Shown here piece by piece: positions 1 through 64,000 of a stretch of 64,000 nt of DNA. The DNA is from Cohnella candidum (GTDB lineage: Bacteria > Bacillota > Bacilli > Paenibacillales > Paenibacillaceae), in NCBI RefSeq assembly GCF_003713065.1, contig NZ_CP033433.1:2143001-2207000 (forward strand), given 5' to 3'. Numbering within the stretch: the first letter of the stretch is position 1; every line of letters starts with the position of its first letter. The notes under the pieces are model-generated. The model did not search any database and was not told the origin of the DNA. It was given only the letters and a program-made list of their open reading frames with translations. The position numbers were made by a program, and so were the translations under genes.

Positions 1-513
1 GGCCGGAACGCTGTTCGCCGGCTCCAAGTCCAAACGCATTTTCTGCACGGTGCCCTTCCAATACGAATTCAGCGAAGGCTTCACCGTATATTCGTGGAAC
101 TCCCCGTCCGCCTTGACCGGGATCACGAGGCGTTTGGCTTCCGCTAGTCCCGGATTCACGTCCGTGTCGAAATAAATGGCGAGAGAGGCTCCGTTGTTCG
201 TCTTCATCCGCACCGTGAGCGTTTGATCCGCGGACGTCTGAAGACCGACCGGCGTCGGCGCGTACCAGAACGGGTCCGTCTGGTCCAGCTTCAATTGGAG
301 CGAACCCTCTTGAACCTTGAATTGGGCGACGCTGTGGTAGTTTTTCATCCATCCTTCGAGGTTTCCGTCCTCGTTGAACTCATAGCTGACGGAAGGCGAG
401 CCCTCCGCCGCCGCCGTCTTGACGTACCATCCGGTTTGCCCGCCGAGCAAGAGAGCGAAAACAATAGCGGCGCAAACGAAACGTTTCATGATGCCGGGTC
501 GGCTTGCGGTCAT
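1..513 (-). CDS. Secreted protein, probable carbohydrate-binding module, C-terminus cut by window edge
   Basis: The gene runs off the left edge, so only the first 171 residues are visible. The ATG at 513 is preceded by GGAGGAGGAA with about 7 nt spacing. A hydrophobic stretch near residues 10-23 followed by TAAAEG looks like a signal peptide. The mature part starts with SYEFNEDGNLEGW and continues as beta-rich sequence, which resembles the lectin-like modules (CBM4/9 style) common in secreted Paenibacillus glycan-binding proteins; that assignment is inference. It is the last visible gene of the sugar operon, 59 nt after the GH20 stop, so a role in binding or degrading the same glycan is likely. 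No catalytic domain can be identified because the rest is missing. Confidence 0.7.
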   Translation of the reverse strand, partial: MTASRPGIMKRFVCAAIVFALLLGGQTGWYVKTAAAEGSPSVSYEFNEDGNLEGWMKNYHSVAQFKVQEGSLQLKLDQTDPFWYAPTPVGLQTSADQTLTVRMKTNNGASLAIYFDTDVNPGLAEAKRLVIPVKADGEFHEYTVKPSLNSYWKGTVQKMRLDLEPANSVPA

Positions 514-572
514 TTATCCGTTCCTCCTCCAGGTCATGTGAAATCCAACCAAAAGACGTCAACTTCCTCCCA

Positions 573-2483
573 TCATGCCGTGCATCCCTGTGCCTGCTGC
601 AATTGATCCTTCAAAGAATACAGACGGGCCATGCTGTCTTCCAGCCCTCCGCTGCGGTTTCGGGCCAGCCAATTCGCTTTCAGTGCCCCGATATTCACCT
701 CTAATTCGGCGATCAACGTTTCCAGACGCTCCCGTCTCTCCACCACCTCCTTTCCAGTGAGTTTGATCAGCCCCAGCTCCGCGCCGAGCAGGATCAGGCG
801 GCAAGCTTGACGGTACTCTGCCAGGACCAATTCCGCGTCGTCGCACCGTAATTCCACCTCGTCCAATTCCGCGAGCAGGCGGCCGACGTACTCCTTGACG
901 TTTTCGAATTCCCAGCCTTCCATCGGTTGAAGCTTCATGAAATCGAGCGTCCGGTTCGTATCGTCGTACTGGTGGTAGTACAAGGTCCGGAAAACGCCGC
1001 TGCCGTTAAACCGGGAAGGCCGCTCGACGTTGGAATAATTGCCGAGGTCGACCGCGATCCGGCCCATCCGGCCGGCGGCATCCCGGAACACGAACCGGCT
1101 CAACGCTTCGCCGAGATCCAGCTCCTCATTCTGCGCCGCGCCCCAGCTCATCGCCGCGCCGTATACGAAGCCGGTGTAACTGACCGGCGTCGGCTGCCAA
1201 TGGCCCGCGTCGCCCCAATCCGTGTTGATCAAACCGCGCGCGCCGTGTTTCGCGCCGTAAGCCGCTGCGTTCCGGATATTGCTCTTCATGTTGTCCGTCA
1301 GGCCGGTGATCGAATTCCAGCTCGACGTGCCGGGGCAGACGTAAAAGGGAATGCCCGATCTGGCGTACCGCTCGCATTGCGCTTCCGAGGGCTGATCCGC
1401 GCCGTACCCCCACTCCATGGCGATGACGTCCCGGGGCAGCTCCGGCACCAGCTCCGCATGCTCCTTGATGATGTCACCCCAGAACATCATCGTTTTGCCG
1501 CGGGCCTTGCAGAGCTTGTAAATTTCCATCAAGTAATTCAGGTACACCCGGCCTTTGCCCAGCCGTTCGCACTCCTCGCGGCTTCGCCCGAGACCGAGGT
1601 CGAACGTTTCATCGCAGCCCACGTTGAAGTAAGGAGACGTAAAATGGGGAAGCAGGTCGTCATACAGTCGTTCGACGAAGGAGAGGCTGTCCGGCGACAG
1701 GGGGTTCAAGCTCATGGAGCTTGGAAACCGGCCCAAGGGCATGTCGAAGCCGTCGGGACATTCCGCGATCGGCTTGAATTCCTCCAGCGCCGTCCACGCG
1801 GTCATATGCCCGAAGCTGTTCTGGTTCGGCACGAAATCGATGTATCTCTCCCGGCAATAGCGGTCGAGCTCTTCCATCTCGCGACCCGTCATCGGGGTCC
1901 GCCCCTCCCAAACTTGCGGAAAGCTCGGATAGGCGTACGAGAAGCCCTCTATGTACAGCTGCAAATGGTTGATTTTAAAATCCGAGAGCAGGTCGATCAG
2001 CCGGTACAACGTCTCCATGGTCGGAATTTTGTTGCGGCTGATGTCCAGCATGACGCCGCGAACCGGAAAATCGGGCTCGTCTTCGATCAGGACGCCGGGA
2101 AATCCGCCCGAGGACCGGTTCAGAAGCTGCTTCAGCGTGCTGACGGCGTGGTAGGCTCCTTCTCCGTCTCCGTATCGGATCGTGACGCCGTTCCCGTTGA
2201 CGCAAAGCATGTAGCCTTGGGCACGGATCGAGCGGTCGGGAACAAAACGGATGCCGGCGCTTTCCGTTTCCGTTCCGCTTTGGAAACCCTTACAACTCAA
2301 AGGAAGAGCAAGGAGAAGCTCCTTCTCCAGCAACCTCACGAGCCTTTCCGCGGCCCGCTGTACCGTCGGCCATTCCCCGTCTTCATAACGGATGGCGTCC
2401 CCGGCAGACAAGGCATACCAGCCGGGCACCCGATCCAGGCGTTTGGGCGCCGGGGCGAGAAATATCGCGGAATCGTTCCTCAT
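573..2483 (-). CDS. Glycoside hydrolase family 20, beta-N-acetylhexosaminidase-like
   Basis: A 636-residue protein without a signal peptide, so probably cytoplasmic. The N-terminal part (about 1-120) resembles the GH20b cap domain, and residues about 125-450 form the GH20 barrel, with RGVMLDISRNKIP at its start and the paired catalytic Asp-Glu in NVGCDETFDLG near residue 290. The family removes terminal GlcNAc or GalNAc by substrate-assisted catalysis. The frame stays open upstream to about 3092, but the ATG at 2483 overlaps the preceding gene's stop by four bases (ATGA) and has GGGGAGG upstream, so this start was chosen. It is translationally coupled to the GH78 genes, which suggests the imported oligosaccharide carries both deoxy-sugar and N-acetylhexosamine ends. 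Confidence 0.88.
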   Translation of the reverse strand: MRNDSAIFLAPAPKRLDRVPGWYALSAGDAIRYEDGEWPTVQRAAERLVRLLEKELLLALPLSCKGFQSGTETESAGIRFVPDRSIRAQGYMLCVNGNGVTIRYGDGEGAYHAVSTLKQLLNRSSGGFPGVLIEDEPDFPVRGVMLDISRNKIPTMETLYRLIDLLSDFKINHLQLYIEGFSYAYPSFPQVWEGRTPMTGREMEELDRYCRERYIDFVPNQNSFGHMTAWTALEEFKPIAECPDGFDMPLGRFPSSMSLNPLSPDSLSFVERLYDDLLPHFTSPYFNVGCDETFDLGLGRSREECERLGKGRVYLNYLMEIYKLCKARGKTMMFWGDIIKEHAELVPELPRDVIAMEWGYGADQPSEAQCERYARSGIPFYVCPGTSSWNSITGLTDNMKSNIRNAAAYGAKHGARGLINTDWGDAGHWQPTPVSYTGFVYGAAMSWGAAQNEELDLGEALSRFVFRDAAGRMGRIAVDLGNYSNVERPSRFNGSGVFRTLYYHQYDDTNRTLDFMKLQPMEGWEFENVKEYVGRLLAELDEVELRCDDAELVLAEYRQACRLILLGAELGLIKLTGKEVVERRERLETLIAELEVNIGALKANWLARNRSGGLEDSMARLYSLKDQLQQAQGCTA

Positions 2484-4731
2484 TGGCGGAAAACCTCCCC
2501 TTCTTTCATCAACAGGCAATGGGATCCTGCATGCAAACACAGCGAACCGCCGGACGCCGGCAGCTCTACGTCCGCCTCTACACCGGGAGGCAGCGCGACG
2601 AACAGCGAAATGCTCCCTTGCCGGTTCCGTTCCCACCTCACGCGTACGCTCCCGCGGACGGTGATCACCGTCCCCTGCGCATACCTCAGCTGCGGTGAGA
2701 AATACGGCGAGATCCGGACGCGGCCGAAACCGGGCTCCGAAGCGGTCACGCCGAGCAGGTAATCCGCCATCAGCCTCGCCGGATAACCGTTCCACGCATG
2801 GCTGTGGGATTCGATGTCCTCGAAGCCTTCCCACATCGTTTTGGCGCCTTGCGCGATCATGTATCCCCAACCGGGATATTCCGCGCGGGATAGCCAACCC
2901 ATCGCCGTCTCCGCATGGCCGTTCTCGAACAGGAGGCGGAACAGCTCCAGCGAGAGCACGGTTCTGCTTTTCCATTCTCCGGTCAGCCGGGAGACCGCCT
3001 CTTCGAAGTCCTCCTCCGGCATAAGCCCGCAGAGAGCCGCCAAAGCGTTCGTTCCTTGGCTGAAGGATTCCGAGCCCATGCCATCCCGCCATTGCTTGCG
3101 TTCCGGCACGTACAGATGCCGCTGCATCGCGGCTTTCTGCATCTCCGCTGCCGCTTCATAACGGGAGGCGTCCTCCGGGCATCCCGCGATCGGCGCCAGC
3201 TTCGTCATGAGCGTCAGCGCCCGGTAGAATTTGGCGTTATGGACGGTCAAGAACGGCCCCTCTTGGTCGACGGTCGGGTAAGGCCAGTCGCTGATATGCC
3301 AATGCGCGGTTTTGGGCAGAAGCGAAGTCTCCGCGTCTTTCTGGGAGAGCAGCGATTCGGTCAGCTTACGGGCCGTCCCATAGCAATCTTTCACGATGCC
3401 TTCATCGCCGTAAGCGAAATGGACTTTCCACAGCAGGCTGACGTAATGAAGATCCCATTCCGGGATGCGGATATTGAACTCCGGCCGCTCCGTGCTGCCC
3501 GGCGCGACGAACGGAAATCCGCCGTCCGGCAGCATGGCGTCCCGGAAATCCGTCAGCACCTTCCGCAGCACCGGCCGGCCTCCCCCGAACAAGCCGGTCA
3601 AGGTCTCGGCCTGCAGGTCGGAATCGGCCAAATACTGCGCTTGCTCGCGGTGCGGACAATCCGTGACGAGCCCGAGCACGTTGTTTTTCTGCGTGCGCAT
3701 GCAGGCTTCGAACATCGCGTTGAGCAGCGGATCGGAGCATTCGAAGCTTCCTTCTTCTCCTAAGGGGGTGTGCGCCCATACCGCTTCCACGTTCTCTTCC
3801 CGGATCCAGTCCGGATACCCGGTAATTTCGAAAAACCGGAACGCTTTGTAGGAGAAATCGGGCTGCCATGTTTCCCCTTCGGGATCGCCGGCCATATCGT
3901 ATTCGTCATAATAACCGTCAGCCGGCTCGTTCGCGATGAAACGCGCGACCAATCCGCTCTCGTCCAACTCTTCCGAGTAACGGATCCTTACTTTGGCGTC
4001 GCGGATGCCCGGCAGCGAAATCCTCACCCAACCGCTGATGATGCGGCCCGCGTCGAATACTTGAAGCCCGGGACGCTGAATGCCGCAAAGCGTCGGACGA
4101 AGGGCGGCTTCCTCGCGCCCTTCGGGCATTTCCTGCGGTACCAGCTTCCAGGCGGGATCCGCGGTTTCAATGAGAGAAAGAACGGCCCGGTCCGAGACGA
4201 GCCCTTCCGTTTCTCCGCGCAGCCACGCGTTCGTCCGGGCGGTTTCCCTTCCGTCGTACAGTTCGGAAGCGGACATCCGGCGGTTTTGCTGGTAAGGCCT
4301 GCCGGATTCATAAGGAGAAACCGGGCAAACCTCCCAATTCTCGTCCGTCACGACCCGGCGAACCTCTCCGCTTGGCAACGTCCATTGCATTTCGCACCAG
4401 AAGCCCGGATATCCGTCCACGTAGTTTTGTCCGCCTCCCCCGAGGTAGTGCACGACGGCGGCAAGCGTATCGCCCCCGACAACAGGGAGGCATCGATTTC
4501 ATAGTGGACGTAATATTTCGAGCGGGGCGGCGAAGTCGGCGCGGGCGAAACGTAACCCGAGATCCGCTGCCCGTTCAGGTACAAATGATAGATGTGGTGC
4601 GCCGAAGCCCGGATCACGACGCGAGCCGCTCCGGTTTCGGTTCGGAAGGAACGCCGGAACAGGGCGTAGTCGTTGATCGCGGTCGGCCCTTTTTTCCAAA
4701 TCCATTTGGCCCGGCTGTCGAGTGCTGGCAT
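2480..4731 (-). pseudogene. GH78 alpha-L-rhamnosidase, split by a one-base frameshift near 4473
   Basis: Reading starts at the ATG at 4731 (MPALDSRAKWIWKKG, the typical N-terminal domain of bacterial alpha-L-rhamnosidases) and goes out of frame after about residue 86. The remainder, from HYLGGGGQNYVDGYPGF on, is intact in another frame to the stop at 2480. Adding one G to the G5 run at 4473-4477 restores SGGDTLAAVVHYLG and a protein of about 750 residues. The catalytic region keeps CPHREQ, near residue 358, where GH78 enzymes have their CP-x-R-(D/E) signature. Upstream and downstream genes are tightly coupled (6-nt gap and ATGA overlap). A homopolymer indel in an otherwise perfect gene is compatible with a sequencing error, so the gene may be functional. 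Confidence 0.8.
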
Positions 4732-4737
4732 TCGCGT

Positions 4738-7041
4738 TCAATCCTTTCCCGCGAGGATAATTTCCACGTTCTTCGACGATGCCTCAACCCGGATGCCTTC
4801 GGGAACTTTGGCCTCGAAACGGATCGTTCCGTCCGCGTGTTTCCGCCACCCGGCTTCGATGGGGCCGTACCTCGTCGGGATCTTTCCTTCCGCCCACTCG
4901 AGATCGCCCGGATGGGGGTTCAGTTCGACGATTCCGTCGCCCAGCCGGCGCAAATTGACGCCAAGCACGAAGCGGGACAGGATATCGCTTGGCGAAGCTC
5001 CCCAGCCATGGCAGGCGCTGACCGGAATATGGTCGATCAGGTACGTGGGCGTATTGCCTTGATACGGGCTCGGTACGGTACATGCGGGCGTCGAGGGATC
5101 GAACGTTTCCCACCAAGTGGTGGCGCCGCGCTCCAGCATGCCGCCCCAATAGGAGCGGATGATGTCCAGCGCCAGCCCGATGCGCCCCTGATCGACCAGC
5201 GTTTCCAGGACGACATGGTAGAAGAATGCGCCTTTGAGCGCAGGCAGCTTGCCGGGTTCGAAACATTCCGCGATGAACGCCGCCGATTCATTTCGGTTCA
5301 TAACGCCGCTCCATGCGGCGGCGAAGTTCGTTTGCGCCGTCACCGAACGAGACAATCCCTCGGGACCAACGCAATCCGCGTAAATCCCGGTGTCCGGCTG
5401 CCTCATATGCGTACGGATTGACCCGCGCAACCGGACGGCACGTTCCGACCATTCCGCAGCTTGGTCTTCTCGGCCGGTTTCGCGCGCCATCTCCGACGCC
5501 GCCAGAAGCGCTTTGTAATAGAAGCAGGACACCGCGGTGACGCGATCCCGCCGGTCGATGTAATCGGCCCAGTCGATAAAGCACCACCAGCCGTCCCGAT
5601 CGGCCCGCGCGAACAGCCCGTCGCCGTCCTCCTGGTTTAGGAACCACTCAAGGAGCCGTTCCACGGCCGACCATGCTTCCTCGGCGAAAGCGCGGTCCTT
5701 GGTGAACCGCCAATGCTCAAACACGCCGAACAGCCAATGGGCGCAAAAATCCGGCAGCAGGAACTTGTTGCGCTCCGGACCGGTGCCCGGAATCGAACCG
5801 TCTTCGTTCTGAATCCGCGCTCCCTGCAGCAGACACTTCCTCAGCAGCCGATCGTCTCCGAACGTTTGGTAGATGACTTTGCCCATGACGACCGCGTCGG
5901 CCACCCATAACGCCCGCTCGCGCAGCGGGCAATCCTCCAGGTGATCCTGGCTGTTCACGACGGTCGTGTACACGCCCGTCTCCCAAATCCTTTCGAGCAG
6001 CGGGTCGCTGCATTGGAACGAGCCCGACAAATCGAAAGGATAATGGACGGATTCGACCTCGAAGCGCCGAACGGAAATCGGTGCCGGCGCCGCCTGAAAC
6101 GAAACGTGCAGAAAGCGGAAAGCCCGTCTGCCGAAAGGCTTCAATCGATTCTCGCCCGGCTTCAGCCTGAACGTGTCGTACAGCTGCAGATCCAGCGACT
6201 CGCCGTAACGCAGTTGGAGAACGCCCCCTTGCGGGGCTGCGACGGCCAATTCCGGATAACCGACGATCTCGCGCCCGAAATCGAACAGGACGCCGGGAAG
6301 CGAGCCGGCTTTGGACGCGTCGACGGTCCATGTCCCGGCTTCGCCGTCCGCGTCCGCCAAAACCGCCCCCTCGTTCTGCATGCTCCCGAAATTGGCTTCG
6401 GTTCGCACGATCGCCCCCGGCTTGACGCGTTCACTGTAAAGGCGGGGAATCTCCCGCTCCAGCAGCCGAGGCCAAGGACAATCCGGTTCGCCGGGGCGGG
6501 CGACCACCGTCGCGTTTTCCCAGCCGGAGTCGTCATATCCCGGCAGCTGCCACCCGTCTTCCCGGTCGGCCAAATGGATTTCGCGGTAACCGTTCCATAG
6601 GTGCTGGCGGGACACGGCTTCCACCCATCGGGGCGACCGGCGGACTTTCCACGCCGCGTCCGTGCCGACCGTATGCGTCTCCTCGCCATATGCAAGCTCC
6701 AATTCCGCGATCAACCCGCCCGGACCTTGCATCTGACCGGTCACGATGTCGGTCGTCCCGAAATTGCAGACGACGACGGCCAGCGCGTTCCGGCCGCCGG
6801 TCAATTCGGCGGCCAGCTCATATTCGTCGTAATATTTCCATGCCAAGTCGGCGGGGGAAGGCCCTCTGCCGATTTCCTTGCCGTTCAGGCAAACGAGATA
6901 CTCCTGGTTGGCGGAGATTTTCAAGCTCGCCCGGTCAGGACTGCGCGGCGCGTCGAACTCCATTCTCGCCTCCAGGTAAACATTAGGCGTCCCCGGCGGC
7001 AGCGAGTTCCAAATCCAGGCGCCGTTCCATCGCTCGCTCAT
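4738..7041 (-). CDS. GH78-like alpha-L-rhamnosidase family protein
   Basis: A 767-residue cytoplasmic protein. The N-terminus (RWNGAWIWNSLPPGTPNVY) and the following beta-sandwich domains match the GH78 layout, and from about residue 340 it carries the alpha/alpha-barrel, with FQCSDPLLERIWETG and EDCPLRERALWVADA near residue 370, the family signature that holds an acidic catalytic residue. The C-terminal segment contains ACHGWGASPSDILSRFVLGV, also usual in the family. The start at 7041 overlaps the previous stop by ATGA; the frame is open further upstream, but that would run into the preceding gene. These enzymes usually release terminal L-rhamnose; exact specificity cannot be read from sequence, and some GH78 relatives act on other sugars. 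Confidence 0.85.
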   Translation of the reverse strand: MSERWNGAWIWNSLPPGTPNVYLEARMEFDAPRSPDRASLKISANQEYLVCLNGKEIGRGPSPADLAWKYYDEYELAAELTGGRNALAVVVCNFGTTDIVTGQMQGPGGLIAELELAYGEETHTVGTDAAWKVRRSPRWVEAVSRQHLWNGYREIHLADREDGWQLPGYDDSGWENATVVARPGEPDCPWPRLLEREIPRLYSERVKPGAIVRTEANFGSMQNEGAVLADADGEAGTWTVDASKAGSLPGVLFDFGREIVGYPELAVAAPQGGVLQLRYGESLDLQLYDTFRLKPGENRLKPFGRRAFRFLHVSFQAAPAPISVRRFEVESVHYPFDLSGSFQCSDPLLERIWETGVYTTVVNSQDHLEDCPLRERALWVADAVVMGKVIYQTFGDDRLLRKCLLQGARIQNEDGSIPGTGPERNKFLLPDFCAHWLFGVFEHWRFTKDRAFAEEAWSAVERLLEWFLNQEDGDGLFARADRDGWWCFIDWADYIDRRDRVTAVSCFYYKALLAASEMARETGREDQAAEWSERAVRLRGSIRTHMRQPDTGIYADCVGPEGLSRSVTAQTNFAAAWSGVMNRNESAAFIAECFEPGKLPALKGAFFYHVVLETLVDQGRIGLALDIIRSYWGGMLERGATTWWETFDPSTPACTVPSPYQGNTPTYLIDHIPVSACHGWGASPSDILSRFVLGVNLRRLGDGIVELNPHPGDLEWAEGKIPTRYGPIEAGWRKHADGTIRFEAKVPEGIRVEASSKNVEIILAGKD

Positions 7042-9179
7042 GATCGGCCTCCCGCGGATTGTACCGCCTCCATGGTCAACCGTTTGACCATGTTGCCGCC
7101 TTCCAGGCTCCATTCGGCTTCGATCGGTCCCCTCGGGGATTGGACGACTCCGCGGCACCGCGTCAGCCCCTCCACCGCATGCGGTTCGAACGAAAATTCC
7201 TTGTAACCCGGCTCCGTCGCCCGGATCCCGAGCACGTGCTTGTTGATCCAGACGACCGGCGTGCTCGACCAGCTGTGGCAGAGGCTCATCCGATACGAAT
7301 CGTAAGCCGTGTAGGTGGTCAGCTCGCGATGGAAATCCTCTCCGCGGTCCAGCACGACGCCTTCCCAAAACGTGCTGGCGCCCGTCTCCAGCATGGAGCC
7401 CCATACCGTCCGGATCGCCTGCCACGCCTTGTCATGAAGGCCGAATTCCGAGCAGCATTCAGCCAGCCAGTAAGCCGTGAGAGGCGTTACGGGATCCTTC
7501 AAGGCGCTTTCGCTCAGAAAGCGCACGGCCTTGTCTCTCCCTACATAGCCGCCCATGATCCCGAGAAGCGTCGTCAGCAGAGCGGGAGAATCCTTCAGGA
7601 ATACGTCTTCTTCTAGGAAAGGCGGTTCGCCTTGCCAATCGAGGCCCAGTTCCGGCACGTGAGCGGCCAGCCGGTTCGTTTGCCGCTTCGCCATCGCGAA
7701 AATCGCGTTCAGGCCGAACCAGGACTCGGTTTCGCCCATCGGCGACCATTCGATGAAAGACAACTCGTTGCGGGCGCCCGGCAGGAAAAAGCCGGTGACA
7801 GGATCCGTGTTGGCCTTGACCCATGCTACTTGCTTGAGGATGTCTTCCTTCATTTCCAGCACGAACTGCCGGTCTCCGGTTTCCAAGTAATAGTCCCACA
7901 TGCCGCACAACCACCACAGCGTGTAGGAAGGAAGCCCGTTGATCCAATATCCGTAAGGGGTTCGGCCCAGCTCCCGGATCGACCGCCGCAGCACCTCGAG
8001 ATTATCCCACAGGGAATAATCCGATTTCGCCGCCATGTAGACGTCGTAACCCCAGTTCAAGCGGTCCCTTTTGATGCCGTCCCAGAGACCGATCTGATGA
8101 CAGACCCGGCTCGTATGGACGGAAACCTCGTGGATCCGGTTCATCAGGACGCTGTCCGAATCGAAGGATCCGATCTGCCGCAGCGGCACGCCCGCGGCTT
8201 CCACGGCGATTTCCAGCCGGAAATCGCTCCCCGGTTCCGCGCCGACGAACAAGCGAATGTACCGAAGGCCTTGCGGCGCGGACACGTCCGTCCGTCCCGG
8301 GGCCGCGGTCAGCTGCTCCGTGATGCAGGCTTCGTAGCCGTCCAATTCCCGGAGCGATTCGGCGCCGTTCCACCAGACCGTTGCGGGCTCGCCCCCTCGG
8401 TTCGTAAGCCGGATGCGGACGTTCATTTCCCGCGGCAGCTCGATCAACGCCTGGGGGTATAACGCCATGTCCATGCCGAGCTGACGGCTTCTCCGTTCCT
8501 TCCATTCGTTCTGCTTGAGCAAATGGTAGAAAAGATACAGCTCGTCTCTGGCTTTTCCGTCATCGAAGGCAAGCGTGCCCGCCCCGCTGCCGCTGAGCGT
8601 GACGAATCCCCCACTCCTATCTACGTCCAGCCCCTGCGAACTTATCAGCGTATAATCCTCGACCGGGTCGACTTCGATATCCCCGTATCCCCCCGCGATA
8701 AACCAATCCGGCGCGTTGCCCGGCTCTCCGAACGGCTCCTCGCCCATTACGCAAATGAGATCCGCGAAAGAATCTCCCGCATCCCAGGTGCGATCGGTCG
8801 GGATCCACAGACCGGAACCGCACAGGAAGGCGGCGCAGCCGACCGATTGGTCCGCCAGATGGATGTTGATCGCTTCGATCGGCATCGGCCGGGTGCAGGC
8901 GAGCCGGAGCGTCAGCGTATGATCGCCCGCTTCCAGCCTGGAAGGAAACGATTCCTCGCGGGAGAAAGCGTACGCCATTCTGGGGCTCTCCGCCCATTGG
9001 CCGATCGGCTTGCCGTCCAGTTCGATAGAAGCGGACCCCGTACAGGCGAAATAGAACGCGGTTTCCTCCACGGGTTCTTGCAGCGTGAAACGTTTTTGCA
9101 GCTCAACCGACGGCCGGCGTTCCCGATCCGGATGCCAGATCCACTCGGGAATCTGTCCCTGTTTCGCTACGTTGCTCAT
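7038..9179 (-). CDS. GH78-like alpha-L-rhamnosidase family protein (second intact copy)
   Basis: A 713-residue protein without a signal peptide. It starts VAKQGQIPEWIWHPD, has beta-rich N-terminal domains, then the six-hairpin barrel with SDSVLMNRIHEVSVHTSRV and LWDGIKRDRLNWGYDVYMA near residue 370, the branch of the GH78 signature in which CP-x-R-(D/E) is replaced by DGIKRDRLNW. CHSWSSTPVVWINKHVLG near the C-terminus is also typical. It diverges from the two downstream paralogues, which suggests different linkages or aglycones. ATG at 9179 follows GGAGAG. The stop overlaps the next start (ATGA), and it lies 28 nt after the permease gene, so it belongs to the transporter operon. Confidence 0.83.
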   Translation of the reverse strand: MSNVAKQGQIPEWIWHPDRERRPSVELQKRFTLQEPVEETAFYFACTGSASIELDGKPIGQWAESPRMAYAFSREESFPSRLEAGDHTLTLRLACTRPMPIEAINIHLADQSVGCAAFLCGSGLWIPTDRTWDAGDSFADLICVMGEEPFGEPGNAPDWFIAGGYGDIEVDPVEDYTLISSQGLDVDRSGGFVTLSGSGAGTLAFDDGKARDELYLFYHLLKQNEWKERRSRQLGMDMALYPQALIELPREMNVRIRLTNRGGEPATVWWNGAESLRELDGYEACITEQLTAAPGRTDVSAPQGLRYIRLFVGAEPGSDFRLEIAVEAAGVPLRQIGSFDSDSVLMNRIHEVSVHTSRVCHQIGLWDGIKRDRLNWGYDVYMAAKSDYSLWDNLEVLRRSIRELGRTPYGYWINGLPSYTLWWLCGMWDYYLETGDRQFVLEMKEDILKQVAWVKANTDPVTGFFLPGARNELSFIEWSPMGETESWFGLNAIFAMAKRQTNRLAAHVPELGLDWQGEPPFLEEDVFLKDSPALLTTLLGIMGGYVGRDKAVRFLSESALKDPVTPLTAYWLAECCSEFGLHDKAWQAIRTVWGSMLETGASTFWEGVVLDRGEDFHRELTTYTAYDSYRMSLCHSWSSTPVVWINKHVLGIRATEPGYKEFSFEPHAVEGLTRCRGVVQSPRGPIEAEWSLEGGNMVKRLTMEAVQSAGGRS

Positions 9180-9207
9180 CGTTTCTCTCCGTCTCTGTCT
9201 GCTTATT

Positions 9208-10038
9208 TTAGATTTTCAGTGCGCCTCGCGTCATGCCTTGGATGTAATACTTCATGCCGAAGCTGAACAGGACGACAAGCGGAAGGGACGAAATGACGTA
9301 CGCGGCGAATTTCACGCCCATGTTGACGATCCCGAACTGGTTGGTGAACTGCGTCAGGCCGACGCCGATCATCTGGATGCTGCTGGACTTGATGGTCAGA
9401 AGGGGCCAAATGTAATCGTTGTAGATCCCGACCGAAGACATGATGAACAAGGTCATGAGGACGGGCACCGACAACGGCAGCACCATCCGCGTGAACACGA
9501 CCACTTCCCCGGCCCCGTCGATTTTGGCGGAGTCGAACAGTTCGTTCGAGATCCCGCCCATGAAGCTCCTGCACAGGAAGGTTCCGAAAATCTGACCGCC
9601 TGCCGCCGCGGCAAGGATGATGGCCCATGGCGTATTGACCAGGCCGAGGTTGGCGTACAGCACATAGGAAGGGATAAGCGTCAGCACCCCGGGAATCATC
9701 ATGATCGCCAGCATCATCATGAACAGCACTTCCTTGCCCAGAAAGCTTTTCTTGGCGAAAGCGTAGCCGGAGATCGCCGACAGCATGACGACCAGCACGC
9801 TGCCGACGACGGCGTATACGATCGTGTTGAGCGTGTATCTCCAGATCGCGGAGAAGGCATCCGCATAATTCCCGAATTGAACAGGAATGGGCAAGGACCA
9901 GAAGCCGCCCAAGATCTGAGAATTGTTTTTAAACGATGACAGAAACGTAAATGCGATAGGGACGAACGTCAGCAGGACGAAAATCGCGAGTATCGCGAAC
10001 AAGATGGTCTGCTGCGCGATTAAGGCTTTTTTCTTCAT
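9208..10038 (-). CDS. Carbohydrate ABC transporter permease, MalG type
   Basis: A 276-residue inner-membrane permease with six predicted transmembrane segments. The cytoplasmic EAA-type loop is recognisable as NELFDSAKIDGAGEVVVFTR, and the protein ends in the conserved MTRGALKI. The CUT1 family pairs this subunit with a MalF-type partner and a shared cytoplasmic ATPase (MsmX-like) usually encoded elsewhere; none is encoded here. It sits 13 nt downstream of the propeller-permease fusion, its probable partner, and 28 nt upstream of the first GH78 gene. Confidence 0.93.
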   Translation of the reverse strand: MKKKALIAQQTILFAILAIFVLLTFVPIAFTFLSSFKNNSQILGGFWSLPIPVQFGNYADAFSAIWRYTLNTIVYAVVGSVLVVMLSAISGYAFAKKSFLGKEVLFMMMLAIMMIPGVLTLIPSYVLYANLGLVNTPWAIILAAAAGGQIFGTFLCRSFMGGISNELFDSAKIDGAGEVVVFTRMVLPLSVPVLMTLFIMSSVGIYNDYIWPLLTIKSSSIQMIGVGLTQFTNQFGIVNMGVKFAAYVISSLPLVVLFSFGMKYYIQGMTRGALKI

Positions 10039-10051
10039 CTTCCCGCACCCC

Positions 10052-11962
10052 CTACTCCTCGGCCGATTTCATGAACTTCATGTTGATGACGGTAATGACC
10101 AGGATGATGGCGAACATCGCCACGCCCAGCGCCGAGGCATAACCCAGATCGTTGAACTTGGTCGCCGCGTAATACATCTGCAGGGCCGGCACGTAGGTGG
10201 AGTCGGAAGGTCCTCCGCCCGTCACGATCAGAATGCCGCCGAAATCCTGGATGATATGGATCATCGCCAGCACGATGAGCAGCTTGAATTGCCCGGCCAG
10301 CAACGGAAGATGGATGGAACGGATGATCCGGAACGTCTTCGCGCCGTCCATGCGGGCCGCTTCGATGATCTCCTCGGAAATGCCGATGAGGCCGGAATAG
10401 AGAACGAGCAGCTGCAGAATGCCGACGAACGGAAATCCGATGAAAATGACGGCCCATAAGGCGGTAGAAGTGTCGCCTAGCCAGGCATGAGCGAAGGAGC
10501 CAAGTCCCACTGCCCGCAAGATCTGGTTGATGAGGCCGAGCTGGGCATCGTACAAATCCTGCCACACCAGCAGCACGCCTACCGTCGGAATGACGACGGA
10601 GACGACGAAGGCGGTTCGGAACCAATACTGCGACTTCTTGCTTTTCAAATGATAGATCAGTTCGGCGACCAGAAGCGGCGGTACGATCGTCTTGATCAAT
10701 CCCGTAACGATCAGGATGAGCAGATTCCAACCGCCTTTGGAGACGTAAGGATCGTGCACCATGCGTTTGAAATTCTCGAGGCCAACATATACGCTTCTTC
10801 CCCCCGGATTCCAGTGATAGAGAGAATGAAAGAGGCCAGAGATCGACGGATAGTACAAAAATAAGAAGATCAGCGTAAAACTCGGCACCAGCATCAAATA
10901 GGTGTATTTATCCTTCCAAATACGGAGCAGCGTCTGGGGTTTTCTTCTCCATGCCCAATACGCCAGGAAAAGCAGCGCGGCCGCAACCGCGACGATGGCC
11001 GTGATTCGGATCGTTTCTTGCCGCTGGGCGGCTTTCCGCCCGCTTGCGAGCAGGCTTTCCATCTCATAATGGAACAGGGCGCCTTTGTCGGTAGCGGCAT
11101 ATAGTTGTTTGCTTTCCGCTCCGAGACGGATTTGCTGTCCGGCGCCCGCTTCTCTATGGGTCCATAGAATACGGCCGTCGGCATTGCCGACGTAGAAATT
11201 GCCGGAATAATCCGACACGGCGATATAGGCGCCGTCACGTGACAGATCCACCGAAGTCACGACGTCTTTCGTGGCCAGTTCTCCCGTTTTCGAGCCGTCT
11301 GCGCCGTAAATCAGCGCTTTGTTATTCATAAGACCGGCGGCCCAAGCTCCGTCGTCGGACACCGAGATGTCGGCGATATCGCCGGGGAGCGGGACTTTGG
11401 CCTTCGCTTTTCCCGAGGCGTCGAACAAATACGCGTATTGGTCGGCCCCCGCCGCCGCGATCCATTGGCCGTTCGGGGAAACCCGCAATGCTTTTATCTC
11501 AATCCCGACCGGGATTTCTTTCGATATATTGCCCTGCCGGTCCAATAGCGTGACCGCATTGGCTCGGTACAGGGAGATGGCGATGGTCGACCCGTCCGGG
11601 GATGCCGACAACCGCTTGACCATTTTCGGGAACGATTTGTCCCAGACCGTCTTTCCTTGGGCATCCAGCGAGTAAACGTGAAAATCATCCGACGAAACCA
11701 ATAATTGCCCGTCCTTCAGCAGCGAGACGCCGGTCACGACGTTTTTGGCGGCGAAAGACGAAATCTCCTTGCCTGAAGGATCCACGACCACAGCCGTCGC
11801 GTCCTGAGTGCCGGCCGAGATGCGCTGACCGTCCTCCGAAACGGATAAAGCATTGATCGTAAGCTCCTTGTCCATCTTCCACAATGGATCCGCAAAAGCC
11901 GTTTGCGAGAAAATGAGCGATAAAACGACGACAGCCAGCCAGGCGATAGCGCGTTTCCCCAT
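10052..11962 (-). CDS. MalF-type sugar permease fused to an extracellular seven-bladed beta-propeller
   Basis: A 636-residue fusion, about twice the usual length of a MalF-type permease. Residues 1-24 are a signal peptide (ending TAFA before DPLWK). Residues about 30-310 hold seven WD40-like repeats of roughly 40 residues, each with a core such as LSVSEDGQRISAG, LRVSPNGQWIAAAG or VDLSRDGAYIAVS. A single transmembrane helix (TAIVAVAAALLFLAYWAW) near 325-343 is followed by a basic linker. A complete permease then starts at DKYTYLMLVPSF and carries the EAA loop EEIIEAARMDGAKTFRIIRS. The topology puts the propeller outside the membrane, where the lipoprotein binding protein docks. The frame is continuous, so this is a real fusion. 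ATG 11962 follows AAGGGGAAATCT. A substrate-sensing or docking role is inference. Confidence 0.9.
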   Translation of the reverse strand: MGKRAIAWLAVVVLSLIFSQTAFADPLWKMDKELTINALSVSEDGQRISAGTQDATAVVVDPSGKEISSFAAKNVVTGVSLLKDGQLLVSSDDFHVYSLDAQGKTVWDKSFPKMVKRLSASPDGSTIAISLYRANAVTLLDRQGNISKEIPVGIEIKALRVSPNGQWIAAAGADQYAYLFDASGKAKAKVPLPGDIADISVSDDGAWAAGLMNNKALIYGADGSKTGELATKDVVTSVDLSRDGAYIAVSDYSGNFYVGNADGRILWTHREAGAGQQIRLGAESKQLYAATDKGALFHYEMESLLASGRKAAQRQETIRITAIVAVAAALLFLAYWAWRRKPQTLLRIWKDKYTYLMLVPSFTLIFLFLYYPSISGLFHSLYHWNPGGRSVYVGLENFKRMVHDPYVSKGGWNLLILIVTGLIKTIVPPLLVAELIYHLKSKKSQYWFRTAFVVSVVIPTVGVLLVWQDLYDAQLGLINQILRAVGLGSFAHAWLGDTSTALWAVIFIGFPFVGILQLLVLYSGLIGISEEIIEAARMDGAKTFRIIRSIHLPLLAGQFKLLIVLAMIHIIQDFGGILIVTGGGPSDSTYVPALQMYYAATKFNDLGYASALGVAMFAIILVITVINMKFMKSAEE

Positions 11963-11997
11963 AGATTTCCCCTTCCCGTCCGTCCTCCGGCAATGCC

Positions 11998-12023
11998 GTG
12001 CTCCGCGGTCAACCGCGGAGCAC
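11998..12023 (-). other. Intercistronic stem-loop between binding-protein and permease genes
   Basis: A perfect 11-bp inverted repeat (GTGCTCCGCGG / CCGCGGAGCAC) closes a TCAA loop, between the binding-protein stop and the permease start. No T-run follows on the minus strand, so it is not a standard terminator. By analogy with malE-malF type operons it may protect the upstream mRNA from 3' exonucleases and favour high expression of the binding protein; this is inference. Confidence 0.6.
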
Positions 12024-12043
12024 AGCGCCTTCCGTGCGGCTGG

Positions 12044-13711
12044 TTATTGCCTTACCGGAGGCTGACGCTCCGGATGCTCCAGGTCGGACAGCTCCAGTTT
12101 CTTTTGTTTGAGCATCGGTTCGAAATATTTGTTGATATTGCCTTGGAATTGCTTCAAGAATTCGTCGGCGGAAATCTGATCGTTGAAGTACTTGGAGACC
12201 AGGCCGACATAAGCTTGGAGAGCCGGCTGGTAATCGCTCAATCCGCGCGCCAGCGTATTGCCGGGGCTTGGCTGGCCTTCGGTGTTACCGATTGCCTTGA
12301 ACGATTCGAAAGCTTTCTTCATCTCGTCGGGCAGCTCGATGTCGTTCAGCAGCGGCGCTCCGTTCAGCGCGGCGTCTTTGGCGTTTTGAATGGCTTCCAG
12401 ATAGACTTTGTAGCCCGTGGGGCTGGTTACGTATTGCATGAAGTCGATGTCAAGCGCGGTTTGCTCGGCGTCCTTCTTCACGAAGCTGTAGAAGCCGGTG
12501 TAGATATGGATCGTGCGCGCCGGCGCCTGAACGAGCTCGCCTTCCATCGACGGCATGTTGAAGTAGCCGAATTCGAACGGTTTGACCGCGCCGCCGGTTT
12601 TTTCGGCGTCCGCGAGGTCTTTCGGCAGCTGCCAGAAGGAGGAAGGCAGCGCGACGGCCGTAGCGGCCTTGCTGGTCAGGAACAGCTTGTAAGCCTGCTC
12701 TTCGTTCATGCCGAAGAAACCTTGGGGAGCGTAGCTGAACAGCTTTTTCAAGTTTTCGAATACCGCTTTCCAAGCCGGGTTCCCTTCGATCTTGTAATCT
12801 CCGGTTTGCTCATGGATCGCTTTCAGCATCCGCAGCTCGTTTTTCGTCATCTTGGATTTGGCGTCGTTATACGGATCCGTCGGATCGTATTTCCAGTTGT
12901 CGTCAAGCTGCGGTTGATAGGTGTAATCTCCCGGCTGGGATTTGACCTGGTTCGCGTAATCCCGGAAATATTGGTCCGGATAAATCCGCATCAGCCATCC
13001 CGCCTGGCCGCTCCACATGGATTGCGCGTTTCCGGCGATCGCGAACGGCGTGTAACCGGCATCCTTCAGCTTTTGGAAGTTCGCCATCATCTCGTTGAAG
13101 GTGCTCGGCGGCTTGATGCCCACCTTCTCGTAAATTTCCTTGTTGTACAGCCACAGGATCTGCACGGATTCGAAGTTAAGGTTATTCAGCTCCGTCAGGC
13201 TCGGGTCGTCCAGATTGACGCCCATGCCGGCCAGGTTGAAGCTCTCTTTCCATGCCTTGCCGGTGTAAGGATTCGTTTGCTCCATGAAAGGCTTGAAATC
13301 CACGAATTTGTGGTCGGCCATGAGTTGGGCGTTTTCGTTGTTCATGACGAAGTCGGCTTCCGGCTCGCCGGCCGCGAATTGGGCCTGGAGCCAATCACGG
13401 TACCCTTCAGCGGGCTTGATGTCGATATTGAATTTCACGTCGGGATGAAGGGCGGTGTAGGAATCCGCGACCTTCTTCCACACTTCGGCGGAAGCGCCCC
13501 GGAGGTTGATATTGATCGTGCCGCTGAGCTGCTTCGTTTCCTCGCTCGGAGAAGCGGAAGCGCTGGCGGACGCGGACGGCGATGCGGATGGCGGTGAGGA
13601 TGAAGCAGATGGCGAAGCGTTGTCGGTCCCCGTGCCCTTCGTGCAAGCTCCTAAAGCGAGAACGACGGTCAAAAGCAAACTTGCGGTAATGCCAAACTTC
13701 GATCGTTTCAT
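12044..13711 (-). CDS. Sugar ABC transporter substrate-binding lipoprotein
   Basis: A 555-residue extracytoplasmic binding protein. The ATG at 13711 follows GGGGAG; the signal peptide ends in the lipobox LGAC with the lipidated Cys at residue 23. A Ser/Ala/Pro-rich linker runs to about residue 55, then the family 1 solute-binding fold begins (GTININLRGASAEVWKKVAD). It is the first gene of the operon with the two permeases and the glycosidases. A LacI-type operator lies about 100 nt upstream and a stable hairpin follows the gene. The frame is open to 13885, but that extension lacks a well-spaced ribosome binding site and would place the signal peptide internally. The substrate is probably an oligosaccharide with rhamnose and N-acetylhexosamine ends, judged from the enzymes only. 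Confidence 0.92.
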   Translation of the reverse strand: MKRSKFGITASLLLTVVLALGACTKGTGTDNASPSASSSPPSASPSASASASASPSEETKQLSGTININLRGASAEVWKKVADSYTALHPDVKFNIDIKPAEGYRDWLQAQFAAGEPEADFVMNNENAQLMADHKFVDFKPFMEQTNPYTGKAWKESFNLAGMGVNLDDPSLTELNNLNFESVQILWLYNKEIYEKVGIKPPSTFNEMMANFQKLKDAGYTPFAIAGNAQSMWSGQAGWLMRIYPDQYFRDYANQVKSQPGDYTYQPQLDDNWKYDPTDPYNDAKSKMTKNELRMLKAIHEQTGDYKIEGNPAWKAVFENLKKLFSYAPQGFFGMNEEQAYKLFLTSKAATAVALPSSFWQLPKDLADAEKTGGAVKPFEFGYFNMPSMEGELVQAPARTIHIYTGFYSFVKKDAEQTALDIDFMQYVTSPTGYKVYLEAIQNAKDAALNGAPLLNDIELPDEMKKAFESFKAIGNTEGQPSPGNTLARGLSDYQPALQAYVGLVSKYFNDQISADEFLKQFQGNINKYFEPMLKQKKLELSDLEHPERQPPVRQ

Positions 13712-13809
13712 GCTTGACACTCTCCCCTGTTCATTTTCGCTTCTTGCCCATTCCAAGCGAGTAGACCGGTGACGCATCACTCCTCTCAAAGAAGGTCGCA
13801 AGTGAGGTA

Positions 13810-13823
13810 CAAAAACGTTTTTG
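13810..13823. promoter_or_regulatory. LacI-family operator before the binding-protein operon
   Basis: Perfect palindrome CAAAAACGTTTTTG, identical to the site at 15067 and nearly identical to the pair at 14898 and 14912. It lies between the lacI-type gene and the operon it probably controls, about 100 nt before the binding-protein start. Confidence 0.75.
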
Positions 13824-13854
13824 ATGCCAAAAAAAATGAAGCCGATTCTGGATG

Positions 13855-14871
13855 TCAGGCGGATTCTCTCTCCCGGATCGCGCAAGGAAGCACGATCGTC
13901 TGCACGTCGTCGTAGCGGATTTCGCCTTCGATCAGCTTGATCAGCAGCGACGCGGCTTCGAAACCCATGCTCCGCATCGGCAGCTCCACGGAAGTGATCG
14001 AGGGCCGGGCCAATTGGGAAACGACGGTGTTGTCGAATCCGACGACGGCGAGATCGTCCGGAATTTTGTAGCCGAGCGCCTGCGCTTTCTCGATAACCCG
14101 GGAAGCGATGACGTCCCGGCCCGCGACGATGGCGGTCGGACGCTGTTTCAGGCTGAGCAGCTTTTCCGTTTCGGCATATCCGCTGTCCGGATCGAAGCTT
14201 CCGATGGCGACGAGGCTTTCGTCGAAGCCGTCCCCCAGCTCCTCCATGGCGCGAATGTAGCCGTTATACCGGTCCAGCGAAGCGTCGACTTCGAGCGAGC
14301 ACGGCGTGATCAGCGCGATCCGGCGATGTCCTTTGCGAACCAAATACTGGACGGCGTCATAGGCCCCCTGCTCGTTATCGGCGTTCACGCTGTGGCACAC
14401 TTTCTCTTGGTAAGGCCGGCCGAGCAGCACGAACGGAAAGCGCTTGGAAACAAGCTCTTCGTATGGGCGTTCGCTCGAAGCCGTCCCCATCAGGATGAGG
14501 CCGTCGGCGGATTGCTTGCGGTAAACGTCCAGAACGTGCTCATCCAGCTTGCGCGATTGCGGCTTCTGGAAAGAGAGGAGCAGATCGTAGTTGTTTTTTC
14601 CAAGCGCCTGGCCCAACCCTTTGATCACATCGAGCAGGATGGTATTCTCCAGCCCTTCCGCCGTCTCTTCGACGACCAGGCCGATGTTGTTCGTTTTTTT
14701 CGTGACCAATCCGCGGGCGGATTGGTTGGGGCGGTAGTTCAGCTTCTCGATGGCGTCGAAAATCCTTTTCTTCGTTTCTTCCGCCACGTGCGCCGAACCG
14801 TTCATCGCGAACGAAACGGTACATACGGCTACGCCCGCCTCGCGGGCCACGTCCTTAATCGTTACGGCCAT
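13855..14871 (-). CDS. LacI-family transcriptional regulator of the sugar locus
   Basis: A 338-residue regulator. The N-terminal helix-turn-helix is IKDVAREAGVAVCTVS with hinge YRPNQSARGL, followed by a periplasmic-binding-protein-like effector domain with VVGFDNTVVSQLARPSITSV near the C-terminus. Two in-frame ATGs exist (14877 and 14871); GAGG is 3 nt from the first and 9 nt from the second, so 14871 is preferred. Its promoter region contains two tandem palindromes, so autoregulation is likely. One further copy lies before the binding-protein operon and one before the divergent metallo-hydrolase gene. The effector is unknown; a sugar from the imported glycan is the obvious guess. Confidence 0.9.
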   Translation of the reverse strand: MAVTIKDVAREAGVAVCTVSFAMNGSAHVAEETKKRIFDAIEKLNYRPNQSARGLVTKKTNNIGLVVEETAEGLENTILLDVIKGLGQALGKNNYDLLLSFQKPQSRKLDEHVLDVYRKQSADGLILMGTASSERPYEELVSKRFPFVLLGRPYQEKVCHSVNADNEQGAYDAVQYLVRKGHRRIALITPCSLEVDASLDRYNGYIRAMEELGDGFDESLVAIGSFDPDSGYAETEKLLSLKQRPTAIVAGRDVIASRVIEKAQALGYKIPDDLAVVGFDNTVVSQLARPSITSVELPMRSMGFEAASLLIKLIEGEIRYDDVQTIVLPCAIRERESA

Positions 14872-14897
14872 CGCCATCTTCCTCGTTTCATGACATT

Positions 14898-14925
14898 TAA
14901 AAACGTTTTTGCAAAAACGATTTTG
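14898..14925. promoter_or_regulatory. Two abutting LacI-family operators in the divergent promoter region
   Basis: TAAAAACGTTTTTG (14898-14911) and CAAAAACGATTTTG (14912-14925) lie head to tail, centres 14 bp apart. They cover the predicted start point and early transcribed region of the lacI-type gene, the layout of a roadblock-type autorepressor. Confidence 0.75.
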
Positions 14926-14930
14926 TAACC

Positions 14931-14959
14931 AAGATAACCCAATGTGAAAGCGGTGTCAA
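14931..14959 (-). promoter_or_regulatory. Predicted SigA promoter of the lacI-type gene
   Basis: On the minus strand TTGACA (14954-14959), a 17-bp spacer and TATCTT (14931-14936). The expected start point near 14924 falls inside the tandem operator. Confidence 0.55.
14945..14958. promoter_or_regulatory. cre-like site (CcpA)
   Basis: TGAAAGCGGTGTCA fits the cre consensus TGNAANCGNWNNCA at all fixed positions and overlaps the -35 box of the lacI-type gene, suggesting carbon catabolite control. CcpA itself is not encoded in this window. Confidence 0.5.
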
Positions 14960-14986
14960 TGCTTTTGGAAAAATAATCTTATGAGC

Positions 14987-15016
14987 TTGAAATGAATTTA
15001 CATGGGGTTATATAAT
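14987..15016 (+). promoter_or_regulatory. Predicted promoter of the metallo-hydrolase gene
   Basis: TTGAAA (14987-14992), an 18-bp spacer and TATAAT (15011-15016). The start point near 15023 places the operator at 15067 inside the leader. Confidence 0.5.
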
Positions 15017-15066
15017 CGCTTACACGGCTTAAACCTAACATTTCGGAGGATATCCTCGCGCTATTG

Positions 15067-15080
15067 CAAAAACGTTTTTG
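15067..15080. promoter_or_regulatory. LacI-family operator before the metallo-hydrolase gene
   Basis: CAAAAACGTTTTTG, identical to the site at 13810. It sits 29 nt before the TTG start of the downstream gene, in the leader, where a bound repressor would block elongation. Confidence 0.72.
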
Positions 15081-15108
15081 TAAATCGAATCCCAAGGAGG
15101 AACCTGCA

Positions 15109-16047
15109 TTGGCGAATTTGTCATCCGGACCGCGCCTTCGCTTGACGGCGTTCGACCTGAATACCAAAGAAAACGGCCCGATCGGCATCCCGGCGCTTAA
15201 TCCCGCGGACGGTTTTCTCATCCGATACGACGACGGATCCGACAACCGGACGATCCTGCTGGACGCCGGCAAAAAAGGACAAGCGGAACGCGTCATCGTC
15301 CCCTATTTGAAGGAGCACGGAATCACCCGCATCGATGCGATGATCCTGTCCCATCCCCACAATGACCATTTCGGGGGCATGATCGATATTTTGAAGGATC
15401 CGGAGATTACGGTGGAGCAGTTCATTTACGCACCCGTTTCGGATGAAACCGTACGGATATCCGACAATGACGAAAACTATCGGTTTTGGCTGGAATTGAA
15501 GGCTCTCAAGGAGAAAGCCGGATCCGTCCGGTCGCTGGGAGCGGCGGATGCCGGATCCAAGCTGGCTTTCGGACGGGAACTCGTCTTTGACATCGCGGCC
15601 GTGCCGGACGACTCGCTGATGCCCTTCGGCGAACCCGCCAACCTGAACGATCTGAACCTTGTGCTCCGCTTGAATTTCCGCCGCTTCAGCGCATTGTTCT
15701 CGGGAGATTGCGGTAACGCGCAGGCGGAGCTCATCTTGCGGTCTCCTTATCGGAAGCTGATCGAGTCCGTGAACGTGCTGAAGGCCTCCCATCACGGCGG
15801 CGACGAGTGTGCAACCCCCGAGTTCAACCGGCTCTGCGACGCTTCGTTCATCCTGATCACGTGCAACGAAGTCGTGGTCGATCATCGGCCCAGTTTCATG
15901 CACAACATGCAAGAATGGGGCAAACAGGGAGTCAAGCTGCTGCGGATGGACCAACTCCGGAGCGTCGAATGGACGACCGACGGCACCGTGCTGGAATGCC
16001 GGGCGGAAAGCGGCCGGTATCGGGAGATCGCCGAAATCGATTTGTAA
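15109..16047 (+). CDS. Metallo-beta-lactamase-fold hydrolase, ComEC/Rec2 C-domain-like
   Basis: A 312-residue soluble protein. The metal-binding motif LSHPHNDHFGG (HxHxDH) is near residue 83, with later ligands in FSGDCGN and KASHHGGDE, the pattern of the ComEC-type beta-lactamase domain, but there are no transmembrane segments. The TTG start at 15109 has AAGGAGG with 8 nt spacing; an earlier in-frame TTG at 15064 lies inside the operator and lacks a ribosome binding site. The gene is divergent from the lacI-type gene and has its operator, so it belongs to the sugar regulon, though no sugar-related role is known for this family. Substrate unknown; a phosphoester or lactone is possible. Confidence 0.85.
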   Translation: MANLSSGPRLRLTAFDLNTKENGPIGIPALNPADGFLIRYDDGSDNRTILLDAGKKGQAERVIVPYLKEHGITRIDAMILSHPHNDHFGGMIDILKDPEITVEQFIYAPVSDETVRISDNDENYRFWLELKALKEKAGSVRSLGAADAGSKLAFGRELVFDIAAVPDDSLMPFGEPANLNDLNLVLRLNFRRFSALFSGDCGNAQAELILRSPYRKLIESVNVLKASHHGGDECATPEFNRLCDASFILITCNEVVVDHRPSFMHNMQEWGKQGVKLLRMDQLRSVEWTTDGTVLECRAESGRYREIAEIDL

Positions 16048-16056
16048 GCTTGCTTA

Positions 16057-16070
16057 TTGAAACGGTTTCC
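16057..16070. promoter_or_regulatory. Imperfect palindrome upstream of the acetylxylan esterase gene
   Basis: TTGAAACGGTTTCC contains the near-symmetric core GAAACGGTTTC. It resembles LacI-family operators but differs from the CAAAAACGTTTTTG set and does not fit cre spacing. It lies about 50 nt before the esterase start. Confidence 0.3.
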
Positions 16071-16120
16071 ATAGCCGGGTTACACTGGATGTGTAACTTA
16101 CTTGGAGAGGAAGATCGACG

Positions 16121-17086
16121 TTGCAGCAGCCTTACGACATGCCCCTCGAGCAGCTCCGGGCGTACAAGCCCGCTTTGACCAAGCTGCCGGATTTCGACGC
16201 CTTCTGGAGCGAATCGCTCGAGGAGCTCGCGCAAGTCCCGCTCCGTTACGAGCGGACGCCGTTTCCGTACCCGGTCAAAGGCTTGAAGGTGTACCGGATG
16301 TTCTACGAAGGCTTCAACCATTCCCGAATCGAAGCCTGGCTTGCCCTGCCCGAAAGCTCGCAGCCGCTTCCCGGCATCGTCCAATACCACGGCTATAACT
16401 GGGCATGGGACAACCAGCTGCTGGACACGGTGAATCTCGCCCTCAAAGGCTATGCCGTCCTTCAAATGATTTGCCGGGGCCAGCAGAGCGAGAGCGTGGA
16501 CAACGTCGTCTCCTCCAACGGCCACGTCGCCGGCTGGATGTCCAAAGGCATCCTGAACCCGAGAGAATACTATTACCGTGCCGTCTATATGGACTCCGTA
16601 CGCGCCCTCGAGGTTCTCCGCGATCTGCCGGAAGTGGATGGTGACCGCATCGGCGTAACCGGGGGCAGCCAAGGCGGCGCACTCACGCTGGCGGCTGCCG
16701 CGCTGTCCGACATTCCGAAGCTCGCGTTGTCCGATTACCCGTACCTGTCCCATTTCGAGCGGGCCATTGACGTCGCCCCGGCCGGACCTTACGGCGAATT
16801 GAACGAATATTTCCGCCGCCACTCCTCCGATCCCCGGATCGAGGAACGCGCGAAGGAAACGCTCAGCTATTTCGATATCATGAACCTGGCGCCGCGGATC
16901 GCCTGCCGGACCTGGATCGGCATCGGGCTGATCGACGAAATCACGCCGCCTTCTACCGTTTTCGCCGTTTATAACCATCTTTCCTGCGAGAAGGAAATCG
17001 GCGTTTACCGCTATTTCGGCCATGAGCACATTCCGGCCGCCATCATTCCGAGACTGCAGCTCATGCAGGACGTCCTCGGATCCTGA
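16121..17086 (+). CDS. Acetylxylan esterase / cephalosporin-C deacetylase family (AXE1)
   Basis: A 321-residue alpha/beta hydrolase beginning MQQPYDMPLEQLRAYKP, the characteristic AXE1 N-terminus. The catalytic Ser is in GVTGGSQGGALT, the Asp in IGLIDEITPPSTVFAVYNHL and the His in YRYFGHEHIP. No signal peptide, so it acts on imported acetylated oligosaccharides. The start is TTG at 16121 with GGAGAGG upstream; the next ATG would remove conserved residues. Removing acetyl groups would let the glycosidases of this locus act. It is separated from the metallo-hydrolase gene by 73 nt, with no terminator seen. Confidence 0.92.
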   Translation: MQQPYDMPLEQLRAYKPALTKLPDFDAFWSESLEELAQVPLRYERTPFPYPVKGLKVYRMFYEGFNHSRIEAWLALPESSQPLPGIVQYHGYNWAWDNQLLDTVNLALKGYAVLQMICRGQQSESVDNVVSSNGHVAGWMSKGILNPREYYYRAVYMDSVRALEVLRDLPEVDGDRIGVTGGSQGGALTLAAAALSDIPKLALSDYPYLSHFERAIDVAPAGPYGELNEYFRRHSSDPRIEERAKETLSYFDIMNLAPRIACRTWIGIGLIDEITPPSTVFAVYNHLSCEKEIGVYRYFGHEHIPAAIIPRLQLMQDVLGS

Positions 17087-17100
17087 CGGGAGGAACCGCG

Positions 17101-17940
17101 ATGGCTCCAATCTATTGGTACCAAGACCGCTGGCTTCCCGCGGAAGAAGTCCGGATCTCTCCGGACGACCGCGGCTACTATTTCGGCGACGGCGTCTACG
17201 AGGTGTTCCGCGTGTACGGCGGCGCCTTGTTCGAGGCCGACGCCCATCTCGCCCGTTTGCAGGCAAGCGCCGACGGCATCCGGATCCGTCTTCCTCACGA
17301 CCTGGAAACGCTGAAAAGCCGGCTGGAAGAGCTCGTCCGGCGCAACGGCCTGCAGGAGGGCACCGTTTACCTCCAGGTCACCCGGGGAACCGCTCCCCGC
17401 GCTCACTTGTTCCCTCCGGCAGCCGAACCCGTCACTCTCGCTTACTGCACGGAGGTGAAACGGCCGCTGGCCGCCATGCAGGCGGGCTGCGCGGCGGTGA
17501 CGGCGGAGGATATCCGCTGGCTGCACTGCAATTACAAAACGCTGAACCTGCTGGCCAACGTGCTCGCCAAGCAAGACGCGGCCGACCGCGGAGCGGCCGA
17601 CGCCATCCTGCACCGCGGCGGGATCGTCACCGAAAGCAGCGCGTCCAACGTAATGATCGTCTCGGACGGCAAGCTCGTCACGCACCCGGCGAACAACCTG
17701 ATCCTGCACGGCATTACCCGTGCCGTCGTACTCAGGCTGGCTCATGCATCCGCCATCCCCGTGGAGGAACGCCCTTTCACACTTGCGGAATTGCGCGCCG
17801 CGGACGAAGCGTTCCTTACCGGCACGACGATCGAAATCCTGCCCGTCATCAGCGTGGACGGTTCGCCGGTCGGCGCCGGAAAGCCGGGCCCCGTTACGCG
17901 TCAACTGCAAGAGCAATTCGAACGGGCGATTCTCTTCTGA
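17101..17940 (+). CDS. dat: D-amino acid aminotransferase (class IV, PLP)
   Basis: A 279-residue class IV aminotransferase. DRGYYFGDGVYEVFRVY is near residue 20 and the PLP-binding Lys lies in NYKTLNLLAN, matching D-amino acid transaminases rather than branched-chain enzymes. It normally makes D-Glu or D-Ala for peptidoglycan. ATG 17101 has GGGAGGAACCGCG upstream and lies 14 nt after the esterase stop, so the two are probably co-transcribed; a perfect terminator follows. Aminodeoxychorismate lyase is the main alternative in this superfamily. Confidence 0.87.
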   Translation: MAPIYWYQDRWLPAEEVRISPDDRGYYFGDGVYEVFRVYGGALFEADAHLARLQASADGIRIRLPHDLETLKSRLEELVRRNGLQEGTVYLQVTRGTAPRAHLFPPAAEPVTLAYCTEVKRPLAAMQAGCAAVTAEDIRWLHCNYKTLNLLANVLAKQDAADRGAADAILHRGGIVTESSASNVMIVSDGKLVTHPANNLILHGITRAVVLRLAHASAIPVEERPFTLAELRAADEAFLTGTTIEILPVISVDGSPVGAGKPGPVTRQLQEQFERAILF

Positions 17941-17947
17941 ACGCACG

Positions 17948-17985
17948 AAAGCCCTTCACCCGACTGCCGGGTGAAGGGCTTTTTT
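17948..17985 (+). terminator. Rho-independent terminator after dat
   Basis: AAAGCCCTTCACCCG, a 5-nt loop and CGGGTGAAGGGCTTTTTT: a 12-bp GC-rich stem with a T-run. It may also work weakly for the convergent sulfatase gene. Confidence 0.9.
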
Positions 17986-17998
17986 GCGCGAATGCTTG

Positions 17999-19888
17999 TT
18001 ATCGTTTCGGGAGCGACTGCACGAATGCGTCGGACAGCCCTTCCAGCTTGAGCACGTAATCGTAATCTTCTTTGTACTTGGCAATGTCGGTCACCGGCTG
18101 CAGCGTGTCCAGCGATATCGCCGTGCCGTCCTCGAACGATTTCCCCGGTACGAACATGACTTCGTTGTTGAAGAACGAACCGGTCGGCAAGTAATACCTC
18201 ATGCCGAACACGTTTTTATCCGCGTTGAGCAGGTCATGCCCGAAGGCCGTATAGTTCTCGGCTTTGAGATCGATCCCGAGCAGATTGGCGACCGTCGGCA
18301 TGATGTCGACCTGACCGCCTACGGTTTTGACCACTTGCTTCGGAGCCCCCGGCACGTGGATGATCAACGGGATATTGAATCGCGAAATCCGTTCTTGGTA
18401 CGTAATGCCGAGTTTCTTGCTTACGTCTTCCGGCTTGTTGTCCTGCGGCTGCAAACCGAAATGGTCGCCGTAGAACACGAGCACGGAGTTATCGTACAGG
18501 CCGTTCGCCTTCAGCGACTTAATCAGCTCGCCGACCGCGTAGTCGGTATAGTGGACGGCTTGCAAATAATCGCCCAACTGGGTCCCTTCGATGTCCGCCG
18601 GCAGCTTCAGCCATTGTTTGTCTTTCGGGATTTTGAACGGATGATGGCTGGAAGCGGTGATCATTTGCACGTAGAACGGCTTGTTCTCGTTCTTCAGCTC
18701 CGTCATCCGATTGACCGCCGTTTTGTACAGCTCTACGTCGGAAGCCCCGAAACCGTTAAAATGGTCATTCGTGAAAGACGGCTTGTCGAAATACTTGTCA
18801 AAACCGAGCGCCGGATACAGCTTGTTGCGGTCCCAGAACGTGACGTCGTTGACGTGGAACGTTTCCGCGGCGTATCCCTGCTTCTCGAGCAGCTTCGGAA
18901 GGCTCGGCAGCGCGCGGTCCCCGTAGCCGGTCGACATCGCGACCTTGGCCGTCGGATAGATCGACGTATTGGACATGAACTCGGCGTCCGACGTATTGCC
19001 GGGCCCGATTTGCTGGAAGAAGTGCGGGAAATAATAACCTTCGTCCGCGAGTCCGTTCAACACGGGCGTCAGGACTTGGCCGTTCAGCGTCAGATGGATC
19101 GGGAAATTCTGGAATGCTTCCATCTGGACGATGATCAGATTCTTTCCTTTCATCGTGCCGAAATTGGCCGGTTTTTTGTCCTCTGTACCCGTCTGGACAT
19201 CCGGATTCGAAGTCTCGAGTTGGTCAACCTGCTTCGTCAGCTGATTGACGTCGACGTTTTTCACGTTGGCGTACGCCTTGTTGGCCTTCAGCGCCGCGGA
19301 AACCTGATAGTTGAAAAAGCCGATTTCATCCGCTTGAGCGAGTTCGTTCTCAATAGAGGAAGCGCTGCGGATGTACAGTTGAGAAACGAACAAGCCGACG
19401 ACGGCCGCCGCGATGACGCCGAGCTTCCAAATGCGGCCCGATTGGCGGGCGGGAGCCGCCTTCCGTTTCGTGAACCGCAATACCGCCCATACGACCGCCA
19501 TAATCGCGACGTCCAGGAAGAACAGGTAGTTTTTCCATTGGATCGTCGCTTTGACGCTGTCTTGCACGCCGGCGACCTGATGAAGCTGATCCAGCGCCGT
19601 ATAGGTCGGAAGCGTGCTGAAGTACCCGAAGTACAGCGTGGAAGCGAAGAACAGCAAGGAGACGACCAAATTCAGTCCCCAGAACACGTATTTTTTGGAT
19701 TTATCGGGCGAAACGGCTTCGAACAATGCGGTCAGAAACAAAAGCGAAGCGGCGTCGGACGCCACTTGTCCCCAAGCGATATGATCGAATATAAAGTGGC
19801 GAAGCAGGAGAGCCTTCACGAACAACAGCACGAAAGCAACAAAAAAAGGCTGAGGCCGTTTCAGCCCTGACAATGCCGTAGGTTTCAA
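17999..19888 (-). CDS. LTA synthase family protein (membrane-anchored phosphoglycerol transferase / sulfatase fold)
   Basis: A 629-residue protein with five N-terminal transmembrane segments (to about residue 185) and an extracellular sulfatase-fold domain. The nucleophilic Thr is in PGNTSDAEFM, and metal ligands include FYGDHFG. This is the LtaS/YfnI/YqgS/YvgJ architecture, which polymerises or primes glycerol-phosphate on glycolipid. Which paralogue type it is cannot be told from sequence. The TTG at 19888 has AAAGGAAGG at 8 nt; an earlier in-frame TTG at 19921 lacks a good ribosome binding site. It is monocistronic and convergent with dat. Confidence 0.9.
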   Translation of the reverse strand: MKPTALSGLKRPQPFFVAFVLLFVKALLLRHFIFDHIAWGQVASDAASLLFLTALFEAVSPDKSKKYVFWGLNLVVSLLFFASTLYFGYFSTLPTYTALDQLHQVAGVQDSVKATIQWKNYLFFLDVAIMAVVWAVLRFTKRKAAPARQSGRIWKLGVIAAAVVGLFVSQLYIRSASSIENELAQADEIGFFNYQVSAALKANKAYANVKNVDVNQLTKQVDQLETSNPDVQTGTEDKKPANFGTMKGKNLIIVQMEAFQNFPIHLTLNGQVLTPVLNGLADEGYYFPHFFQQIGPGNTSDAEFMSNTSIYPTAKVAMSTGYGDRALPSLPKLLEKQGYAAETFHVNDVTFWDRNKLYPALGFDKYFDKPSFTNDHFNGFGASDVELYKTAVNRMTELKNENKPFYVQMITASSHHPFKIPKDKQWLKLPADIEGTQLGDYLQAVHYTDYAVGELIKSLKANGLYDNSVLVFYGDHFGLQPQDNKPEDVSKKLGITYQERISRFNIPLIIHVPGAPKQVVKTVGGQVDIMPTVANLLGIDLKAENYTAFGHDLLNADKNVFGMRYYLPTGSFFNNEVMFVPGKSFEDGTAISLDTLQPVTDIAKYKEDYDYVLKLEGLSDAFVQSLPKR

Positions 19889-19979
19889 TGCTTGTACCTT
19901 CCTTTGCTCGCAGATTGTCAAACAAATATAAAGACTATGTTACCATGATTTTAAACGAAATAAAAAGCATAATACCAGT

Positions 19980-20017
19980 AAAAAAGGAAAACCCCGGATC
20001 ACCGTCCGAAGTTTTCC
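19980..20017 (-). terminator. Terminator after thymidine kinase gene
   Basis: On the minus strand GGAAAACTTCGGA pairs with TCCGGGGTTTTCC (with G-U pairs), followed by TTTTTT. Confidence 0.8.
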
Positions 20018-20032
20018 TCATGGCCCCATGTT

Positions 20033-20617
20033 TTATTCTTTCGGGGAAAACGCTTTGTTGTAGCACTTCCGGCATACCGGCTTATAGTCTTCGTTGCCGC
20101 CGATCTGGAACTGTTCGCCCTGGTTGACGGGGACGCCGTCCTTGAACCGGATCACCATCGTCGCTTTGCGGTCGCAGTACCAGCAGATCGTCTTGATTTC
20201 CTCGATCTTGTCCGCGTAGATCAGCAAGTTGTAGCTGCCCTCGAACAGATGGTTTTGGAAATCGTTCTTCAATCCGAACGCCATGACGGGAACGCCCAGC
20301 TCGTCCACCACGCGCGTCAGCTCCAAAATATGCTTCTTCTTCAGGAACTGAGCTTCGTCGACCAGCACGCAGTAGTACTTCTGTTCCGCGAGGTAGTCCT
20401 TGACGCTCTGATAGAGATTCGTCTCTTCGTAAACCGGAATCGCGTCCCGGGTGAACCCGGCGCGCGAACCGATTTGGTTCGTTCCGTTTCTGGAGTCCGC
20501 GGCCGGCGTATAGAGCAGCACCGGCTTGCCCTGTTCTTCGTAATTGTACGCAACTTTAATGATTTCAAAGGACTTGCCGCTGTTCATCGTGCCGTATTTG
20601 TAGTAGAGCTGTGCCAA
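20033..20617 (-). CDS. tdk: Thymidine kinase
   Basis: A 194-residue type II thymidine kinase, the usual length. The P-loop GTMNSGKS is at residues 9-16, the Walker B/DEAQF motif reads [11 protein letters not shown], and the structural zinc is held by CWYC and CRKC. The start is chosen at TTG 20617 ([16 protein letters not shown]), because an upstream in-frame ATG at 20632 contains the ribosome binding site GGAGGG within its own first codons and has none upstream. Phosphorylates thymidine in pyrimidine salvage; cytoplasmic. Confidence 0.95.
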
Positions 20618-20704
20618 ACGATGTCCCTCCATGCCGATCTTATCTTGTCCATTATACTAGAGCGTTAACGAATGATCGACAGGATTTGACGTTTTTCCGC
20701 TCTG

Positions 20705-21013
20705 TTAGTCGTCCAGCATGCCGAATTTCCGCATCTGCTCCCACAGACGCTCTCGGGCAAGGATCTCCTTCTGCTTCGGGCCGATAAGATCGAAGTGCGG
20801 AAACGGCTGCCTCCTGTGAATGTATCTGGGGTTCAGCCCGTTGGCGACGCACCATTCGGACAGGCGGTCAAGGTCGGCGCAGCCGACTTTGGTGACGGTA
20901 TGGATGCCGGGAAAACGGGGTTCGAGCCAATAGTGGGTAATGAAGGCGATCTCGCCTCGCGCCACCGCGTCTTTCCAAGCTTGCAGTTCTTCTCTTTTGA
21001 TGCCGAAAGCCAT
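20705..21013 (-). CDS. Conserved hypothetical protein, YneQ-like
   Basis: A 102-residue soluble protein, MAFGIKREELQAWKDAVARG, with conserved-looking FITHYWLEPRFPG, TVTKVGCADL and YIHRRQPFPHFDLIGPKQKE. It resembles the Bacillus protein YneQ from memory; function unknown. The His-rich segment might bind metal or nucleic acid, which is only a guess. The second in-frame ATG (21013) is chosen because GAGG is suitably spaced there, while the first (21022) directly abuts the Shine-Dalgarno sequence. Its upstream region carries a four-unit repeat element. Confidence 0.75.
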   Translation of the reverse strand: MAFGIKREELQAWKDAVARGEIAFITHYWLEPRFPGIHTVTKVGCADLDRLSEWCVANGLNPRYIHRRQPFPHFDLIGPKQKEILARERLWEQMRKFGMLDD

Positions 21014-21133
21014 AGGCTCCATCCTCGTTCAGCTTTTGATCCCCATCATACCACGAAAAGCGCCCCGATCGCTGGCCGGGGACCTGAAAAACCGCCGCCT
21101 GTCCGCGGACTTCCAGGTGGGGATCCTGGCTGG

Positions 21134-21320
21134 AGTTATTGCTTTAGAACACTAACTTGAGCGAATTCGCGGTTAACCCCCTCAAATTATTGCTTACCAA
21201 CACTAACTCGGCGCCTCAACTATCACTTTCAGGGGAAATACGCCATTTTAGTGTCCAAAAGCAATAAAAACCGTTCAAATCGCCCCATCTCCTCGGAGTT
21301 AGCGTCGGAAAGCAATAACT
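21134..21320. repeat. Four-unit intergenic element, family A (24-bp units)
   Basis: Four 24-bp copies at 21134-21157, 21185-21208, 21246-21269 and 21297-21320; the first two are direct, the last two inverted. Consensus AGTTATTGCTTT-N3-ACACTAACT; unit 1 matches units 2 and 4 at 20 of 24 positions. Each unit is itself semi-palindromic (AGTTA...TAACT). Centres are 51, 61 and 51 bp apart, so the whole element is symmetric about 21227. No coding potential is seen. Two other elements in this window (29731 and 51211) share the geometry with different unit sequences. The function is unknown. Confidence 0.85.
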
Positions 21321-21336
21321 CAACGAACTCGGACAC

Positions 21337-21381
21337 AAAAATACGACACCCTTCCGAAATGAACGGAACAGGTGCCGCATT
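21337..21381 (-). terminator. Terminator after the first secreted paralogue
   Basis: On the minus strand AATGCGGCACC pairs with GGGTGTCGTATT around an inner TTCCG/CGGAA hairpin, followed by TTTTTG. T-rich sequence on the other side could make it bidirectional. Confidence 0.7.
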
Positions 21382-21386
21382 TTTTG

Positions 21387-22457
21387 TTATTTGGCCTGGT
21401 TGGTGAAATAAAACACTTGGGGCCCGGAAGAACCACCGGTAAGGCTCATTTCGGTCTTGTACGTGCCGCCGTTCGGATTCAGTTTAACATTCACGATGTT
21501 CCAAGCGTCTTCATAGCTGAGGAAATCGGACTCATAGATTTGCCGGTTCAGTTCCACCGCATAATGCCCGTAACCTCCGGCCGGATTCATGTAAAGGCTC
21601 GCCGTTTTCGGCCGATGATCGCTGTTCGTGATCTCCGCGGTCAAATGATACATCACGCCGTAATTCCCGTTATTGATCACCTTGATCCCATCGACGGCAT
21701 CCCAGCCTTCTTCGTACTCTCCCGGCATGGCGTCGCCGCTCCAAGGGCCGACGGCGTCGGAATCCACGCTCAGATAGGCGTTCCCCATCGCGGTATCGTA
21801 CTTCAGGGTACCGATCCGGTCGAAATGCGGGAACGTCCCGCGAGTCAAGGAGTCGCCGGGAAGGACGTCCACTTGGTTAGGATGATCCGGCTGTCCGTTG
21901 AAAGCAAGCGTCGTGACCGTGACGGAGGCCGGCTTGTTTCCGCTCTTCGTCATCGCCTGAAATTGCACGATCCCGCTGTTCGTGATATCCGGAGCCGTGG
22001 CAGCGGTTGCAAAATAACTTTGGCCAGGGGCCAGCGTAGCGGCCAAAACCGTTTCTTTCTGGGTCCGCATAAAATCCGCGAGCGCGGTCTGGCCGGCCAC
22101 GTCCACATACACATTCGTGCCGATCCCGAGGCCTCTGGCATAGAGATTCACCGGTTCCGCCGACTCGTTCGTCACCGCAACGCCGACGGACAACGTTTCC
22201 GGTGCCTCATTTTGATGATGCCAGAAAACGCGGAACTCTCCCTCAAGACGATCGCGGTAAAACGCACCGGCCTCTGTAAAGGTTTCAGGCGAATCGCTCA
22301 GCACGAGTTTTCCGCCCGCGCCGCTCAACACCGGCTTTTCAAAGGGGATGGCCGGCTGCAAGGAAGATACGGGAACCGTCGTTTGCGCCGCGAATGCGGT
22401 TCCGGCGCCTGTAATGGCGAACGCCAGCAGAACGTTCAGAACGAGTTTCTTTTTCAT
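21387..22457 (-). CDS. Secreted protein of unknown function, tandem paralogue 1
   Basis: A 356-residue protein. It starts MKKKLVLNVLLAFAITGAG and has a signal peptide ending near TAFA before AQTTVP. No membrane anchor, lipobox or sortase motif is seen. The mature part looks beta-rich, with conserved stretches FRVFWHHQN, MPGEYEEGWDAV, NNGNYGVMY, NPAGGYGH and a C-terminal QVFYFTNQAK. I do not recognise the family. The upstream neighbour is a clear paralogue with more than half identical residues in the C-terminal 130, so this is a local duplication. The ATG at 22457 is preferred over 22469 because GGGGTGCGG precedes it. Confidence 0.8.
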   Translation of the reverse strand: MKKKLVLNVLLAFAITGAGTAFAAQTTVPVSSLQPAIPFEKPVLSGAGGKLVLSDSPETFTEAGAFYRDRLEGEFRVFWHHQNEAPETLSVGVAVTNESAEPVNLYARGLGIGTNVYVDVAGQTALADFMRTQKETVLAATLAPGQSYFATAATAPDITNSGIVQFQAMTKSGNKPASVTVTTLAFNGQPDHPNQVDVLPGDSLTRGTFPHFDRIGTLKYDTAMGNAYLSVDSDAVGPWSGDAMPGEYEEGWDAVDGIKVINNGNYGVMYHLTAEITNSDHRPKTASLYMNPAGGYGHYAVELNRQIYESDFLSYEDAWNIVNVKLNPNGGTYKTEMSLTGGSSGPQVFYFTNQAK

Positions 22458-22476
22458 TCCGCACCCCATCGTCTTA

Positions 22477-23547
22477 TCATTTCGCCTGGTTGGTGAAATA
22501 GATGACTTGCGGTCCCGCAGACCCGCCGGTCAAACTCATTTCGGACGAATAGACGGCCCCGTGCGGGTTCACGGAGAAATCGGTAACGTGCCAGGCGTTC
22601 TGCCAGCTGACGAACCCGGACTCGTACAGCTCTTTATTCCAGAGCAGCGAGAAATGGCCGTATCCGCCGGACGGGTTCAGGAACAGGCTCGTCGTGCGGC
22701 GTTCGTGCAGGCTGTTCTTGACTTGGACCGAGAAGCGGTACATGACGCCGTAGTTGCCGTTGTTGATCACGGCTTTGCCGCCGACGGCATCCCAGCCTTC
22801 CTCATACTCGCCCGGCATGCTGTCGCTCCATTGCCCGTAAGCGGCGGAATCGACGCGCAGGAAGGCGTTGCCCATGGCGGTGTCATACTGCAGTAAGCCG
22901 ATGCGGTCGAAATGCGGGAACGTACCGCGAGTATGCGAGTCTTCCGGCAGGATCGTCACCTGGTCCGGGCGTTCCGGCAAGGTGTCGTAGCTCAGCGTCG
23001 TGACGGTGACGGCTGCCGGCTTGTTTCCGATGGCCGTCTGCGCGATGAATTGCACGATGCCGCTGTTCGTGAGGTCCGGATCGGTCACCGCGGACACGAC
23101 GTAACTTTGGCCCGGCGCGAGCGTCGCCGCCAACGTCTTATCCTTCTCGGTCGTCAGGAACGACGACAGCGCCAGCTGGCCGGCTACGTCTACGTAAAGG
23201 TTCACGCCGACGCCCTTGCCCTTCGTATACAGCTTCACCGTATCCGACGACGTGTTGGTGACCGCTGCGCCCACGGAGTATGCGGACGTTGAAGTATTTT
23301 GATGATGCCAGAACACCCGGAACTCCCCTTCCACGACGTCCCGGTAGAACGCTCCGGTTCCGCCGAACGTTTCCGGAGAATCGCTGAGGATCAGTTTGCC
23401 TCCCGTTCCGTACAGTTGCGGCTTTTCCAGGTTCACGGCAGGCTGCAGCGTTTCGATCGGCACCGTTTCCTGTGCGGCGAACGCGGTTCCGGCCCCGAAA
23501 AGGCCGACGCCGAGGGCAAGGCTTAAGACTAGCTTCTTTTTGAACAA
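22477..23547 (-). CDS. Secreted protein of unknown function, tandem paralogue 2
   Basis: A 356-residue paralogue of the downstream gene, starting MFKKKLVLSLALGVGLFGAG from a TTG at 23547 preceded by AGAGGGA; an earlier in-frame TTG at 23568 would include that site in the coding region. Signal peptide ends TAFA before AQETVP. The shared blocks are FRVFWHHQN, MPGEYEEGWDAV, NNGNYGVMY, NPSGGYGHF and QVIYFTNQAK; differences are spread evenly, as expected for an older duplication. A terminator upstream (23636) separates the pair from the sugar transporter, so it should have its own promoter. Possibly an abundant envelope or extracellular protein; no catalytic motif seen. Confidence 0.8.
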   Translation of the reverse strand: MFKKKLVLSLALGVGLFGAGTAFAAQETVPIETLQPAVNLEKPQLYGTGGKLILSDSPETFGGTGAFYRDVVEGEFRVFWHHQNTSTSAYSVGAAVTNTSSDTVKLYTKGKGVGVNLYVDVAGQLALSSFLTTEKDKTLAATLAPGQSYVVSAVTDPDLTNSGIVQFIAQTAIGNKPAAVTVTTLSYDTLPERPDQVTILPEDSHTRGTFPHFDRIGLLQYDTAMGNAFLRVDSAAYGQWSDSMPGEYEEGWDAVGGKAVINNGNYGVMYRFSVQVKNSLHERRTTSLFLNPSGGYGHFSLLWNKELYESGFVSWQNAWHVTDFSVNPHGAVYSSEMSLTGGSAGPQVIYFTNQAK

Positions 23548-23635
23548 ATGAATTCCCTCTCTTCCCAAATGAATGTTGAGGATAGCATGAAATTATCCTC
23601 CAATTACTCTTTACACAAAGAATATATTCTCCAAA

Positions 23636-23675
23636 CGAAAAAACATGCCCTTGCTCCAGGGCAAAGACATGTTTC
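23636..23675 (-). terminator. Terminator of the second sugar-transporter operon
   Basis: On the minus strand AACATGTCTTTGC pairs with GCAAGGGCATGTT (including G-U pairs), followed by TTTTCG. It sits just after the MalG-type permease. Confidence 0.75.
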
Positions 23676-23691
23676 TTTCGCGGATTCCGGC

Positions 23692-24582
23692 TTACCCTTT
23701 GACGGCGCCGACCATCCCGTTGATGAACTGCTTCTGCATGATGAGGAAGATCGTGATGATCGGGATGACGGAGATGATGACGCCGGCGGCGATATAAGGA
23801 AAGTTGTAGGCCAATGTGCTGTTCAAGGAACTCAGCGCGGAGGCGAGCGGATAACTCGCGCGATCGTCCAGGATGATCATGGGCCAAATCATGCTGTTCC
23901 AGAACGCCATGAAGTCGAAAATGACGACGGTGGCGATCGCAGGACGGATCATCGGCACCATGATTTGAGCGAAGATGCGGAATTCTCCCGCCCCGTCGAT
24001 CCGGCCGGAATGTTCCATGTCTTTCGGCACGGTGATGAACGCCTGGCGCAGCAGGAACACGTTGAAAATGCTGATCGCGGACGGAAGCACGACGCCGAAC
24101 ATCGAGTTGTACAAACCCAGCCACTTGATCGTCAGGAAGTTGACGATCATGCCTGCCGCGTTCGGCAGGATCATCGTGCTGACCATCGCGAAGAAAATGA
24201 TGTTCCGGCCGGGAAAACGCAGCCGAGCCAGCGGGTAAGCCGTCATGGTGCAGAGCAGCAGATTCAAGCCTACGCCCATGACCGTCATGTAAACCGTGTT
24301 GCCGATATAATGCCAGAGCGGCATGATGTTGAACACGTCGATGAAATTCTGGAACGTGATCGGATTCGGAATGAACTGCGGAGGATACGCATATACGTTG
24401 TCCCCGTTTTTGAGCGCCGTCGATAGCAGCCACAGGAACGGGCCGAGCGTCAGACAGGTCGCCAGCAGCAACAGCGGGTATACAATGACGGCTTGCAGAA
24501 CCTTCCTGGCAGAGGTTTTCTTCGAGCGGTAACCGCGGGCTGCAGGTGCGGATGCGGTTACGGCGGTGGAGGTTTCACTCAT
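23692..24582 (-). CDS. Carbohydrate ABC transporter permease, MalG type
   Basis: A 296-residue CUT1 permease with a cytoplasmic N-terminal tail (about 25 residues, Ala/Ser-rich) and six transmembrane segments. The EAA loop reads MEHSGRIDGAGEFRIFAQIM, and the C-terminus ends QKQFINGMVGAVKG. It overlaps the upstream permease gene by 8 nt, so the two are translationally coupled. With the MalF partner and lipoprotein binding protein upstream it forms a complete importer apart from the ATPase. Confidence 0.92.
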   Translation of the reverse strand: MSETSTAVTASAPAARGYRSKKTSARKVLQAVIVYPLLLLATCLTLGPFLWLLSTALKNGDNVYAYPPQFIPNPITFQNFIDVFNIMPLWHYIGNTVYMTVMGVGLNLLLCTMTAYPLARLRFPGRNIIFFAMVSTMILPNAAGMIVNFLTIKWLGLYNSMFGVVLPSAISIFNVFLLRQAFITVPKDMEHSGRIDGAGEFRIFAQIMVPMIRPAIATVVIFDFMAFWNSMIWPMIILDDRASYPLASALSSLNSTLAYNFPYIAAGVIISVIPIITIFLIMQKQFINGMVGAVKG

Positions 24583-25474
24583 AGTACGTCAAACCCCCTT
24601 TTCTCGTATAGCGGAACATGAGGATCGAAATCGCCATGATAATGAACGATACCAGCAGTCCGATGGTGGCCGCGTATCCGAATTCGAAATCGGCGAAAGC
24701 AACTTTGTACGAATAAACGCTCGTGGTGATGGTGGAGTATGCGGGATCTCCGAGTTGGCCGTGCATGACGAATACCTCGTCGAACACTTGGATCGCGCCC
24801 ATGACGGACATCAACGAGCAGAGCAGCACGAAAGGCATGAGCAGCGGGATCGTGATGTGCCAAATGACTCTCCAGCGATTCGCTCCGTCGATCCGGGCCG
24901 CTTCCTGCATTTCGCTCGGAATCGATTGAAGGCCCGCGAGGTAAATCATCATGTAGTAGCCCATGCCCTTCCACACCGTTACGATCATCACGCCGACCAG
25001 CGCGAGCTTCGTCTCGACCATGAAAACGACCGGTTCGGAGATGATGTGCAATTTCATCAGGAAATAGTTCAAAATCCCTTGCTCTTCGTACACCCATTTC
25101 CAGGCGATCGCCGCGGCGACCATCGAGGTGACGACCGGCACGAAATAAGCGATCCGGAAAAAACTCACGAAGCGAAGCTTGTTGTTGACCAGGATCGCCA
25201 TCAGGATGGAAATGATCTGCAGCACGGGCACGACCACCACGTAAAGCAGGGAGTGCTTCAATGCCAATCCGAATGTCGGATCCGAAAAAGCCCGTTTGAA
25301 GTTTTTCCAGCCGACCCAGTGGGTCGTATCGATCACGGAATAGTCGGTAAAGGCCAGGGGAAGCCCCCGTATGACCGGGTAAAACGTAAAGACGAGCAGC
25401 AGGACGATGCCGGGAATCAGCATCATGTAAGCGAAAGCCGCTTCCCGCCGCAAAAGCTTGTTCGAGAACACCAT
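24575..25474 (-). CDS. Carbohydrate ABC transporter permease, MalF type
   Basis: A 299-residue permease, normal length and without the propeller seen in the other sugar transporter of this window. Six transmembrane segments; EAA motif in SEMQEAARIDGANRWRVIWH. The ATG at 25474 (MVFSNKLLRRE) has GGGGG at a suitable distance; an in-frame GTG two codons earlier is part of that ribosome binding site. The gene follows the binding-protein gene across a hairpin at 25516-25546. Confidence 0.92.
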   Translation of the reverse strand: MVFSNKLLRREAAFAYMMLIPGIVLLLVFTFYPVIRGLPLAFTDYSVIDTTHWVGWKNFKRAFSDPTFGLALKHSLLYVVVVPVLQIISILMAILVNNKLRFVSFFRIAYFVPVVTSMVAAAIAWKWVYEEQGILNYFLMKLHIISEPVVFMVETKLALVGVMIVTVWKGMGYYMMIYLAGLQSIPSEMQEAARIDGANRWRVIWHITIPLLMPFVLLCSLMSVMGAIQVFDEVFVMHGQLGDPAYSTITTSVYSYKVAFADFEFGYAATIGLLVSFIIMAISILMFRYTRKGGLTYYE

Positions 25475-25515
25475 GGTCACCCCCTGCTTTAAAATAGGAC
25501 AGCCGACGTTATGGT

Positions 25516-25546
25516 AAATAGGAGTGAGCCCTGCTCACTCCTATTT
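25516..25546 (-). other. Intercistronic stem-loop between binding-protein and permease genes
   Basis: A perfect 13-bp inverted repeat (AAATAGGAGTGAG / CTCACTCCTATTT) with a 5-nt loop. No T-run follows on the minus strand. It occupies the same operon position as the hairpins at 11998 and 48906, so an mRNA-stabilising role is likely. Confidence 0.65.
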
Positions 25547-25571
25547 CCTGTCGATCAGAGCGAATATTCGA

Positions 25572-26930
25572 TTAGCCGGCTGCGTTGACTTCGTCCAGCA
25601 GTTTTTGCGCTTGCGCTTCGGACTGGCTCAGATAATCTTCCGGCGTCATTTGGCCGAGCAGCATTTTCTGCCAGTTCTTCCACAGCGGTTCGAGGATCTT
25701 GCCTTCATCCTTCACGCCGAGCGTGAAGTCTTGCGCTTGGGCGGCTTCCTGTGCCACGATGACTTTGACCTTGGATTCCGGATCGTCGCCCGCTTGGGTG
25801 AAGAACGGATCCGCGGCGGCTTTCTTCGTGGACGGCAGGATGTTTACGATTTTGCAGAACTCCAGCTGAGACTCGTCGTTTGTCATGAAGTTGGCGAGGG
25901 CGATGGCTTCCGTGTGGTTCTTGCTGGCCGTCGGAACGACGAGGTTCATGAGGCCGGCATGGTATTTGCCGGATTTCATCGTCGGCATCGGAGCGACGAG
26001 CGTGTTGTCATACACTTTTTTGGCGTTCGTTTTGACGCGGCTCAGGAATTGCGCGCCGGTCGTCAGCGTGGCGATTTGGCCGCCTTGGTATTTATCCGTC
26101 GCGTAGTTGGCGTCTGCGGACAGGGCTTCCTTCGGCACGACTTTCTCGTCGAAGAGAGCTTTGTTCCACTTGACCCATTCGAGCGCTTCCGGAGTATTGA
26201 TGATCATTTTCTTCTTGTCGTCGCTGATCATCGGAACGCCGGAGAAGTACAGGTCGGCCGGCGGGTTGTAGCTCGGCACGAAACCGTATTTGCCGGTTTT
26301 CTCTTTGATCGTGACGGCTTGCTGCTTCAGCTCTTCCATCGTTTTCGGAGGAGAGTTCGGATCGAGGCCGGCTTTCTCGTACAGATCCTTATTATAAATG
26401 AAGGCGGACAATCCGTAGTACCACGGGAACGCGTAAACGCTGTCGCCGAGTTTGGCGGAATTGTACAGGTTTTCGAAATAAATCGAGCGCTGCTCATCCG
26501 TCGCTTCCTTGTTCATGTCGACCAGCGCGTTTTTGCCGGCCAGCGTCATCGTCATGCCGGTGTTCAGGTTGACGACGTCCGGCGCGTTGCCCCCGGCGAT
26601 GGAGGCGAGCAACTTGCTTTCCATGGCGTCGTAAGGAAGGTCGGTCCATTTGACCGTGACGCCCGGATTCGCTTCTTCGAACTTCTTGATGCGCCCGTTA
26701 ATGTAGTCGTCGAAGTTCGGGCTGAGCGAGATCGTCCAGAACTGCAGCGTGACGTCCTTTTTCGGAGCGTCGCTCGGGCTCGCGGACGCGGAGGTCGAAG
26801 GGGATGCCGAAGGCGAAGTGCTTGCGCTGCTGGCGCCTCCGTCGTTGTTGCTCTTGCCGCAAGCCGAGAACAGGGATACAGCCAAAGCGCAAACCGTAAG
26901 CAGTGCGGAAACCCGGATTTTCCTGGTCAT
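25572..26930 (-). CDS. Sugar ABC transporter substrate-binding lipoprotein
   Basis: A 452-residue family 1 solute-binding protein. Signal peptide with lipobox FSAC (Cys at 24), a Ser/Ala/Pro linker, then DVTLQFWTISLSPNFDDYI. ATG at 26930 follows AAGAGGGA; an in-frame ATG six codons earlier would absorb that site. First gene of an operon with two permeases. Its upstream region carries a predicted promoter, two copies of the GGATATT-N3-TTC motif shared with the amino-sugar genes, and a cre-like site in the leader. An amino sugar or amino-sugar glycan is a plausible ligand, inferred from that shared motif. Confidence 0.92.
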   Translation of the reverse strand: MTRKIRVSALLTVCALAVSLFSACGKSNNDGGASSASTSPSASPSTSASASPSDAPKKDVTLQFWTISLSPNFDDYINGRIKKFEEANPGVTVKWTDLPYDAMESKLLASIAGGNAPDVVNLNTGMTMTLAGKNALVDMNKEATDEQRSIYFENLYNSAKLGDSVYAFPWYYGLSAFIYNKDLYEKAGLDPNSPPKTMEELKQQAVTIKEKTGKYGFVPSYNPPADLYFSGVPMISDDKKKMIINTPEALEWVKWNKALFDEKVVPKEALSADANYATDKYQGGQIATLTTGAQFLSRVKTNAKKVYDNTLVAPMPTMKSGKYHAGLMNLVVPTASKNHTEAIALANFMTNDESQLEFCKIVNILPSTKKAAADPFFTQAGDDPESKVKVIVAQEAAQAQDFTLGVKDEGKILEPLWKNWQKMLLGQMTPEDYLSQSEAQAQKLLDEVNAAG

Positions 26931-27041
26931 GCTTGTCCCTCTTTTCATTTAAGTAGTTGACTCAGCGTTCTAGCGGTAAAGCCGTAATGCGGACTGCCTT
27001 GCTTTTGACCCCCTTCCGATCACGTTCGCGCGTTCTTTTTT

Positions 27042-27055
27042 TGGAAACGCGTTCA
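27042..27055. promoter_or_regulatory. cre-like site in the leader of the binding-protein gene
   Basis: TGGAAACGCGTTCA matches the cre consensus except one weak position. It lies downstream of the predicted promoter, where CcpA could block elongation. Confidence 0.4.
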
Positions 27056-27107
27056 ATTTTCGGAATTTTCTTTCAGATATAATGGAGTGATTGGTGTTAA
27101 TGTCCAT

Positions 27108-27137
27108 AATATATTATAGGGGTCAAATTCAAGTCAA
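27108..27137 (-). promoter_or_regulatory. Predicted promoter of the second sugar-transporter operon
   Basis: On the minus strand TTGACT (27132-27137), an 18-bp spacer and TATATT (27108-27113), about 180 nt before the binding-protein start. Confidence 0.45.
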
Positions 27138-27146
27138 TACTATTTT

Positions 27147-27190
27147 GGATATTTATTTCTTTTTGTAGATCATTAATGAAATTAATATCC
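27147..27190. promoter_or_regulatory. Two candidate RpiR operators upstream of the transporter promoter
   Basis: GGATATTTATTTC (27147-27159) and, inverted, GGATATTAATTTC (27178-27190). Centres are 31 bp apart and both lie upstream of the predicted -35 box, a position suited to activation or looping. The same 13-mer pattern GGATATT-N3-TTC precedes nanE, the DUF4127 gene, the FAD oxidoreductase gene and the RpiR gene itself. Confidence 0.5.
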
Positions 27191-27191
27191 T

Positions 27192-27899
27192 TTAATTGTG
27201 ACTTCTCTGTAAAGCGCCGTCCATCGCCTGTACGAACCTGCGCGTAATTTCCTGCGGTCGGGTGATCGCGGTACCGACGACGACGGCATGCGCGCCGGCG
27301 TTCAGGCAAGCTACGCATTGCTCCGGCGTCCAAATGCGACCCTCGGCGAGCACGGGCACTCTCCCCAATGCGGACAGCCGCGTCACCAGTTCAACGTCAG
27401 GATTCTCGTGCTGCGGACTGTATGGCGTATAGCCCGACATCGTGGTGGACACGAGATCGGCGCCGAGCTCCATGGCGTTAACGCCTTCTTCGAAAGTGGA
27501 GATATCCGCTAAAATGACTGCCTCGGGATAGCGCTCGCGGATCGCTCGGAAAAAATCCTCCAATTCGATACCGTCCGGCCGCGCCATGCGGGTTGCGTCG
27601 ACGGCCAGGATATCCGCTCCCGCTTCGAGGATTTCCGATACTTCGCGCAGGGTCGGCGTGATATACACGTCGGCGCCCGGATAGTTTTTCTTGTACAGCC
27701 CGATGACCGGCAATCTGGATTTCTTCTTGATGGCGGCGACATCCTGCGGCGTATTGGACCGAATCGCGACCGCGCCGCCTTCTTCCGCGGCGCGAGCCAT
27801 GAGCACCATCATTTCGGCGCCGTACAGCGGTTCTTCCTCCAACGCTTGACAGGAGACGATCAATCCGTTTTTCAGGCTGGAAATCAATTTGTCGCTCAT
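27192..27899 (-). CDS. nanE: N-acetylmannosamine-6-phosphate 2-epimerase
   Basis: A 235-residue TIM-barrel protein of normal NanE length. The start LKNGLIVSCQALEEEPLYG and the segments AIRSNTPQDVAAIK, LPVIGLYKKNYPG and ILAVDATRMARPDG are diagnostic. It converts ManNAc-6-phosphate to GlcNAc-6-phosphate in the cytoplasm. The ATG at 27899 has AGGTGAG upstream; the reading frame extends 14 codons further but without a site. It is divergent from the DUF4127 gene and lies next to the sugar-transporter operon. The ROK kinase in this locus could supply its substrate. Confidence 0.94.
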   Translation of the reverse strand: MSDKLISSLKNGLIVSCQALEEEPLYGAEMMVLMARAAEEGGAVAIRSNTPQDVAAIKKKSRLPVIGLYKKNYPGADVYITPTLREVSEILEAGADILAVDATRMARPDGIELEDFFRAIRERYPEAVILADISTFEEGVNAMELGADLVSTTMSGYTPYSPQHENPDVELVTRLSALGRVPVLAEGRIWTPEQCVACLNAGAHAVVVGTAITRPQEITRRFVQAMDGALQRSHN

Positions 27900-27981
27900 G
27901 AACTCACCTGTCTCTGAAGTGGAGTATGGATTCATTTTCATTACGTTAGGTGAAATTCACCTCCATTCCCTGTTGGTTCCC

Positions 27982-28022
27982 ATTATAGCAAGCCGCATCG
28001 CAATATAAAAGATATTTTTTTC
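27982..28022 (-). promoter_or_regulatory. nanE promoter with candidate RpiR operator
   Basis: The minus strand has an extended -10 box, TGCTATAAT (TATAAT at 27982-27987). A weaker copy of the operator motif, GATATTTTTTTC at 28011-28022, covers the -35 region, consistent with repression. Confidence 0.45.
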
Positions 28023-28040
28023 AATTTTGATTTTAATTTT

Positions 28041-28070
28041 GGATATTAAATTCAAACCTTATGCTATAAT
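28041..28070 (+). promoter_or_regulatory. DUF4127-gene promoter with candidate RpiR operator
   Basis: GGATATTAAATTC at 28041-28053 overlaps the -35 position of an extended -10 promoter (TGCTATAAT, TATAAT at 28065-28070), 34 nt before the coding start. Confidence 0.5.
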
Positions 28071-28103
28071 GCTTGTAAAAAGACCCCTTACGGAGGCGCA
28101 CGA

Positions 28104-29663
28104 ATGACATCTATCGTTTACTTGCCATTGGACGAACGGCCGTGCAACGCGGTATATCCCGTACAGATCGCCGCAGCAACGGATTTGAAGCTCGTCACTC
28201 CTCCCGATTCGATATTAGGAGCCAAAAAAACGCCAGCCGACACCACCTCCATCGCGGATTGGCTGCTGGAACAAACGGCATCCGCCGATCGGCTGATCGT
28301 CTCCCTGGACATGCTCATTTATGGAGGCATCGTGCCTTCCCGGCTTCATTCTTTATCATTAGAAGAATGCCGCGCGCGGTTGGCGACGCTTGAGGCTTGC
28401 CGGAGAAACAATCCCCGGCTCCGAATCTACGGCTTCAACCTGATCATGCGCGCTCCCGCCTACAGCAGCAACGACGAAGAGCCCGAATATTACGCGGACT
28501 ACGGCGCGCAATTGTCCCGGAACGGGTGGCTCCAGGACAAGCAATCGCGGGAAGGCCTCAACGAAGAGGAGCAGGCGGAGTGGCAAGCGCTGCTGGCCGG
28601 ATTGCCGGCGGACGTACTGGAGGATTTCACCGGCCGCCGCAGGTTGAACGCCGCGGTGAACGCGATGGCGATCGAAGCGGTGAAGAACGGCACGATCGAT
28701 TTCCTGATCATCCCGCTCGACGATAACGCCAAATACGGATATACCTCGACGGAACAGCGGCGGCTGCTGCTCCAGATTGAGGAGCATCGCCTAATGGACC
28801 GCGTCCACGTCTACCCCGGCGCGGACGAAATCGGATGCACGCTGTTCTCCCGCGTTTTCTGCGAAGTGAAGGGTTACAAGCCCGAAATCTACGTCCGGTT
28901 CTCCGCAACGGCCGGCCCGCTTGCGATTCCGCGATACGAGGACCGCAGCCTGGGCGAAAGCCTGAAAAGCCAAATCACGGCCGCCGGCGGATTCATCGGC
29001 GACCATGCGTCGGAAGCCGATTTCGTGCTTATGGTGAACTCGCCGCCCGTCGGCCAGTACGACATGGCTGAAACCTCATTCCCCTACGCCAATCGCCATG
29101 CCGCGTATTTCTCCGAAACGAACCTGCGGGAGTTCGCGCAAGCGATCCGCCGGTACGCGGACAAAGGTTACATGGTCGCCCTGGCAGACGTGGCCACCAG
29201 CAACGGCTCCGACCGTCCGCTGATGAACCTGCTGTCCGGTTCCGGCTTGCTTCCTGCCCTGTCCGCTTACGCCGCATGGAATACGACCGGAAACACGCTG
29301 GGCACGGTCATCTCCCATGCAATCGTTGAGTCGTATTATCGCAAGGAGGAAGGCCGAGCGGGTAACGAACGCTCGCGGAACAGCGAGACTTTCTTCGTCT
29401 CCCGCCTGCTGGAGGACTGGGGCTACCAGGCTCTCATCCGCTCCGATATAGGGGAGAATCACCTGGCGGCGCTTGGCGGCAATTATTTCGATGTCGCCGC
29501 CATTCACGATGAGGTGACGGCGTTGGTCCGTTCCAAGATGGAAGACTTCATCGGCGAGTACCTGCAGGATCTGCAGCCGGAGCGGTTCCGGCTGGAACGG
29601 GTATACATGCCGTGGAAGCGGATGTTCGAGGTCGGCCTGGACCTGCGCTTGGCGGCGGAATAG
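28104..29663 (+). CDS. DUF4127 family protein
   Basis: A 519-residue soluble protein starting MTSIVYLPLDERPCN, the hallmark of DUF4127. Other conserved parts are LIVSLDMLIYGGIVPSRLH, FLIIPLDDNAKYGYT, YPGADEIGC and ALADVATSNGSD; the many Asp/His/Asn residues suggest a metal-dependent enzyme, but no activity is known to me. ATG 28104 follows a GGAGG site. The gene stands alone on the plus strand, divergent from nanE and sharing its motif, and ends in a strong terminator. Its position argues for a role in amino-sugar or cell-wall sugar use. Confidence 0.88.
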   Translation: MTSIVYLPLDERPCNAVYPVQIAAATDLKLVTPPDSILGAKKTPADTTSIADWLLEQTASADRLIVSLDMLIYGGIVPSRLHSLSLEECRARLATLEACRRNNPRLRIYGFNLIMRAPAYSSNDEEPEYYADYGAQLSRNGWLQDKQSREGLNEEEQAEWQALLAGLPADVLEDFTGRRRLNAAVNAMAIEAVKNGTIDFLIIPLDDNAKYGYTSTEQRRLLLQIEEHRLMDRVHVYPGADEIGCTLFSRVFCEVKGYKPEIYVRFSATAGPLAIPRYEDRSLGESLKSQITAAGGFIGDHASEADFVLMVNSPPVGQYDMAETSFPYANRHAAYFSETNLREFAQAIRRYADKGYMVALADVATSNGSDRPLMNLLSGSGLLPALSAYAAWNTTGNTLGTVISHAIVESYYRKEEGRAGNERSRNSETFFVSRLLEDWGYQALIRSDIGENHLAALGGNYFDVAAIHDEVTALVRSKMEDFIGEYLQDLQPERFRLERVYMPWKRMFEVGLDLRLAAE

Positions 29664-29667
29664 CACG

Positions 29668-29699
29668 AAAAAGGCGGAACCGTGTGGTTCCGCCTTTTT
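29668..29699. terminator. Bidirectional terminator
   Basis: AAAAAGGCGGAACC, loop GTGT, GGTTCCGCCTTTTT: a perfect stem with A-run and T-run on opposite sides, between the convergent DUF4127 and GNAT genes. Confidence 0.9.
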
Positions 29700-29730
29700 G
29701 TTATCGAGCAGTTTCGTTCATGAACATAAA

Positions 29731-29915
29731 AGAAATGCAAAAGTGCATTTTTTTGAGCTGAATCTGTCCATCCGAGGCAAATAGGTGCAATTCTGCAGGA
29801 ATTTCGTTGCGTGACTGCTCGTACGCTCGTTTTGCCCCGAAATACATGTAGATTTACATCTATTGCGCCCCGTTCGAATAGCGCTTTTGAAATAGATGCA
29901 CATTTGCAGGAATGG
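29731..29915. repeat. Four-unit intergenic element, family C
   Basis: Four units with TGCA-N4-TGCA type cores at 29736-29747, 29786-29797, 29847-29858 and 29897-29908 (TGCAAAAGTGCA, TGCAATTCTGCA, TGTAGATTTACA, TGCACATTTGCA). Units 2 and 4 share AATAG(A/G) before and GGAAT after the core; unit 3 fits better inverted. Centres are 50, 61 and 50 bp apart. No gene is seen between 29700 and 29964. The spacing equals that of the elements at 21134 and 51211. Confidence 0.75.
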
Positions 29916-29964
29916 CATAGCAATCGTCACGCTCCGGATCGACCGAATCAGCTGCCCATATCCA

Positions 29965-31095
29965 TCACGTATAGCATAAACCCGCGGTGTACGGGAACGG
30001 CACCGGGAACAAGTCCTCGAATGCTTTCGCTCCTTCCGGCAACGGTTCGTTTTCCGCGCTGGCGCAGTCGAAAATGAGTCTCACGAGATCTTTCGAGGAC
30101 AACGACACGGCGTTCCCCTCTCCATCCGACAGCCGCCAATTTCCTTCTCCCGAGTCTACGAGACGCAGCCCGCGGCAAACCTCCCCGAACCACGGACGAA
30201 GCTGCGACAGCAGCGCATCCCCGTCCACGATGCGCACGGTGCCCAGATGGTCTTCCTGCGCCGAAGGCACTTCGACAAGCGCGGCATGAAGCCCGGTTTC
30301 GTGCCACGGCACGGGCACATCGACGCCTGGCAGGCCATATCGGCGAACCGCTTCTCCCGTCAGCCGCGCGACCGCATCGGAATCCCCCGCCTGCTCGATG
30401 ACGACGCCTCGGCGTTCGGGGCTCATAGGCACTCCGATCACCGCGAATGCCTTCACCCGCCCATCTTGCTCCGCGACCAATACCCGATGCTTCATTTTGA
30501 TGCAGCTTGCCAGCGCTTCGGCGCGAAGCAAAGCGGCCAGCTCAAGCACGCCGAGATGGTAGCGCACGGGCCGGGCCGCCGCGACTTCCTGCAGCGCGAA
30601 CAGATCGTCCGGGCTCATCTCCCGGACCGTTTCCCCCGCCGGGCCGGCGGCCAGCTTCTCGGCATGCTCCGCACTCATGCCGTAACGGCGGACCCGCCCG
30701 AACGGAGCGCAACCGGTTCGCGTATAGAGTGATCGATAGCCCGAGACGAGGAGCAAAGCTCCTCCAGCCCGGCGCGTGTACTCGTTGATCCGACTCAGGA
30801 TTTCGCTGGCGTACCCTTTGCCTCTCGCATCCGGATCGGTGCAGACCGAACCGAGGGCGAACGCCCGCAGCTTGGCTTCGCCGATCCGGATCTCCCAAGG
30901 CACGAGCCCCATGAACGAAACCAGTCTTCCCTCCTCGTCGAACGCCCCGAACGACAGATACGGCGAAGTCTCTCCGAATATATACGGAAACGCGCCGCCC
31001 ATCGAAGGCTGCTCCGCGTCGCGGAAAGTAACGTCCGACAAGCGGACGGCCTGCTCCAAATCGCTTTTCGTCGTTAATCTGCTTACAACCGCCAT
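29965..31095 (-). CDS. GNAT family N-acetyltransferase, Eis-like
   Basis: A 376-residue protein, Eis-like in length. The N-terminal GNAT domain has the acetyl-CoA loop as SVCTDPDARGKGYASEIL near residue 85. A second GNAT-like domain and a C-terminal segment resembling a sterol-carrier fold follow (about 290-376). ATG 31095 has GGTGGAGG at 8 nt; the GTG five codons earlier is less likely. It is the last gene of the seven-gene operon starting with the FAD oxidoreductase. It may acetylate an amino sugar or amine, but Eis-type proteins vary widely in substrate. Confidence 0.8.
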   Translation of the reverse strand: MAVVSRLTTKSDLEQAVRLSDVTFRDAEQPSMGGAFPYIFGETSPYLSFGAFDEEGRLVSFMGLVPWEIRIGEAKLRAFALGSVCTDPDARGKGYASEILSRINEYTRRAGGALLLVSGYRSLYTRTGCAPFGRVRRYGMSAEHAEKLAAGPAGETVREMSPDDLFALQEVAAARPVRYHLGVLELAALLRAEALASCIKMKHRVLVAEQDGRVKAFAVIGVPMSPERRGVVIEQAGDSDAVARLTGEAVRRYGLPGVDVPVPWHETGLHAALVEVPSAQEDHLGTVRIVDGDALLSQLRPWFGEVCRGLRLVDSGEGNWRLSDGEGNAVSLSSKDLVRLIFDCASAENEPLPEGAKAFEDLFPVPFPYTAGLCYT

Positions 31096-31125
31096 GTTCT
31101 CTGCCTCCACCGATGTCTAAGTTGC

Positions 31126-32067
31126 TTATCGACCTGCCGGCCTTCCCTCCGGTCGATGGAGCGGCTGCTCGCCGATCACTTCGCCGGTCTCGAGGCGCAG
31201 CCACGACCGGAAGCCGCGCACGCCTTCCTCCAGGACGATAACCCGGGCGCCGTGCGCGAAACCCTCTTTCGAATAGTTGTTGTAGCCGGTTTTGCGGCCA
31301 TAGCACAGCGTGACGCCCATCAGTTCGCCTGCGAAATCATTGGCATGGTCGTGGCCGACGAAGGTGCCTGCCACATTGCCTTGCTGGACCATCGCCGCGA
31401 ACATGCCGGTATTGAGCAGAGGGCAGCAAATTTCTTCATACTTATGTCCACGGCATTCCCGGAAATCCCACACGTCGTTGTATTCCGGCAGCGGGATATG
31501 AAAGAAGGCCAAAGCCGGAACGGGTTTGCCGCCGTTCTTGACTGCGAGGGCTTCCGATTCCCGGACGAACCAATCGATCTGGTCCCTCGCGAAGGCGGCG
31601 TACCCCCCGATCGGGGCGTCCGCGTAAGCTCCCGAATCCAGAAAAAACAGCGCTTGGTCCGTTTTGCCGTCCCGGCCGGCGACGCGCAGCACGTAGTTCC
31701 CGGTGCCGGTGAGCTCTTCAGGGCCGCTTTCGGTCAGGCCGTGAGGAAGATCCCGTATCGCGTCTATCAACTCCGCGTGCGTGGCGTTGCCTTCCGCGTC
31801 GTGGTTGCCGAATACGACCGCCCACGGCGTTCCCGCCTTCACGAGCGAAGCCGCGGCTTCCCGAATGGAATGGGCAGGCGTCGTGCAGGTACCGCTTTCG
31901 ATCACGTCGCCGGTAATGACGACGAGATCGGGGCGTTCCTCTTCCAGCACCCGTTCCATCACGCGCCGGGTTTTCATGTCGTTCTCGTTTCCGTCTCCCC
32001 AGTGGAGATCCGTGAATTGCACGATTTTGAACAAACCTTCGTCATTGAAAACCAGCGGTTGCGGCAT
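31126..32067 (-). CDS. Metallophosphoesterase (calcineurin-like)
   Basis: A 313-residue cytoplasmic protein with all five motifs of the calcineurin-like fold in order: FTDLHWGD, VITGDVIES, FGNHDAEG, FFHIPLPEY and GTFVGHDHAND. The arrangement resembles the Dcr2/purple-acid-phosphatase-like branch. No signal peptide. ATG 32067 follows GGGGAG. It lies 21 nt after the PhnP-like gene, in the amino-sugar operon; a phosphosugar or phosphodiester is a possible substrate. Confidence 0.88.
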   Translation of the reverse strand: MPQPLVFNDEGLFKIVQFTDLHWGDGNENDMKTRRVMERVLEEERPDLVVITGDVIESGTCTTPAHSIREAAASLVKAGTPWAVVFGNHDAEGNATHAELIDAIRDLPHGLTESGPEELTGTGNYVLRVAGRDGKTDQALFFLDSGAYADAPIGGYAAFARDQIDWFVRESEALAVKNGGKPVPALAFFHIPLPEYNDVWDFRECRGHKYEEICCPLLNTGMFAAMVQQGNVAGTFVGHDHANDFAGELMGVTLCYGRKTGYNNYSKEGFAHGARVIVLEEGVRGFRSWLRLETGEVIGEQPLHRPEGRPAGR

Positions 32068-32088
32068 TCGGCGTTACCACTCCCCTTG

Positions 32089-32901
32089 CTAAATGTGAAG
32101 CACCATTCCGTCATACGCGACTTCGATTCCTTCCGGATCGAAAATGGCCGTCAAATCCTCGTGCATCAGCCCGATGTTGTGGGAAAAGTGGGTCACCACC
32201 GTCCGACTGGCGGAATCGATCATTCCCTCGCTTCGCATCCGGTCCCGGATCGCGAGCACGGCTTCGATGTTCAAATGGCTGCCCGTAAAAGGCAAATTGC
32301 CGTTCGTGCAGTCGAGAATGACCAGATCCAACCGTCGGCCGGTCAACCATTGCCACGTTTCGTCCGGCAGCAGCCCCGTATCGTGCCCGTAAAACAACGT
32401 GCGCCCGTCCTTCTCGATGTGAAACAGAAGGCAAGTCTCGTCAGGATCATGGTTGGCCGGCAGCGCAGTGACGGAGGCCGTTCCCGTATCCACCGTCTGG
32501 AACGGAACGATCCGGCTGATGCTGAGACGTTCGGCATTCGGCCTTCCGACCGCTTCCCGGCATTTGCGGACGACGTTGTCGTGTCCGTACACGCGCAGCG
32601 GATGGCTCAGTTCGTGGGCGAACACGGGAAGGCGCATCTCCAGATCCTCCGCGCGCAAATGGTCCGAGTGCGAATGGGTCACGAACAGGTCCCTCACTTG
32701 GCCCAGATCAATGCCGTCACGCAGCACATGGTGGTAGGTGTCGGGAGGAAAGTCGATTTTCAGGATATCGTCCATCAGGACCGAGCTGCGGGTGCGAATG
32801 TTTTTGCCGCCCCGCCCGCGTGCCCGCAAGCAGTGCGTGCACCGGCAAAACATGCCGGGAAACCCTTCCGCCGCGGCCGTGCCGAGAAAGTGAATTTTCA
32901 T
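32089..32901 (-). CDS. Metallo-beta-lactamase-fold hydrolase, PhnP-like
   Basis: A 270-residue protein. After the first strand MKIHFLGTAAAEGFPG comes CRCTHC, the three-Cys structural zinc site of PhnP, then the catalytic HxHxDH as THSHSDH near residue 76, with later ligands in PANHDPDE, FYGHDTGLL and THFSHN. PhnP is a phosphodiesterase on cyclic ribose phosphates; here no phosphonate genes are present, so another cyclic phosphodiester or lactone is more likely. Tightly packed in the operon (22 nt and 21 nt gaps). Confidence 0.87.
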   Translation of the reverse strand: MKIHFLGTAAAEGFPGMFCRCTHCLRARGRGGKNIRTRSSVLMDDILKIDFPPDTYHHVLRDGIDLGQVRDLFVTHSHSDHLRAEDLEMRLPVFAHELSHPLRVYGHDNVVRKCREAVGRPNAERLSISRIVPFQTVDTGTASVTALPANHDPDETCLLFHIEKDGRTLFYGHDTGLLPDETWQWLTGRRLDLVILDCTNGNLPFTGSHLNIEAVLAIRDRMRSEGMIDSASRTVVTHFSHNIGLMHEDLTAIFDPEGIEVAYDGMVLHI

Positions 32902-32923
32902 GGCGGACTCGAGCCTCTTCTCC

Positions 32924-33796
32924 TTAGCGGTATCGCTGAATGAAGCGGACGGCTTTCCGGATGTCTTCTTCCGGACGGTCGCCGACTTCCCTCTCGATGG
33001 TCAAATAGCCTTTGTAGCCGATCTCCTGCAGCGCGGCGAAGTAATCGTCGAACTTGACGCCGCCTTGACCGAGCGGCACTTCCTTGAACACTTGGCCGGA
33101 GGAGACCATCTCGGCGATTTTGCCGTGGTCCATCGGCTCGAAGCCGAGGGCGCCGTACACTTCGCGGGGATCGACCTCACGGTAGCGGACGCCGTCCTTC
33201 ACGTGCGTGTGTACGATGTAGTCCTTCAGAAGCCGGACGCCGGCGACCGGATCGTCCCCCGTGACCATGACCATGTTCGCCGGGTCAAAGTTGACGGACA
33301 CTCCCTTGGTGCTCAGCGTATCGAGGAACGATTTCAGATGGGCGGCGCGTTCCGGGCCCGTCTCGATGGCGAAAAACGCGCCCATGCTCGTTGCGTAGCC
33401 GCTTAATTCTTCGCAAGCCTGCTGCATCGCTTCGTACACTTCGTTCCGCTCGTCCGGCACGATGCCGATATGCGTCGTCACGACGTTCGTTCCAAGCTCG
33501 ACCGCCAGATCGAGAATACGTTTCGACTTCTCCACTTTCGCCGCATTCGCCTGGCGGTCTTGGAAGCCGTGGCCGCCCAAGTCCCCGCACAGCGCGGAAA
33601 TTTCGAGCCCGAGCGATTCGATGTAGGCCTTTAATTCCTTGCGTGCGGTTCCGGTCAGATTCGCGGGATCCATTTCCCCGCTCACGGCGTAGATCTGTAC
33701 GCCCTCGGCCCCGACTTCCTTCGCTTTAAGCAGCCCTTCCCGAACCGGCAAACGGAAGCTGTCCACGATAACGCCGATTTTATTGGTCAATTTCAA
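32924..33796 (-). CDS. Sugar phosphate isomerase/epimerase, xylose-isomerase-like TIM barrel
   Basis: A 290-residue AP-endonuclease-family TIM barrel. The start NKIGVIVDSFRLPVREGL and motifs ALCGDLGGHGF, VTTHIG, AIETGPE, VNFDPANMVM and IVHTHVKDG show the usual Glu/Asp/His metal ligands. Such proteins isomerise or epimerise keto-sugars and commonly work with Gfo/Idh/MocA dehydrogenases, one of which is directly upstream (39-nt gap). Specific substrate unknown. Confidence 0.88.
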   Translation of the reverse strand: MKLTNKIGVIVDSFRLPVREGLLKAKEVGAEGVQIYAVSGEMDPANLTGTARKELKAYIESLGLEISALCGDLGGHGFQDRQANAAKVEKSKRILDLAVELGTNVVTTHIGIVPDERNEVYEAMQQACEELSGYATSMGAFFAIETGPERAAHLKSFLDTLSTKGVSVNFDPANMVMVTGDDPVAGVRLLKDYIVHTHVKDGVRYREVDPREVYGALGFEPMDHGKIAEMVSSGQVFKEVPLGQGGVKFDDYFAALQEIGYKGYLTIEREVGDRPEEDIRKAVRFIQRYR

Positions 33797-33835
33797 CGCG
33801 ATCTCTCCTCTCAGTAAGGGGTTGCGATGTTGGGA

Positions 33836-34897
33836 TTAATCGAAATAAACTTCCCGGCCTTTTTCGGCCGACTCGTAAATCCCGCACAAAATTTTCATCA
33901 TTTCGACCCCGTCTTCGACCGGGCTGAGCGTTTCCTTGCGGCCGAAGCAAGCGTCCACGAAATGGTTGACTTCACTGTTGAAGCCTTGCGTGAAATTGAA
34001 CGAAAGGTTATCCACCTGCGGGGTCATGTTGAGGATCGTGTCGTGCTTCTCGGTGACGATCGCCAGCTCCGGCTCGATTTCGGCCCCGCCCTTGTCCCCG
34101 TAGATCTTCACGGTAATCTCGTCTTTCAGGGCATGCAGCGTGAAGCTCACGTCTACGAGCAGGGAAGCGCCGTTCTCGAAACGGATGACCGCGTTCGCCA
34201 AGTCTTCGACCGTGTTTTTGCTCGCATCGTAATCGGAAGCCTTGTAGAAGGACAGTCCTTTGACGTGCGCGCGATTGCCCAGCCGGTTATACGTGTTGCC
34301 GCTGACCGATTTCACCTTCGGCCGGCCCATGAGGTACCAGCACAGATCGATGATATGCACGCCTAAATCGATCAACGGACCGCCGCCCGAGCGCTCCTTG
34401 TCGGAGAACCAACCGCCCGGATTGCCGAGCCTGCGAAGGCAGCTCGCTTTGGCGTAGTAAATTTCGCCGAGTTCCCCCGCCTCTAGGAACTGCTTGACGA
34501 TTTGCGTGTTCGAACTGTACCGGCGGACGAAGCCGACCTGGAGCGTTTTGCCGCTTTGGCGGACGGCCTCTTGCACCCGGAGCGCCTCCTCTACCGTTTT
34601 GCACAGGGGTTTCTCTACCAAAACGTGTTTGCCGGCTTCGAGCGCCGCGACGGCGATTTCGGCATGCGAGTTGTTCCACGTGCAGATGCTGACGGCGTCG
34701 ATGCCCGGATCGGCCAGCAGCTCGCGGTAATCGGTGTATACCTTTTCCGCCTTGTATTTGTCGGCTTTGGCTTTGGCCCGTTCTTCATTCAAGTCGCAGA
34801 CGGCGACGATCGTCGCCTCCGGATTCTGGTCGTACCCGGCAAAATGCACCTCCGAAATCGAACCTGCACCGATGACGGCTACCTTCAATTGGCTCAT
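33836..34897 (-). CDS. Gfo/Idh/MocA family oxidoreductase
   Basis: A 353-residue NAD(P)-dependent dehydrogenase. The Rossmann start is VAVIGAGSISEVHFAGY and the catalytic-domain signature is HVLVEKPLCKTVEEA near residue 95 (Lys of EKP); GGGPLIDLGVHIIDL is also typical. The family oxidises or reduces C-OH groups of sugars and inositols. Operon position between the ROK kinase and the TIM-barrel epimerase suggests consecutive steps on the same sugar. ATG 34897 has a GGGAG ribosome binding site. Confidence 0.92.
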   Translation of the reverse strand: MSQLKVAVIGAGSISEVHFAGYDQNPEATIVAVCDLNEERAKAKADKYKAEKVYTDYRELLADPGIDAVSICTWNNSHAEIAVAALEAGKHVLVEKPLCKTVEEALRVQEAVRQSGKTLQVGFVRRYSSNTQIVKQFLEAGELGEIYYAKASCLRRLGNPGGWFSDKERSGGGPLIDLGVHIIDLCWYLMGRPKVKSVSGNTYNRLGNRAHVKGLSFYKASDYDASKNTVEDLANAVIRFENGASLLVDVSFTLHALKDEITVKIYGDKGGAEIEPELAIVTEKHDTILNMTPQVDNLSFNFTQGFNSEVNHFVDACFGRKETLSPVEDGVEMMKILCGIYESAEKGREVYFD

Positions 34898-34924
34898 GAG
34901 TCCAACTCTCCCTTGAATATGATC

Positions 34925-35890
34925 TTATTCCGTACCTTTTGCTCCGTAAAGCCACACCTGCGCCGCCGCGCCGATCACGCCGGCATCCGCTCCTACGTAA
35001 GCAGGCAGCAAGCGGCAAACCTTTCTCATGCCGGGAGACGTTCGGGCCTTTACTTCCTTCTCCAACGCTTCGAAGAAGACCGGCCCCGTCCCTGAAACGC
35101 CGCCGCCGATGATAACGGCTTGCGGGTTCAATGTATGGATGAATCCGGCAACGGCCGCGCCGAGCGCCCGGAACACGGTGTCCATGACCTTAGCCGCAGC
35201 CGCGTCGCCTTCGACCCACGCTTGGACGACCTCCCGGGAATCCGGCGCCCAAGCGGGCCGCCCCTCCGTCCCTGCGGTCATCGACTCCAAATGCTCCTTC
35301 CCGAGCCGGGCGATCCCGGTTCCGGAAGCATACAGCTCGATGCAGCCGTTGTTGCCGCAGCTCGGGCATCGGGGCCCGTTAAAGTCGACCGTCACGTGGC
35401 CCAATTCACCCGCGCCGCCGTACGTTCCCCTCACCAGCCGCCCCGCTTCCACGATCGCGCCGCCGACGCCGGTTCCGAGCGCCAGGCAGACGAAGCTGTC
35501 GTATTCCCGTCCGGCTCCGAACATCTTTTCCGCGACGGCAATGACGTTTACGTCGTTATCGACGCAGGCCGGCTTGCCGAAACGCTTCTCCACGATTTCG
35601 CGGATCGGCATTCCCGTCCAGCCCGGAAGCTGTTCTCCCGCAAACTCCACGGCACCGGTGCGGTAATCGATTTGCCCTGCGCTGCCGATGCCGATCCCTT
35701 CCACCGCGTCCGGCCCTCCGGCTGCTGTAAGAATCTCCTCGATGCCGGCCAGCACCTTGGCCATGACGCGCTCGGCGCCCGCCTGCGCATCCGTGGGCAC
35801 GATGAGCCGGCGGACAATCGCGCCTTGTTCGTCCACCAGGGCAAAGTGGATTTTCGTCCCCCCGATATCGACTCCGATCGCTTGCTTCAT
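34925..35890 (-). CDS. ROK family sugar kinase
   Basis: A 321-residue kinase. The N-terminal phosphate-binding loop is AIGVDIGGTKIHFALVDEQG, the catalytic Asp is in ACVDNDVNVIAVAE, and the ROK zinc motif is CPSCGNNGC followed by IELYASG. No helix-turn-helix, so it is a kinase rather than a repressor. ATG 35890 follows GGGGAG; the frame is open 44 codons upstream without a site. Together with nanE it could act as ManNAc kinase (NanK-like), but glucokinase-type activity cannot be excluded from sequence. Confidence 0.9.
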   Translation of the reverse strand: MKQAIGVDIGGTKIHFALVDEQGAIVRRLIVPTDAQAGAERVMAKVLAGIEEILTAAGGPDAVEGIGIGSAGQIDYRTGAVEFAGEQLPGWTGMPIREIVEKRFGKPACVDNDVNVIAVAEKMFGAGREYDSFVCLALGTGVGGAIVEAGRLVRGTYGGAGELGHVTVDFNGPRCPSCGNNGCIELYASGTGIARLGKEHLESMTAGTEGRPAWAPDSREVVQAWVEGDAAAAKVMDTVFRALGAAVAGFIHTLNPQAVIIGGGVSGTGPVFFEALEKEVKARTSPGMRKVCRLLPAYVGADAGVIGAAAQVWLYGAKGTE

Positions 35891-35906
35891 GCTGGGCGGC
35901 TCCCCT

Positions 35907-37487
35907 TCACCATTGCAAATCGTCGCTGGGCCAGTGATTCTCGATCCCTTCGCTGCGGATGAGCTCCAAAAACGATTCCAAATGTATGGCTTCTTCACGG
36001 ACTTGATGCGGCGCAATCCCATGTCTCACAGCGTAAGCCGCCAAGTAACCCGCCGACTCCCCGATGTTCCACTCCGTGGGATGCAGACGATAGCATCCGT
36101 TGGCGATCTGCGTCGTGCCGATGTTTTTGCAAGCCGGCAGCACGTTTTTCACGCGGATCGGAAGCAGCGCGCCGAGCGGAATTTCATACGGCACGCTCGG
36201 GATATAGCACATCCGGTTCGTGCGGGTCGTCGGGTGCAGATCGAGGAAATAGAAACCGACGCCGACGCTGTCATCGTACCGGCGAAGGCCTTGATCCCCC
36301 CTCAGCTCTTTGCTGACGTCGAATTCGGTGATCGTTTGTACGGCTTTGATCCTTCTCGACTCCCGGATGTACGGATGCTTCGCCAGCCCGTCCTCCGTTC
36401 CGAGCACGTCTTTGCGGAACCGGATGCCGGGGTAGCCGCGCCCCCCGTCCGGCCGCGGAGCTTCGGTCTGCAGCCAATGGACGAGCGAAAGGCTGAGCTG
36501 CCGGGCTCCTTCGAGGTTCTTCCGGCGTTCTTCTTCGGATACGCCATAGATCGGGCCCAGGAAGTAATCGTTCTGGCTCCAGTTCACGAGCGTGATGTCG
36601 CTCTCGAAGAATCCTTCTTCGAACTGTGCGGCGTCGATGATTCTCCGGTACGTCCAGAGCGGCATCGGGTCCTTGCCGTTCGGCATGAACGGGATTTCCC
36701 TCATCTCTCCCTCTTTGGCGACATTGGGAATCAACCAACCGAACATCGGTTCACTTGTATAAGGCGGCACGTACGAGCGCCAAAACTCGTATTGCTCCGG
36801 TTTGGGAATGGTGTAGTCTCCACCTTCTATGTAGTCCATCGCGAAAACATGCGTGATCGACTGCATGTCAAGCGGATCCGCCTGTTCCGGGGCATGCGGC
36901 TCTCCCGTTTCCGAACGGGACTCCGCGCCCGAAACGTATTCCACGCCCGCGAGCGGAAGCAGGTCGCCGCACTCCGTGGCGTCGATGAACATTTTCGCTT
37001 TCAACGTCACGACGACGCCCGTCTTTTCCGACTGAACGTCGACCGACTCCACCGTGTCCCCGTTCGAAACCGCGCTTACGGGCCGGCAATGGTACATCAA
37101 CGTAATACGTCCGCTGCTGACGTACGGGGCCAGCATATCTTCAAGAATCCGCAGCGCAACCTTCGGCTCGTGACAAATCCGGCTGACCCACCCGTTTCCG
37201 GGATTCAGGTTGGACTGGCTGCGGACATCCTCTTTCAACGGGTAATGATCCCGATAGTAGTTCCGGACCCTATCGCGAAACTCCCGGTAGGTGCGGGTGC
37301 ATCCGAAGTTTTCGATCCAAGGATGTTCATCCGGAGGAACCGCCTGACTGGTCAATTGTCCGCCGAGCCAATCGGTTTCTTCCGTGAGCAGGACGCGAAG
37401 TCCCGTCTTCGCCGCGGCCAAAGCGGCCATGCAGCCGCCGAGGCCGCCTCCCAATACGATAACGTCCGCCGTCTCTCCCATTCCCAT
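35907..37487 (-). CDS. FAD-dependent oxidoreductase (FAD_oxidored type)
   Basis: A 526-residue flavoprotein. The dinucleotide-binding motif is VIVLGGGLGGCMAALAAAK with ETDWLGGQLTSQ after it, and a second FAD-contact motif reads MFIDATECGDLLPLAG. This family occurs in sugar-utilisation loci with unclear chemistry. Two starts are possible, ATG 37487 and ATG 37481; AGAAGGG is nearer the first and better spaced from the second. It is probably the first gene of the operon running through the ROK kinase to the GNAT gene, since all gaps are 16-39 nt. Confidence 0.87.
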   Translation of the reverse strand: MGMGETADVIVLGGGLGGCMAALAAAKTGLRVLLTEETDWLGGQLTSQAVPPDEHPWIENFGCTRTYREFRDRVRNYYRDHYPLKEDVRSQSNLNPGNGWVSRICHEPKVALRILEDMLAPYVSSGRITLMYHCRPVSAVSNGDTVESVDVQSEKTGVVVTLKAKMFIDATECGDLLPLAGVEYVSGAESRSETGEPHAPEQADPLDMQSITHVFAMDYIEGGDYTIPKPEQYEFWRSYVPPYTSEPMFGWLIPNVAKEGEMREIPFMPNGKDPMPLWTYRRIIDAAQFEEGFFESDITLVNWSQNDYFLGPIYGVSEEERRKNLEGARQLSLSLVHWLQTEAPRPDGGRGYPGIRFRKDVLGTEDGLAKHPYIRESRRIKAVQTITEFDVSKELRGDQGLRRYDDSVGVGFYFLDLHPTTRTNRMCYIPSVPYEIPLGALLPIRVKNVLPACKNIGTTQIANGCYRLHPTEWNIGESAGYLAAYAVRHGIAPHQVREEAIHLESFLELIRSEGIENHWPSDDLQW

Positions 37488-37566
37488 CGCCCTTCTCTTC
37501 CAGTTTTCCTTGACGCTATTATCGTAACATAGGTAGAATGTTTACTCCACTATTCATTCGCATTTA

Positions 37567-37579
37567 GAAAAAAATATCC
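37567..37579. promoter_or_regulatory. Candidate RpiR operator before the FAD oxidoreductase operon
   Basis: On the minus strand GGATATTTTTTTC, the same 13-mer pattern as upstream of nanE and the transporter. It sits 80 nt before the start. Part of it overlaps the T-rich tail of the rpiR terminator, which weakens the case. Confidence 0.42.
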
Positions 37580-37582
37580 AAA

Positions 37583-37621
37583 ACAACAAAACGAAAGGAA
37601 CGATCCGATTCGGACCGTTCC
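37583..37621 (-). terminator. Terminator after the RpiR gene
   Basis: On the minus strand GGAACGGTCC pairs with GGATCGTTCC (one G-U pair) around GAATC, followed by the T-rich TTTCGTTTTGTTG. Confidence 0.65.
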
Positions 37622-37644
37622 CCTTGTCGTTTGCTTATCGCGGT

Positions 37645-38514
37645 TTAGTACAGCTTGTCCGCCACGGACATCGCCGTTTTCTCGAGCGATTCGGCGGCCG
37701 TGTCCATCTTCATGGACAACAGCGTCGTCAAAATGTTGAGCAGATGGATTTGCGTGAATTTCGTCGACAGCGCCCCGCCCTCCGTCGGCATCTCCCGGGA
37801 GGGAACGAGCAGCACCGTGTCCGCATGCGCGGCGATCGGCGAACGGAGGTGGCTCGTCAAGCAGATGACGCCCGCGCCGTTCTTCTTCGCTTGGCGAACC
37901 GGATCCACCAAATCCCTCGTGCTTCCCGACGTGGAAATTCCGAAGACGAGATCGCCCTTCTTCACCAAAGCGGCGGACATGGCGATGATATGCGCATCCC
38001 GGTGAACCTCTACGTTCATGCCCAGCCTCATCAGGCGGTAATGCAGATCCAGCGCGGTAATGCCGGAGGAACCGACGCCGTAGACGAAAATCCGGTTCGC
38101 CGCCATCATTTTGTCCACGGCCAACTTCAAGTTGTCCACGTTTACGAGATCCAGCGTATTCTTCAGCAGCCGCTCATGCTGCATCGTCAACTTGCGCGCG
38201 ACGGTCATGACGTCGTCCTCTTCGTCGATTTCCATGTTCGAAACCGAAGGCGGACGGTCGACCAGGTCCTGCGCGACGGACAGCTTGAATTCGTGGAATC
38301 CCCGGAAACCCAGCTTGCGGCAAAAGCGGATGACCGAAGTTTCCCCGACGCCCGCCTGTTCGGAGAGATCCGTCACGGTGGCCAGAACCGCTTCCTCGGG
38401 ATTGCTTTTGACGACGTCCGCCACTTTCTTCTCGGCTTTCGTCAAGGAGGAATAAATGCTCGATATCATCAGGAGTGTATTCGACTGTTGCAGCTTCGGG
38501 CCCACTCTGGCCAT
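37645..38514 (-). CDS. RpiR family transcriptional regulator (HTH plus SIS domain)
   Basis: A 289-residue regulator. The N-terminal HTH_6 domain contains TVTDLSEQAGVGETSVIRFC near residues 45-65, and the C-terminal sugar-isomerase (SIS) domain has VYGVGSSGITALDLHYRLM and FGISTSGSTRDLVD, which bind phosphosugars. RpiR proteins often control sialic acid, GlcNAc or MurNAc genes, which fits nanE and the ROK kinase here. ATG 38514 is preceded by a weak GAGG. A motif matching those before its probable targets lies about 100 nt upstream, suggesting autoregulation. Confidence 0.92.
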   Translation of the reverse strand: MARVGPKLQQSNTLLMISSIYSSLTKAEKKVADVVKSNPEEAVLATVTDLSEQAGVGETSVIRFCRKLGFRGFHEFKLSVAQDLVDRPPSVSNMEIDEEDDVMTVARKLTMQHERLLKNTLDLVNVDNLKLAVDKMMAANRIFVYGVGSSGITALDLHYRLMRLGMNVEVHRDAHIIAMSAALVKKGDLVFGISTSGSTRDLVDPVRQAKKNGAGVICLTSHLRSPIAAHADTVLLVPSREMPTEGGALSTKFTQIHLLNILTTLLSMKMDTAAESLEKTAMSVADKLY

Positions 38515-38610
38515 AAAATGACCTCGCTTTTTTAACGATCTTCGTAGTAAAAGAATAGTTCATCGCCGAACGAAAAACAAGCAAATAACTTCTTTATCCG
38601 AATCTGAAAA

Positions 38611-38623
38611 AGAGAAAATATCC
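38611..38623. promoter_or_regulatory. Candidate RpiR operator upstream of its own gene
   Basis: On the minus strand GGATATTTTCTCT, matching GGATATT-N3-TTC with a shift at the 3' end. The 188-nt gap 38515-38702 is AT-rich and otherwise holds nothing I can name. Confidence 0.38.
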
Positions 38624-38702
38624 AGTATTTCGGCGTTATCTATTTTATTCGACAAAAAATGAGTTTTTCCTTCTTCTGCCAGTCTTCTCCATCGGAAATC
38701 CG

Positions 38703-39791
38703 TTATTCATCCGTCGACAATAAGGCCTCCGCTTGCCTCACCGTCTCTTCCACGATGCCGGCCGCGCTTTGATCCGCCTTCAGCAAGCGAGTGCCCTGCC
38801 CGGCCCATAAGGACATGTACCCGGCATCGCCGCGTTCAGCCGCCGCATTGCGGATATCCCGCGTCGCCGTATTCTGCAATGGAAAAGCGAGCGGTTGAAG
38901 CCCGGCTTCATCCCATTGACGGAGGAAAGCGTTCATGATGCCTCTTGCGGGCCGGCCCGAAAAGGCTTTGGTAATAACGGTGCTTTCCTCCGAGCTCTCC
39001 AATAGCGCCTGGCGGTAAGCGGCGTGCGTGCCGGCTTCGGCCGCCGTCAGGAAACGCGTGCCCATTTGCACGCCTTGCGCGCCCAAGGCCAAAGCGGCAA
39101 CCAGTCCGCGTCCGTCCATGATCCCTCCCGCCGCGATAACCGGAACGGAAACCCGGTCCGCGATTTGCGGCACCAACGCGAAGGTGCCCACGTTGGCACC
39201 CATCGGGTGCAACGCCACGTCGAACGTACCGCGATGTCCGCCGGCTTCGGTGCCTTGGGCGACGATCGCGTCGCAGCCCGCCTGTTCGGCCATTTCAGCT
39301 TCCCGAACGGTCGTCGCCATCGCGATCACTTTCGCTCCTGCTGCTTTCGCCTGCGTCATGAAAGGTTCCGGTAAAATGCCGAAGGCCGTGCTGATGACCG
39401 GCACCTTCTCTTCGAGCAACGCTTGGACTTGCTCCGCAAATGGATCGGGAACAGCCGCCGGACCGTCGGAAACCCGGGGAATGCCCAGCTCTTCCCGGAT
39501 CCGGTTCAACTGCGCTTGAATCTCTTCCGGCCGCACGCCGTCTTGGGACATCGGGCTTGCCGCGAACAGGTTGACCGCGAAAGGCCGGTCCGTTAGAGTG
39601 CGAACGCGGCGGACCGCTTCGCGGATGGCGTCCGGCGTCAAGTAGGCGGCTCCCAGCGTGCCGAGTCCTCCGGCGTTCGAGACGGCGGCCGCCAACTCTG
39701 GCGTTGACGGGCCTCCCGCCATGCCCGCCGCGATAATGGGATACCGGATGCCCAGCAGCCGGCAGAGCGGGGTTTCCAATTTCAAACGCAT
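38703..39791 (-). CDS. Nitronate monooxygenase (2-nitropropane dioxygenase family)
   Basis: A 362-residue FMN-dependent TIM barrel. RYPIIAAGMAGGPSTPELAA opens the barrel; QGTEAGGHRGTFD near residue 195 and VIAAGGIMDGRGLVAALALG bind FMN phosphate. The full-length C-terminal extension (GYMSLWAGQGTRLLK) fits nitronate monooxygenase class I better than the shorter FabK-type enoyl reductases. It detoxifies nitronates such as propionate-3-nitronate. It stands alone between the RpiR gene and the siderophore genes. Confidence 0.88.
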   Translation of the reverse strand: MRLKLETPLCRLLGIRYPIIAAGMAGGPSTPELAAAVSNAGGLGTLGAAYLTPDAIREAVRRVRTLTDRPFAVNLFAASPMSQDGVRPEEIQAQLNRIREELGIPRVSDGPAAVPDPFAEQVQALLEEKVPVISTAFGILPEPFMTQAKAAGAKVIAMATTVREAEMAEQAGCDAIVAQGTEAGGHRGTFDVALHPMGANVGTFALVPQIADRVSVPVIAAGGIMDGRGLVAALALGAQGVQMGTRFLTAAEAGTHAAYRQALLESSEESTVITKAFSGRPARGIMNAFLRQWDEAGLQPLAFPLQNTATRDIRNAAAERGDAGYMSLWAGQGTRLLKADQSAAGIVEETVRQAEALLSTDE

Positions 39792-39835
39792 GGTATTCTT
39801 TCCCCTCTTCTAAGAATCGTGACGCTTCAACATGC

Positions 39836-39884
39836 AAAAAATCGCCGATCCGCCGCCTGGAAGGCGGGAATATCGACGTTTTTT
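39836..39884 (-). terminator. Terminator of the siderophore-uptake operon
   Basis: On the minus strand CGTCGAT...CCGCC, loop TTCCA, GGCGG...ATCGGCG, followed by TTTTTT. It sits just after the ATPase gene. Confidence 0.7.
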
Positions 39885-39899
39885 CGAATTCGCAATTCC

Positions 39900-40712
39900 C
39901 TATTTGCCGGCCGCAGCCGCAACCGGTTCGTCCGCCAACGCATAAGGCAGGCAGAGCGGCACGCCCGTCCGGGGATCCTTAACGATGTCGGCCCGGATCC
40001 CGAACACCTCGCTTAACACGTTCTCCGTCATGACCTCGGCGGTCGGGCCTTCGCTCACCACGGTCCCCTGCTTGATGGCGACCATGTGGTGGGCGTAACG
40101 CGTCGCATGGTTCAAATCGTGGACGACCATCACGATCGTCCGCTTCTCGTCTTCGTTCAGCTTGCGAAGCAGCTGCAGCACTTCCAGCTGATGCCCCATG
40201 TCCAGGTACGTGGTGGGTTCGTCCAGGAAGAGGAACCGCGTATTCTGCGCGAGCGCCATCGCGATCCAAGCACGCTGCCGTTGGCCGCCGGAAAGCTGGT
40301 CAACCGGCCGGTCTTTGAATCCCGTCATTCCGGTCACTTCCAAAGCCCACTTCACGACGTCCAAATCGAGCTTGCTCATCCCGCCGAAGCCGCTCTGGTA
40401 CGGAAACCGGCCGTATCCGACCAGTTCGTTAACGGTCAATCCGTCCGGCGCGGTCGGGTTTTGCGGCAGGATCGCGAGCTGTTTGGCCACTTCCTTCGTC
40501 GGCAAGGCATGAATGGATTTGCCGTCCAGCAGCACGTTTCCCGACTGCGGTTTGATGAGGCGCGCCATCGCCTTCAAAATCGTCGATTTGCCGGATCCGT
40601 TCGCCCCGACAAGAGCGGTGATTTTGCCGGTCGGGATGCTGAGATTCAAGTTCCGCACGACGATCCGGTCCATATACGCGATGTCCAGCAATTCCGTGTT
40701 GATTTTCACCAT
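39900..40712 (-). CDS. Iron-siderophore ABC transporter ATP-binding protein, FecE/FhuC type
   Basis: A 270-residue ATPase. Walker [10 protein letters not shown], signature [15 protein letters not shown], Walker [12 protein letters not shown] and the H-loop [13 protein letters not shown] are all present. [13 protein letters not shown] is typical of the siderophore subfamily. It powers the two FecCD-type permeases encoded upstream. It is the last gene of the Fur-box-led operon with the binding protein and the FhuF-like reductase. Confidence 0.95.
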
Positions 40713-40745
40713 TGGGCCATTCCCCGTTTCCGTGCCGAGATGATC

Positions 40746-41546
40746 TTAGCGCTGCGCAGCCGCAGCCAGAATCGTTTCCTTCATCCGTTCCCGTTCTTCG
40801 GGTGTCAGTCGAGGGCAATTATAACACTTTTCGCCGCCCTCCCGGCAGTCGTACATGCAGCATGCGGAGCGGAGCATCGTCTCTCCGCCGGGCTTCCAAG
40901 GGTTGTCGACGTACCTCGGACGGTGATGGAACGGGTTTTTCCTCCGACCGAACGCCTCCGGCGAGAGCCGTTCCTTCAATACCTCCGACTCCCGGTCGAG
41001 CCTGTCCGTGAACGCTGTATCCGATTCGGTCTCGGCCATGTATTCCCGCATCGCAGCCAGTCTGCCGCCGAATTGGTTCCAGATGAGGTCCGGCTTCACG
41101 CCGGCGCCGGCGGTCATCGTGCCGATCGCCGGGTTGATCTGGTCGGCGAAATATGCGCGCCAATGCTCCTCCAGCACTCCTTCCCGACCGGAGTCGGGCA
41201 ACTCCGCGAAACGCACTTCCCGAATCCGGTAGCCGAGATAGACGTAGCCGTTTCGGATGCCGAGCTGGAAATCCAAATTCCCGAGATCCAGATCCAAAAG
41301 CCGATCGTATTTCGCGAGAAACAGCAGCTTGGTGAACACGAGATTAAACAGCGTGATCCCCGCGAACGACACCGGAAGCGTAAGGCCGATCGCCTTGTAC
41401 ATGCGGCCCGCCGTATGGAGGGCAAGGAACGCTTCGGAAGGAAGCAGCCAATCCGAGGCGGGCATCTGAAACGACGGCTCGGAAGCCCCGCCCGGCGAGA
41501 TGTTGAAAAACCGCTCCGTCAGTGAGAAATCCCATTCCGCCGTCAT
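40746..41546 (-). CDS. FhuF-like siderophore-iron reductase, [2Fe-2S]
   Basis: A 266-residue protein with the C-terminal motif C-C-x10-C-x2-C (CCMYDCREGGEKCYNC), which is the FhuF iron-sulfur binding pattern. The rest is a weakly conserved helical domain. It probably reduces Fe(III)-siderophore in the cytoplasm to release iron. ATG 41546 has GGAGGAGGG upstream; the frame extends six codons further without a site. Between binding-protein and ATPase genes in a Fur-regulated operon, which supports the call. Confidence 0.88.
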   Translation of the reverse strand: MTAEWDFSLTERFFNISPGGASEPSFQMPASDWLLPSEAFLALHTAGRMYKAIGLTLPVSFAGITLFNLVFTKLLFLAKYDRLLDLDLGNLDFQLGIRNGYVYLGYRIREVRFAELPDSGREGVLEEHWRAYFADQINPAIGTMTAGAGVKPDLIWNQFGGRLAAMREYMAETESDTAFTDRLDRESEVLKERLSPEAFGRRKNPFHHRPRYVDNPWKPGGETMLRSACCMYDCREGGEKCYNCPRLTPEERERMKETILAAAAQR

Positions 41547-41570
41547 CCGATGCCCTCCTCCCATGCGAAT

Positions 41571-42581
41571 TTACTTGATGCCGAGCGACGCCGTCAGATC
41601 GTCCATGACCTTTTCCCCGGCAATGGCGCCGCTGTACAGCCAGCTGCTCGTCGAACTCATTTCATAGACATGGCCCGCCTTCACGGCCGGAATGCCTTGC
41701 CAAATCGGGTTTTTGAGCGTTTCCGCTCCTTCGCCTTTGTCGCCGTTGACGAGGAAGACGTAGTCCGCGTCCAGCTCCGCCAGCTTCTCGAGGGTAACCG
41801 GGTTCCAAGAAGCTTTGGCCGATTCCGGCAAGCCCGTCACGAGGTTCGGAGCTTTCAAACCGAGGTCTCCATACAGCACGGCTCCGCTCGACAGCTTCTC
41901 GTCGACCATGTAAAACTGCTTTTGCACGAGCCACAGGATGGCCACCGATTTCGAGCCGATCGCGGACTCGACTTTGGCCTTCGCAGCGGCGGCTTTGGCG
42001 TCGTAAGCTTCGATCGCTTTCTTCGCTTCCTCGGATTTGCCCAGGAGTTCGCCGATTTTCAGCAGCGTTTGTCTCCAGTCCCTGATCAAGTCGTCGCCCA
42101 GCACGTATGTAGGCGCGATTTTGGAATATTGGTCGTAAAGGCCGTTTTGAACCTGGGAAGCCGAACCGATCAGGATCAAGTCCGGAGCGAAGCTCGCCAC
42201 CGATTCCGGCGGCAGGTCATAGCTGATCGTCGGCACGTCTTTCAACGAAGACGACAGGTAGTCTTGAATGCCGTTGGCGACGGACCATTGCGCGACCGGC
42301 TTGACGCCGAGCGTGACGAGGTGGTCTTCCAGGTAACTCGCCAGTACTTTCTGCGGGTTGGCCGGAATGGTGACCTGATGGCCCATGGAGTCCGTGACGG
42401 TTTTTTCGGCGGCCCCGGAATCCGATGGCGCCCCAGACGACGAAGAAGGAGAATTTGCCGGCGAAGAGGCTGTGCCTCCTTCGTTATTGGAAGCTCCGCA
42501 GGCGGATAAAGTCAGCGCCATAACGAGGGCGACGACGGTTATGATGAGGTTCTTGCGGGTTTTGGCCGATTTCGAAATCAA
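41571..42581 (-). CDS. Iron-siderophore ABC transporter substrate-binding lipoprotein
   Basis: A 336-residue class III binding protein. Signal peptide ends in lipobox LSAC (Cys 28), then a Ser-rich linker and TVTDSMGHQVTIPANPQKVL, the usual start of the FepB/FhuD-like fold; the two lobes are joined by the long helix around residues 185-215. The TTG start at 42581 has GGGAGGAACC upstream. A perfect Fur box lies about 57 nt upstream. The siderophore is unknown; no biosynthesis genes are in the window. Confidence 0.94.
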   Translation of the reverse strand: MISKSAKTRKNLIITVVALVMALTLSACGASNNEGGTASSPANSPSSSSGAPSDSGAAEKTVTDSMGHQVTIPANPQKVLASYLEDHLVTLGVKPVAQWSVANGIQDYLSSSLKDVPTISYDLPPESVASFAPDLILIGSASQVQNGLYDQYSKIAPTYVLGDDLIRDWRQTLLKIGELLGKSEEAKKAIEAYDAKAAAAKAKVESAIGSKSVAILWLVQKQFYMVDEKLSSGAVLYGDLGLKAPNLVTGLPESAKASWNPVTLEKLAELDADYVFLVNGDKGEGAETLKNPIWQGIPAVKAGHVYEMSSTSSWLYSGAIAGEKVMDDLTASLGIK

Positions 42582-42637
42582 TGTAGGTTCCTCCCGTGGA
42601 TAAGCGCAATGGAATACGCGAATAATGACATTTCAAA

Positions 42638-42652
42638 TGATAATGATTATCA
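42638..42652. promoter_or_regulatory. Fur box, binding protein-fhuF-ATPase operon
   Basis: TGATAATGATTATCA is a perfect 7-1-7 Fur palindrome upstream of the binding-protein start, and just downstream in transcription of the permease genes, giving the second half of the locus its own iron control. Confidence 0.9.
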
Positions 42653-42681
42653 ATCGCAGTGTCAAGTCGAGAAATTCGCTT

Positions 42682-43686
42682 TTAATTTTTGGCCCTCGCC
42701 AGGAGGAACAAAAAGTACGGAGCGCCGATGACCGCAACGACGACACCGGTTGGAATTTCCCCGGACTTCAGCGCGATTCTCGCGATCGTGTCCGCGACGA
42801 TGAGCAGCAGGGCGCCGATCAGCGCGGACGCAGGGAGTGCGTGTTGGTGCTGCGGCCCGACGAGCCTTCTCGCCAGATGGGGACCGATCAGTCCCACGAA
42901 CGCGATGCCTCCCCCCACCGCCACGCAAGCGCCTGCCAAGCCCACGGCCATCGCCAGCAGCCCGATCCGTTCTTTACGCACTCGGGTACCGAGCCCGGTC
43001 GCCTGCAGGTCGCCGAGCGCGAACATGTTGAGCACGCGGGCTTTCATGAAAGCCGCCGGAATCAAAATGACGATCCAAGGCAGCAGCGCCGTCACGAACT
43101 TCCAATTGGAGCCCCAAATGCTGCCGGCCAGCCAGATCGAGACGAATTGATACTGGGCCGGGTCCAGCCGGATCGTCAGCACGAGCATGGCCGCGGAAAT
43201 TCCGGCCGCGACCGCGATGCCCACGATGAGAAGACGGGAGGGAGACACGTCTCCTTGCTTCTGGTAAGCGAGCAGATAGATGGCCGCTGCGGTCAAGCCC
43301 GCTCCGATCAAAGCGATAGCCGGAAGCAGGTAGACCGGAGCCACCGTCTGAACGGGATAAAACGAAATATACAAAATAACGGCCAAACCCGCTCCCGCGT
43401 TAATGCCGAGGATGCCCGGCTCCGCGAGCGCATTGCGGGTCGTGCCTTGAAGAATGCAGCCGGATACGGCAAACCCCGCTCCTACCAACAGGGAAATGAC
43501 GATGCGGGGAAGCCGGAAGTCGAACAGGATCAAGGCTTCTCCGGCGGTCCCCCGGCCGATCAGCGTCTGCCATACGTCCGAGGGAGACAAGCGGACCTGC
43601 CCGGAATTCAAGCTGAAAATCAGCGCGATCAGAATGAGTACGCCGATGACGGCCATGACGATGGCGGCACGTTTCGCGCGATTCAT
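42682..43686 (-). CDS. FecCD family siderophore permease
   Basis: A 334-residue permease with about ten transmembrane helices. GFAVSGCILQGTTRNALAEP near residue 60 and GIAFVGLIGPHLARRLVGPQ near 270 are the family signatures. The start overlaps the stop of the upstream permease by one base (TAATG), so the two subunits are translationally coupled and form the membrane heterodimer. Confidence 0.94.
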   Translation of the reverse strand: MNRAKRAAIVMAVIGVLILIALIFSLNSGQVRLSPSDVWQTLIGRGTAGEALILFDFRLPRIVISLLVGAGFAVSGCILQGTTRNALAEPGILGINAGAGLAVILYISFYPVQTVAPVYLLPAIALIGAGLTAAAIYLLAYQKQGDVSPSRLLIVGIAVAAGISAAMLVLTIRLDPAQYQFVSIWLAGSIWGSNWKFVTALLPWIVILIPAAFMKARVLNMFALGDLQATGLGTRVRKERIGLLAMAVGLAGACVAVGGGIAFVGLIGPHLARRLVGPQHQHALPASALIGALLLIVADTIARIALKSGEIPTGVVVAVIGAPYFLFLLARAKN

Positions 43687-44720
43687 TAAAACACCTTCTT
43701 TTCGGTCCGGGCCATGATCAGGAAAACGGGAACGCCGATGATCGCGATCAGGGCGCCGATCGGCGTTTCATATGGCGGACGGACCATCCGGCCTGCGATG
43801 TCGGCATAAACCATCAGCAGGCTTCCGATCATCGCGGAGCATGGGATGACGAAGCGATAGTCGGTTCCAACAAGAATGCGGGCCACATGCGGAATGATCA
43901 GGCCGATGAAGGCGACCGGTCCCGCGAGCGAAACGGCCGTACCCGCCAGAACGAGGACGGCGAGCGTGCAGACGGCTCTTACCCTTCCGGTTTTTTGGCC
44001 CAAACCGGTCGCCACCTCGTCTCCCATGCTCATCAGCGTCAGCGGTTTGGCATACCATACCGCCGCCGCGAGTCCGGCGACGGCGCAAGGCAGCGCCCAA
44101 CGAACCTGCATCCACTGCGTGCCGGCCAAGCCGCCCGCATACCAGAACGCGAGGTCTTGTCCGATCCGAAACAGCAAAGCGACGCCTTCGCTCAGCGCGA
44201 GCAGCAGCGAGGAAACCGCAGCCCCGGCCACCGTCAGGCGCAAGGGGGTCATCCCCCCGCGCGCCATGGAGCTGATTCCGTATACGAGCCCCGCCCCGAG
44301 AGCGGCGCCCGCGAAGGACAACGCCAGCACCTGCGAATACGGCAGGCCCGGAGCCAATGCCAAGCATAAAGCCAGCACCAGTCCGGCGCCGGCGTTCAGG
44401 CCGAGCAATCCCGAATCGGCCAGCGGGTTTCTCGTCATTCCCTGCATGACCGCGCCAGCCACGGAGAAACTCGCGCCGGTGACGGCGCCGGCCAGCGCTC
44501 TCGGCAGGCGCAGATCCTTGACGACCAGATGCTGGTTCTGCCCCGGGTCGAAATGAACCAGGGCTTGCCAGACCGTATCAAGGGAAATTTTCACGGCGCC
44601 GACCGAGATCGAGACGGCGATGCCGAAGAGGAGAAGCAGGAACCCTCCGATCAGCACGATCAACATCGCCGCGAGAGGGTCCGTCCTTTTATCGGAACGG
44701 CCATTCAGCTTCGAATTCAT
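43686..44720 (-). CDS. FecCD family siderophore permease
   Basis: A 344-residue partner of the downstream permease, about ten transmembrane helices. SFSVAGAVMQGMTRNPLADS and GPVAFIGLIIPHVARILVG are the signatures. ATG 44720 has AGGTGAG upstream; the frame is open nine codons further but would read through the ribosome binding site. First gene behind the Fur box at 44751. Confidence 0.94.
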   Translation of the reverse strand: MNSKLNGRSDKRTDPLAAMLIVLIGGFLLLLFGIAVSISVGAVKISLDTVWQALVHFDPGQNQHLVVKDLRLPRALAGAVTGASFSVAGAVMQGMTRNPLADSGLLGLNAGAGLVLALCLALAPGLPYSQVLALSFAGAALGAGLVYGISSMARGGMTPLRLTVAGAAVSSLLLALSEGVALLFRIGQDLAFWYAGGLAGTQWMQVRWALPCAVAGLAAAVWYAKPLTLMSMGDEVATGLGQKTGRVRAVCTLAVLVLAGTAVSLAGPVAFIGLIIPHVARILVGTDYRFVIPCSAMIGSLLMVYADIAGRMVRPPYETPIGALIAIIGVPVFLIMARTEKKVF

Positions 44721-44750
44721 GAACTCACCTTTTGTGGAAAATATCAACGA

Positions 44751-44765
44751 TGATAACGATTATCA
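44751..44765. promoter_or_regulatory. Fur box, permease operon
   Basis: TGATAACGATTATCA, one mismatch from the perfect 7-1-7 palindrome, about 30 nt before the permease start. Confidence 0.85.
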
Positions 44766-44865
44766 TTTTCATATTATAAAAGAATGCTTCCTCGCTGTCC
44801 AACCGCCGTTTCCCTCTCTTTGTCACTTGAGACACTTACCCTTAACCGGGACCGCCTGACCCAAT

Positions 44866-44910
44866 AAAAAGCGGAGCCTGAGACCGAATCCGGTCCAAGC
44901 TCCGCTTTTC
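44866..44910 (-). terminator. Terminator of the peptide-transporter operon
   Basis: On the minus strand AAAAGCGGAGC pairs with GCTCCGCTTTTT around an inner GACCG/CGGTC hairpin. It lies right after the DppF-type gene. Confidence 0.85.
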
Positions 44911-44917
44911 GAAATTC

Positions 44918-45895
44918 TTATAAAGGAAAGTGGCAAGCGACCAGCCGGTCGTCTCCCGCCGGTTCGAGCGGGGGCTCTTCGAGCCTGCACTTCTCCTGCG
45001 CGTACGGACAGCGCGTATGGAACCGGCAGCCGGAAGGCGGATTGGCCGGCGAAGGCACGTCGCCCTCCAAAATGATCCGTTCCGTCGTCCGATTCGGAGT
45101 CGGCTTCGGAATCGCGGACAGCAGCACCTGCGTGTACGGATGACGCGGCCTCGCGAACAAATCCTCCGTGCGCGCGACCTCCACCATTTTGCCCAAATAC
45201 ATCACGCCGATCCGGTCGGAAATGTGGCGGACGACGTTCAGGCCGTGGGCGATGAACAGATACGTCAGCCCGAGCTCCTTTTGCAGCTTCTGCAGCAGGT
45301 TCAGCACCTGCGACTGCACGGACACGTCCAACGCCGACACCGCTTCGTCCGCCACGACGAATTTCGGATTGAGCGCGATCGCCCTGGCGATGCCGACGCG
45401 CTGGCGCTGACCGCCCGAAAACTCATGCGGATACCGGTTGCGCCGGGACACGTCGAGACCGACGAGCTCCATCAGCTCGACGACCCGCTCGTCCACCTGC
45501 TTGGCCGTCATTTTCCGATGGGTCCGAAGCGGCTCCGCGATGACGTCCTTGATGAGAAAGCGCGGATTCAGCGATCCGTACGGATCCTGGAAAATGATCT
45601 GCATCTCCTGACGCAGCTTGCGAAGGTCGGACGCGCTTACCTGCTGGATGTCTCGGCCCTGGAAACGGATCCCGCCGTCCGTCGCCCGCTTCAGCTTCAG
45701 CAGCACTCGCGCGAGCGTGGATTTGCCGCATCCGGACTCGCCGACCAAACCGAACGTCTCACCCGTGCGGATGCCGAAGGTGACGTCGTCTACCGCTTTC
45801 ACGTGGCCGACGACCCGGTTGAACAACCCGGTCTTGATCGGGAAATACTTCTTGACGTTGACCGCTTCCAGCAAATATTCGTTCGTCGAAGTCAT
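44918..45895 (-). CDS. Dipeptide/oligopeptide ABC transporter ATPase, OppF/DppF type
   Basis: A 325-residue ATPase. N-terminus [19 protein letters not shown] is typical for the F subunit. Walker [10 protein letters not shown], signature [17 protein letters not shown], Walker [13 protein letters not shown], and the C-terminal oligopeptide domain with [14 protein letters not shown]. It overlaps the D-subunit gene by ATGA. Last gene of the five-gene operon. Confidence 0.95.
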
Positions 45896-46950
45896 GGCTG
45901 CCCCACCTCCGGCCGGCTGGCGATCGTCACTTTGGCTTCGCGGTTGTTGGGCTTGCCCGGTCTCGGATCGTCCGCTCCCGTATCGTCCAGCCAGCAGGCG
46001 GCTTTATGGCCGGTCAGCGACTGGCGCAGCGCCGGCTCGTTCGTGCGGCATACATCCATCGCATAAGGACAGCGGGGATGGAACCGGCAGCCCGGCGGGA
46101 TTTTGCTCATCGGAGGAATCGAGCCTTTGATCGTGTACAATTCTCCCCCGCGTTCTCCTTCGAGTCCGGGAATGGACTGGAGCAGGCCGATCGTGTAAGG
46201 ATGGCGGGGCCGTTCGAAAATTTCCGCGACTGTCCCCTCTTCCACGACCGCCCCGGCATACATGACCGCTATTCGGTCCGCGACCTCCGCGGCTACGCCC
46301 ATGTCATGCGTAATGAGCAGCATGGACATCCGGAACTCCTTCTTCAGCTGAAGAAGCAGATCGAGGATTTGCGCCTGCACGGTTACGTCCAGCGCGGTCG
46401 TCGGTTCATCCGCGATCAACAGCTCCGGATTGCAAGCCAGCGCCATGGCGATAACGACGCGCTGGCACATCCCGCCCGACATTTCGTACGGATATTGGCG
46501 GGCCCGCACCTCGGGATCGGGGATCCGAACCTTCCGCAGCATGTCGACGCTTTGCCGCCACGCCTCCTTATCGCTCAGCTTCTTATGGGTGCGCAGCGAC
46601 TCGGCGATTTGCTCGCCTACCGTGAACACAGGATTGAGCGCGGACATCGGGTCCTGGAAAATCATCGTGATCCGGTTCCCCCGGATCCTCATCATGTCCT
46701 CCTGCCGTTTGCCCACGAGGTCTTCTCCGTCGAACAACGCTTCTCCTTCCGTAATGACGCCGCCCGCGTAATCGATCAACCGCATGACGGACAGCGCCGT
46801 CACGCTTTTGCCGCTACCGGATTCGCCGACGACGCACAGCGTTTTCCCTTTCTCGATGTCAAGCGAGATTCGGTCGGTGGCTTTGACCATGCCCCGATCC
46901 GTCAGAAAGCCGGTGGTCAGATTCCGGATTTCGAGAATTTTTTCCGCCAT
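45892..46950 (-). CDS. Dipeptide/oligopeptide ABC transporter ATPase, OppD/DppD type
   Basis: A 352-residue ATPase with Walker [10 protein letters not shown], signature [17 protein letters not shown], Walker [12 protein letters not shown] and the C-terminal motif [17 protein letters not shown] 46950 has GGAGG upstream and overlaps the end of the C-type permease gene by 34 nt. Its presence with both permeases, F subunit and binding protein makes a full Dpp/Opp system. Confidence 0.95.
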
Positions 46951-47914
46951 TGGTCCAGCCTCCTTCGGGGAATCGTCGTTTTCCTCGGATCCAGCGCGTC
47001 CCGGATTCCGTCTCCGATAAAGTTAACGGCGAGTACGACGATCAGGATGCACAAGCCGGGATACAGGGCCAGCATCGGGTTAGTCAGCATGAATTCCTGC
47101 GCGTTGCTGAGCATCAGCCCCCAGCTCGTGGCGGGAGATTGGATGCCGAGACCGAGGTAAGACAGCGCCGACTCGCTCAGGATCGCATTGCCGACCATCA
47201 AGGTGGCGGTGACGATAATGGGAGCCGAAGAGTTGCGCAGCAAATGTCCGAAAATGATCCGCCAATCCGAGACGCCGATCGCTTTGGCGGCTTCCACGTA
47301 CTGCATTTCCCGCAGCTGCAGGTAGTTGCCCCTGACGAGACGGGCGACGCCCATCCAGCTCGTAAGCGCGAGAATCCAGATCAGATAGGAAGCTTTGGAA
47401 CCGAAAATCGACAGAATCAAAATGTTCAGGAACAGCGTGGGAATCGAGTTCATCACGTCGACGAACCGCATGAAAATCGTATCGATCCAGCCGCCGAAAT
47501 AACCGGAGATGGCGCCGATCGCCGAGCCGATGACGACGGACACCACGGCGACGGAAAAGCCGACCGTAAGCGAGATCTGGCTGCTGTAGATCAAGCGGGA
47601 CAGAATATCCCGGCCCAATTCGTCCGTGCCCAGCACGTGGCCTTCCGTTCCGGGCGGCAGATCGGGGAACATCATGTCGATCCGCGTCGGGTCGTAAGGC
47701 GCCAGCTTCTTGGCCAATAAGGCGATCACGATGAAATGAGCACGATGACCAGCCCCGTCACCGCGAACGGGTTTTGCATGAATTTTTTCGCCGCCGTCCT
47801 CCAGGGTCCCGGCGGGGGCGGTTCCACCGGCGGAACCGGCGTTCCCGCGGGCACGCCTTGTGCGGTATTCCGGTTAATGCCGGTTTCGGCAGGCTGCACG
47901 TTCGTTTCGCTCAT
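46917..47914 (-). pseudogene. Peptide ABC transporter permease, DppC/OppC type, frameshifted near 47737
   Basis: The N-terminus (MSETNVQPAETG, a Pro-rich stretch and KKFMQNPFAVTGLVIVLI) starts at ATG 47914 and hits a stop after about 62 residues. The rest, from ALLAKKLAPYDPTRIDMMF, is intact in another frame to 46917, with the EAA loop REMQYVEAAKAIGVSDWRI. Adding one T to the T3 run near 47736-47738 (minus strand ATTTCATC) restores LIFIVIALLAKKLAPYD, completing the first transmembrane helix. As with the GH78 gene, a one-base homopolymer loss in an intact operon may be a sequence error. Start ATG shares one base with the previous stop (TGATG). Confidence 0.82.
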
Positions 47915-48882
47915 CAAGCGGATCCGCCTCCCCGTCCGTACTGTACCCTCGGATCGACCACGGCGTACAAGATGTCCGCCAGCAGGTTGCCAAGGATCAC
48001 GATGACGGAAACGACCAGCGTGATGGACATAAGCACGGAATACTCCCGCGCGTTGGCCATCTCGACGAACAATCGTCCCATGCCCGGCCAGTTGAAGACG
48101 CTCTCCGTGAGCGTGGCCCCTCCGACCAGAATGGGCAGGTCAAGTCCGAGGATGGTGATGATGGGGATGAGCGCATTCCGGAGCGCATGCCGGAAGACGA
48201 CCTTGCCTTCCTTCAGTCCTTTGGCTCGGGCCGTGCGGATATAATCCTGGCCCAGCACCTCCAGCATGCTGGAACGCGAATATTTGACGTAACCGGCAAG
48301 AAAGCCGAGAGATAGCACCGTCACGGGCAACACGAGATGCAGCATGAGGTTGCCGAAGTCTCCTTGCTTGTCCATATCGTACATGTCGGACAAGGGCAGA
48401 AGATCCCATTTAAGCGCGAACCACTGCTGCAGAAGAATGCCGAACCAGAATGTCGGCATGGCAAAGCCGAGATAGGAAACGAAGTTGGACGCGTGGTCGG
48501 AAATGCCGTATTCCCGGGTGCTGTTGTAGATCCCCCATGGAATCGCGATAATGAGCGACAGCAGCCAGGCCGCCGCCATCAGGACCACGGTGTTTTTGAT
48601 CCGCGGCCACAGAATGTCCCCGACCGGGATATTGTTTTTGAACGTATGGCCGAGGTCGCCTTTCAGAAGCCCGCCGATCCATTTGCCGTACTGCACGTAA
48701 ACCGGCTGGTCCAGACCCAGGTTATGGGCCTGAACTTTACCGGCTTCCGGCGACAGTCCGGGCGCCAGGAAGATTTGCGTAGGACCGCCGGGAGCCGCAT
48801 GGATCAAGGCAAAGGTCAGGATGGTAATCAGGAAAAGCACCAGCACGGATTGCAGCAATCGGCGAATCAGATACTCGGTCAT
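47914..48882 (-). CDS. Peptide ABC transporter permease, DppB/OppB type
   Basis: A 322-residue permease starting MTEYLIRRLLQSVLVLFLIT, with six transmembrane segments, the large external loop after helix 1 and the EAA loop EVLGQDYIRTARAKGLKEGK. ATG 48882 has GGGAGGACACC upstream; the frame is open eight codons further. Follows the binding-protein gene across a hairpin. Confidence 0.94.
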   Translation of the reverse strand: MTEYLIRRLLQSVLVLFLITILTFALIHAAPGGPTQIFLAPGLSPEAGKVQAHNLGLDQPVYVQYGKWIGGLLKGDLGHTFKNNIPVGDILWPRIKNTVVLMAAAWLLSLIIAIPWGIYNSTREYGISDHASNFVSYLGFAMPTFWFGILLQQWFALKWDLLPLSDMYDMDKQGDFGNLMLHLVLPVTVLSLGFLAGYVKYSRSSMLEVLGQDYIRTARAKGLKEGKVVFRHALRNALIPIITILGLDLPILVGGATLTESVFNWPGMGRLFVEMANAREYSVLMSITLVVSVIVILGNLLADILYAVVDPRVQYGRGGGSA

Positions 48883-48905
48883 CCGGTGTCCTCCCGTCCC
48901 TGACA

Positions 48906-48934
48906 CAGGGGAAGGGCCCGAAGGCCTTCCCCTG
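48906..48934 (-). other. Intercistronic stem-loop between binding-protein and permease genes
   Basis: CAGGGGAAGG / CCTTCCCCTG, a 10-bp inverted repeat that can be extended inside, with no T-run. Third case in this window of a hairpin between a binding-protein gene and its first permease gene. Confidence 0.55.
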
Positions 48935-48972
48935 AATCAGTTGGTTTATGAAGTTGAGTAGGATTGCAGGAC

Positions 48973-50718
48973 TTACTCCACCCACCAGTTGATGGCGTGG
49001 AACAGGTAGCCATAAGCCAGCGACGATTCCGGACGATCGTCTTCCGCCCATTTCACCTTCGAGGAGTTGACGGCTTGCGGGAGACCGTATTGATACAGGA
49101 AGACATACGGCAGATCGATGGAAATTTTCTCGCCGATTTCCTGATAGATTTTCGCGCGCTCCGTTTTGTCGACGGTTTGCTGGCCCTTCACCCACAGATC
49201 GTCGAGCTCTTTGTTCACGTACCAGCCGGAGTTTTGGCCGGCCGGCGGGAAGTACTTCGACGAGAAGATGCTTTCCGCGTCCGGATCCGGGTTAGTCAGG
49301 GACCAGCCGAGGAGGATCGCCGGGAACTTGCCGGGCGTGATGTTCTGATCGATCCAGGTCGCGAAATCCATGCCTTTCGGCGTCGCTTCGATGCCGACGT
49401 CCTTCAGGTTCTGTTGGATGATCTGGGACACTTGCTCACGACGGCTGTTGCCGGAGTTGTATTGCAACTCGAAGGAGAAGCGGTGCCCATCCTTCACGAG
49501 AATGCCGTCTTTGCCCGGCTTCCAGCCGTCCTCCGCCAGCAGCTGTTTCGCTTTCTCGGAGTCGTAGTTATAATTGACGGCCTTGTCGCCCGGATCCGCC
49601 CAGGAGCCCGGCAGGAACGGAGAGTTCATGAGACCGCCGGAGCCTTTGAGCACGTTGTCGACCATGCCTTGGCGGTTCAAGGCGTAGGCGATGGCCTGGC
49701 GGGTTTTCTGGCCTTTGAATGGCGAATATTTGTCCGGGAAGTTCTCGTCCTTGAAGTTGAACTGTACGTATTCGTACTGCGGACCCGGCGCCAAAATAAC
49801 GTTCAAGCCATCCTGCTTTTTGACGGCTTCGATCTGCGTCAGCGGGATCGCTTCCGTCATCTGGACGTCGCCTTTCATGAGCGCTTGGACTTCGGTGTTT
49901 TGATCCGCGTAGATTTTATAAATGATCTTGTCGATATGCGGTTTTTTCTCACCCCAGTAGTTCGGGTTTTTCTCGATCGTGAAATGCTGTCCTTGCGTCC
50001 ATTCGGACCATTTCCACGGTCCGCTGGAGACGGTTTGGGCCGGATCCACGCCGAACTTGCTGTTCTTCAGTTCCTTCGGCGGGATGTCTTTGAGGACGTG
50101 GGCAGGCACGATGGAAATGAACAGGGAGTACGGGAAAGGCGCATACACCTGTTTAAGCTTGATGTCCAGCGTGTAATCGTCCTTTACCGTAATCGAATCG
50201 ATTTTGTCGAGGGTGCTGATGGCCGGAGAACCTACGTCCGGGTTACGGATCGTGTCAAATGTGAATTTGACGTCATTCGCCGTGATCGGCTGGCCGTCGC
50301 TCCATTTGGCGTTTTGCTTCAGCTTGATTGAATAAGTCATGTTATCCGCCGCAACCTGCGGAAGTTCAGCCGCGATGGACCAAGGTTCGGCGGCGAGGTT
50401 GGCGTTACGGTCCAAATCGTACAGCTTGGCGAAAATCAAGGCGTCCAGGTCACCGGAAGCCGTATCGTTAATGAAAATCGGGTTGACGGATACCATGTCG
50501 GTGAAGGTACTGATGGTCAGAGTGCCGCCGTCTTTGGGCTGTCCGGACGGACTCGCGGAAGGAGAATCGGAGGGCGATGCGCTTGTCGTCGCGCTCGGCG
50601 TCGCCGAGGCGGATGGAGAGGATGATTCCGACGATTTGTTGCTGGAGGAACAACCTGCGATTAGGACGGCTGCTAAGGCGAAAACGGTGAAACTGGAGAC
50701 CCACTTCTTCTTTCTCAC
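48973..50718 (-). CDS. Peptide ABC transporter substrate-binding lipoprotein (family 5)
   Basis: A 581-residue binding protein. Signal peptide with lipobox IAGC (Cys 23), a Ser/Pro/Ala linker to about 65, then GGTLTISTFTDMVSVNPIF. The family 5 signature is seen in PWSIAAELPQVAADNMTYSI, with LKQNAKWSDGQPITANDVKF just after. It delivers peptides (nickel or other solutes are possible in this family) to the DppB/C permeases. ATG 50718 has GAGGAGG upstream. First gene of the operon. Confidence 0.94.
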   Translation of the reverse strand: MRKKKWVSSFTVFALAAVLIAGCSSSNKSSESSSPSASATPSATTSASPSDSPSASPSGQPKDGGTLTISTFTDMVSVNPIFINDTASGDLDALIFAKLYDLDRNANLAAEPWSIAAELPQVAADNMTYSIKLKQNAKWSDGQPITANDVKFTFDTIRNPDVGSPAISTLDKIDSITVKDDYTLDIKLKQVYAPFPYSLFISIVPAHVLKDIPPKELKNSKFGVDPAQTVSSGPWKWSEWTQGQHFTIEKNPNYWGEKKPHIDKIIYKIYADQNTEVQALMKGDVQMTEAIPLTQIEAVKKQDGLNVILAPGPQYEYVQFNFKDENFPDKYSPFKGQKTRQAIAYALNRQGMVDNVLKGSGGLMNSPFLPGSWADPGDKAVNYNYDSEKAKQLLAEDGWKPGKDGILVKDGHRFSFELQYNSGNSRREQVSQIIQQNLKDVGIEATPKGMDFATWIDQNITPGKFPAILLGWSLTNPDPDAESIFSSKYFPPAGQNSGWYVNKELDDLWVKGQQTVDKTERAKIYQEIGEKISIDLPYVFLYQYGLPQAVNSSKVKWAEDDRPESSLAYGYLFHAINWWVE

Positions 50719-50779
50719 GATTTCATCCTCCTCGTCAAATATGTACCAATTACTGGCATAGAAACCCTATGCTTTTTAC

Positions 50780-50808
50780 AGCATAACGACTTTTCTAAAT
50801 TATCGCAA
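50780..50808 (-). promoter_or_regulatory. Predicted promoter of the peptide-transporter operon
   Basis: On the minus strand TTGCGA (50803-50808), a 17-bp spacer and TATGCT (50780-50785), about 60 nt before the start codon. Confidence 0.45.
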
Positions 50809-50974
50809 AATTTTTTTTATTCGTTTTTTCCCCTCCCAATCGCGACAATTCATAAATATGAACATTTATTCATAAACAAATTTCGCGTTTTCGAATCCCT
50901 AGAATTTGGGTTATATTTCTGGGCGTAATCCACTATTTTACAGATGGATTTTGCATTCGTTTAGTCCCCACAAC

Positions 50975-51001
50975 AAAAGAGAGGCGTTTGCCTCTCTTTT
51001 T
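50975..51001. terminator. Orphan bidirectional terminator in a 700-bp intergenic region
   Basis: AAAAGAGAGGC, loop GTTT, GCCTCTCTTTTT. No coding gene ends nearby: the closest on the minus strand stops 414 nt upstream. The gap 50719-51414 otherwise holds the dpp promoter, an AT-rich stretch, a cre-like site and a four-unit element; no open reading frame looks real. Confidence 0.7.
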
Positions 51002-51025
51002 CGTTTATCTTATGGCTTTTTGCCA

Positions 51026-51039
51026 TGAAAGCGCTTAAA
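51026..51039. promoter_or_regulatory. cre-like site
   Basis: TGAAAGCGCTTAAA matches the cre consensus at all but one fixed position. It is upstream of the orphan terminator on the minus strand, about 310 nt before the peptide-binding-protein gene. Confidence 0.3.
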
Positions 51040-51210
51040 CAAAAATTTTGCGAAAACTTGTCGATTTTTTACCGCCGAAATCACGTTTTTTCCATGGTAA
51101 AAGTATAATCATACAAATTGAGGCCTTTATAAATTTTTTTTAAAGCAAATTTCGAATCACCATATACGCCTCACAACCCCTTCAACGCCCAGACTACCCT
51201 TCGAACCGGC

Positions 51211-51399
51211 AATAGCAGGAAAAAGTCCCGCTAATTCACTTCAAATTCCCACTTTCTCCGTATTAGTGGGAAAAACTCCAACTAAATGTATGCTGTATGG
51301 GGTTTGACCAACAAACGTGCCATATTAGTGGGAGCTTTTCCTGCTATTTTCGGTTGGGACGCCTTTTCGCCAGATTTAGTTGGAGCTTTTCCCGTTATT
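51211..51399. repeat. Four-unit intergenic element, family B (25-bp units)
   Basis: Units at 51211-51235, 51262-51286, 51324-51348 and 51375-51399; the first two are direct, the last two inverted. Consensus AATAGCAGGAAAA-N2-TCCCNCTAAT. Unit 1 matches inverted unit 3 at 22 of 25 positions, and unit 2 matches inverted unit 4 at 21 of 25. Centres are 51, 62 and 51 bp apart, the same geometry as the element at 21134. The last unit ends 16 nt before the stop of the small membrane-protein gene. Confidence 0.85.
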
Positions 51400-51414
51400 C
51401 TTCGCTAGCCCGTT

Positions 51415-51759
51415 TCACGGAGCAAAGCCGCTGAAATAGCTCCCCGCCGGCAGATGGTTCAATTCATGGAACAACAAAGGAACGAATGCGACATGCATGG
51501 CCGCGATGAAGAGCGAGCGGATTGCAACCGTTTTGAGCAGTCTGAAAGCCAAGAAGAGCAAGAGACCGAAGAGGAGCCCGAATACGGCATAATATTGCAT
51601 AAACATCATCACGGCGTCCGGCAGCGGCACGTTCGAGGTGTATTTTACGAGATAGAAAACATAATATCCCAAAGCCCCGCCAAAGCCTCCTAACCTTGCG
51701 ATCCAAACCCATTTCGTCCGATAGATAGGAACCGCCTCCTCTCCCCTGCTTCCATCCAT
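51415..51759 (-). CDS. Small membrane protein of unknown function
   Basis: About 114 residues with three hydrophobic segments (WIARLGGFGGALGYYVFYLV, AVFGLLFGLLLFLAFRLL, SLFIAAMHVAFVPLLF). I do not recognise it. The start is uncertain: the ATG at 51759 lies only 4 nt after the T-run of the preceding terminator and has no ribosome binding site, while the best one, GAGGAGG, sits inside the frame and is followed at 8 nt by ATC. A non-standard start or a shorter protein is possible, and the gene may be poorly expressed. Confidence 0.5.
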   Translation of the reverse strand: MDGSRGEEAVPIYRTKWVWIARLGGFGGALGYYVFYLVKYTSNVPLPDAVMMFMQYYAVFGLLFGLLLFLAFRLLKTVAIRSLFIAAMHVAFVPLLFHELNHLPAGSYFSGFAP

Positions 51760-51762
51760 TGT

Positions 51763-51794
51763 AAAAAAAAGCGCCGGCTGATGCCAGCCGGCAC
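51763..51794 (-). terminator. Terminator of the signalling operon
   Basis: On the minus strand GTGCCGGCTG, loop GCAT, CAGCCGGCGC, followed by eight Ts. Confidence 0.92.
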
Positions 51795-51809
51795 TCACGA
51801 GAAGCGAGC

Positions 51810-52547
51810 TTAAAACACGACTTGCGCCCATTCCGTATGGATCCGGAAGAAGCTGTCGGGATTGTGCTGCTTCAGCGATTCGATCAAGTTGTGGTTATGG
51901 CTGAGCGCCTTCACGGCCCCGCCCGCGTCGTGGAGCTTTCTCATCAGGCCCAGGATGCGGAGCAGCAGCTCCTCCTGCAGCATGCCGATGCCGCCGAAAT
52001 CGACGACCACGCGGAGCGGTTTAACGAAGAGGAAGCCTTGCACCGCGGTTTGCAGCTCGTCGAGCTTCTCGTCGCCGATCCCGCTTCCGATGCGGATGAG
52101 GAAAATGCCGTTTTTGTTCTCGATGGCCAGGGGCACGTCGTTCTGCTTGCCGGATTCGTCCAACAGCCCGTGCGGGTCCGAGGATTTGATTTTCAGCACT
52201 TCGTTCACCGTCTCGAGGATTTTCTCCACCGTGACCGGCTTCAGGATGTAGTGTTTGGCGCCGTTCTGGATCGCCTCGAACACCATGTTCCGCTGGTCGA
52301 GGGCGCTGATCATGATGATGTTCGCGTCCGGATACGTGGCCATGATTTTCTTTACCGCGTCTATCCCGTTCATGACCGGCATCGTGATGTCCATCGTGAC
52401 GAGGTCAGGAATCAAACGCGAATATTCCCGGTATGCCTCCATGCCGTCGGATGCTTCCCCCACGATCGTATGGCCGGCTTGCACGAGCATCGATTTCAGG
52501 TTTCTCCGCATGATCACGGAATCGTCTACGATCAATATTCTTGCCAT
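51810..52547 (-). CDS. Response regulator: CheY-like receiver plus C-terminal STAS-like domain
   Basis: A 245-residue protein. The receiver (1-120) has ILIVDDSVIMRR, the phospho-acceptor Asp in LVTMDITMPVMNG, Ser in IIMISALD and Lys in YILKPVT. Residues about 138-245 form a second domain with ELQTAVQGFLFVKPLRVVVD and alternating strands and helices that resemble a STAS (anti-anti-sigma) fold; this is inference. No DNA-binding domain. ATG 52547 follows AGGAGG. Last gene of the operon; the same two-domain layout recurs in the operon's first gene. Confidence 0.85.
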   Translation of the reverse strand: MARILIVDDSVIMRRNLKSMLVQAGHTIVGEASDGMEAYREYSRLIPDLVTMDITMPVMNGIDAVKKIMATYPDANIIMISALDQRNMVFEAIQNGAKHYILKPVTVEKILETVNEVLKIKSSDPHGLLDESGKQNDVPLAIENKNGIFLIRIGSGIGDEKLDELQTAVQGFLFVKPLRVVVDFGGIGMLQEELLLRILGLMRKLHDAGGAVKALSHNHNLIESLKQHNPDSFFRIHTEWAQVVF

Positions 52548-52559
52548 GCGTATGACCTC

Positions 52560-55550
52560 CTAGGATAAAGTGCTTTTCTTTAAAATGACGAAACCGACCC
52601 GCAGCAGCCCTTGATCGGAATCGAGGCGGCACGTCCAAATTTCCGAATCGGCGTACTTAATGGAAGCTCCCTCCGTGCGGATCGTGATCGGCGGGTCCAT
52701 CAAAATGAATTCTTCGAGGTTCTGAAGCTGCTTCAGCGAATTGCCTAAAATCATGTTCGCCGCTTCCGCCAGGCTGTCCTCGACGAATGCGTCTTCTTCT
52801 TCCTCGGGAACGCCTCCGATGACCATATGCTGCAACAGCGTGCGGGACAACAGGTCGTCGGCCGTGATTACGAAGATGCCTTCCAAGGCTCCTTTGACGT
52901 TGATGAAAGTCGTCACTTTGTTCAGGACCAATTTATCGAGCTTGCTTTGCTGGAGGAGAATCATTTCTTCCGGGACGAGCCGGACGCCGACCTGTTCGCG
53001 GAAGAAGCGTTCGGTCGTTCGGACGAGCGGCTCGATAACCGTCGGCATGCCGAGTTGGGGCAGATCGGACAAGTCGTCCGCCGGGAGCTTGATCCGGAAC
53101 AGCGTACCTTGGCCCGCTTCCGACTTCACCTCGATGCTGCCGCCCAAGCGGAGCACTTCAGCCTTGACCGACGACAAGCCGATGCCCCGGCCGGACAGCT
53201 CGGTCACTTGCTCCTTCGTAGAAAGCTCGTCGCGGAAGATAAGGTCGAGCGCTTCCGACTCTTCCATCGCATCAAGCTCTTCCTGCGTATGAAGTCCAGC
53301 AACCAGCGTCCTGGCCTTGATCGCCTCCGCATCGATGCCGCGGCCGTCGTCGGCGATCGACAGGACGATCGAGCCCGCTTCCCTGGATACGTGGCAGATC
53401 AGGTTCGCTGACACTTCCTTGCCCGCCGCTTCCCGCTCCTCCGCCGTTTCGATGCCATGATCGACCGCGTTGCGGAAGATATGGATCAAGGAGCGTCCGA
53501 AGTCGCCGTACTGGTCCGTATCCGCCAGGAACTCCCCGCCCCTGATTTCGAACCGGTTGACGGATTTCTCCATCCGCGAAGCCAAGCCTTCCACGTATTC
53601 AGGGTAGGACTTGAGCAGGTCGCGGAACGGCTTGTACCGAAGCTTGCGCAGGTCCGGCAGCAGCAGCTTGCAATCCACCGGCGACAAGGTCGCCAGCATC
53701 TTCTTCTCGATCTCGATCAAGCGGTCTTTATCCACCATCAGCACGTCCCGGTCCTGCAGGAACTCATCGCCGACCGTATCCCGAAGCAAGCGCATATCTT
53801 CGTCCAGCGCGGCGGATAAGCGCATGCCCTCCAGCTCCGCCAGCCAATCGGGCGCCTCGCCGGCGTCCAGCTTGCCGAGCCTGGAGATGAGCGACTCCGC
53901 TTCATGAAGCCTTTCCGTCACGTGGCGCAGTCCCCATTGGGCAAACGTTCCTTTAAATGTGTGCAACTGTCGGAAAGCGACGGCGATGGTCTCTTTGAAC
54001 GGCTCGTCTTTGGCGGCCAACTGCTTCAAGTCGAAATCGAGGAATTTGCGGAAGTCCTTCACGCTCGCGGAGAAATCGGCGTAATGGACCATCACTTTCA
54101 CGACCATTTTAAGCGTGTTCCGTTCGGCTTCCATCTGCGATTGGAGCGCCCGCTTCTCCGTGATGTCCGTCAGTACGACCATGAAGATCTCTCCGGCCGG
54201 ATTCTCCGGATCGGGGATGATTTTGTAATCGACGCTGACGATCCTGCCGCGGATCTCCACTTCATCGATGAGCAGCGGCATGTAAATCTCGCGGCGCATG
54301 CGGTCGGAATCCTGAAGGATTTTCACGAGGATGTTCTCCATGAAGATCCTTTGTTCTTCGTCACCGACCGAGATCAACTGGGCGAAGGATTGTCCGGCCA
54401 GCGGAGCTTCGGGCGACAGTAACTTTACGCATTCCATGCTGAAGACCGGATGGACCGACAGATCCTCGCCGAAAGTCAGGAAGCCCTGTCCCGCATGGTT
54501 CAGGATGTTGCGCAGCGCCGCTTCTTTCCGCAAAATCTCCTGCTGGGCGCGCTGGATGATTTCCTTCGATTCCATAAGCTCTACGTTTTGAGCTTCGAGC
54601 TCTTCGTTCTGATCTTCGAGCGTTTGCTTCTGATTCTGCAGCTGTTCGGCGTAGGAACTCATCTTCTGCATGATCAGGTTCGTCGAATCCGCCAATTCCT
54701 CGATTTCCCGAAGCGGACGTTTCAGGGCCACCCGATTGCTCGCCACATCCTCGTACCGATCCCGGGCAATCCCCTGAATGTTGTCCCGCAGCTGCTTCAA
54801 CGGGTTCAACACCGGTATCGAGAAAAGCTTGCTAAAGAGCAGCGTGAACAGCGTCATGATACCGAGCATGACCGCGAACAGCACGATCGTCATCATCAGC
54901 ATGACCGCCGTGATCGTCGGGGAGAAGCCGACCTTCACTTGCCCGATTGGCTCGCCGGAAGCGTTCAGCAGCGGCTTGGAGGATTCGGAATGGTACAGCC
55001 GGTCCACCCACTTGAGCAGCCCTGTCGGGGAAGCCATCGTGGGGTTGTTGGAGTAAACCGTGTTCCCCGCGATTTCGACTTCAACGTAAATCATTTCATC
55101 CGAGAAGTCTTCTCCGCCGTTCAGGTTGAGGTGGACTTCTCCGGCATGCTCCTGTGCCTTTTCGGTGTAATCCTGTGCCTTTGCTGTATAATCGGCTTTC
55201 CAAAGCGGAAGGAAGTATTCGATCTTCGCCTTTCGGTCCATCCTCTCTTTCCAGGCCTGGGATTCGGGAGTGGACGGATCGAAATCCTCCAGCCTCTGCA
55301 GCTTCATTTCTTTCAGGAAAGACGGCGAATTGATTTCTTCCGCAATAGAGGAGCTTATGTAGGTCGACACCGCTTCCGTGATCGGTTTGAAGATGACGCC
55401 GACCAGCGCCAAGGTAATGCAGGCGAACAAGAACGTGTTGATCATGTTGGACAGGTAGAACAAGCGTCTTACCCGTCTTTTGAGCGTCCGTCGGTTCTTC
55501 TTGTGACCGTGCGGCGAGTAATGGAATGAGGGCTGAGGCATCGAGGTCAA
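52560..55550 (-). CDS. Membrane CheA-like histidine kinase with HAMP, PAS, Hpt, ATPase and CheX-like phosphatase domains
   Basis: A 996-residue protein. Two transmembrane helices (about 36-54 and 217-243) flank an extracellular sensor; HAMP and a coiled coil follow, then a PAS-like domain from about 340. The Hpt domain has the phospho-acceptor His at about 530 (LHTFKGTFAQWG). The CheA-type ATPase has RNAVDHGIE (about 693), DDGRGID and GRGIGLSSVKAEV (about 787). The C-terminal 190 residues contain DSLAEAANMILGNS near 927, which fits the CheC/CheX phosphatase pattern (D-x3-E-x2-N, Pro about 21 residues later). No CheW-coupling domain is evident. TTG 55550 overlaps the cyclase stop (TTGA) and has AGGTGA upstream. 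Confidence 0.87.
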   Translation of the reverse strand: MTSMPQPSFHYSPHGHKKNRRTLKRRVRRLFYLSNMINTFLFACITLALVGVIFKPITEAVSTYISSSIAEEINSPSFLKEMKLQRLEDFDPSTPESQAWKERMDRKAKIEYFLPLWKADYTAKAQDYTEKAQEHAGEVHLNLNGGEDFSDEMIYVEVEIAGNTVYSNNPTMASPTGLLKWVDRLYHSESSKPLLNASGEPIGQVKVGFSPTITAVMLMMTIVLFAVMLGIMTLFTLLFSKLFSIPVLNPLKQLRDNIQGIARDRYEDVASNRVALKRPLREIEELADSTNLIMQKMSSYAEQLQNQKQTLEDQNEELEAQNVELMESKEIIQRAQQEILRKEAALRNILNHAGQGFLTFGEDLSVHPVFSMECVKLLSPEAPLAGQSFAQLISVGDEEQRIFMENILVKILQDSDRMRREIYMPLLIDEVEIRGRIVSVDYKIIPDPENPAGEIFMVVLTDITEKRALQSQMEAERNTLKMVVKVMVHYADFSASVKDFRKFLDFDLKQLAAKDEPFKETIAVAFRQLHTFKGTFAQWGLRHVTERLHEAESLISRLGKLDAGEAPDWLAELEGMRLSAALDEDMRLLRDTVGDEFLQDRDVLMVDKDRLIEIEKKMLATLSPVDCKLLLPDLRKLRYKPFRDLLKSYPEYVEGLASRMEKSVNRFEIRGGEFLADTDQYGDFGRSLIHIFRNAVDHGIETAEEREAAGKEVSANLICHVSREAGSIVLSIADDGRGIDAEAIKARTLVAGLHTQEELDAMEESEALDLIFRDELSTKEQVTELSGRGIGLSSVKAEVLRLGGSIEVKSEAGQGTLFRIKLPADDLSDLPQLGMPTVIEPLVRTTERFFREQVGVRLVPEEMILLQQSKLDKLVLNKVTTFINVKGALEGIFVITADDLLSRTLLQHMVIGGVPEEEEDAFVEDSLAEAANMILGNSLKQLQNLEEFILMDPPITIRTEGASIKYADSEIWTCRLDSDQGLLRVGFVILKKSTLS

Positions 55551-56686
55551 GCGGATTCACCTGCTTCGTCGGAGTCATGGGCCCGGGCTCCCCCTGCTAA
55601 GGGACGCTCGCCGGTTACTTCATAGATTTCAACGGCTTCTTTCTTCCCCTTGACCTGTACCTTGTCGACCAACCTGACCGCAAACGCGTCGGGATCGTTC
55701 AACCGGCGGTAGGTATGTTCAGAAATCAAAAGGGAGGTGCCGTATTGCTTGTTCAAATCCTCCATCCGCGACGCGAGGTTCACGGCATCGCTGATGACGG
55801 TGCCTTCCATCCGGTTCTCCCCTCCGACGATGCCGAGCATCATGGAACCGGTGTTCAGCCCGATGCCGATGCGCAGCGGGTCAAGTCCGGCCGCCGACCG
55901 TTCGCCGTTGAAGTCCCTCAGCCGTTCCAACATCTTGAGAGCTGCCCGGACTGCCAAATCGGGACTACGATGGAACAACGCCATGATCGAGTCGCCCATA
56001 TATTTGTCGATGAAGCCATGATGTTCGTTGACGATCGGTTCCATGATGTACAGATAGGCGTTGATGAGCCGAAAGTTTTCTTCCGGCGTCATCCCTTCCG
56101 ACATCGAGGTGAACGAGCGGATATCGGATACGAGAATCGTCATCTCGGTCCGTACGTGGTCCCCGAGCCGGACTTCGGTAATGCTCTTCTTCTGAAGGAA
56201 ACGGATGAAATCCTGAGGAACGAAACGTTGATACGAGCGGGTGAGCGCCTGCTGGGCCAGCTTGGCCTGACGCTCCTCTTCGTAACCCTGCTCGAGGTTG
56301 TCGACGTTTTTGAGCAGCATCCGGTTGATGTGGATCACCTGACGGAACGCTTCCGTAATGCCGGGCTCGGCCCGTTGGAAGAGCTCTTCCGGCACCTGGT
56401 CCGGAATAAAGCCTTCTGAGATATCCTCTAGCGTTGAGCGAAAATGACCCAGCGGCTCATAGATTCGAACTTGCAAGCGTCGCCGAACCGTAAGGACGAA
56501 GAGGACGGTTCCGCCGAGCGATAACGCGAACAGGAACGCTCCCCATCCCCCATTCTCCCGACTCCCCGCGGCGCCGAATAGAGCGAAGGCACCGAGCATA
56601 AATACCGGCAAACCGATCATGAGGCCTGCCTCAAGCGTTAACTGCCTCTTGAGGCTGCCTAATTTCTCCTTGGCCATGTCTTTCAT
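55547..56686 (-). CDS. Membrane-bound class III adenylate cyclase
   Basis: A 379-residue protein with two N-terminal transmembrane helices, a HAMP-like and coiled-coil linker, and a catalytic domain from about residue 180. Metal-binding Asp residues are in LVSDIRSFT (about 187) and IDKYMGDSIMALF (about 230); the Lys of IDKYMGD and the Asp of SDAVNLASRMED (about 300) specify adenine, and the Asn and Arg of NLASRM stabilise the transition state, so the site looks complete. Makes cAMP (inference from residues). Coupled by ATGA to the response regulator before it and by TTGA to the kinase after it. Confidence 0.9.
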   Translation of the reverse strand: MKDMAKEKLGSLKRQLTLEAGLMIGLPVFMLGAFALFGAAGSRENGGWGAFLFALSLGGTVLFVLTVRRRLQVRIYEPLGHFRSTLEDISEGFIPDQVPEELFQRAEPGITEAFRQVIHINRMLLKNVDNLEQGYEEERQAKLAQQALTRSYQRFVPQDFIRFLQKKSITEVRLGDHVRTEMTILVSDIRSFTSMSEGMTPEENFRLINAYLYIMEPIVNEHHGFIDKYMGDSIMALFHRSPDLAVRAALKMLERLRDFNGERSAAGLDPLRIGIGLNTGSMMLGIVGGENRMEGTVISDAVNLASRMEDLNKQYGTSLLISEHTYRRLNDPDAFAVRLVDKVQVKGKKEAVEIYEVTGERPLAGGARAHDSDEAGESA

Positions 56687-57453
56687 GCTTGACGGCCTTC
56701 CGTCCCGATGGGAACGGACAAGAGGCCGCGCAAGGATGCGGCCAGCGTTTCGCGTGTCGCGCTGACGGCGACGCTGCCTCCCGCTCCGCGGATCGTACCG
56801 ATGAGCGTCTCCAACGCGGAAGCCAGTTCGGGATGGCAGCTCCCGGCATCGCCGAATTGAAAGACGATGTTGATCGGCTTCACGAACAACAGGCCTTGAA
56901 CGGCGGTCTGCAGCTCCGTATAGGGACCCGGCCGAAGCGGATCGATGAGCCGGATGGCGAATTGGCCTCCGCGGTTGTCCACCGCGAAACTGGGTTCATT
57001 CGCGGATGCGGTCGACGAGGTATTCTCCCCGTCAACTCGGCGCTCGCCCTTCGACCCGGTTGTACCGCCGGCGCCGCCATCCTCCCGGGATAACGGTTCA
57101 AGCTGCTGGCGAACGGCCGCCAGCAGCTTGTCTGCCGTGATCGGTTTGATCAAATAAGTTTTCGCGCCGTTCTCCATTGCTTGGAACAGCATGTTTCTCT
57201 GGTCGAATGCGCTGATGACGATAATCCGGGCATCCGGATCTTCCTTCATCAGCCTTTTGACGGTCTCGAGTCCATCCATGACAGGCATCGTAATGTCCAT
57301 CGTCACGAGGTCGGGACGGTGTTTACGGTAGGCGTGAACGGCTTCTTCCCCATTGGCCGCTTCCGCTGCGATTTCATAGCCCGCCTTCGAGAGAATCGCA
57401 TTCAGGTTTCTGCGCATGATGGGAGAATCGTCGGTGATGAGAATGCGCTTCAA
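56683..57453 (-). CDS. Response regulator: CheY-like receiver plus C-terminal STAS-like domain (paralogue)
   Basis: A 256-residue protein. Receiver with ILITDDSPIMRR, acceptor Asp in LVTMDITMPVMDG and Lys in YLIKPIT; then a Gly/Ser-rich linker of about 40 residues and a C-terminal domain sharing ELQTAVQGLLFVKP with the operon's last gene. TTG 57453 is preferred because GCGGGG is well spaced; another in-frame TTG at 57459 is too close to it. First gene of the regulator-cyclase-kinase-regulator operon. Confidence 0.85.
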   Translation of the reverse strand: MKRILITDDSPIMRRNLNAILSKAGYEIAAEAANGEEAVHAYRKHRPDLVTMDITMPVMDGLETVKRLMKEDPDARIIVISAFDQRNMLFQAMENGAKTYLIKPITADKLLAAVRQQLEPLSREDGGAGGTTGSKGERRVDGENTSSTASANEPSFAVDNRGGQFAIRLIDPLRPGPYTELQTAVQGLLFVKPINIVFQFGDAGSCHPELASALETLIGTIRGAGGSVAVSATRETLAASLRGLLSVPIGTEGRQA

Positions 57454-57538
57454 GGGCAAACCCCGCTTCCATATCTTGTCTCTCTCATTGTATATGGACC
57501 GACAAGATGTGACAATGAGGCTAGTCTTAAAAGACTAT

Positions 57539-57572
57539 AAAAAAAAGCGCCGCTTCCCCATGGAAGCGGCGC
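57539..57572 (-). terminator. Terminator after the diguanylate cyclase gene
   Basis: An 11-bp perfect stem (GCGCCGCTTCC / GGAAGCGGCGC) with a 4-nt loop and eight Ts on the minus strand. It separates this gene from the downstream regulator operon. Confidence 0.92.
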
Positions 57573-57581
57573 CGAGCCGTT

Positions 57582-58430
57582 TCAACCGGCGTATATGCGC
57601 ACGCCGTGCTTATTCTCCCGTTTGATCTGGTACATCGCGGAATCGGCTCTTTGGATGTATTCCTGCAAAGTCCTAGCCTCGAGGCAGATTCCGACGGAAG
57701 CCGAGACCGTCAAAGCCATCTCCCCGATCGGCAGCGGGCGCGACAAGCGGTCCATGAGATGGTCCACCGCCTCAAGCACCGTTTCTTCTCCGGCGTCCGG
57801 AAGGAGGATGACGAATTCGTCTCCTGCATATCGGCAGGCTGCCGATTGATGGACGACGGCGATTTCCTTCAGGATGGCGCCGATTTTTCGCAGCACCTCG
57901 TCCCCGATCTCGTGGCCGTAGGTATCGTTGATGCTTTTGAAATCGTCCAGATCCAGAAAAACGATCGCTTTCTTCGCATTCGTCGGTAAGTGGTAGAACA
58001 AACCCTCCATGTACTTCCTGCGGTACACGCCCGTCAAATCGTCGAAAATCGCGTTTTCCTCCACCTCGATCAAGCGGCTGACCAATTCGGCCATTCTCTC
58101 AAGCAATCTCGCATCCTCTCGGGTGAAAGCGTGCTTCCGGTCCAAGGCGCAAAACTGGCCGAATGTCCTGCCGTCCCGAAGGACGATCGGAATGCCCAGG
58201 AAGCTGCAAGCGCCGAGTTTTCCCGTAACCGGAAGGGCAAGCGTGTCCCCTTCTTTGACGAGGGTTTCGGATGCATTGTAAACGCTGATCAGCACGTAGG
58301 CGCTCTCCTGGGTTGCAGCGACGAAAAACGTATTGGCAGGTATGATTTCCCTTAGCGTCTGGAAAAAGCATTGCACTGCGTCTCGAAGGAGATGGTATTC
58401 CGTCGTGATTCCTTCATAACCGTATTCCAT
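57582..58430 (-). CDS. Diguanylate cyclase, GAF-like N-terminus plus GGDEF domain
   Basis: A 282-residue soluble protein. Residues 1-125 resemble a small GAF domain (SFLGIPIVLRDGRTFGQFCALD); the GGDEF domain follows with FDDLTGVYRRKYMEGL, FLDLDDFKSINDTYGH and the active-site motif written AGDEF (about residue 205). Ala for the first Gly is a frequent, usually active variant. No RxxD inhibitory site is evident right before the motif. Makes c-di-GMP. ATG 58430 has AAGGGGAAATTCC upstream. A c-di-GMP-I riboswitch and terminator precede the gene, implying feedback. Confidence 0.92.
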   Translation of the reverse strand: MEYGYEGITTEYHLLRDAVQCFFQTLREIIPANTFFVAATQESAYVLISVYNASETLVKEGDTLALPVTGKLGACSFLGIPIVLRDGRTFGQFCALDRKHAFTREDARLLERMAELVSRLIEVEENAIFDDLTGVYRRKYMEGLFYHLPTNAKKAIVFLDLDDFKSINDTYGHEIGDEVLRKIGAILKEIAVVHQSAACRYAGDEFVILLPDAGEETVLEAVDHLMDRLSRPLPIGEMALTVSASVGICLEARTLQEYIQRADSAMYQIKRENKHGVRIYAG

Positions 58431-58464
58431 TGGAATTTCCCCTTGTCTCACCGCTCCGAAGCGC

Positions 58465-58493
58465 AAAAAAAGTCCATCCCGAAAGGAATGGAC
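58465..58493 (-). terminator. Riboswitch expression platform: intrinsic terminator
   Basis: On the minus strand GTCCATTCC, loop TTTC, GGGATGGAC (one G-U), followed by seven Ts. It lies between the aptamer and the diguanylate cyclase start, so ligand binding probably decides termination. Confidence 0.85.
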
Positions 58494-58504
58494 ATGGCAA
58501 AGCC

Positions 58505-58605
58505 CACCTCTTTCGGTAACCCGGCCGCCTTAGAAACTCCATCGTTTCCTTAGGCCCGAGGTTTTGCGTCCTCGCTTTTCAGCAAGTTTGCCTTTTCGCT
58601 TCGGA
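58505..58605 (-). promoter_or_regulatory. Cyclic di-GMP-I riboswitch (GEMM-I)
   Basis: The minus strand carries the GEMM-I signatures in order: GGCAAAC, a hairpin CTTGCT-GAAA-AGCGAG with the conserved GAAA tetraloop, GGACGCAAA, CGGGCCTAAGG, a variable stem-loop, then GGCGGCCGGGTTACCGA. Spacing and order fit the class I c-di-GMP aptamer. The terminator at 58465 forms the expression platform. Its downstream gene is a diguanylate cyclase. Confidence 0.9.
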
Positions 58606-58682
58606 TGGTTCGCGTATCGTGGTTCGTGAATCACGTATCGTTCCGGCGTTCATTATTACCCGTCCGCTTGATGAATGAAACG

Positions 58683-59219
58683 CTACCCGCGTACGAATCG
58701 AACAAAATGTACGGGCTTCGTCCGGATGAATCCGGCAATCCGACGAGATACATCGGGTGCCAGCTCCCGGAACCGCTCGAAAGCATGCGAGAAAATAGGC
58801 TGTAATGCCGGGTCCGAATACAGCTCGCCCGGATCGAGATCGTTCTCCCCGTTTTCTTCCTCTTGACCGGCCGCCCTCTTCCTCAGCGATCTTTCCAGCT
58901 CTTCCAGCAAGAGGACGAGAGCTTCGTCGCCGAAAAACCGAAGGGAATGCCGGATATTCGCCCAGATGCGCGCCTGCGGGAGAAAATAGCAGGTCCACCA
59001 GCGGAAGTCGTCGGCGGACACGATTACGTGATCGTAATAGACCCGGAACCAGAACAGGGCTTGCTGGCCTGGGGTGAGCCGCTCGAAGAGACCCGCATGG
59101 AAGTTCTCTCCCGGCGTTCCCGATTCCTTGTACGCCGCGATGACCGTACGCACGCATGCCGTCACCAGCGTATCGTCATCCAGGGCGTCGAAGGTGCGTT
59201 TATCCATTTCCGTCAGCAC
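58683..59219 (-). CDS. Hypothetical protein, helical, unknown family
   Basis: A 178-residue soluble protein rich in Phe, Trp, Arg and Glu. Recognisable parts are ERLTPGQQALFWFRVYYDHV, DDFRWWTCYFLPQARIW and an acidic stretch GQEEENGENDLDPGEL near residue 125. I do not recognise a domain. The GTG at 59219 has GCAGGAG at 6 nt; an ATG four codons later is the alternative. It lies upstream of the riboswitch and separate from the signalling genes. Confidence 0.7.
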   Translation of the reverse strand: MLTEMDKRTFDALDDDTLVTACVRTVIAAYKESGTPGENFHAGLFERLTPGQQALFWFRVYYDHVIVSADDFRWWTCYFLPQARIWANIRHSLRFFGDEALVLLLEELERSLRKRAAGQEEENGENDLDPGELYSDPALQPIFSHAFERFRELAPDVSRRIAGFIRTKPVHFVRFVRG

Positions 59220-59240
59220 GCGGATCTCCTGCCCTTCTCC

Positions 59241-60236
59241 TTACGATGGGATTCCGGCATAGAAGCGCAGGTAATCCTCGATATGGCTTTTCCAATACGT
59301 CCGGCTGTGGTTGCCGCTGCCCAAGTGGTACTCCGACGGAATTCCGCGGGCTTGCAATGCGTCGTACAGCTGGGACGTGCCGACGTACAGTTTGTAGTCG
59401 TCTTTATCCCCGCAGTCGAGATAGACGGACATCCCGGAGAGATCCGCCGTGCGGGCGAGCTGGACCGGATCTCTGCGCTTCCGTTCCGCCGCGGTCGGAT
59501 ACAGCCACGATTTCATCCGCGGCACGCTCGACCAATCCGTCCACAGCGCCGGGCTGTGGCCGCCGACTTTGGAGAAGAGATCGGGATGCCGGAAAGCGAT
59601 ATGCAAGCTCGCGAACCCGCCCATGGAATAGCCGCCGATATAACGGCTTTTCTTACTGGCTTCGGTGCTGTAATGCGAATCCACGTAGCCGATGACGTCA
59701 TGTACCATATAATCTTCGTAGCGCCCATAGTAACGGGAATGCACCGGATCCTTCGGAGTCTCCAGCCGATAGGCGTCGGAAGAATTGAGACCGTAGCTGT
59801 TGTCCATTTCCGGAGCGACGATGATCAGCGGCTCGATGCTGCCGTCCTCTATCAAACGGTCGGCCGCTTTATCCGTCTGCATCTCCGGCATCCAGGCGGA
59901 CTCGGTTCCGAAATATCCGTGAAGCAAATAGAGAACGGGATAACGGCGGCTGGCGTCGTAGCCCGGCGGTAAGTAAATCTGCAGACGCTTGTCCGCGTTT
60001 AACGCTTTGCTGTGGAATTTCACCTTTTCCAATCGCGAGGGAGAGGGCGGCTTCGATCGGGACGTCTGCTCAGACGCCGTTGCGGAAGGAGCCGAAGGTA
60101 CGGAAACCGCCGGCGTCGAAACCGCTGTCTGGGAAGAGGCGGCGGTCTGCGCCGCAGGCTGGCCGTCCGATGCTCCGCAACCGGCCGCAAAACCGAACAG
60201 GACGACCGCTCCCGCCGCGATCCATAATTTTCTCAT
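59241..60236 (-). CDS. Esterase-family lipoprotein (alpha/beta hydrolase, esterase D / feruloyl-esterase-like)
   Basis: A 331-residue secreted lipoprotein. Signal peptide with lipobox AAGC (Cys 20), an Ala/Ser/Pro linker to about 60, then an esterase-D domain beginning KVKFHSKALNADKRLQIYLP. The nucleophilic Ser is in GGYSMGGFAS, the acid probably in YLDCGDKDDY and the His in LGSGNHSRTYW. PVLYLLHGYFG is the oxyanion-hole region. ATG 60236 follows GGGGGAG. May remove ester groups from plant or microbial polysaccharides outside the cell. Confidence 0.87.
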   Translation of the reverse strand: MRKLWIAAGAVVLFGFAAGCGASDGQPAAQTAASSQTAVSTPAVSVPSAPSATASEQTSRSKPPSPSRLEKVKFHSKALNADKRLQIYLPPGYDASRRYPVLYLLHGYFGTESAWMPEMQTDKAADRLIEDGSIEPLIIVAPEMDNSYGLNSSDAYRLETPKDPVHSRYYGRYEDYMVHDVIGYVDSHYSTEASKKSRYIGGYSMGGFASLHIAFRHPDLFSKVGGHSPALWTDWSSVPRMKSWLYPTAAERKRRDPVQLARTADLSGMSVYLDCGDKDDYKLYVGTSQLYDALQARGIPSEYHLGSGNHSRTYWKSHIEDYLRFYAGIPS

Positions 60237-60385
60237 TCCCCGCACTCCCCCGCATCGATCCTCAACTGAAAAAAAGCTGACTCCAGTGTATCAAAGTCCG
60301 CTTCGTTTTTACAATTTTCGATTCGTGCTGCGCCGTTTAGGAACCCGACGCTCGGGGAAATTTACTTCGGTGGAGGTGGTCACAC

Positions 60386-60610
60386 GTGGATTCCGAAACG
60401 CCGAAGCCCGATACGGCGCCCGTGCCGATATGGAGATGCGTGAACCCGGAATGCAAAGTATGGGTCCGCGACGAGCTGGCGGCTTCCGATGCGCCGGCGT
60501 GTCCCATGTGCCAGGGGAAGATGATCCGGGGGATCAAGCATTTGCCGAAGCTGATCAAGAAGCATAAAACGGAGCGCAAGAAGAAAGACGAAACTCCCTG
60601 GCTTTCCTGA
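60386..60610 (+). CDS. YdjO-like cold-inducible small zinc-ribbon protein
   Basis: A 74-residue protein with two CxxxxC/CxxC pairs (RCVNPECKVW and ACPMCQGKM), a short zinc ribbon, then IKHLPKLIKKHK and a basic tail. The length, VRDELAASDAPACPMC and the C-terminal GIK motif match the YdjO family, whose members are cold-inducible in Bacillus; function unknown. GTG start at 60386 with GGAGGTGG upstream. Confidence 0.82.
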   Translation: MDSETPKPDTAPVPIWRCVNPECKVWVRDELAASDAPACPMCQGKMIRGIKHLPKLIKKHKTERKKKDETPWLS

Positions 60611-60616
60611 CTCAAC

Positions 60617-60683
60617 AAAAAAAGACCAAGCCAAGGACCCGGTTCTGAGATGACTGTCATGCGGGCTGGGTGCCTTGGCTTGG
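60617..60683 (-). terminator. Terminator-like long hairpin after tdh
   Basis: CCAAGCCAAGG and ACCC on one side pair with GGGT and CCTTGGCTTGG on the other (15 bp, one bulge), with a 27-nt apical part that contains a small ATGAC/GTCAT hairpin. On the minus strand it ends in TC and seven Ts, fitting a terminator for the kbl-tdh operon, though the loop is unusually long. Confidence 0.65.
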
Positions 60684-60773
60684 ATTACTTCTTATGATAA
60701 GAGACAATAGGCCGTTTGTAACCGAAAAAGTAATGGCGCGACCGCGCAAAAAATAAAGGTGCGGTTCCGCGCA

Positions 60774-61742
60774 TTACGGCGAGTTCCCGCGCGGACCGTC
60801 TTCCGGCGGGTTGCGTCCCCCCGCAAAAGCCAGCATTTCCTCCGTCATCTTTTCCAGCGTGAAGCGGGGACGGAAGCCCCACTCGTTTTCCGCCGCCGTC
60901 GTATCCAGCGAATCCGGCCAGCTCTCGGCGATTCTCTGCTTAAGCGGATCCACGCGGTAATGCAGCCGAAAGTCCGGGATATGCTTGCGGATTTCCGCGG
61001 CCAGCATCTCCGGATCCGCACTCATCGCGGTTACGTTATACGCATTGCGGTGAACCAACCCCGATGGATCCGCTTCCATAAGCTGAATGACGGCTTCCAC
61101 CGCATCGGGCATGTACATAAAATCCATGAAAGTGCCGGCGGCGATATAGGACTCGTATCCCCCATGCCTAGCGGCCGCGAAATAGATGTCCACGGCATAA
61201 TCGGTCGTTCCCCCTCCGGGAGGCGCCGTGTGGGAGATGAGCCCGGGAAACCGGAGGCCGCGGGTATCCACGCCGTACTTTAGAAAATAATACTGGCAGA
61301 GCAGTTCACCCGCGACCTTGTTCACTCCGTACATCGTAACGGGCCGTTGGACCGTCACCTGCGGCGTCCGATCCTTGGGAGCGTCCGGCCCGAATACGCC
61401 GATGGAGCTGGGCGTGAACAATTGGGCGTTCAGTTCGCGGGCCGTCTCCAGCGCGTTTAAGAGACCGCCCATGTTGATCTCCCAAGCCAGCAGCGGATCC
61501 CTCTCCGCTCTCGCGGACAACAGTGCCGCCAGATGGAGGATCGAATCGGCTCCGTATCGCTTGGCCGTATCGTAAAAAGCACGGCGATCGGTCACGTCGA
61601 GCTGGACGTAAGGTCCTTGCTCCTTGTCCGGCGGCCTGATATCCGTCGCGATTACGTGGTCCTCACCATATATGCGCCTGAGACGAGGGACGAGTTCGCT
61701 GCCGATCTGGCCCATCGAGCCGGTAACCAGGATGGTTTTCAT
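60774..61742 (-). CDS. NAD-dependent epimerase-type L-threonine 3-dehydrogenase
   Basis: A 322-residue extended short-chain dehydrogenase. Rossmann motif [15 protein letters not shown], catalytic Tyr-x3-Lys in [14 protein letters not shown], and [12 protein letters not shown] before it. The length and pairing with kbl identify the threonine dehydrogenase of the UDP-galactose-epimerase-like type rather than the zinc enzyme. It oxidises threonine to 2-amino-3-ketobutyrate, the substrate of the upstream gene's product. The start overlaps the kbl stop by ATGA. Confidence 0.9.
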
Positions 61743-62938
61743 GACGGCGTCCCATCCAGCAGCTTCGACCGGACCCTCCCGTACACGGACAGCACCCGAT
61801 CCAGCATTTCTTCGGTGTGGGCGGCGGTCGGCATGTTGCGGATTCTTCCTTTTCCCTTCGGCACCGTCGGGAAAACGATCGCCTTGGCGTAAACTCCTTC
61901 CTCGATCAACGCTTGGCTGAACCGTTGAGTCAGTTTTTCTTCCCCGATGATGCACGGCGTGATCGGCGTTTCCGAGCTTCCCGTGTCGAAGCCCAGCTTG
62001 ATCAATCCCTGCCGCAAATAGGCCGCGTTATGCCACAGCTTCCGCTGGAGGTCCTCGCTGCTCTGTAGGATGTCCAGCGCCGCAATGCACGCGGCGACGA
62101 TGGACGGAGGCAGCGCCGTGGAGAACAAGAACGGCCGGCTCCGCACTTTGAGCCAATCGATCAAATCTTTGCGCCCCGCCACGTAGCCTCCGACGACGCC
62201 GATCGCTTTGGAAAGCGTACCGATCTGCAAATCCACCCGATCCGACAAGCCGAAATGCTTCACCGTCCCCGCTCCGCGGCCCAGCACGCCGGAACCGTGC
62301 GCGTCATCCACGTACGTGATCAGGTCGTATCGCTCCGCGATCTCCACGATGTCCGGCAGCTTAGCTATATCGCCGTCCATCGAGAAGACGCCGTCCGTGA
62401 TCACCATCAGCTTCCCATACGCCCCGGAATTCCGGGCTTCTTGGGCTTTCCGCTCCAGGTCCTCCATGTCGGAGTGCCGGAAACGGATGATTTTCGCACG
62501 GGACAACCGGCACCCGTCGATGATCGACGCATGATTCAGTTCGTCCGACAGGATCGCATCGCCGTCATCCATGATCGCCGAAATGGCCGCCATGTTGCAG
62601 TTGAATCCGGACTGATACGAGATCGCCGCTTCCGTACCTTTGAAGGCGGCCAATTTCTCCTCGAGCTCCGCGTGGATGTCCATCGTGCCGTTGATCGTAC
62701 GAACCGCGCCCGCGCCGACTCCGTATCGCTCCAGGGCTTCGGCTGCCGCCCGGACGAGCCTGGGATCTCCCGCGAGCCCCAGGTAATTGTTCGAAGACAT
62801 GTTGACCAGTTCCCGCCCGCGGATGCGGATCGTCGGCCCGTTTGCCCCTTCCAGTACGTCGATTTCATTGTATAACCCGTTCTGCTTGAGCTCCGCCAAA
62901 TTGCGCGACAAAAACGCCGCTAACGCAGTGCTCGACAT
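61739..62938 (-). CDS. kbl: Glycine C-acetyltransferase (2-amino-3-ketobutyrate CoA ligase)
   Basis: A 399-residue PLP enzyme of the alpha-oxoamine synthase family. [36 protein letters not shown] and the PLP Lys in [13 protein letters not shown] are present. Cleaves 2-amino-3-ketobutyrate to glycine and acetyl-CoA with the partner dehydrogenase. Two starts are possible: GTG 62947 (GAGGG at 7 nt) or ATG 62938 (GGGG at 8 nt); the ATG gives the family's usual N-terminal length. First gene of the two-gene operon. Confidence 0.92.
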
Positions 62939-63048
62939 TTCGGCCACCCCATTCCCTCACGTGATCAAGACGCGGTTTACGATGGTGATGCCCTGACGTT
63001 CTATATTCACGTTCGCCTATGCATATGCGGGCTTGAGGGCTTTCTTCC

Positions 63049-64000
63049 TTAGAAGGCCCAGTTTCCTTTGCGGAATACGGGCTCTAGCCGTCCGTCCGCC
63101 GTTTCCCCGTCGATGTCCATGTCGGCCGTACCGATCATGAAATCCACGTGGGTGTTGCTGTCGTTCAGCCCCGCCTTCAGCCGCTCTTCCGGGCTCAAAT
63201 TCTTCCCGTTCTCCAGGCAGAATGCGAACGACTGCCCAATGGCCAAATGGCTGGAAGCATTCTCGTCGTATAAGGTCTGGTAAAAAATGAGGTTGGAATT
63301 CGAGATAGGAGAATCATGCGGTACGAGAGCCACTTCGCCCAAATAACGGGCGCCCTCGTCCAGGTCGAGCAACCCTTTGAGCGCCTCATAGCCTTGCTCC
63401 GCCTGGAAGTCCACGACCTTGCCGTTCTCGAATTTCATCGCGAAATTCTCGATGATGTTGCCCTGGTAACTAAGCGGCTTCGAGCTGCGCACGTAACCGT
63501 TCGTTCCCTCGCGGCTCGGGGACGTGAACACTTCTTCCGTCGGAATATTTGGGCTGAAAGAAGCCCCTTTCTCATTCATGGCCGAAGCTCCGGCCCAAAT
63601 ATGGCCTTTCGGCAGCTCTACGGTCAATTCGGTGCCGTCAGCGCGGTAATGCAGCTTGCGGTACTGTTTTTGGGTCAAATACTCCCGCTTCGATTGCAGG
63701 GACGCGGAGTGCTGCTCCCAATTTCCGACCGGGTTGTCGCCCGTCACTCTTGAAGCTTGGAAGATCGCTTCCCACAAGGCTTGAACGGCTTCGTCCCCGT
63801 CAAGATCGGGAAAGACCATCTTGGCCCAAGCCCGGGAGGCGGCGCCGATGATCGTCCAGGAGAACTTGTCGGAGGTCATATGCTGCCTCCATTTGGACAG
63901 CGCTTTGCCCGCCGCTTTGGAGTATGCCGCGATACGGTCAGGCGCCGCGTCTTTCAGCAGTTCCGGGTCTCTAGAATCGATCAGGAGATAAGCGCCGACG
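63049..64000 (-). CDS. Aminopeptidase of family M29 (AmpS/PepS type), N-terminus cut by window edge
   Basis: The frame is open to the right edge (VGAYLLIDSRDPELL just inside), so only the last 317 residues are visible. Motifs of M29 peptidases include HIWAGASAMNEKGASFSPNIPTE, VRSSKPLSYQGNIIE, ENFAMKFENGKVVDF and the metal-binding THVDFMIGTADMDIDGE near the C-terminus. Cobalt- or zinc-dependent removal of N-terminal residues in the cytoplasm. The ATG at 63879 is internal; the upstream sequence continues the conserved domain. Confidence 0.9.
   Translation of the reverse strand, partial: VGAYLLIDSRDPELLKDAAPDRIAAYSKAAGKALSKWRQHMTSDKFSWTIIGAASRAWAKMVFPDLDGDEAVQALWEAIFQASRVTGDNPVGNWEQHSASLQSKREYLTQKQYRKLHYRADGTELTVELPKGHIWAGASAMNEKGASFSPNIPTEEVFTSPSREGTNGYVRSSKPLSYQGNIIENFAMKFENGKVVDFQAEQGYEALKGLLDLDEGARYLGEVALVPHDSPISNSNLIFYQTLYDENASSHLAIGQSFAFCLENGKNLSPEERLKAGLNDSNTHVDFMIGTADMDIDGETADGRLEPVFRKGNWAF

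Follow-up and report, generated by a model that had tools for sequence, protein, structure and literature searches.

Arrays in the window

The window, meaning the whole stretch of 64,000 nucleotides analysed here, contains three arrays of four short repeated units, each array with a unit sequence of its own (families A, B and C; Table 1). The layout proposed in the initial annotation for the family-A array, two direct units followed by two inverted ones with centres 51, 61 and 51 bp apart, is confirmed, all four units starting where expected. The semi-palindromic formula given for these units is matched fully by unit 1 and approximately by units 2-4. The two sister arrays, reported at 29731 and 51211 as sharing the spacing, do have the same layout, with distances that are nearly rather than exactly equal (50/61/50 and 51/62/51). 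In a layout search without any sequence requirement, the three arrays score 108, 107 and 89, and the next-best place of the window scores 73; the top score among 1.39 Mb of shuffled DNA is 73 as well. The family-C array is preceded by the terminator-like hairpin of a plus-strand gene, and a search of its far side for such a hairpin found none.

Table 1. Coordinates of the arrays and neighbouring features in the window
Feature	Position	Strand	Description
Four-unit array, family A	21134..21320	.	187 bp; flanked by two minus-strand genes
Family-A array, unit 1, AGTTATTGCTTTAGAACACTAACT	21134..21157	+	24 bp
Family-A array, unit 2, direct	21185..21208	+	51 bp centre to centre from unit 1
Family-A array, unit 3, inverted	21246..21269	-	61 bp centre to centre from unit 2
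Family-A array, unit 4, inverted	21297..21320	-	51 bp centre to centre from unit 3
Terminator-like hairpin	29668..29699	+	Belongs to a plus-strand gene
Four-unit array, family C, unit approximately GATGCAAAAGTGCATCTATTT	29733..29911	.	Centres 50/61/50; convergent genes on either side
Four-unit array, family B, unit approximately AATAGTGGGAAAACCTCCCACTAA	51211..51399	.	Units at 51211, 51262, 51325 and 51376; centres 51/62/51
c-di-GMP-I riboswitch	58512..58602	-	83.3 bits (Rfam)

Copies in the host genome

The host genome is a single contig of 5.29 Mb, in which the arrays occur as dispersed copies. BLAST with each of the window arrays led to 38 loci that were examined, six further weak places being left out. 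Thirty of them are four-unit arrays (11 of family A, 12 of family B and seven of family C), while the other eight comprise a degenerate array (L006), a direct array (L038) and six places that look like chance. An additional, partial family-A array lies at L078. The array finder, which like the gene caller and the terminator finder is a purpose-written script, needs four similar units and so misses degenerate arrays such as L006, with its three direct units, and the partial L078. L006 (G000:C1, about 359678-359820) is a family-A variant whose three direct units are spaced at 51 and 61 bp, a fourth not being clear. L038 (G000:C1, about 1710350-1710780) consists of tandem direct repeats of about 51 bp, in which a GTTGGAGCAGTTGAGTTACTC type is mixed with a family-B-like CGGGAAAAAGTCCCGCTAG unit; it looks as though the word of the array had switched midway. 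The clean order of direct and inverted units is the usual one, with the reserve that, among the 23 own-genome arrays of families A and B, seven (L008 and six of the 12 family-B arrays) have one outer unit that fits the family profile better when reversed. This ambiguity is ascribed to the pseudo-palindromic nature of the units.

In 400 kb sampled at spread-out places outside the window, seven arrays score at least 86 (L114, L115, L117, L122, L123, L131 and L132), and none does in shuffles of this sample (one shuffle per stretch); simple scaling from 7 per 400 kb suggests about 90 arrays per genome. The spacing was then left free over 464 kb of the genome (outer spacing 33-71 bp, inner start-to-start distance 40-81 bp). 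Nine of the ten places scoring at least 86 have an outer spacing of 50-51 bp and the tenth one of 60 bp, and shuffles, one for each of 20 sampled stretches, gave no place at or above 86. The bins of this search separated unequal spacings, and one array (L122, 51/50) that was missed thereby was found in a later scan. Four of the nine 50-51-bp places are all-direct arrays. The seven arrays of the 400-kb sample likewise include direct ones, with the same period and other sequences; for example, L114 has six units at 51 bp, L123 four, and L132 five at 50 bp.

Spacing geometry

Spacing was compared in 79 arrays from Cohnella, Paenibacillus, their relatives and a second family of the order, without near-identical pairs; most were found by their likeness to families A, B or C, and the set is thus not a random sample. 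The finder admitted outer spacings of 47-55 bp and a wide inner range. Within these limits the layout is conserved to about 1 bp: of the 158 outer spacings in the 79 arrays, 157 measure 50-52 bp and one 49 bp, and of the 79 central spacings 77 measure 61-63 bp, the two others being 60 and 67 bp. Rerunning 11 loci with outer limits of 44-58 bp gave the same result. Family A is spaced at 51/61/51 from start to start, with one-base exceptions, and family B mostly at 51/63/51 (centres 51/62/51), and the centres of family C lie at 49-51/61-62/50-51. A set of 24 family-B arrays from Cohnella and Paenibacillus measure 187-190 bp and have near-random spacers. In none of the 51 arrays tested was a fifth unit found 44-69 bp outside the array.

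The central spacing equals the outer spacing plus about 10.5 bp. A point some 5 bp to the right of each unit centre would therefore fall on an even 51-bp lattice. At 10.2 bp per turn all units would face the same side of the helix; at 10.5 bp per turn, each step of 51 or 61.5 bp is 0.14 turn short. Chance spacing, or single units scattered at random distances, is for the most part not what was found. A reserve comes from the 39 noncoding 50-52-bp repeat places in nine sample sets, of which 13 have two units only, three have three, 13 have four and 10 have five to 18. Some of the two-unit places (L147, L149, L202) are halves of arrays seen elsewhere with four units.

Unit sequences and their constraint

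The interior of the unit varies from family to family. A common frame, TAR-N12..17-YTA, is present in 19 of 24 unit families, compared with 1.35 expected from shuffled letters, with the qualification that it was first noticed on part of the tested families and is partly post hoc. In 11 of the 24 it takes the form TAR-N15-YTA, with a span of 21 bp, and family A is among the five families that lack the frame. On average, arms on the same side of the unit, left or right, resemble one another.

In four groups of dispersed homologous copies, spacers are two to three times as diverged as units (0.062 in units against 0.193 in spacers, 0.125 against 0.358, 0.172 against 0.389, and 0.189 against 0.407 per site). 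Between such copies, 0.4-1.5 spacer indels are counted per pair, as opposed to 17-38 spacer substitutions. The alignment of 25 family-B arrays displays four unit blocks amid near-random spacers. Lower unit divergence, measured against the spacers of the arrays, and the scarcity of spacer indels indicate that units and spacing are kept while the spacers drift. A feature of multi-site protein-binding elements is thereby found, as both unit sequence and spacing are more constrained than the intervening DNA.

The symmetry of the units appears at the level of the array. Over the 79 arrays, the match between the two arms of a unit is 6.282, compared with 6.383 when arms are swapped among the units of the same array (p=0.996). 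Arms swapped across arrays match at 4.378, and 0/500 such shuffles reach the observed value, overall and in family B. Within the own-genome families alone this across-array excess is not found (p=0.84 for B, 0.88 for A and 0.14 for C), so that the evidence for array-level symmetry comes from other species and from contrasts between families. This pattern fits a common half-site specificity, whereas local pairing would not be expected to produce it. To note, the arms of one unit match slightly less well than arms of the same array, as though perfect palindromes were avoided.

Genomic position and turnover

Of 34 own-genome arrays given to the gene caller, 33 were classified, L066 having dropped out. 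In none of the 33 does the overlap with a called gene exceed 30 bp, in agreement with the intergenic position first assigned. Twenty lie between codirectional genes, 12 between convergent genes and none between divergent genes, the context of one being undetermined; for intergenic regions of at least 200 bp, the corresponding numbers are 57, 11 and 10. The arrays are thus placed near gene 3' ends. Ten flanking proteins, eight of them with a Pfam match, have no function in common.

Two genes were followed through other genomes, psd (present in 37 genomes) and mqo (in 36), with 30 loci compared for each. An array of at least four units lies within about 650 bp of the psd 3' end at five of 30 loci of the genus, the own locus included (L223, L224, L228, L234 and L245), with unit sequences that differ; L246 has a two-copy repeat only. 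At mqo, an array is present at the own locus only (1/30). The region past psd is a possible hot spot for arrays. As presence at these orthologous sites is uneven, no single copy looks important. Five family-A copies (A2) share their spacers, the similarity ending at or near the outer units. Their edges differ between pairs: L009 and L010 share about 25 extra bases on the right, and four of the five share about 35-38 extra bases on the left. Families A and B gave no match at E 0.1 on the plasmids or phages searched, and the exact family-B unit pattern was not found in viral contigs. It would seem that whole arrays are gained and lost as units, but are held to their form for as long as they are resident.

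Occurrence in other genomes

A search of species-representative genomes with one exact family-B unit pattern returned 18 loci. All 14 in Cohnella and Paenibacillus lie within four-unit arrays, and the remaining four (Hufsiella, Neobacillus, Anaplasma and Pseudomonas) show no array and are taken as chance. A profile built from 25 family-B arrays, and partly trained on genomes that it then matched, finds matches in 137 of 295 genomes of the family, the own genome included (E <=0.01, some matches lying near this limit), belonging to 12 of 19 genera. Among the matches listed, nearly the whole model is covered; the survey scored eight candidates per genome, so that match numbers are not copy counts. 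At L091 (1690-1930), a second array, of direct repeats with a period of about 52 bp (TAAGTAAACCACGACTACTTA), lies just past the family-B array.

A lag scan, in which a place is counted when 17 of 20 bases recur after a given lag and some counted places are coding (e.g. L199:10102 in G042), found 13, 4, 14 and 8 places at lags of 50-52 bp in four genomes of the same genus (39 in total), compared with means of 0.27, 0.30, 0.31 and 0.10 per other lag. In two other families of the order, 2 and 4 places fall at lags 50-52. No such place was present in seven samples of 64-100 kb (G086, G064, G066, G089, G041, G051 and G039); G086 and G089 carry family-B arrays elsewhere, and the lag scan thus misses diverged arrays. 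Two arrays from another family of the order (L198 and L202) consist of two direct and two inverted units, spaced at 52/62/52 and built from an unrelated unit word. Two genomes of the same genus, G009 and G023, have direct arrays in which 10-18 units follow one another every 50-52 bp (L150:12342-13225, L155:12073-12794, L157:1137-1664 and L160:12439-12961).

Alternative explanations

A structured RNA, in which the units would pair 1 with 4 and 2 with 3, or 1 with 3 and 2 with 4, or would each form a hairpin, is quite improbable despite some signal in the alignments. On the alignment of 25 family-B arrays, each of these pairings has a covariation score above column shuffles, the observed score being reached in 0/500 shuffles for 1:3/2:4, 4/500 for 1:4/2:3 and 15/500 for hairpins, and among the own-genome arrays 1:4/2:3 ranks first of the three possible two-by-two groupings of the units in 7.5 of 12 family-B and four of seven family-C arrays. 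The column-shuffle control, however, leaves relatedness in place, and tests inside arrays point the other way: direct neighbours are the most alike, being best in 23.2 of 52 arrays as compared with 12.2 for 1:3/2:4 and 16.7 for 1:4/2:3; arm-level compensation is absent over 79 arrays; and in 19 unit groups one-sided changes number 581 and compensated ones 25, none exceeding the shuffles. Covariation is positive by column shuffling and negative in these other tests, and the pairing of unit 1 with 4 and 2 with 3, suggested at the outset as an alternative, is not supported. A 1:3 and 2:4 pseudoknot, an idea formed by eye, was initially unsupported and then strong by column shuffles over the 25 arrays; since that pairing is not the best one inside arrays, its signal is put down to relatedness. 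At gathering score, Rfam has no match for the arrays, and its only match in the window is the riboswitch of Table 1. Terminator-like hairpins give evidence in both directions. One lies before the array at 22 of the 42 gene ends running towards arrays; for 12 of the 20 ends without a preceding one a terminator-like hit runs into the array or sits inside it, which speaks for the RNA reading, both counts being without shuffle control; in L008, the T-run used by the finder is the start of unit 1. Speaking against it, the hairpin of at least one facing gene precedes the array in 21 of 31 cases, and that of every facing gene in 15 of 31; since shielding on every facing side is limited to these 15, the RNA reading is slightly more probable, and the protein-docking reading slightly less so, than it otherwise would be.

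A non-autonomous mobile element is a more serious candidate, albeit a rather unlikely one. Units 1-2 and 4-3 would be its two ends, with two recombinase sites each, and the geometry would be a requirement of the transposition complex. Spreading would account for the dispersed copies and for their location at 3' ends; the five dispersed A2 copies, whose homology stops at or near the outer units, and the uneven presence at psd and mqo are in line with it, and elements of the Tn7 or Mu type, which have two sites at each end, show the same unit order. Nevertheless, the A2 edges are not constant from copy to copy, units are constrained even in the most similar copies, and families A and B are without plasmid or phage match. 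The Y1 transposase (PF01797, the only transposase family sought) has no match in the own genome, the central spacing is the same across families with unrelated units, and the direct arrays do not have two ends. A mobile origin is compatible with the protein-docking model set out below. Plain minisatellites produced by replication slippage are extremely improbable: direct arrays of 3-18 copies do occur in the same genomes, but lags 50-52 hold 39 places in four same-genus genomes, some of these places being coding, where other lags average 0.10-0.31 each per genome, and inverted arrays, in which the spacers have diverged at a fixed length, are left unexplained by slippage. Known REP/BIME elements, with a RAYT as the agent of their spread, share with the arrays palindromic units of 20-25 bp, an intergenic position near 3' ends, the grouping in arrays and the many copies. 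Their identity with the arrays is nonetheless very improbable, as PF01797 has 0 matches in the own genome while 5/14 control genomes are positive, the GTAG or CGTC end tag is generally missing from the units upon inspection (with the exception of L136, which has GTAG), and alternating unit orientation is not seen in the arrays. This reading already fails two or three defining features.

Proposed mechanism

The proposal that conserved geometry with diverging sequence marks a family of protein-binding or DNA-architectural elements is supported by the 79 arrays and the 137/295 genomes, the putative family of elements spanning one bacterial family and reaching another. With a confidence a little better than even, each array is taken to be a DNA-level docking site for a putative sequence-specific protein. 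The best reading is that of dispersed, quickly turning-over half-site arrays for a putative DNA-binding protein, which would bind the units, join the four sites in one complex and act through that complex on the chromosome rather than on one neighbouring gene. Each unit, of about 21-24 bp, is a pseudo-palindrome with two half-sites about two helical turns apart, which a dimer would bind. Four units with centres at 51/61.5/51, mostly in forward-forward-reverse-reverse order, offer eight half-sites of fixed geometry on about 190 bp, and in the direct versions the unit is repeated every 51 bp or so. Held in a fixed register, the four units may assemble one complex. The half-site specificity would drift between arrays and species, the geometry of the complex staying fixed. 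As many unit sequences coexist in one genome, either several proteins or a loosely specific one would be needed. This counts against the reading, and so do the missing array-level symmetry inside single own-genome families, the lack of the TAR...YTA frame in family A, the loose unit orientation, the uneven presence at psd and mqo, and the flanking proteins without a common theme. By analogy with what has been suggested for BIMEs, for example, the complex might act at gene ends as a boundary for transcription or supercoils, a role that is guessed from the fact that the arrays sit at gene ends and not at divergent promoters.

More tentatively, and with less than even confidence, the arrays may represent a kind of chromosomal element that at least two families of one order share. 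Its layout, with eight half-sites placed on a 51-bp lattice and exactly four units if inverted, would be the conserved and selected trait, its word would drift freely, and putative architectural proteins would diversify their specificity within one genome. Repeat families are usually defined by sequence, whereas these arrays are defined by geometry, and sequence-based repeat and RNA-family searches consequently miss them. If a protein complex fixes this geometry, the arrays would provide a handle on Gram-positive chromosome organisation at gene ends, as well as on the drift of DNA-binding specificity under a constant complex shape.

Comparison with known systems

A literature search, with most subscription journals beyond its reach, returned no description of these arrays. 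Several known systems resemble them in part. The ends of transposons Tn7 and Mu carry two direct transposase sites each, inverted between ends. Unlike these, the arrays have no cargo between their ends, keep a fixed central spacing and have direct relatives, with the proviso that a transposase was sought only as PF01797. Intergenic minisatellites of the MIRU/VNTR type are tandem repeats of about 50 bp, as are the direct arrays, but the latter keep one period across unrelated sequences and are accompanied by inverted arrays of four units. With CRISPR arrays they share semi-palindromic repeats, of about 24 bp, and spacers, of about 27 bp; here, in contrast, half of the repeats are inverted, the units number four and the central spacer is longer.

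No known kind comes closer in size, position and number than REP/BIME elements. Binding of gyrase and IHF has been reported for BIMEs, and that of DNA polymerase I for REPs (PMC2817692); the phyla with reported GTAG and CGTC repeats include Proteobacteria, Cyanobacteria and Chloroflexi, Paenibacillus and Firmicutes not being named in that text, and CGTC repeats are likewise described as having no dedicated Y1 transposase (PMC3733652). The arrays resemble REP/BIME elements in their intergenic position, outside called genes in all 33 cases, and in assembling short palindromic units into higher-order arrays. They differ in that their 51/61.5/51 geometry is independent of sequence.
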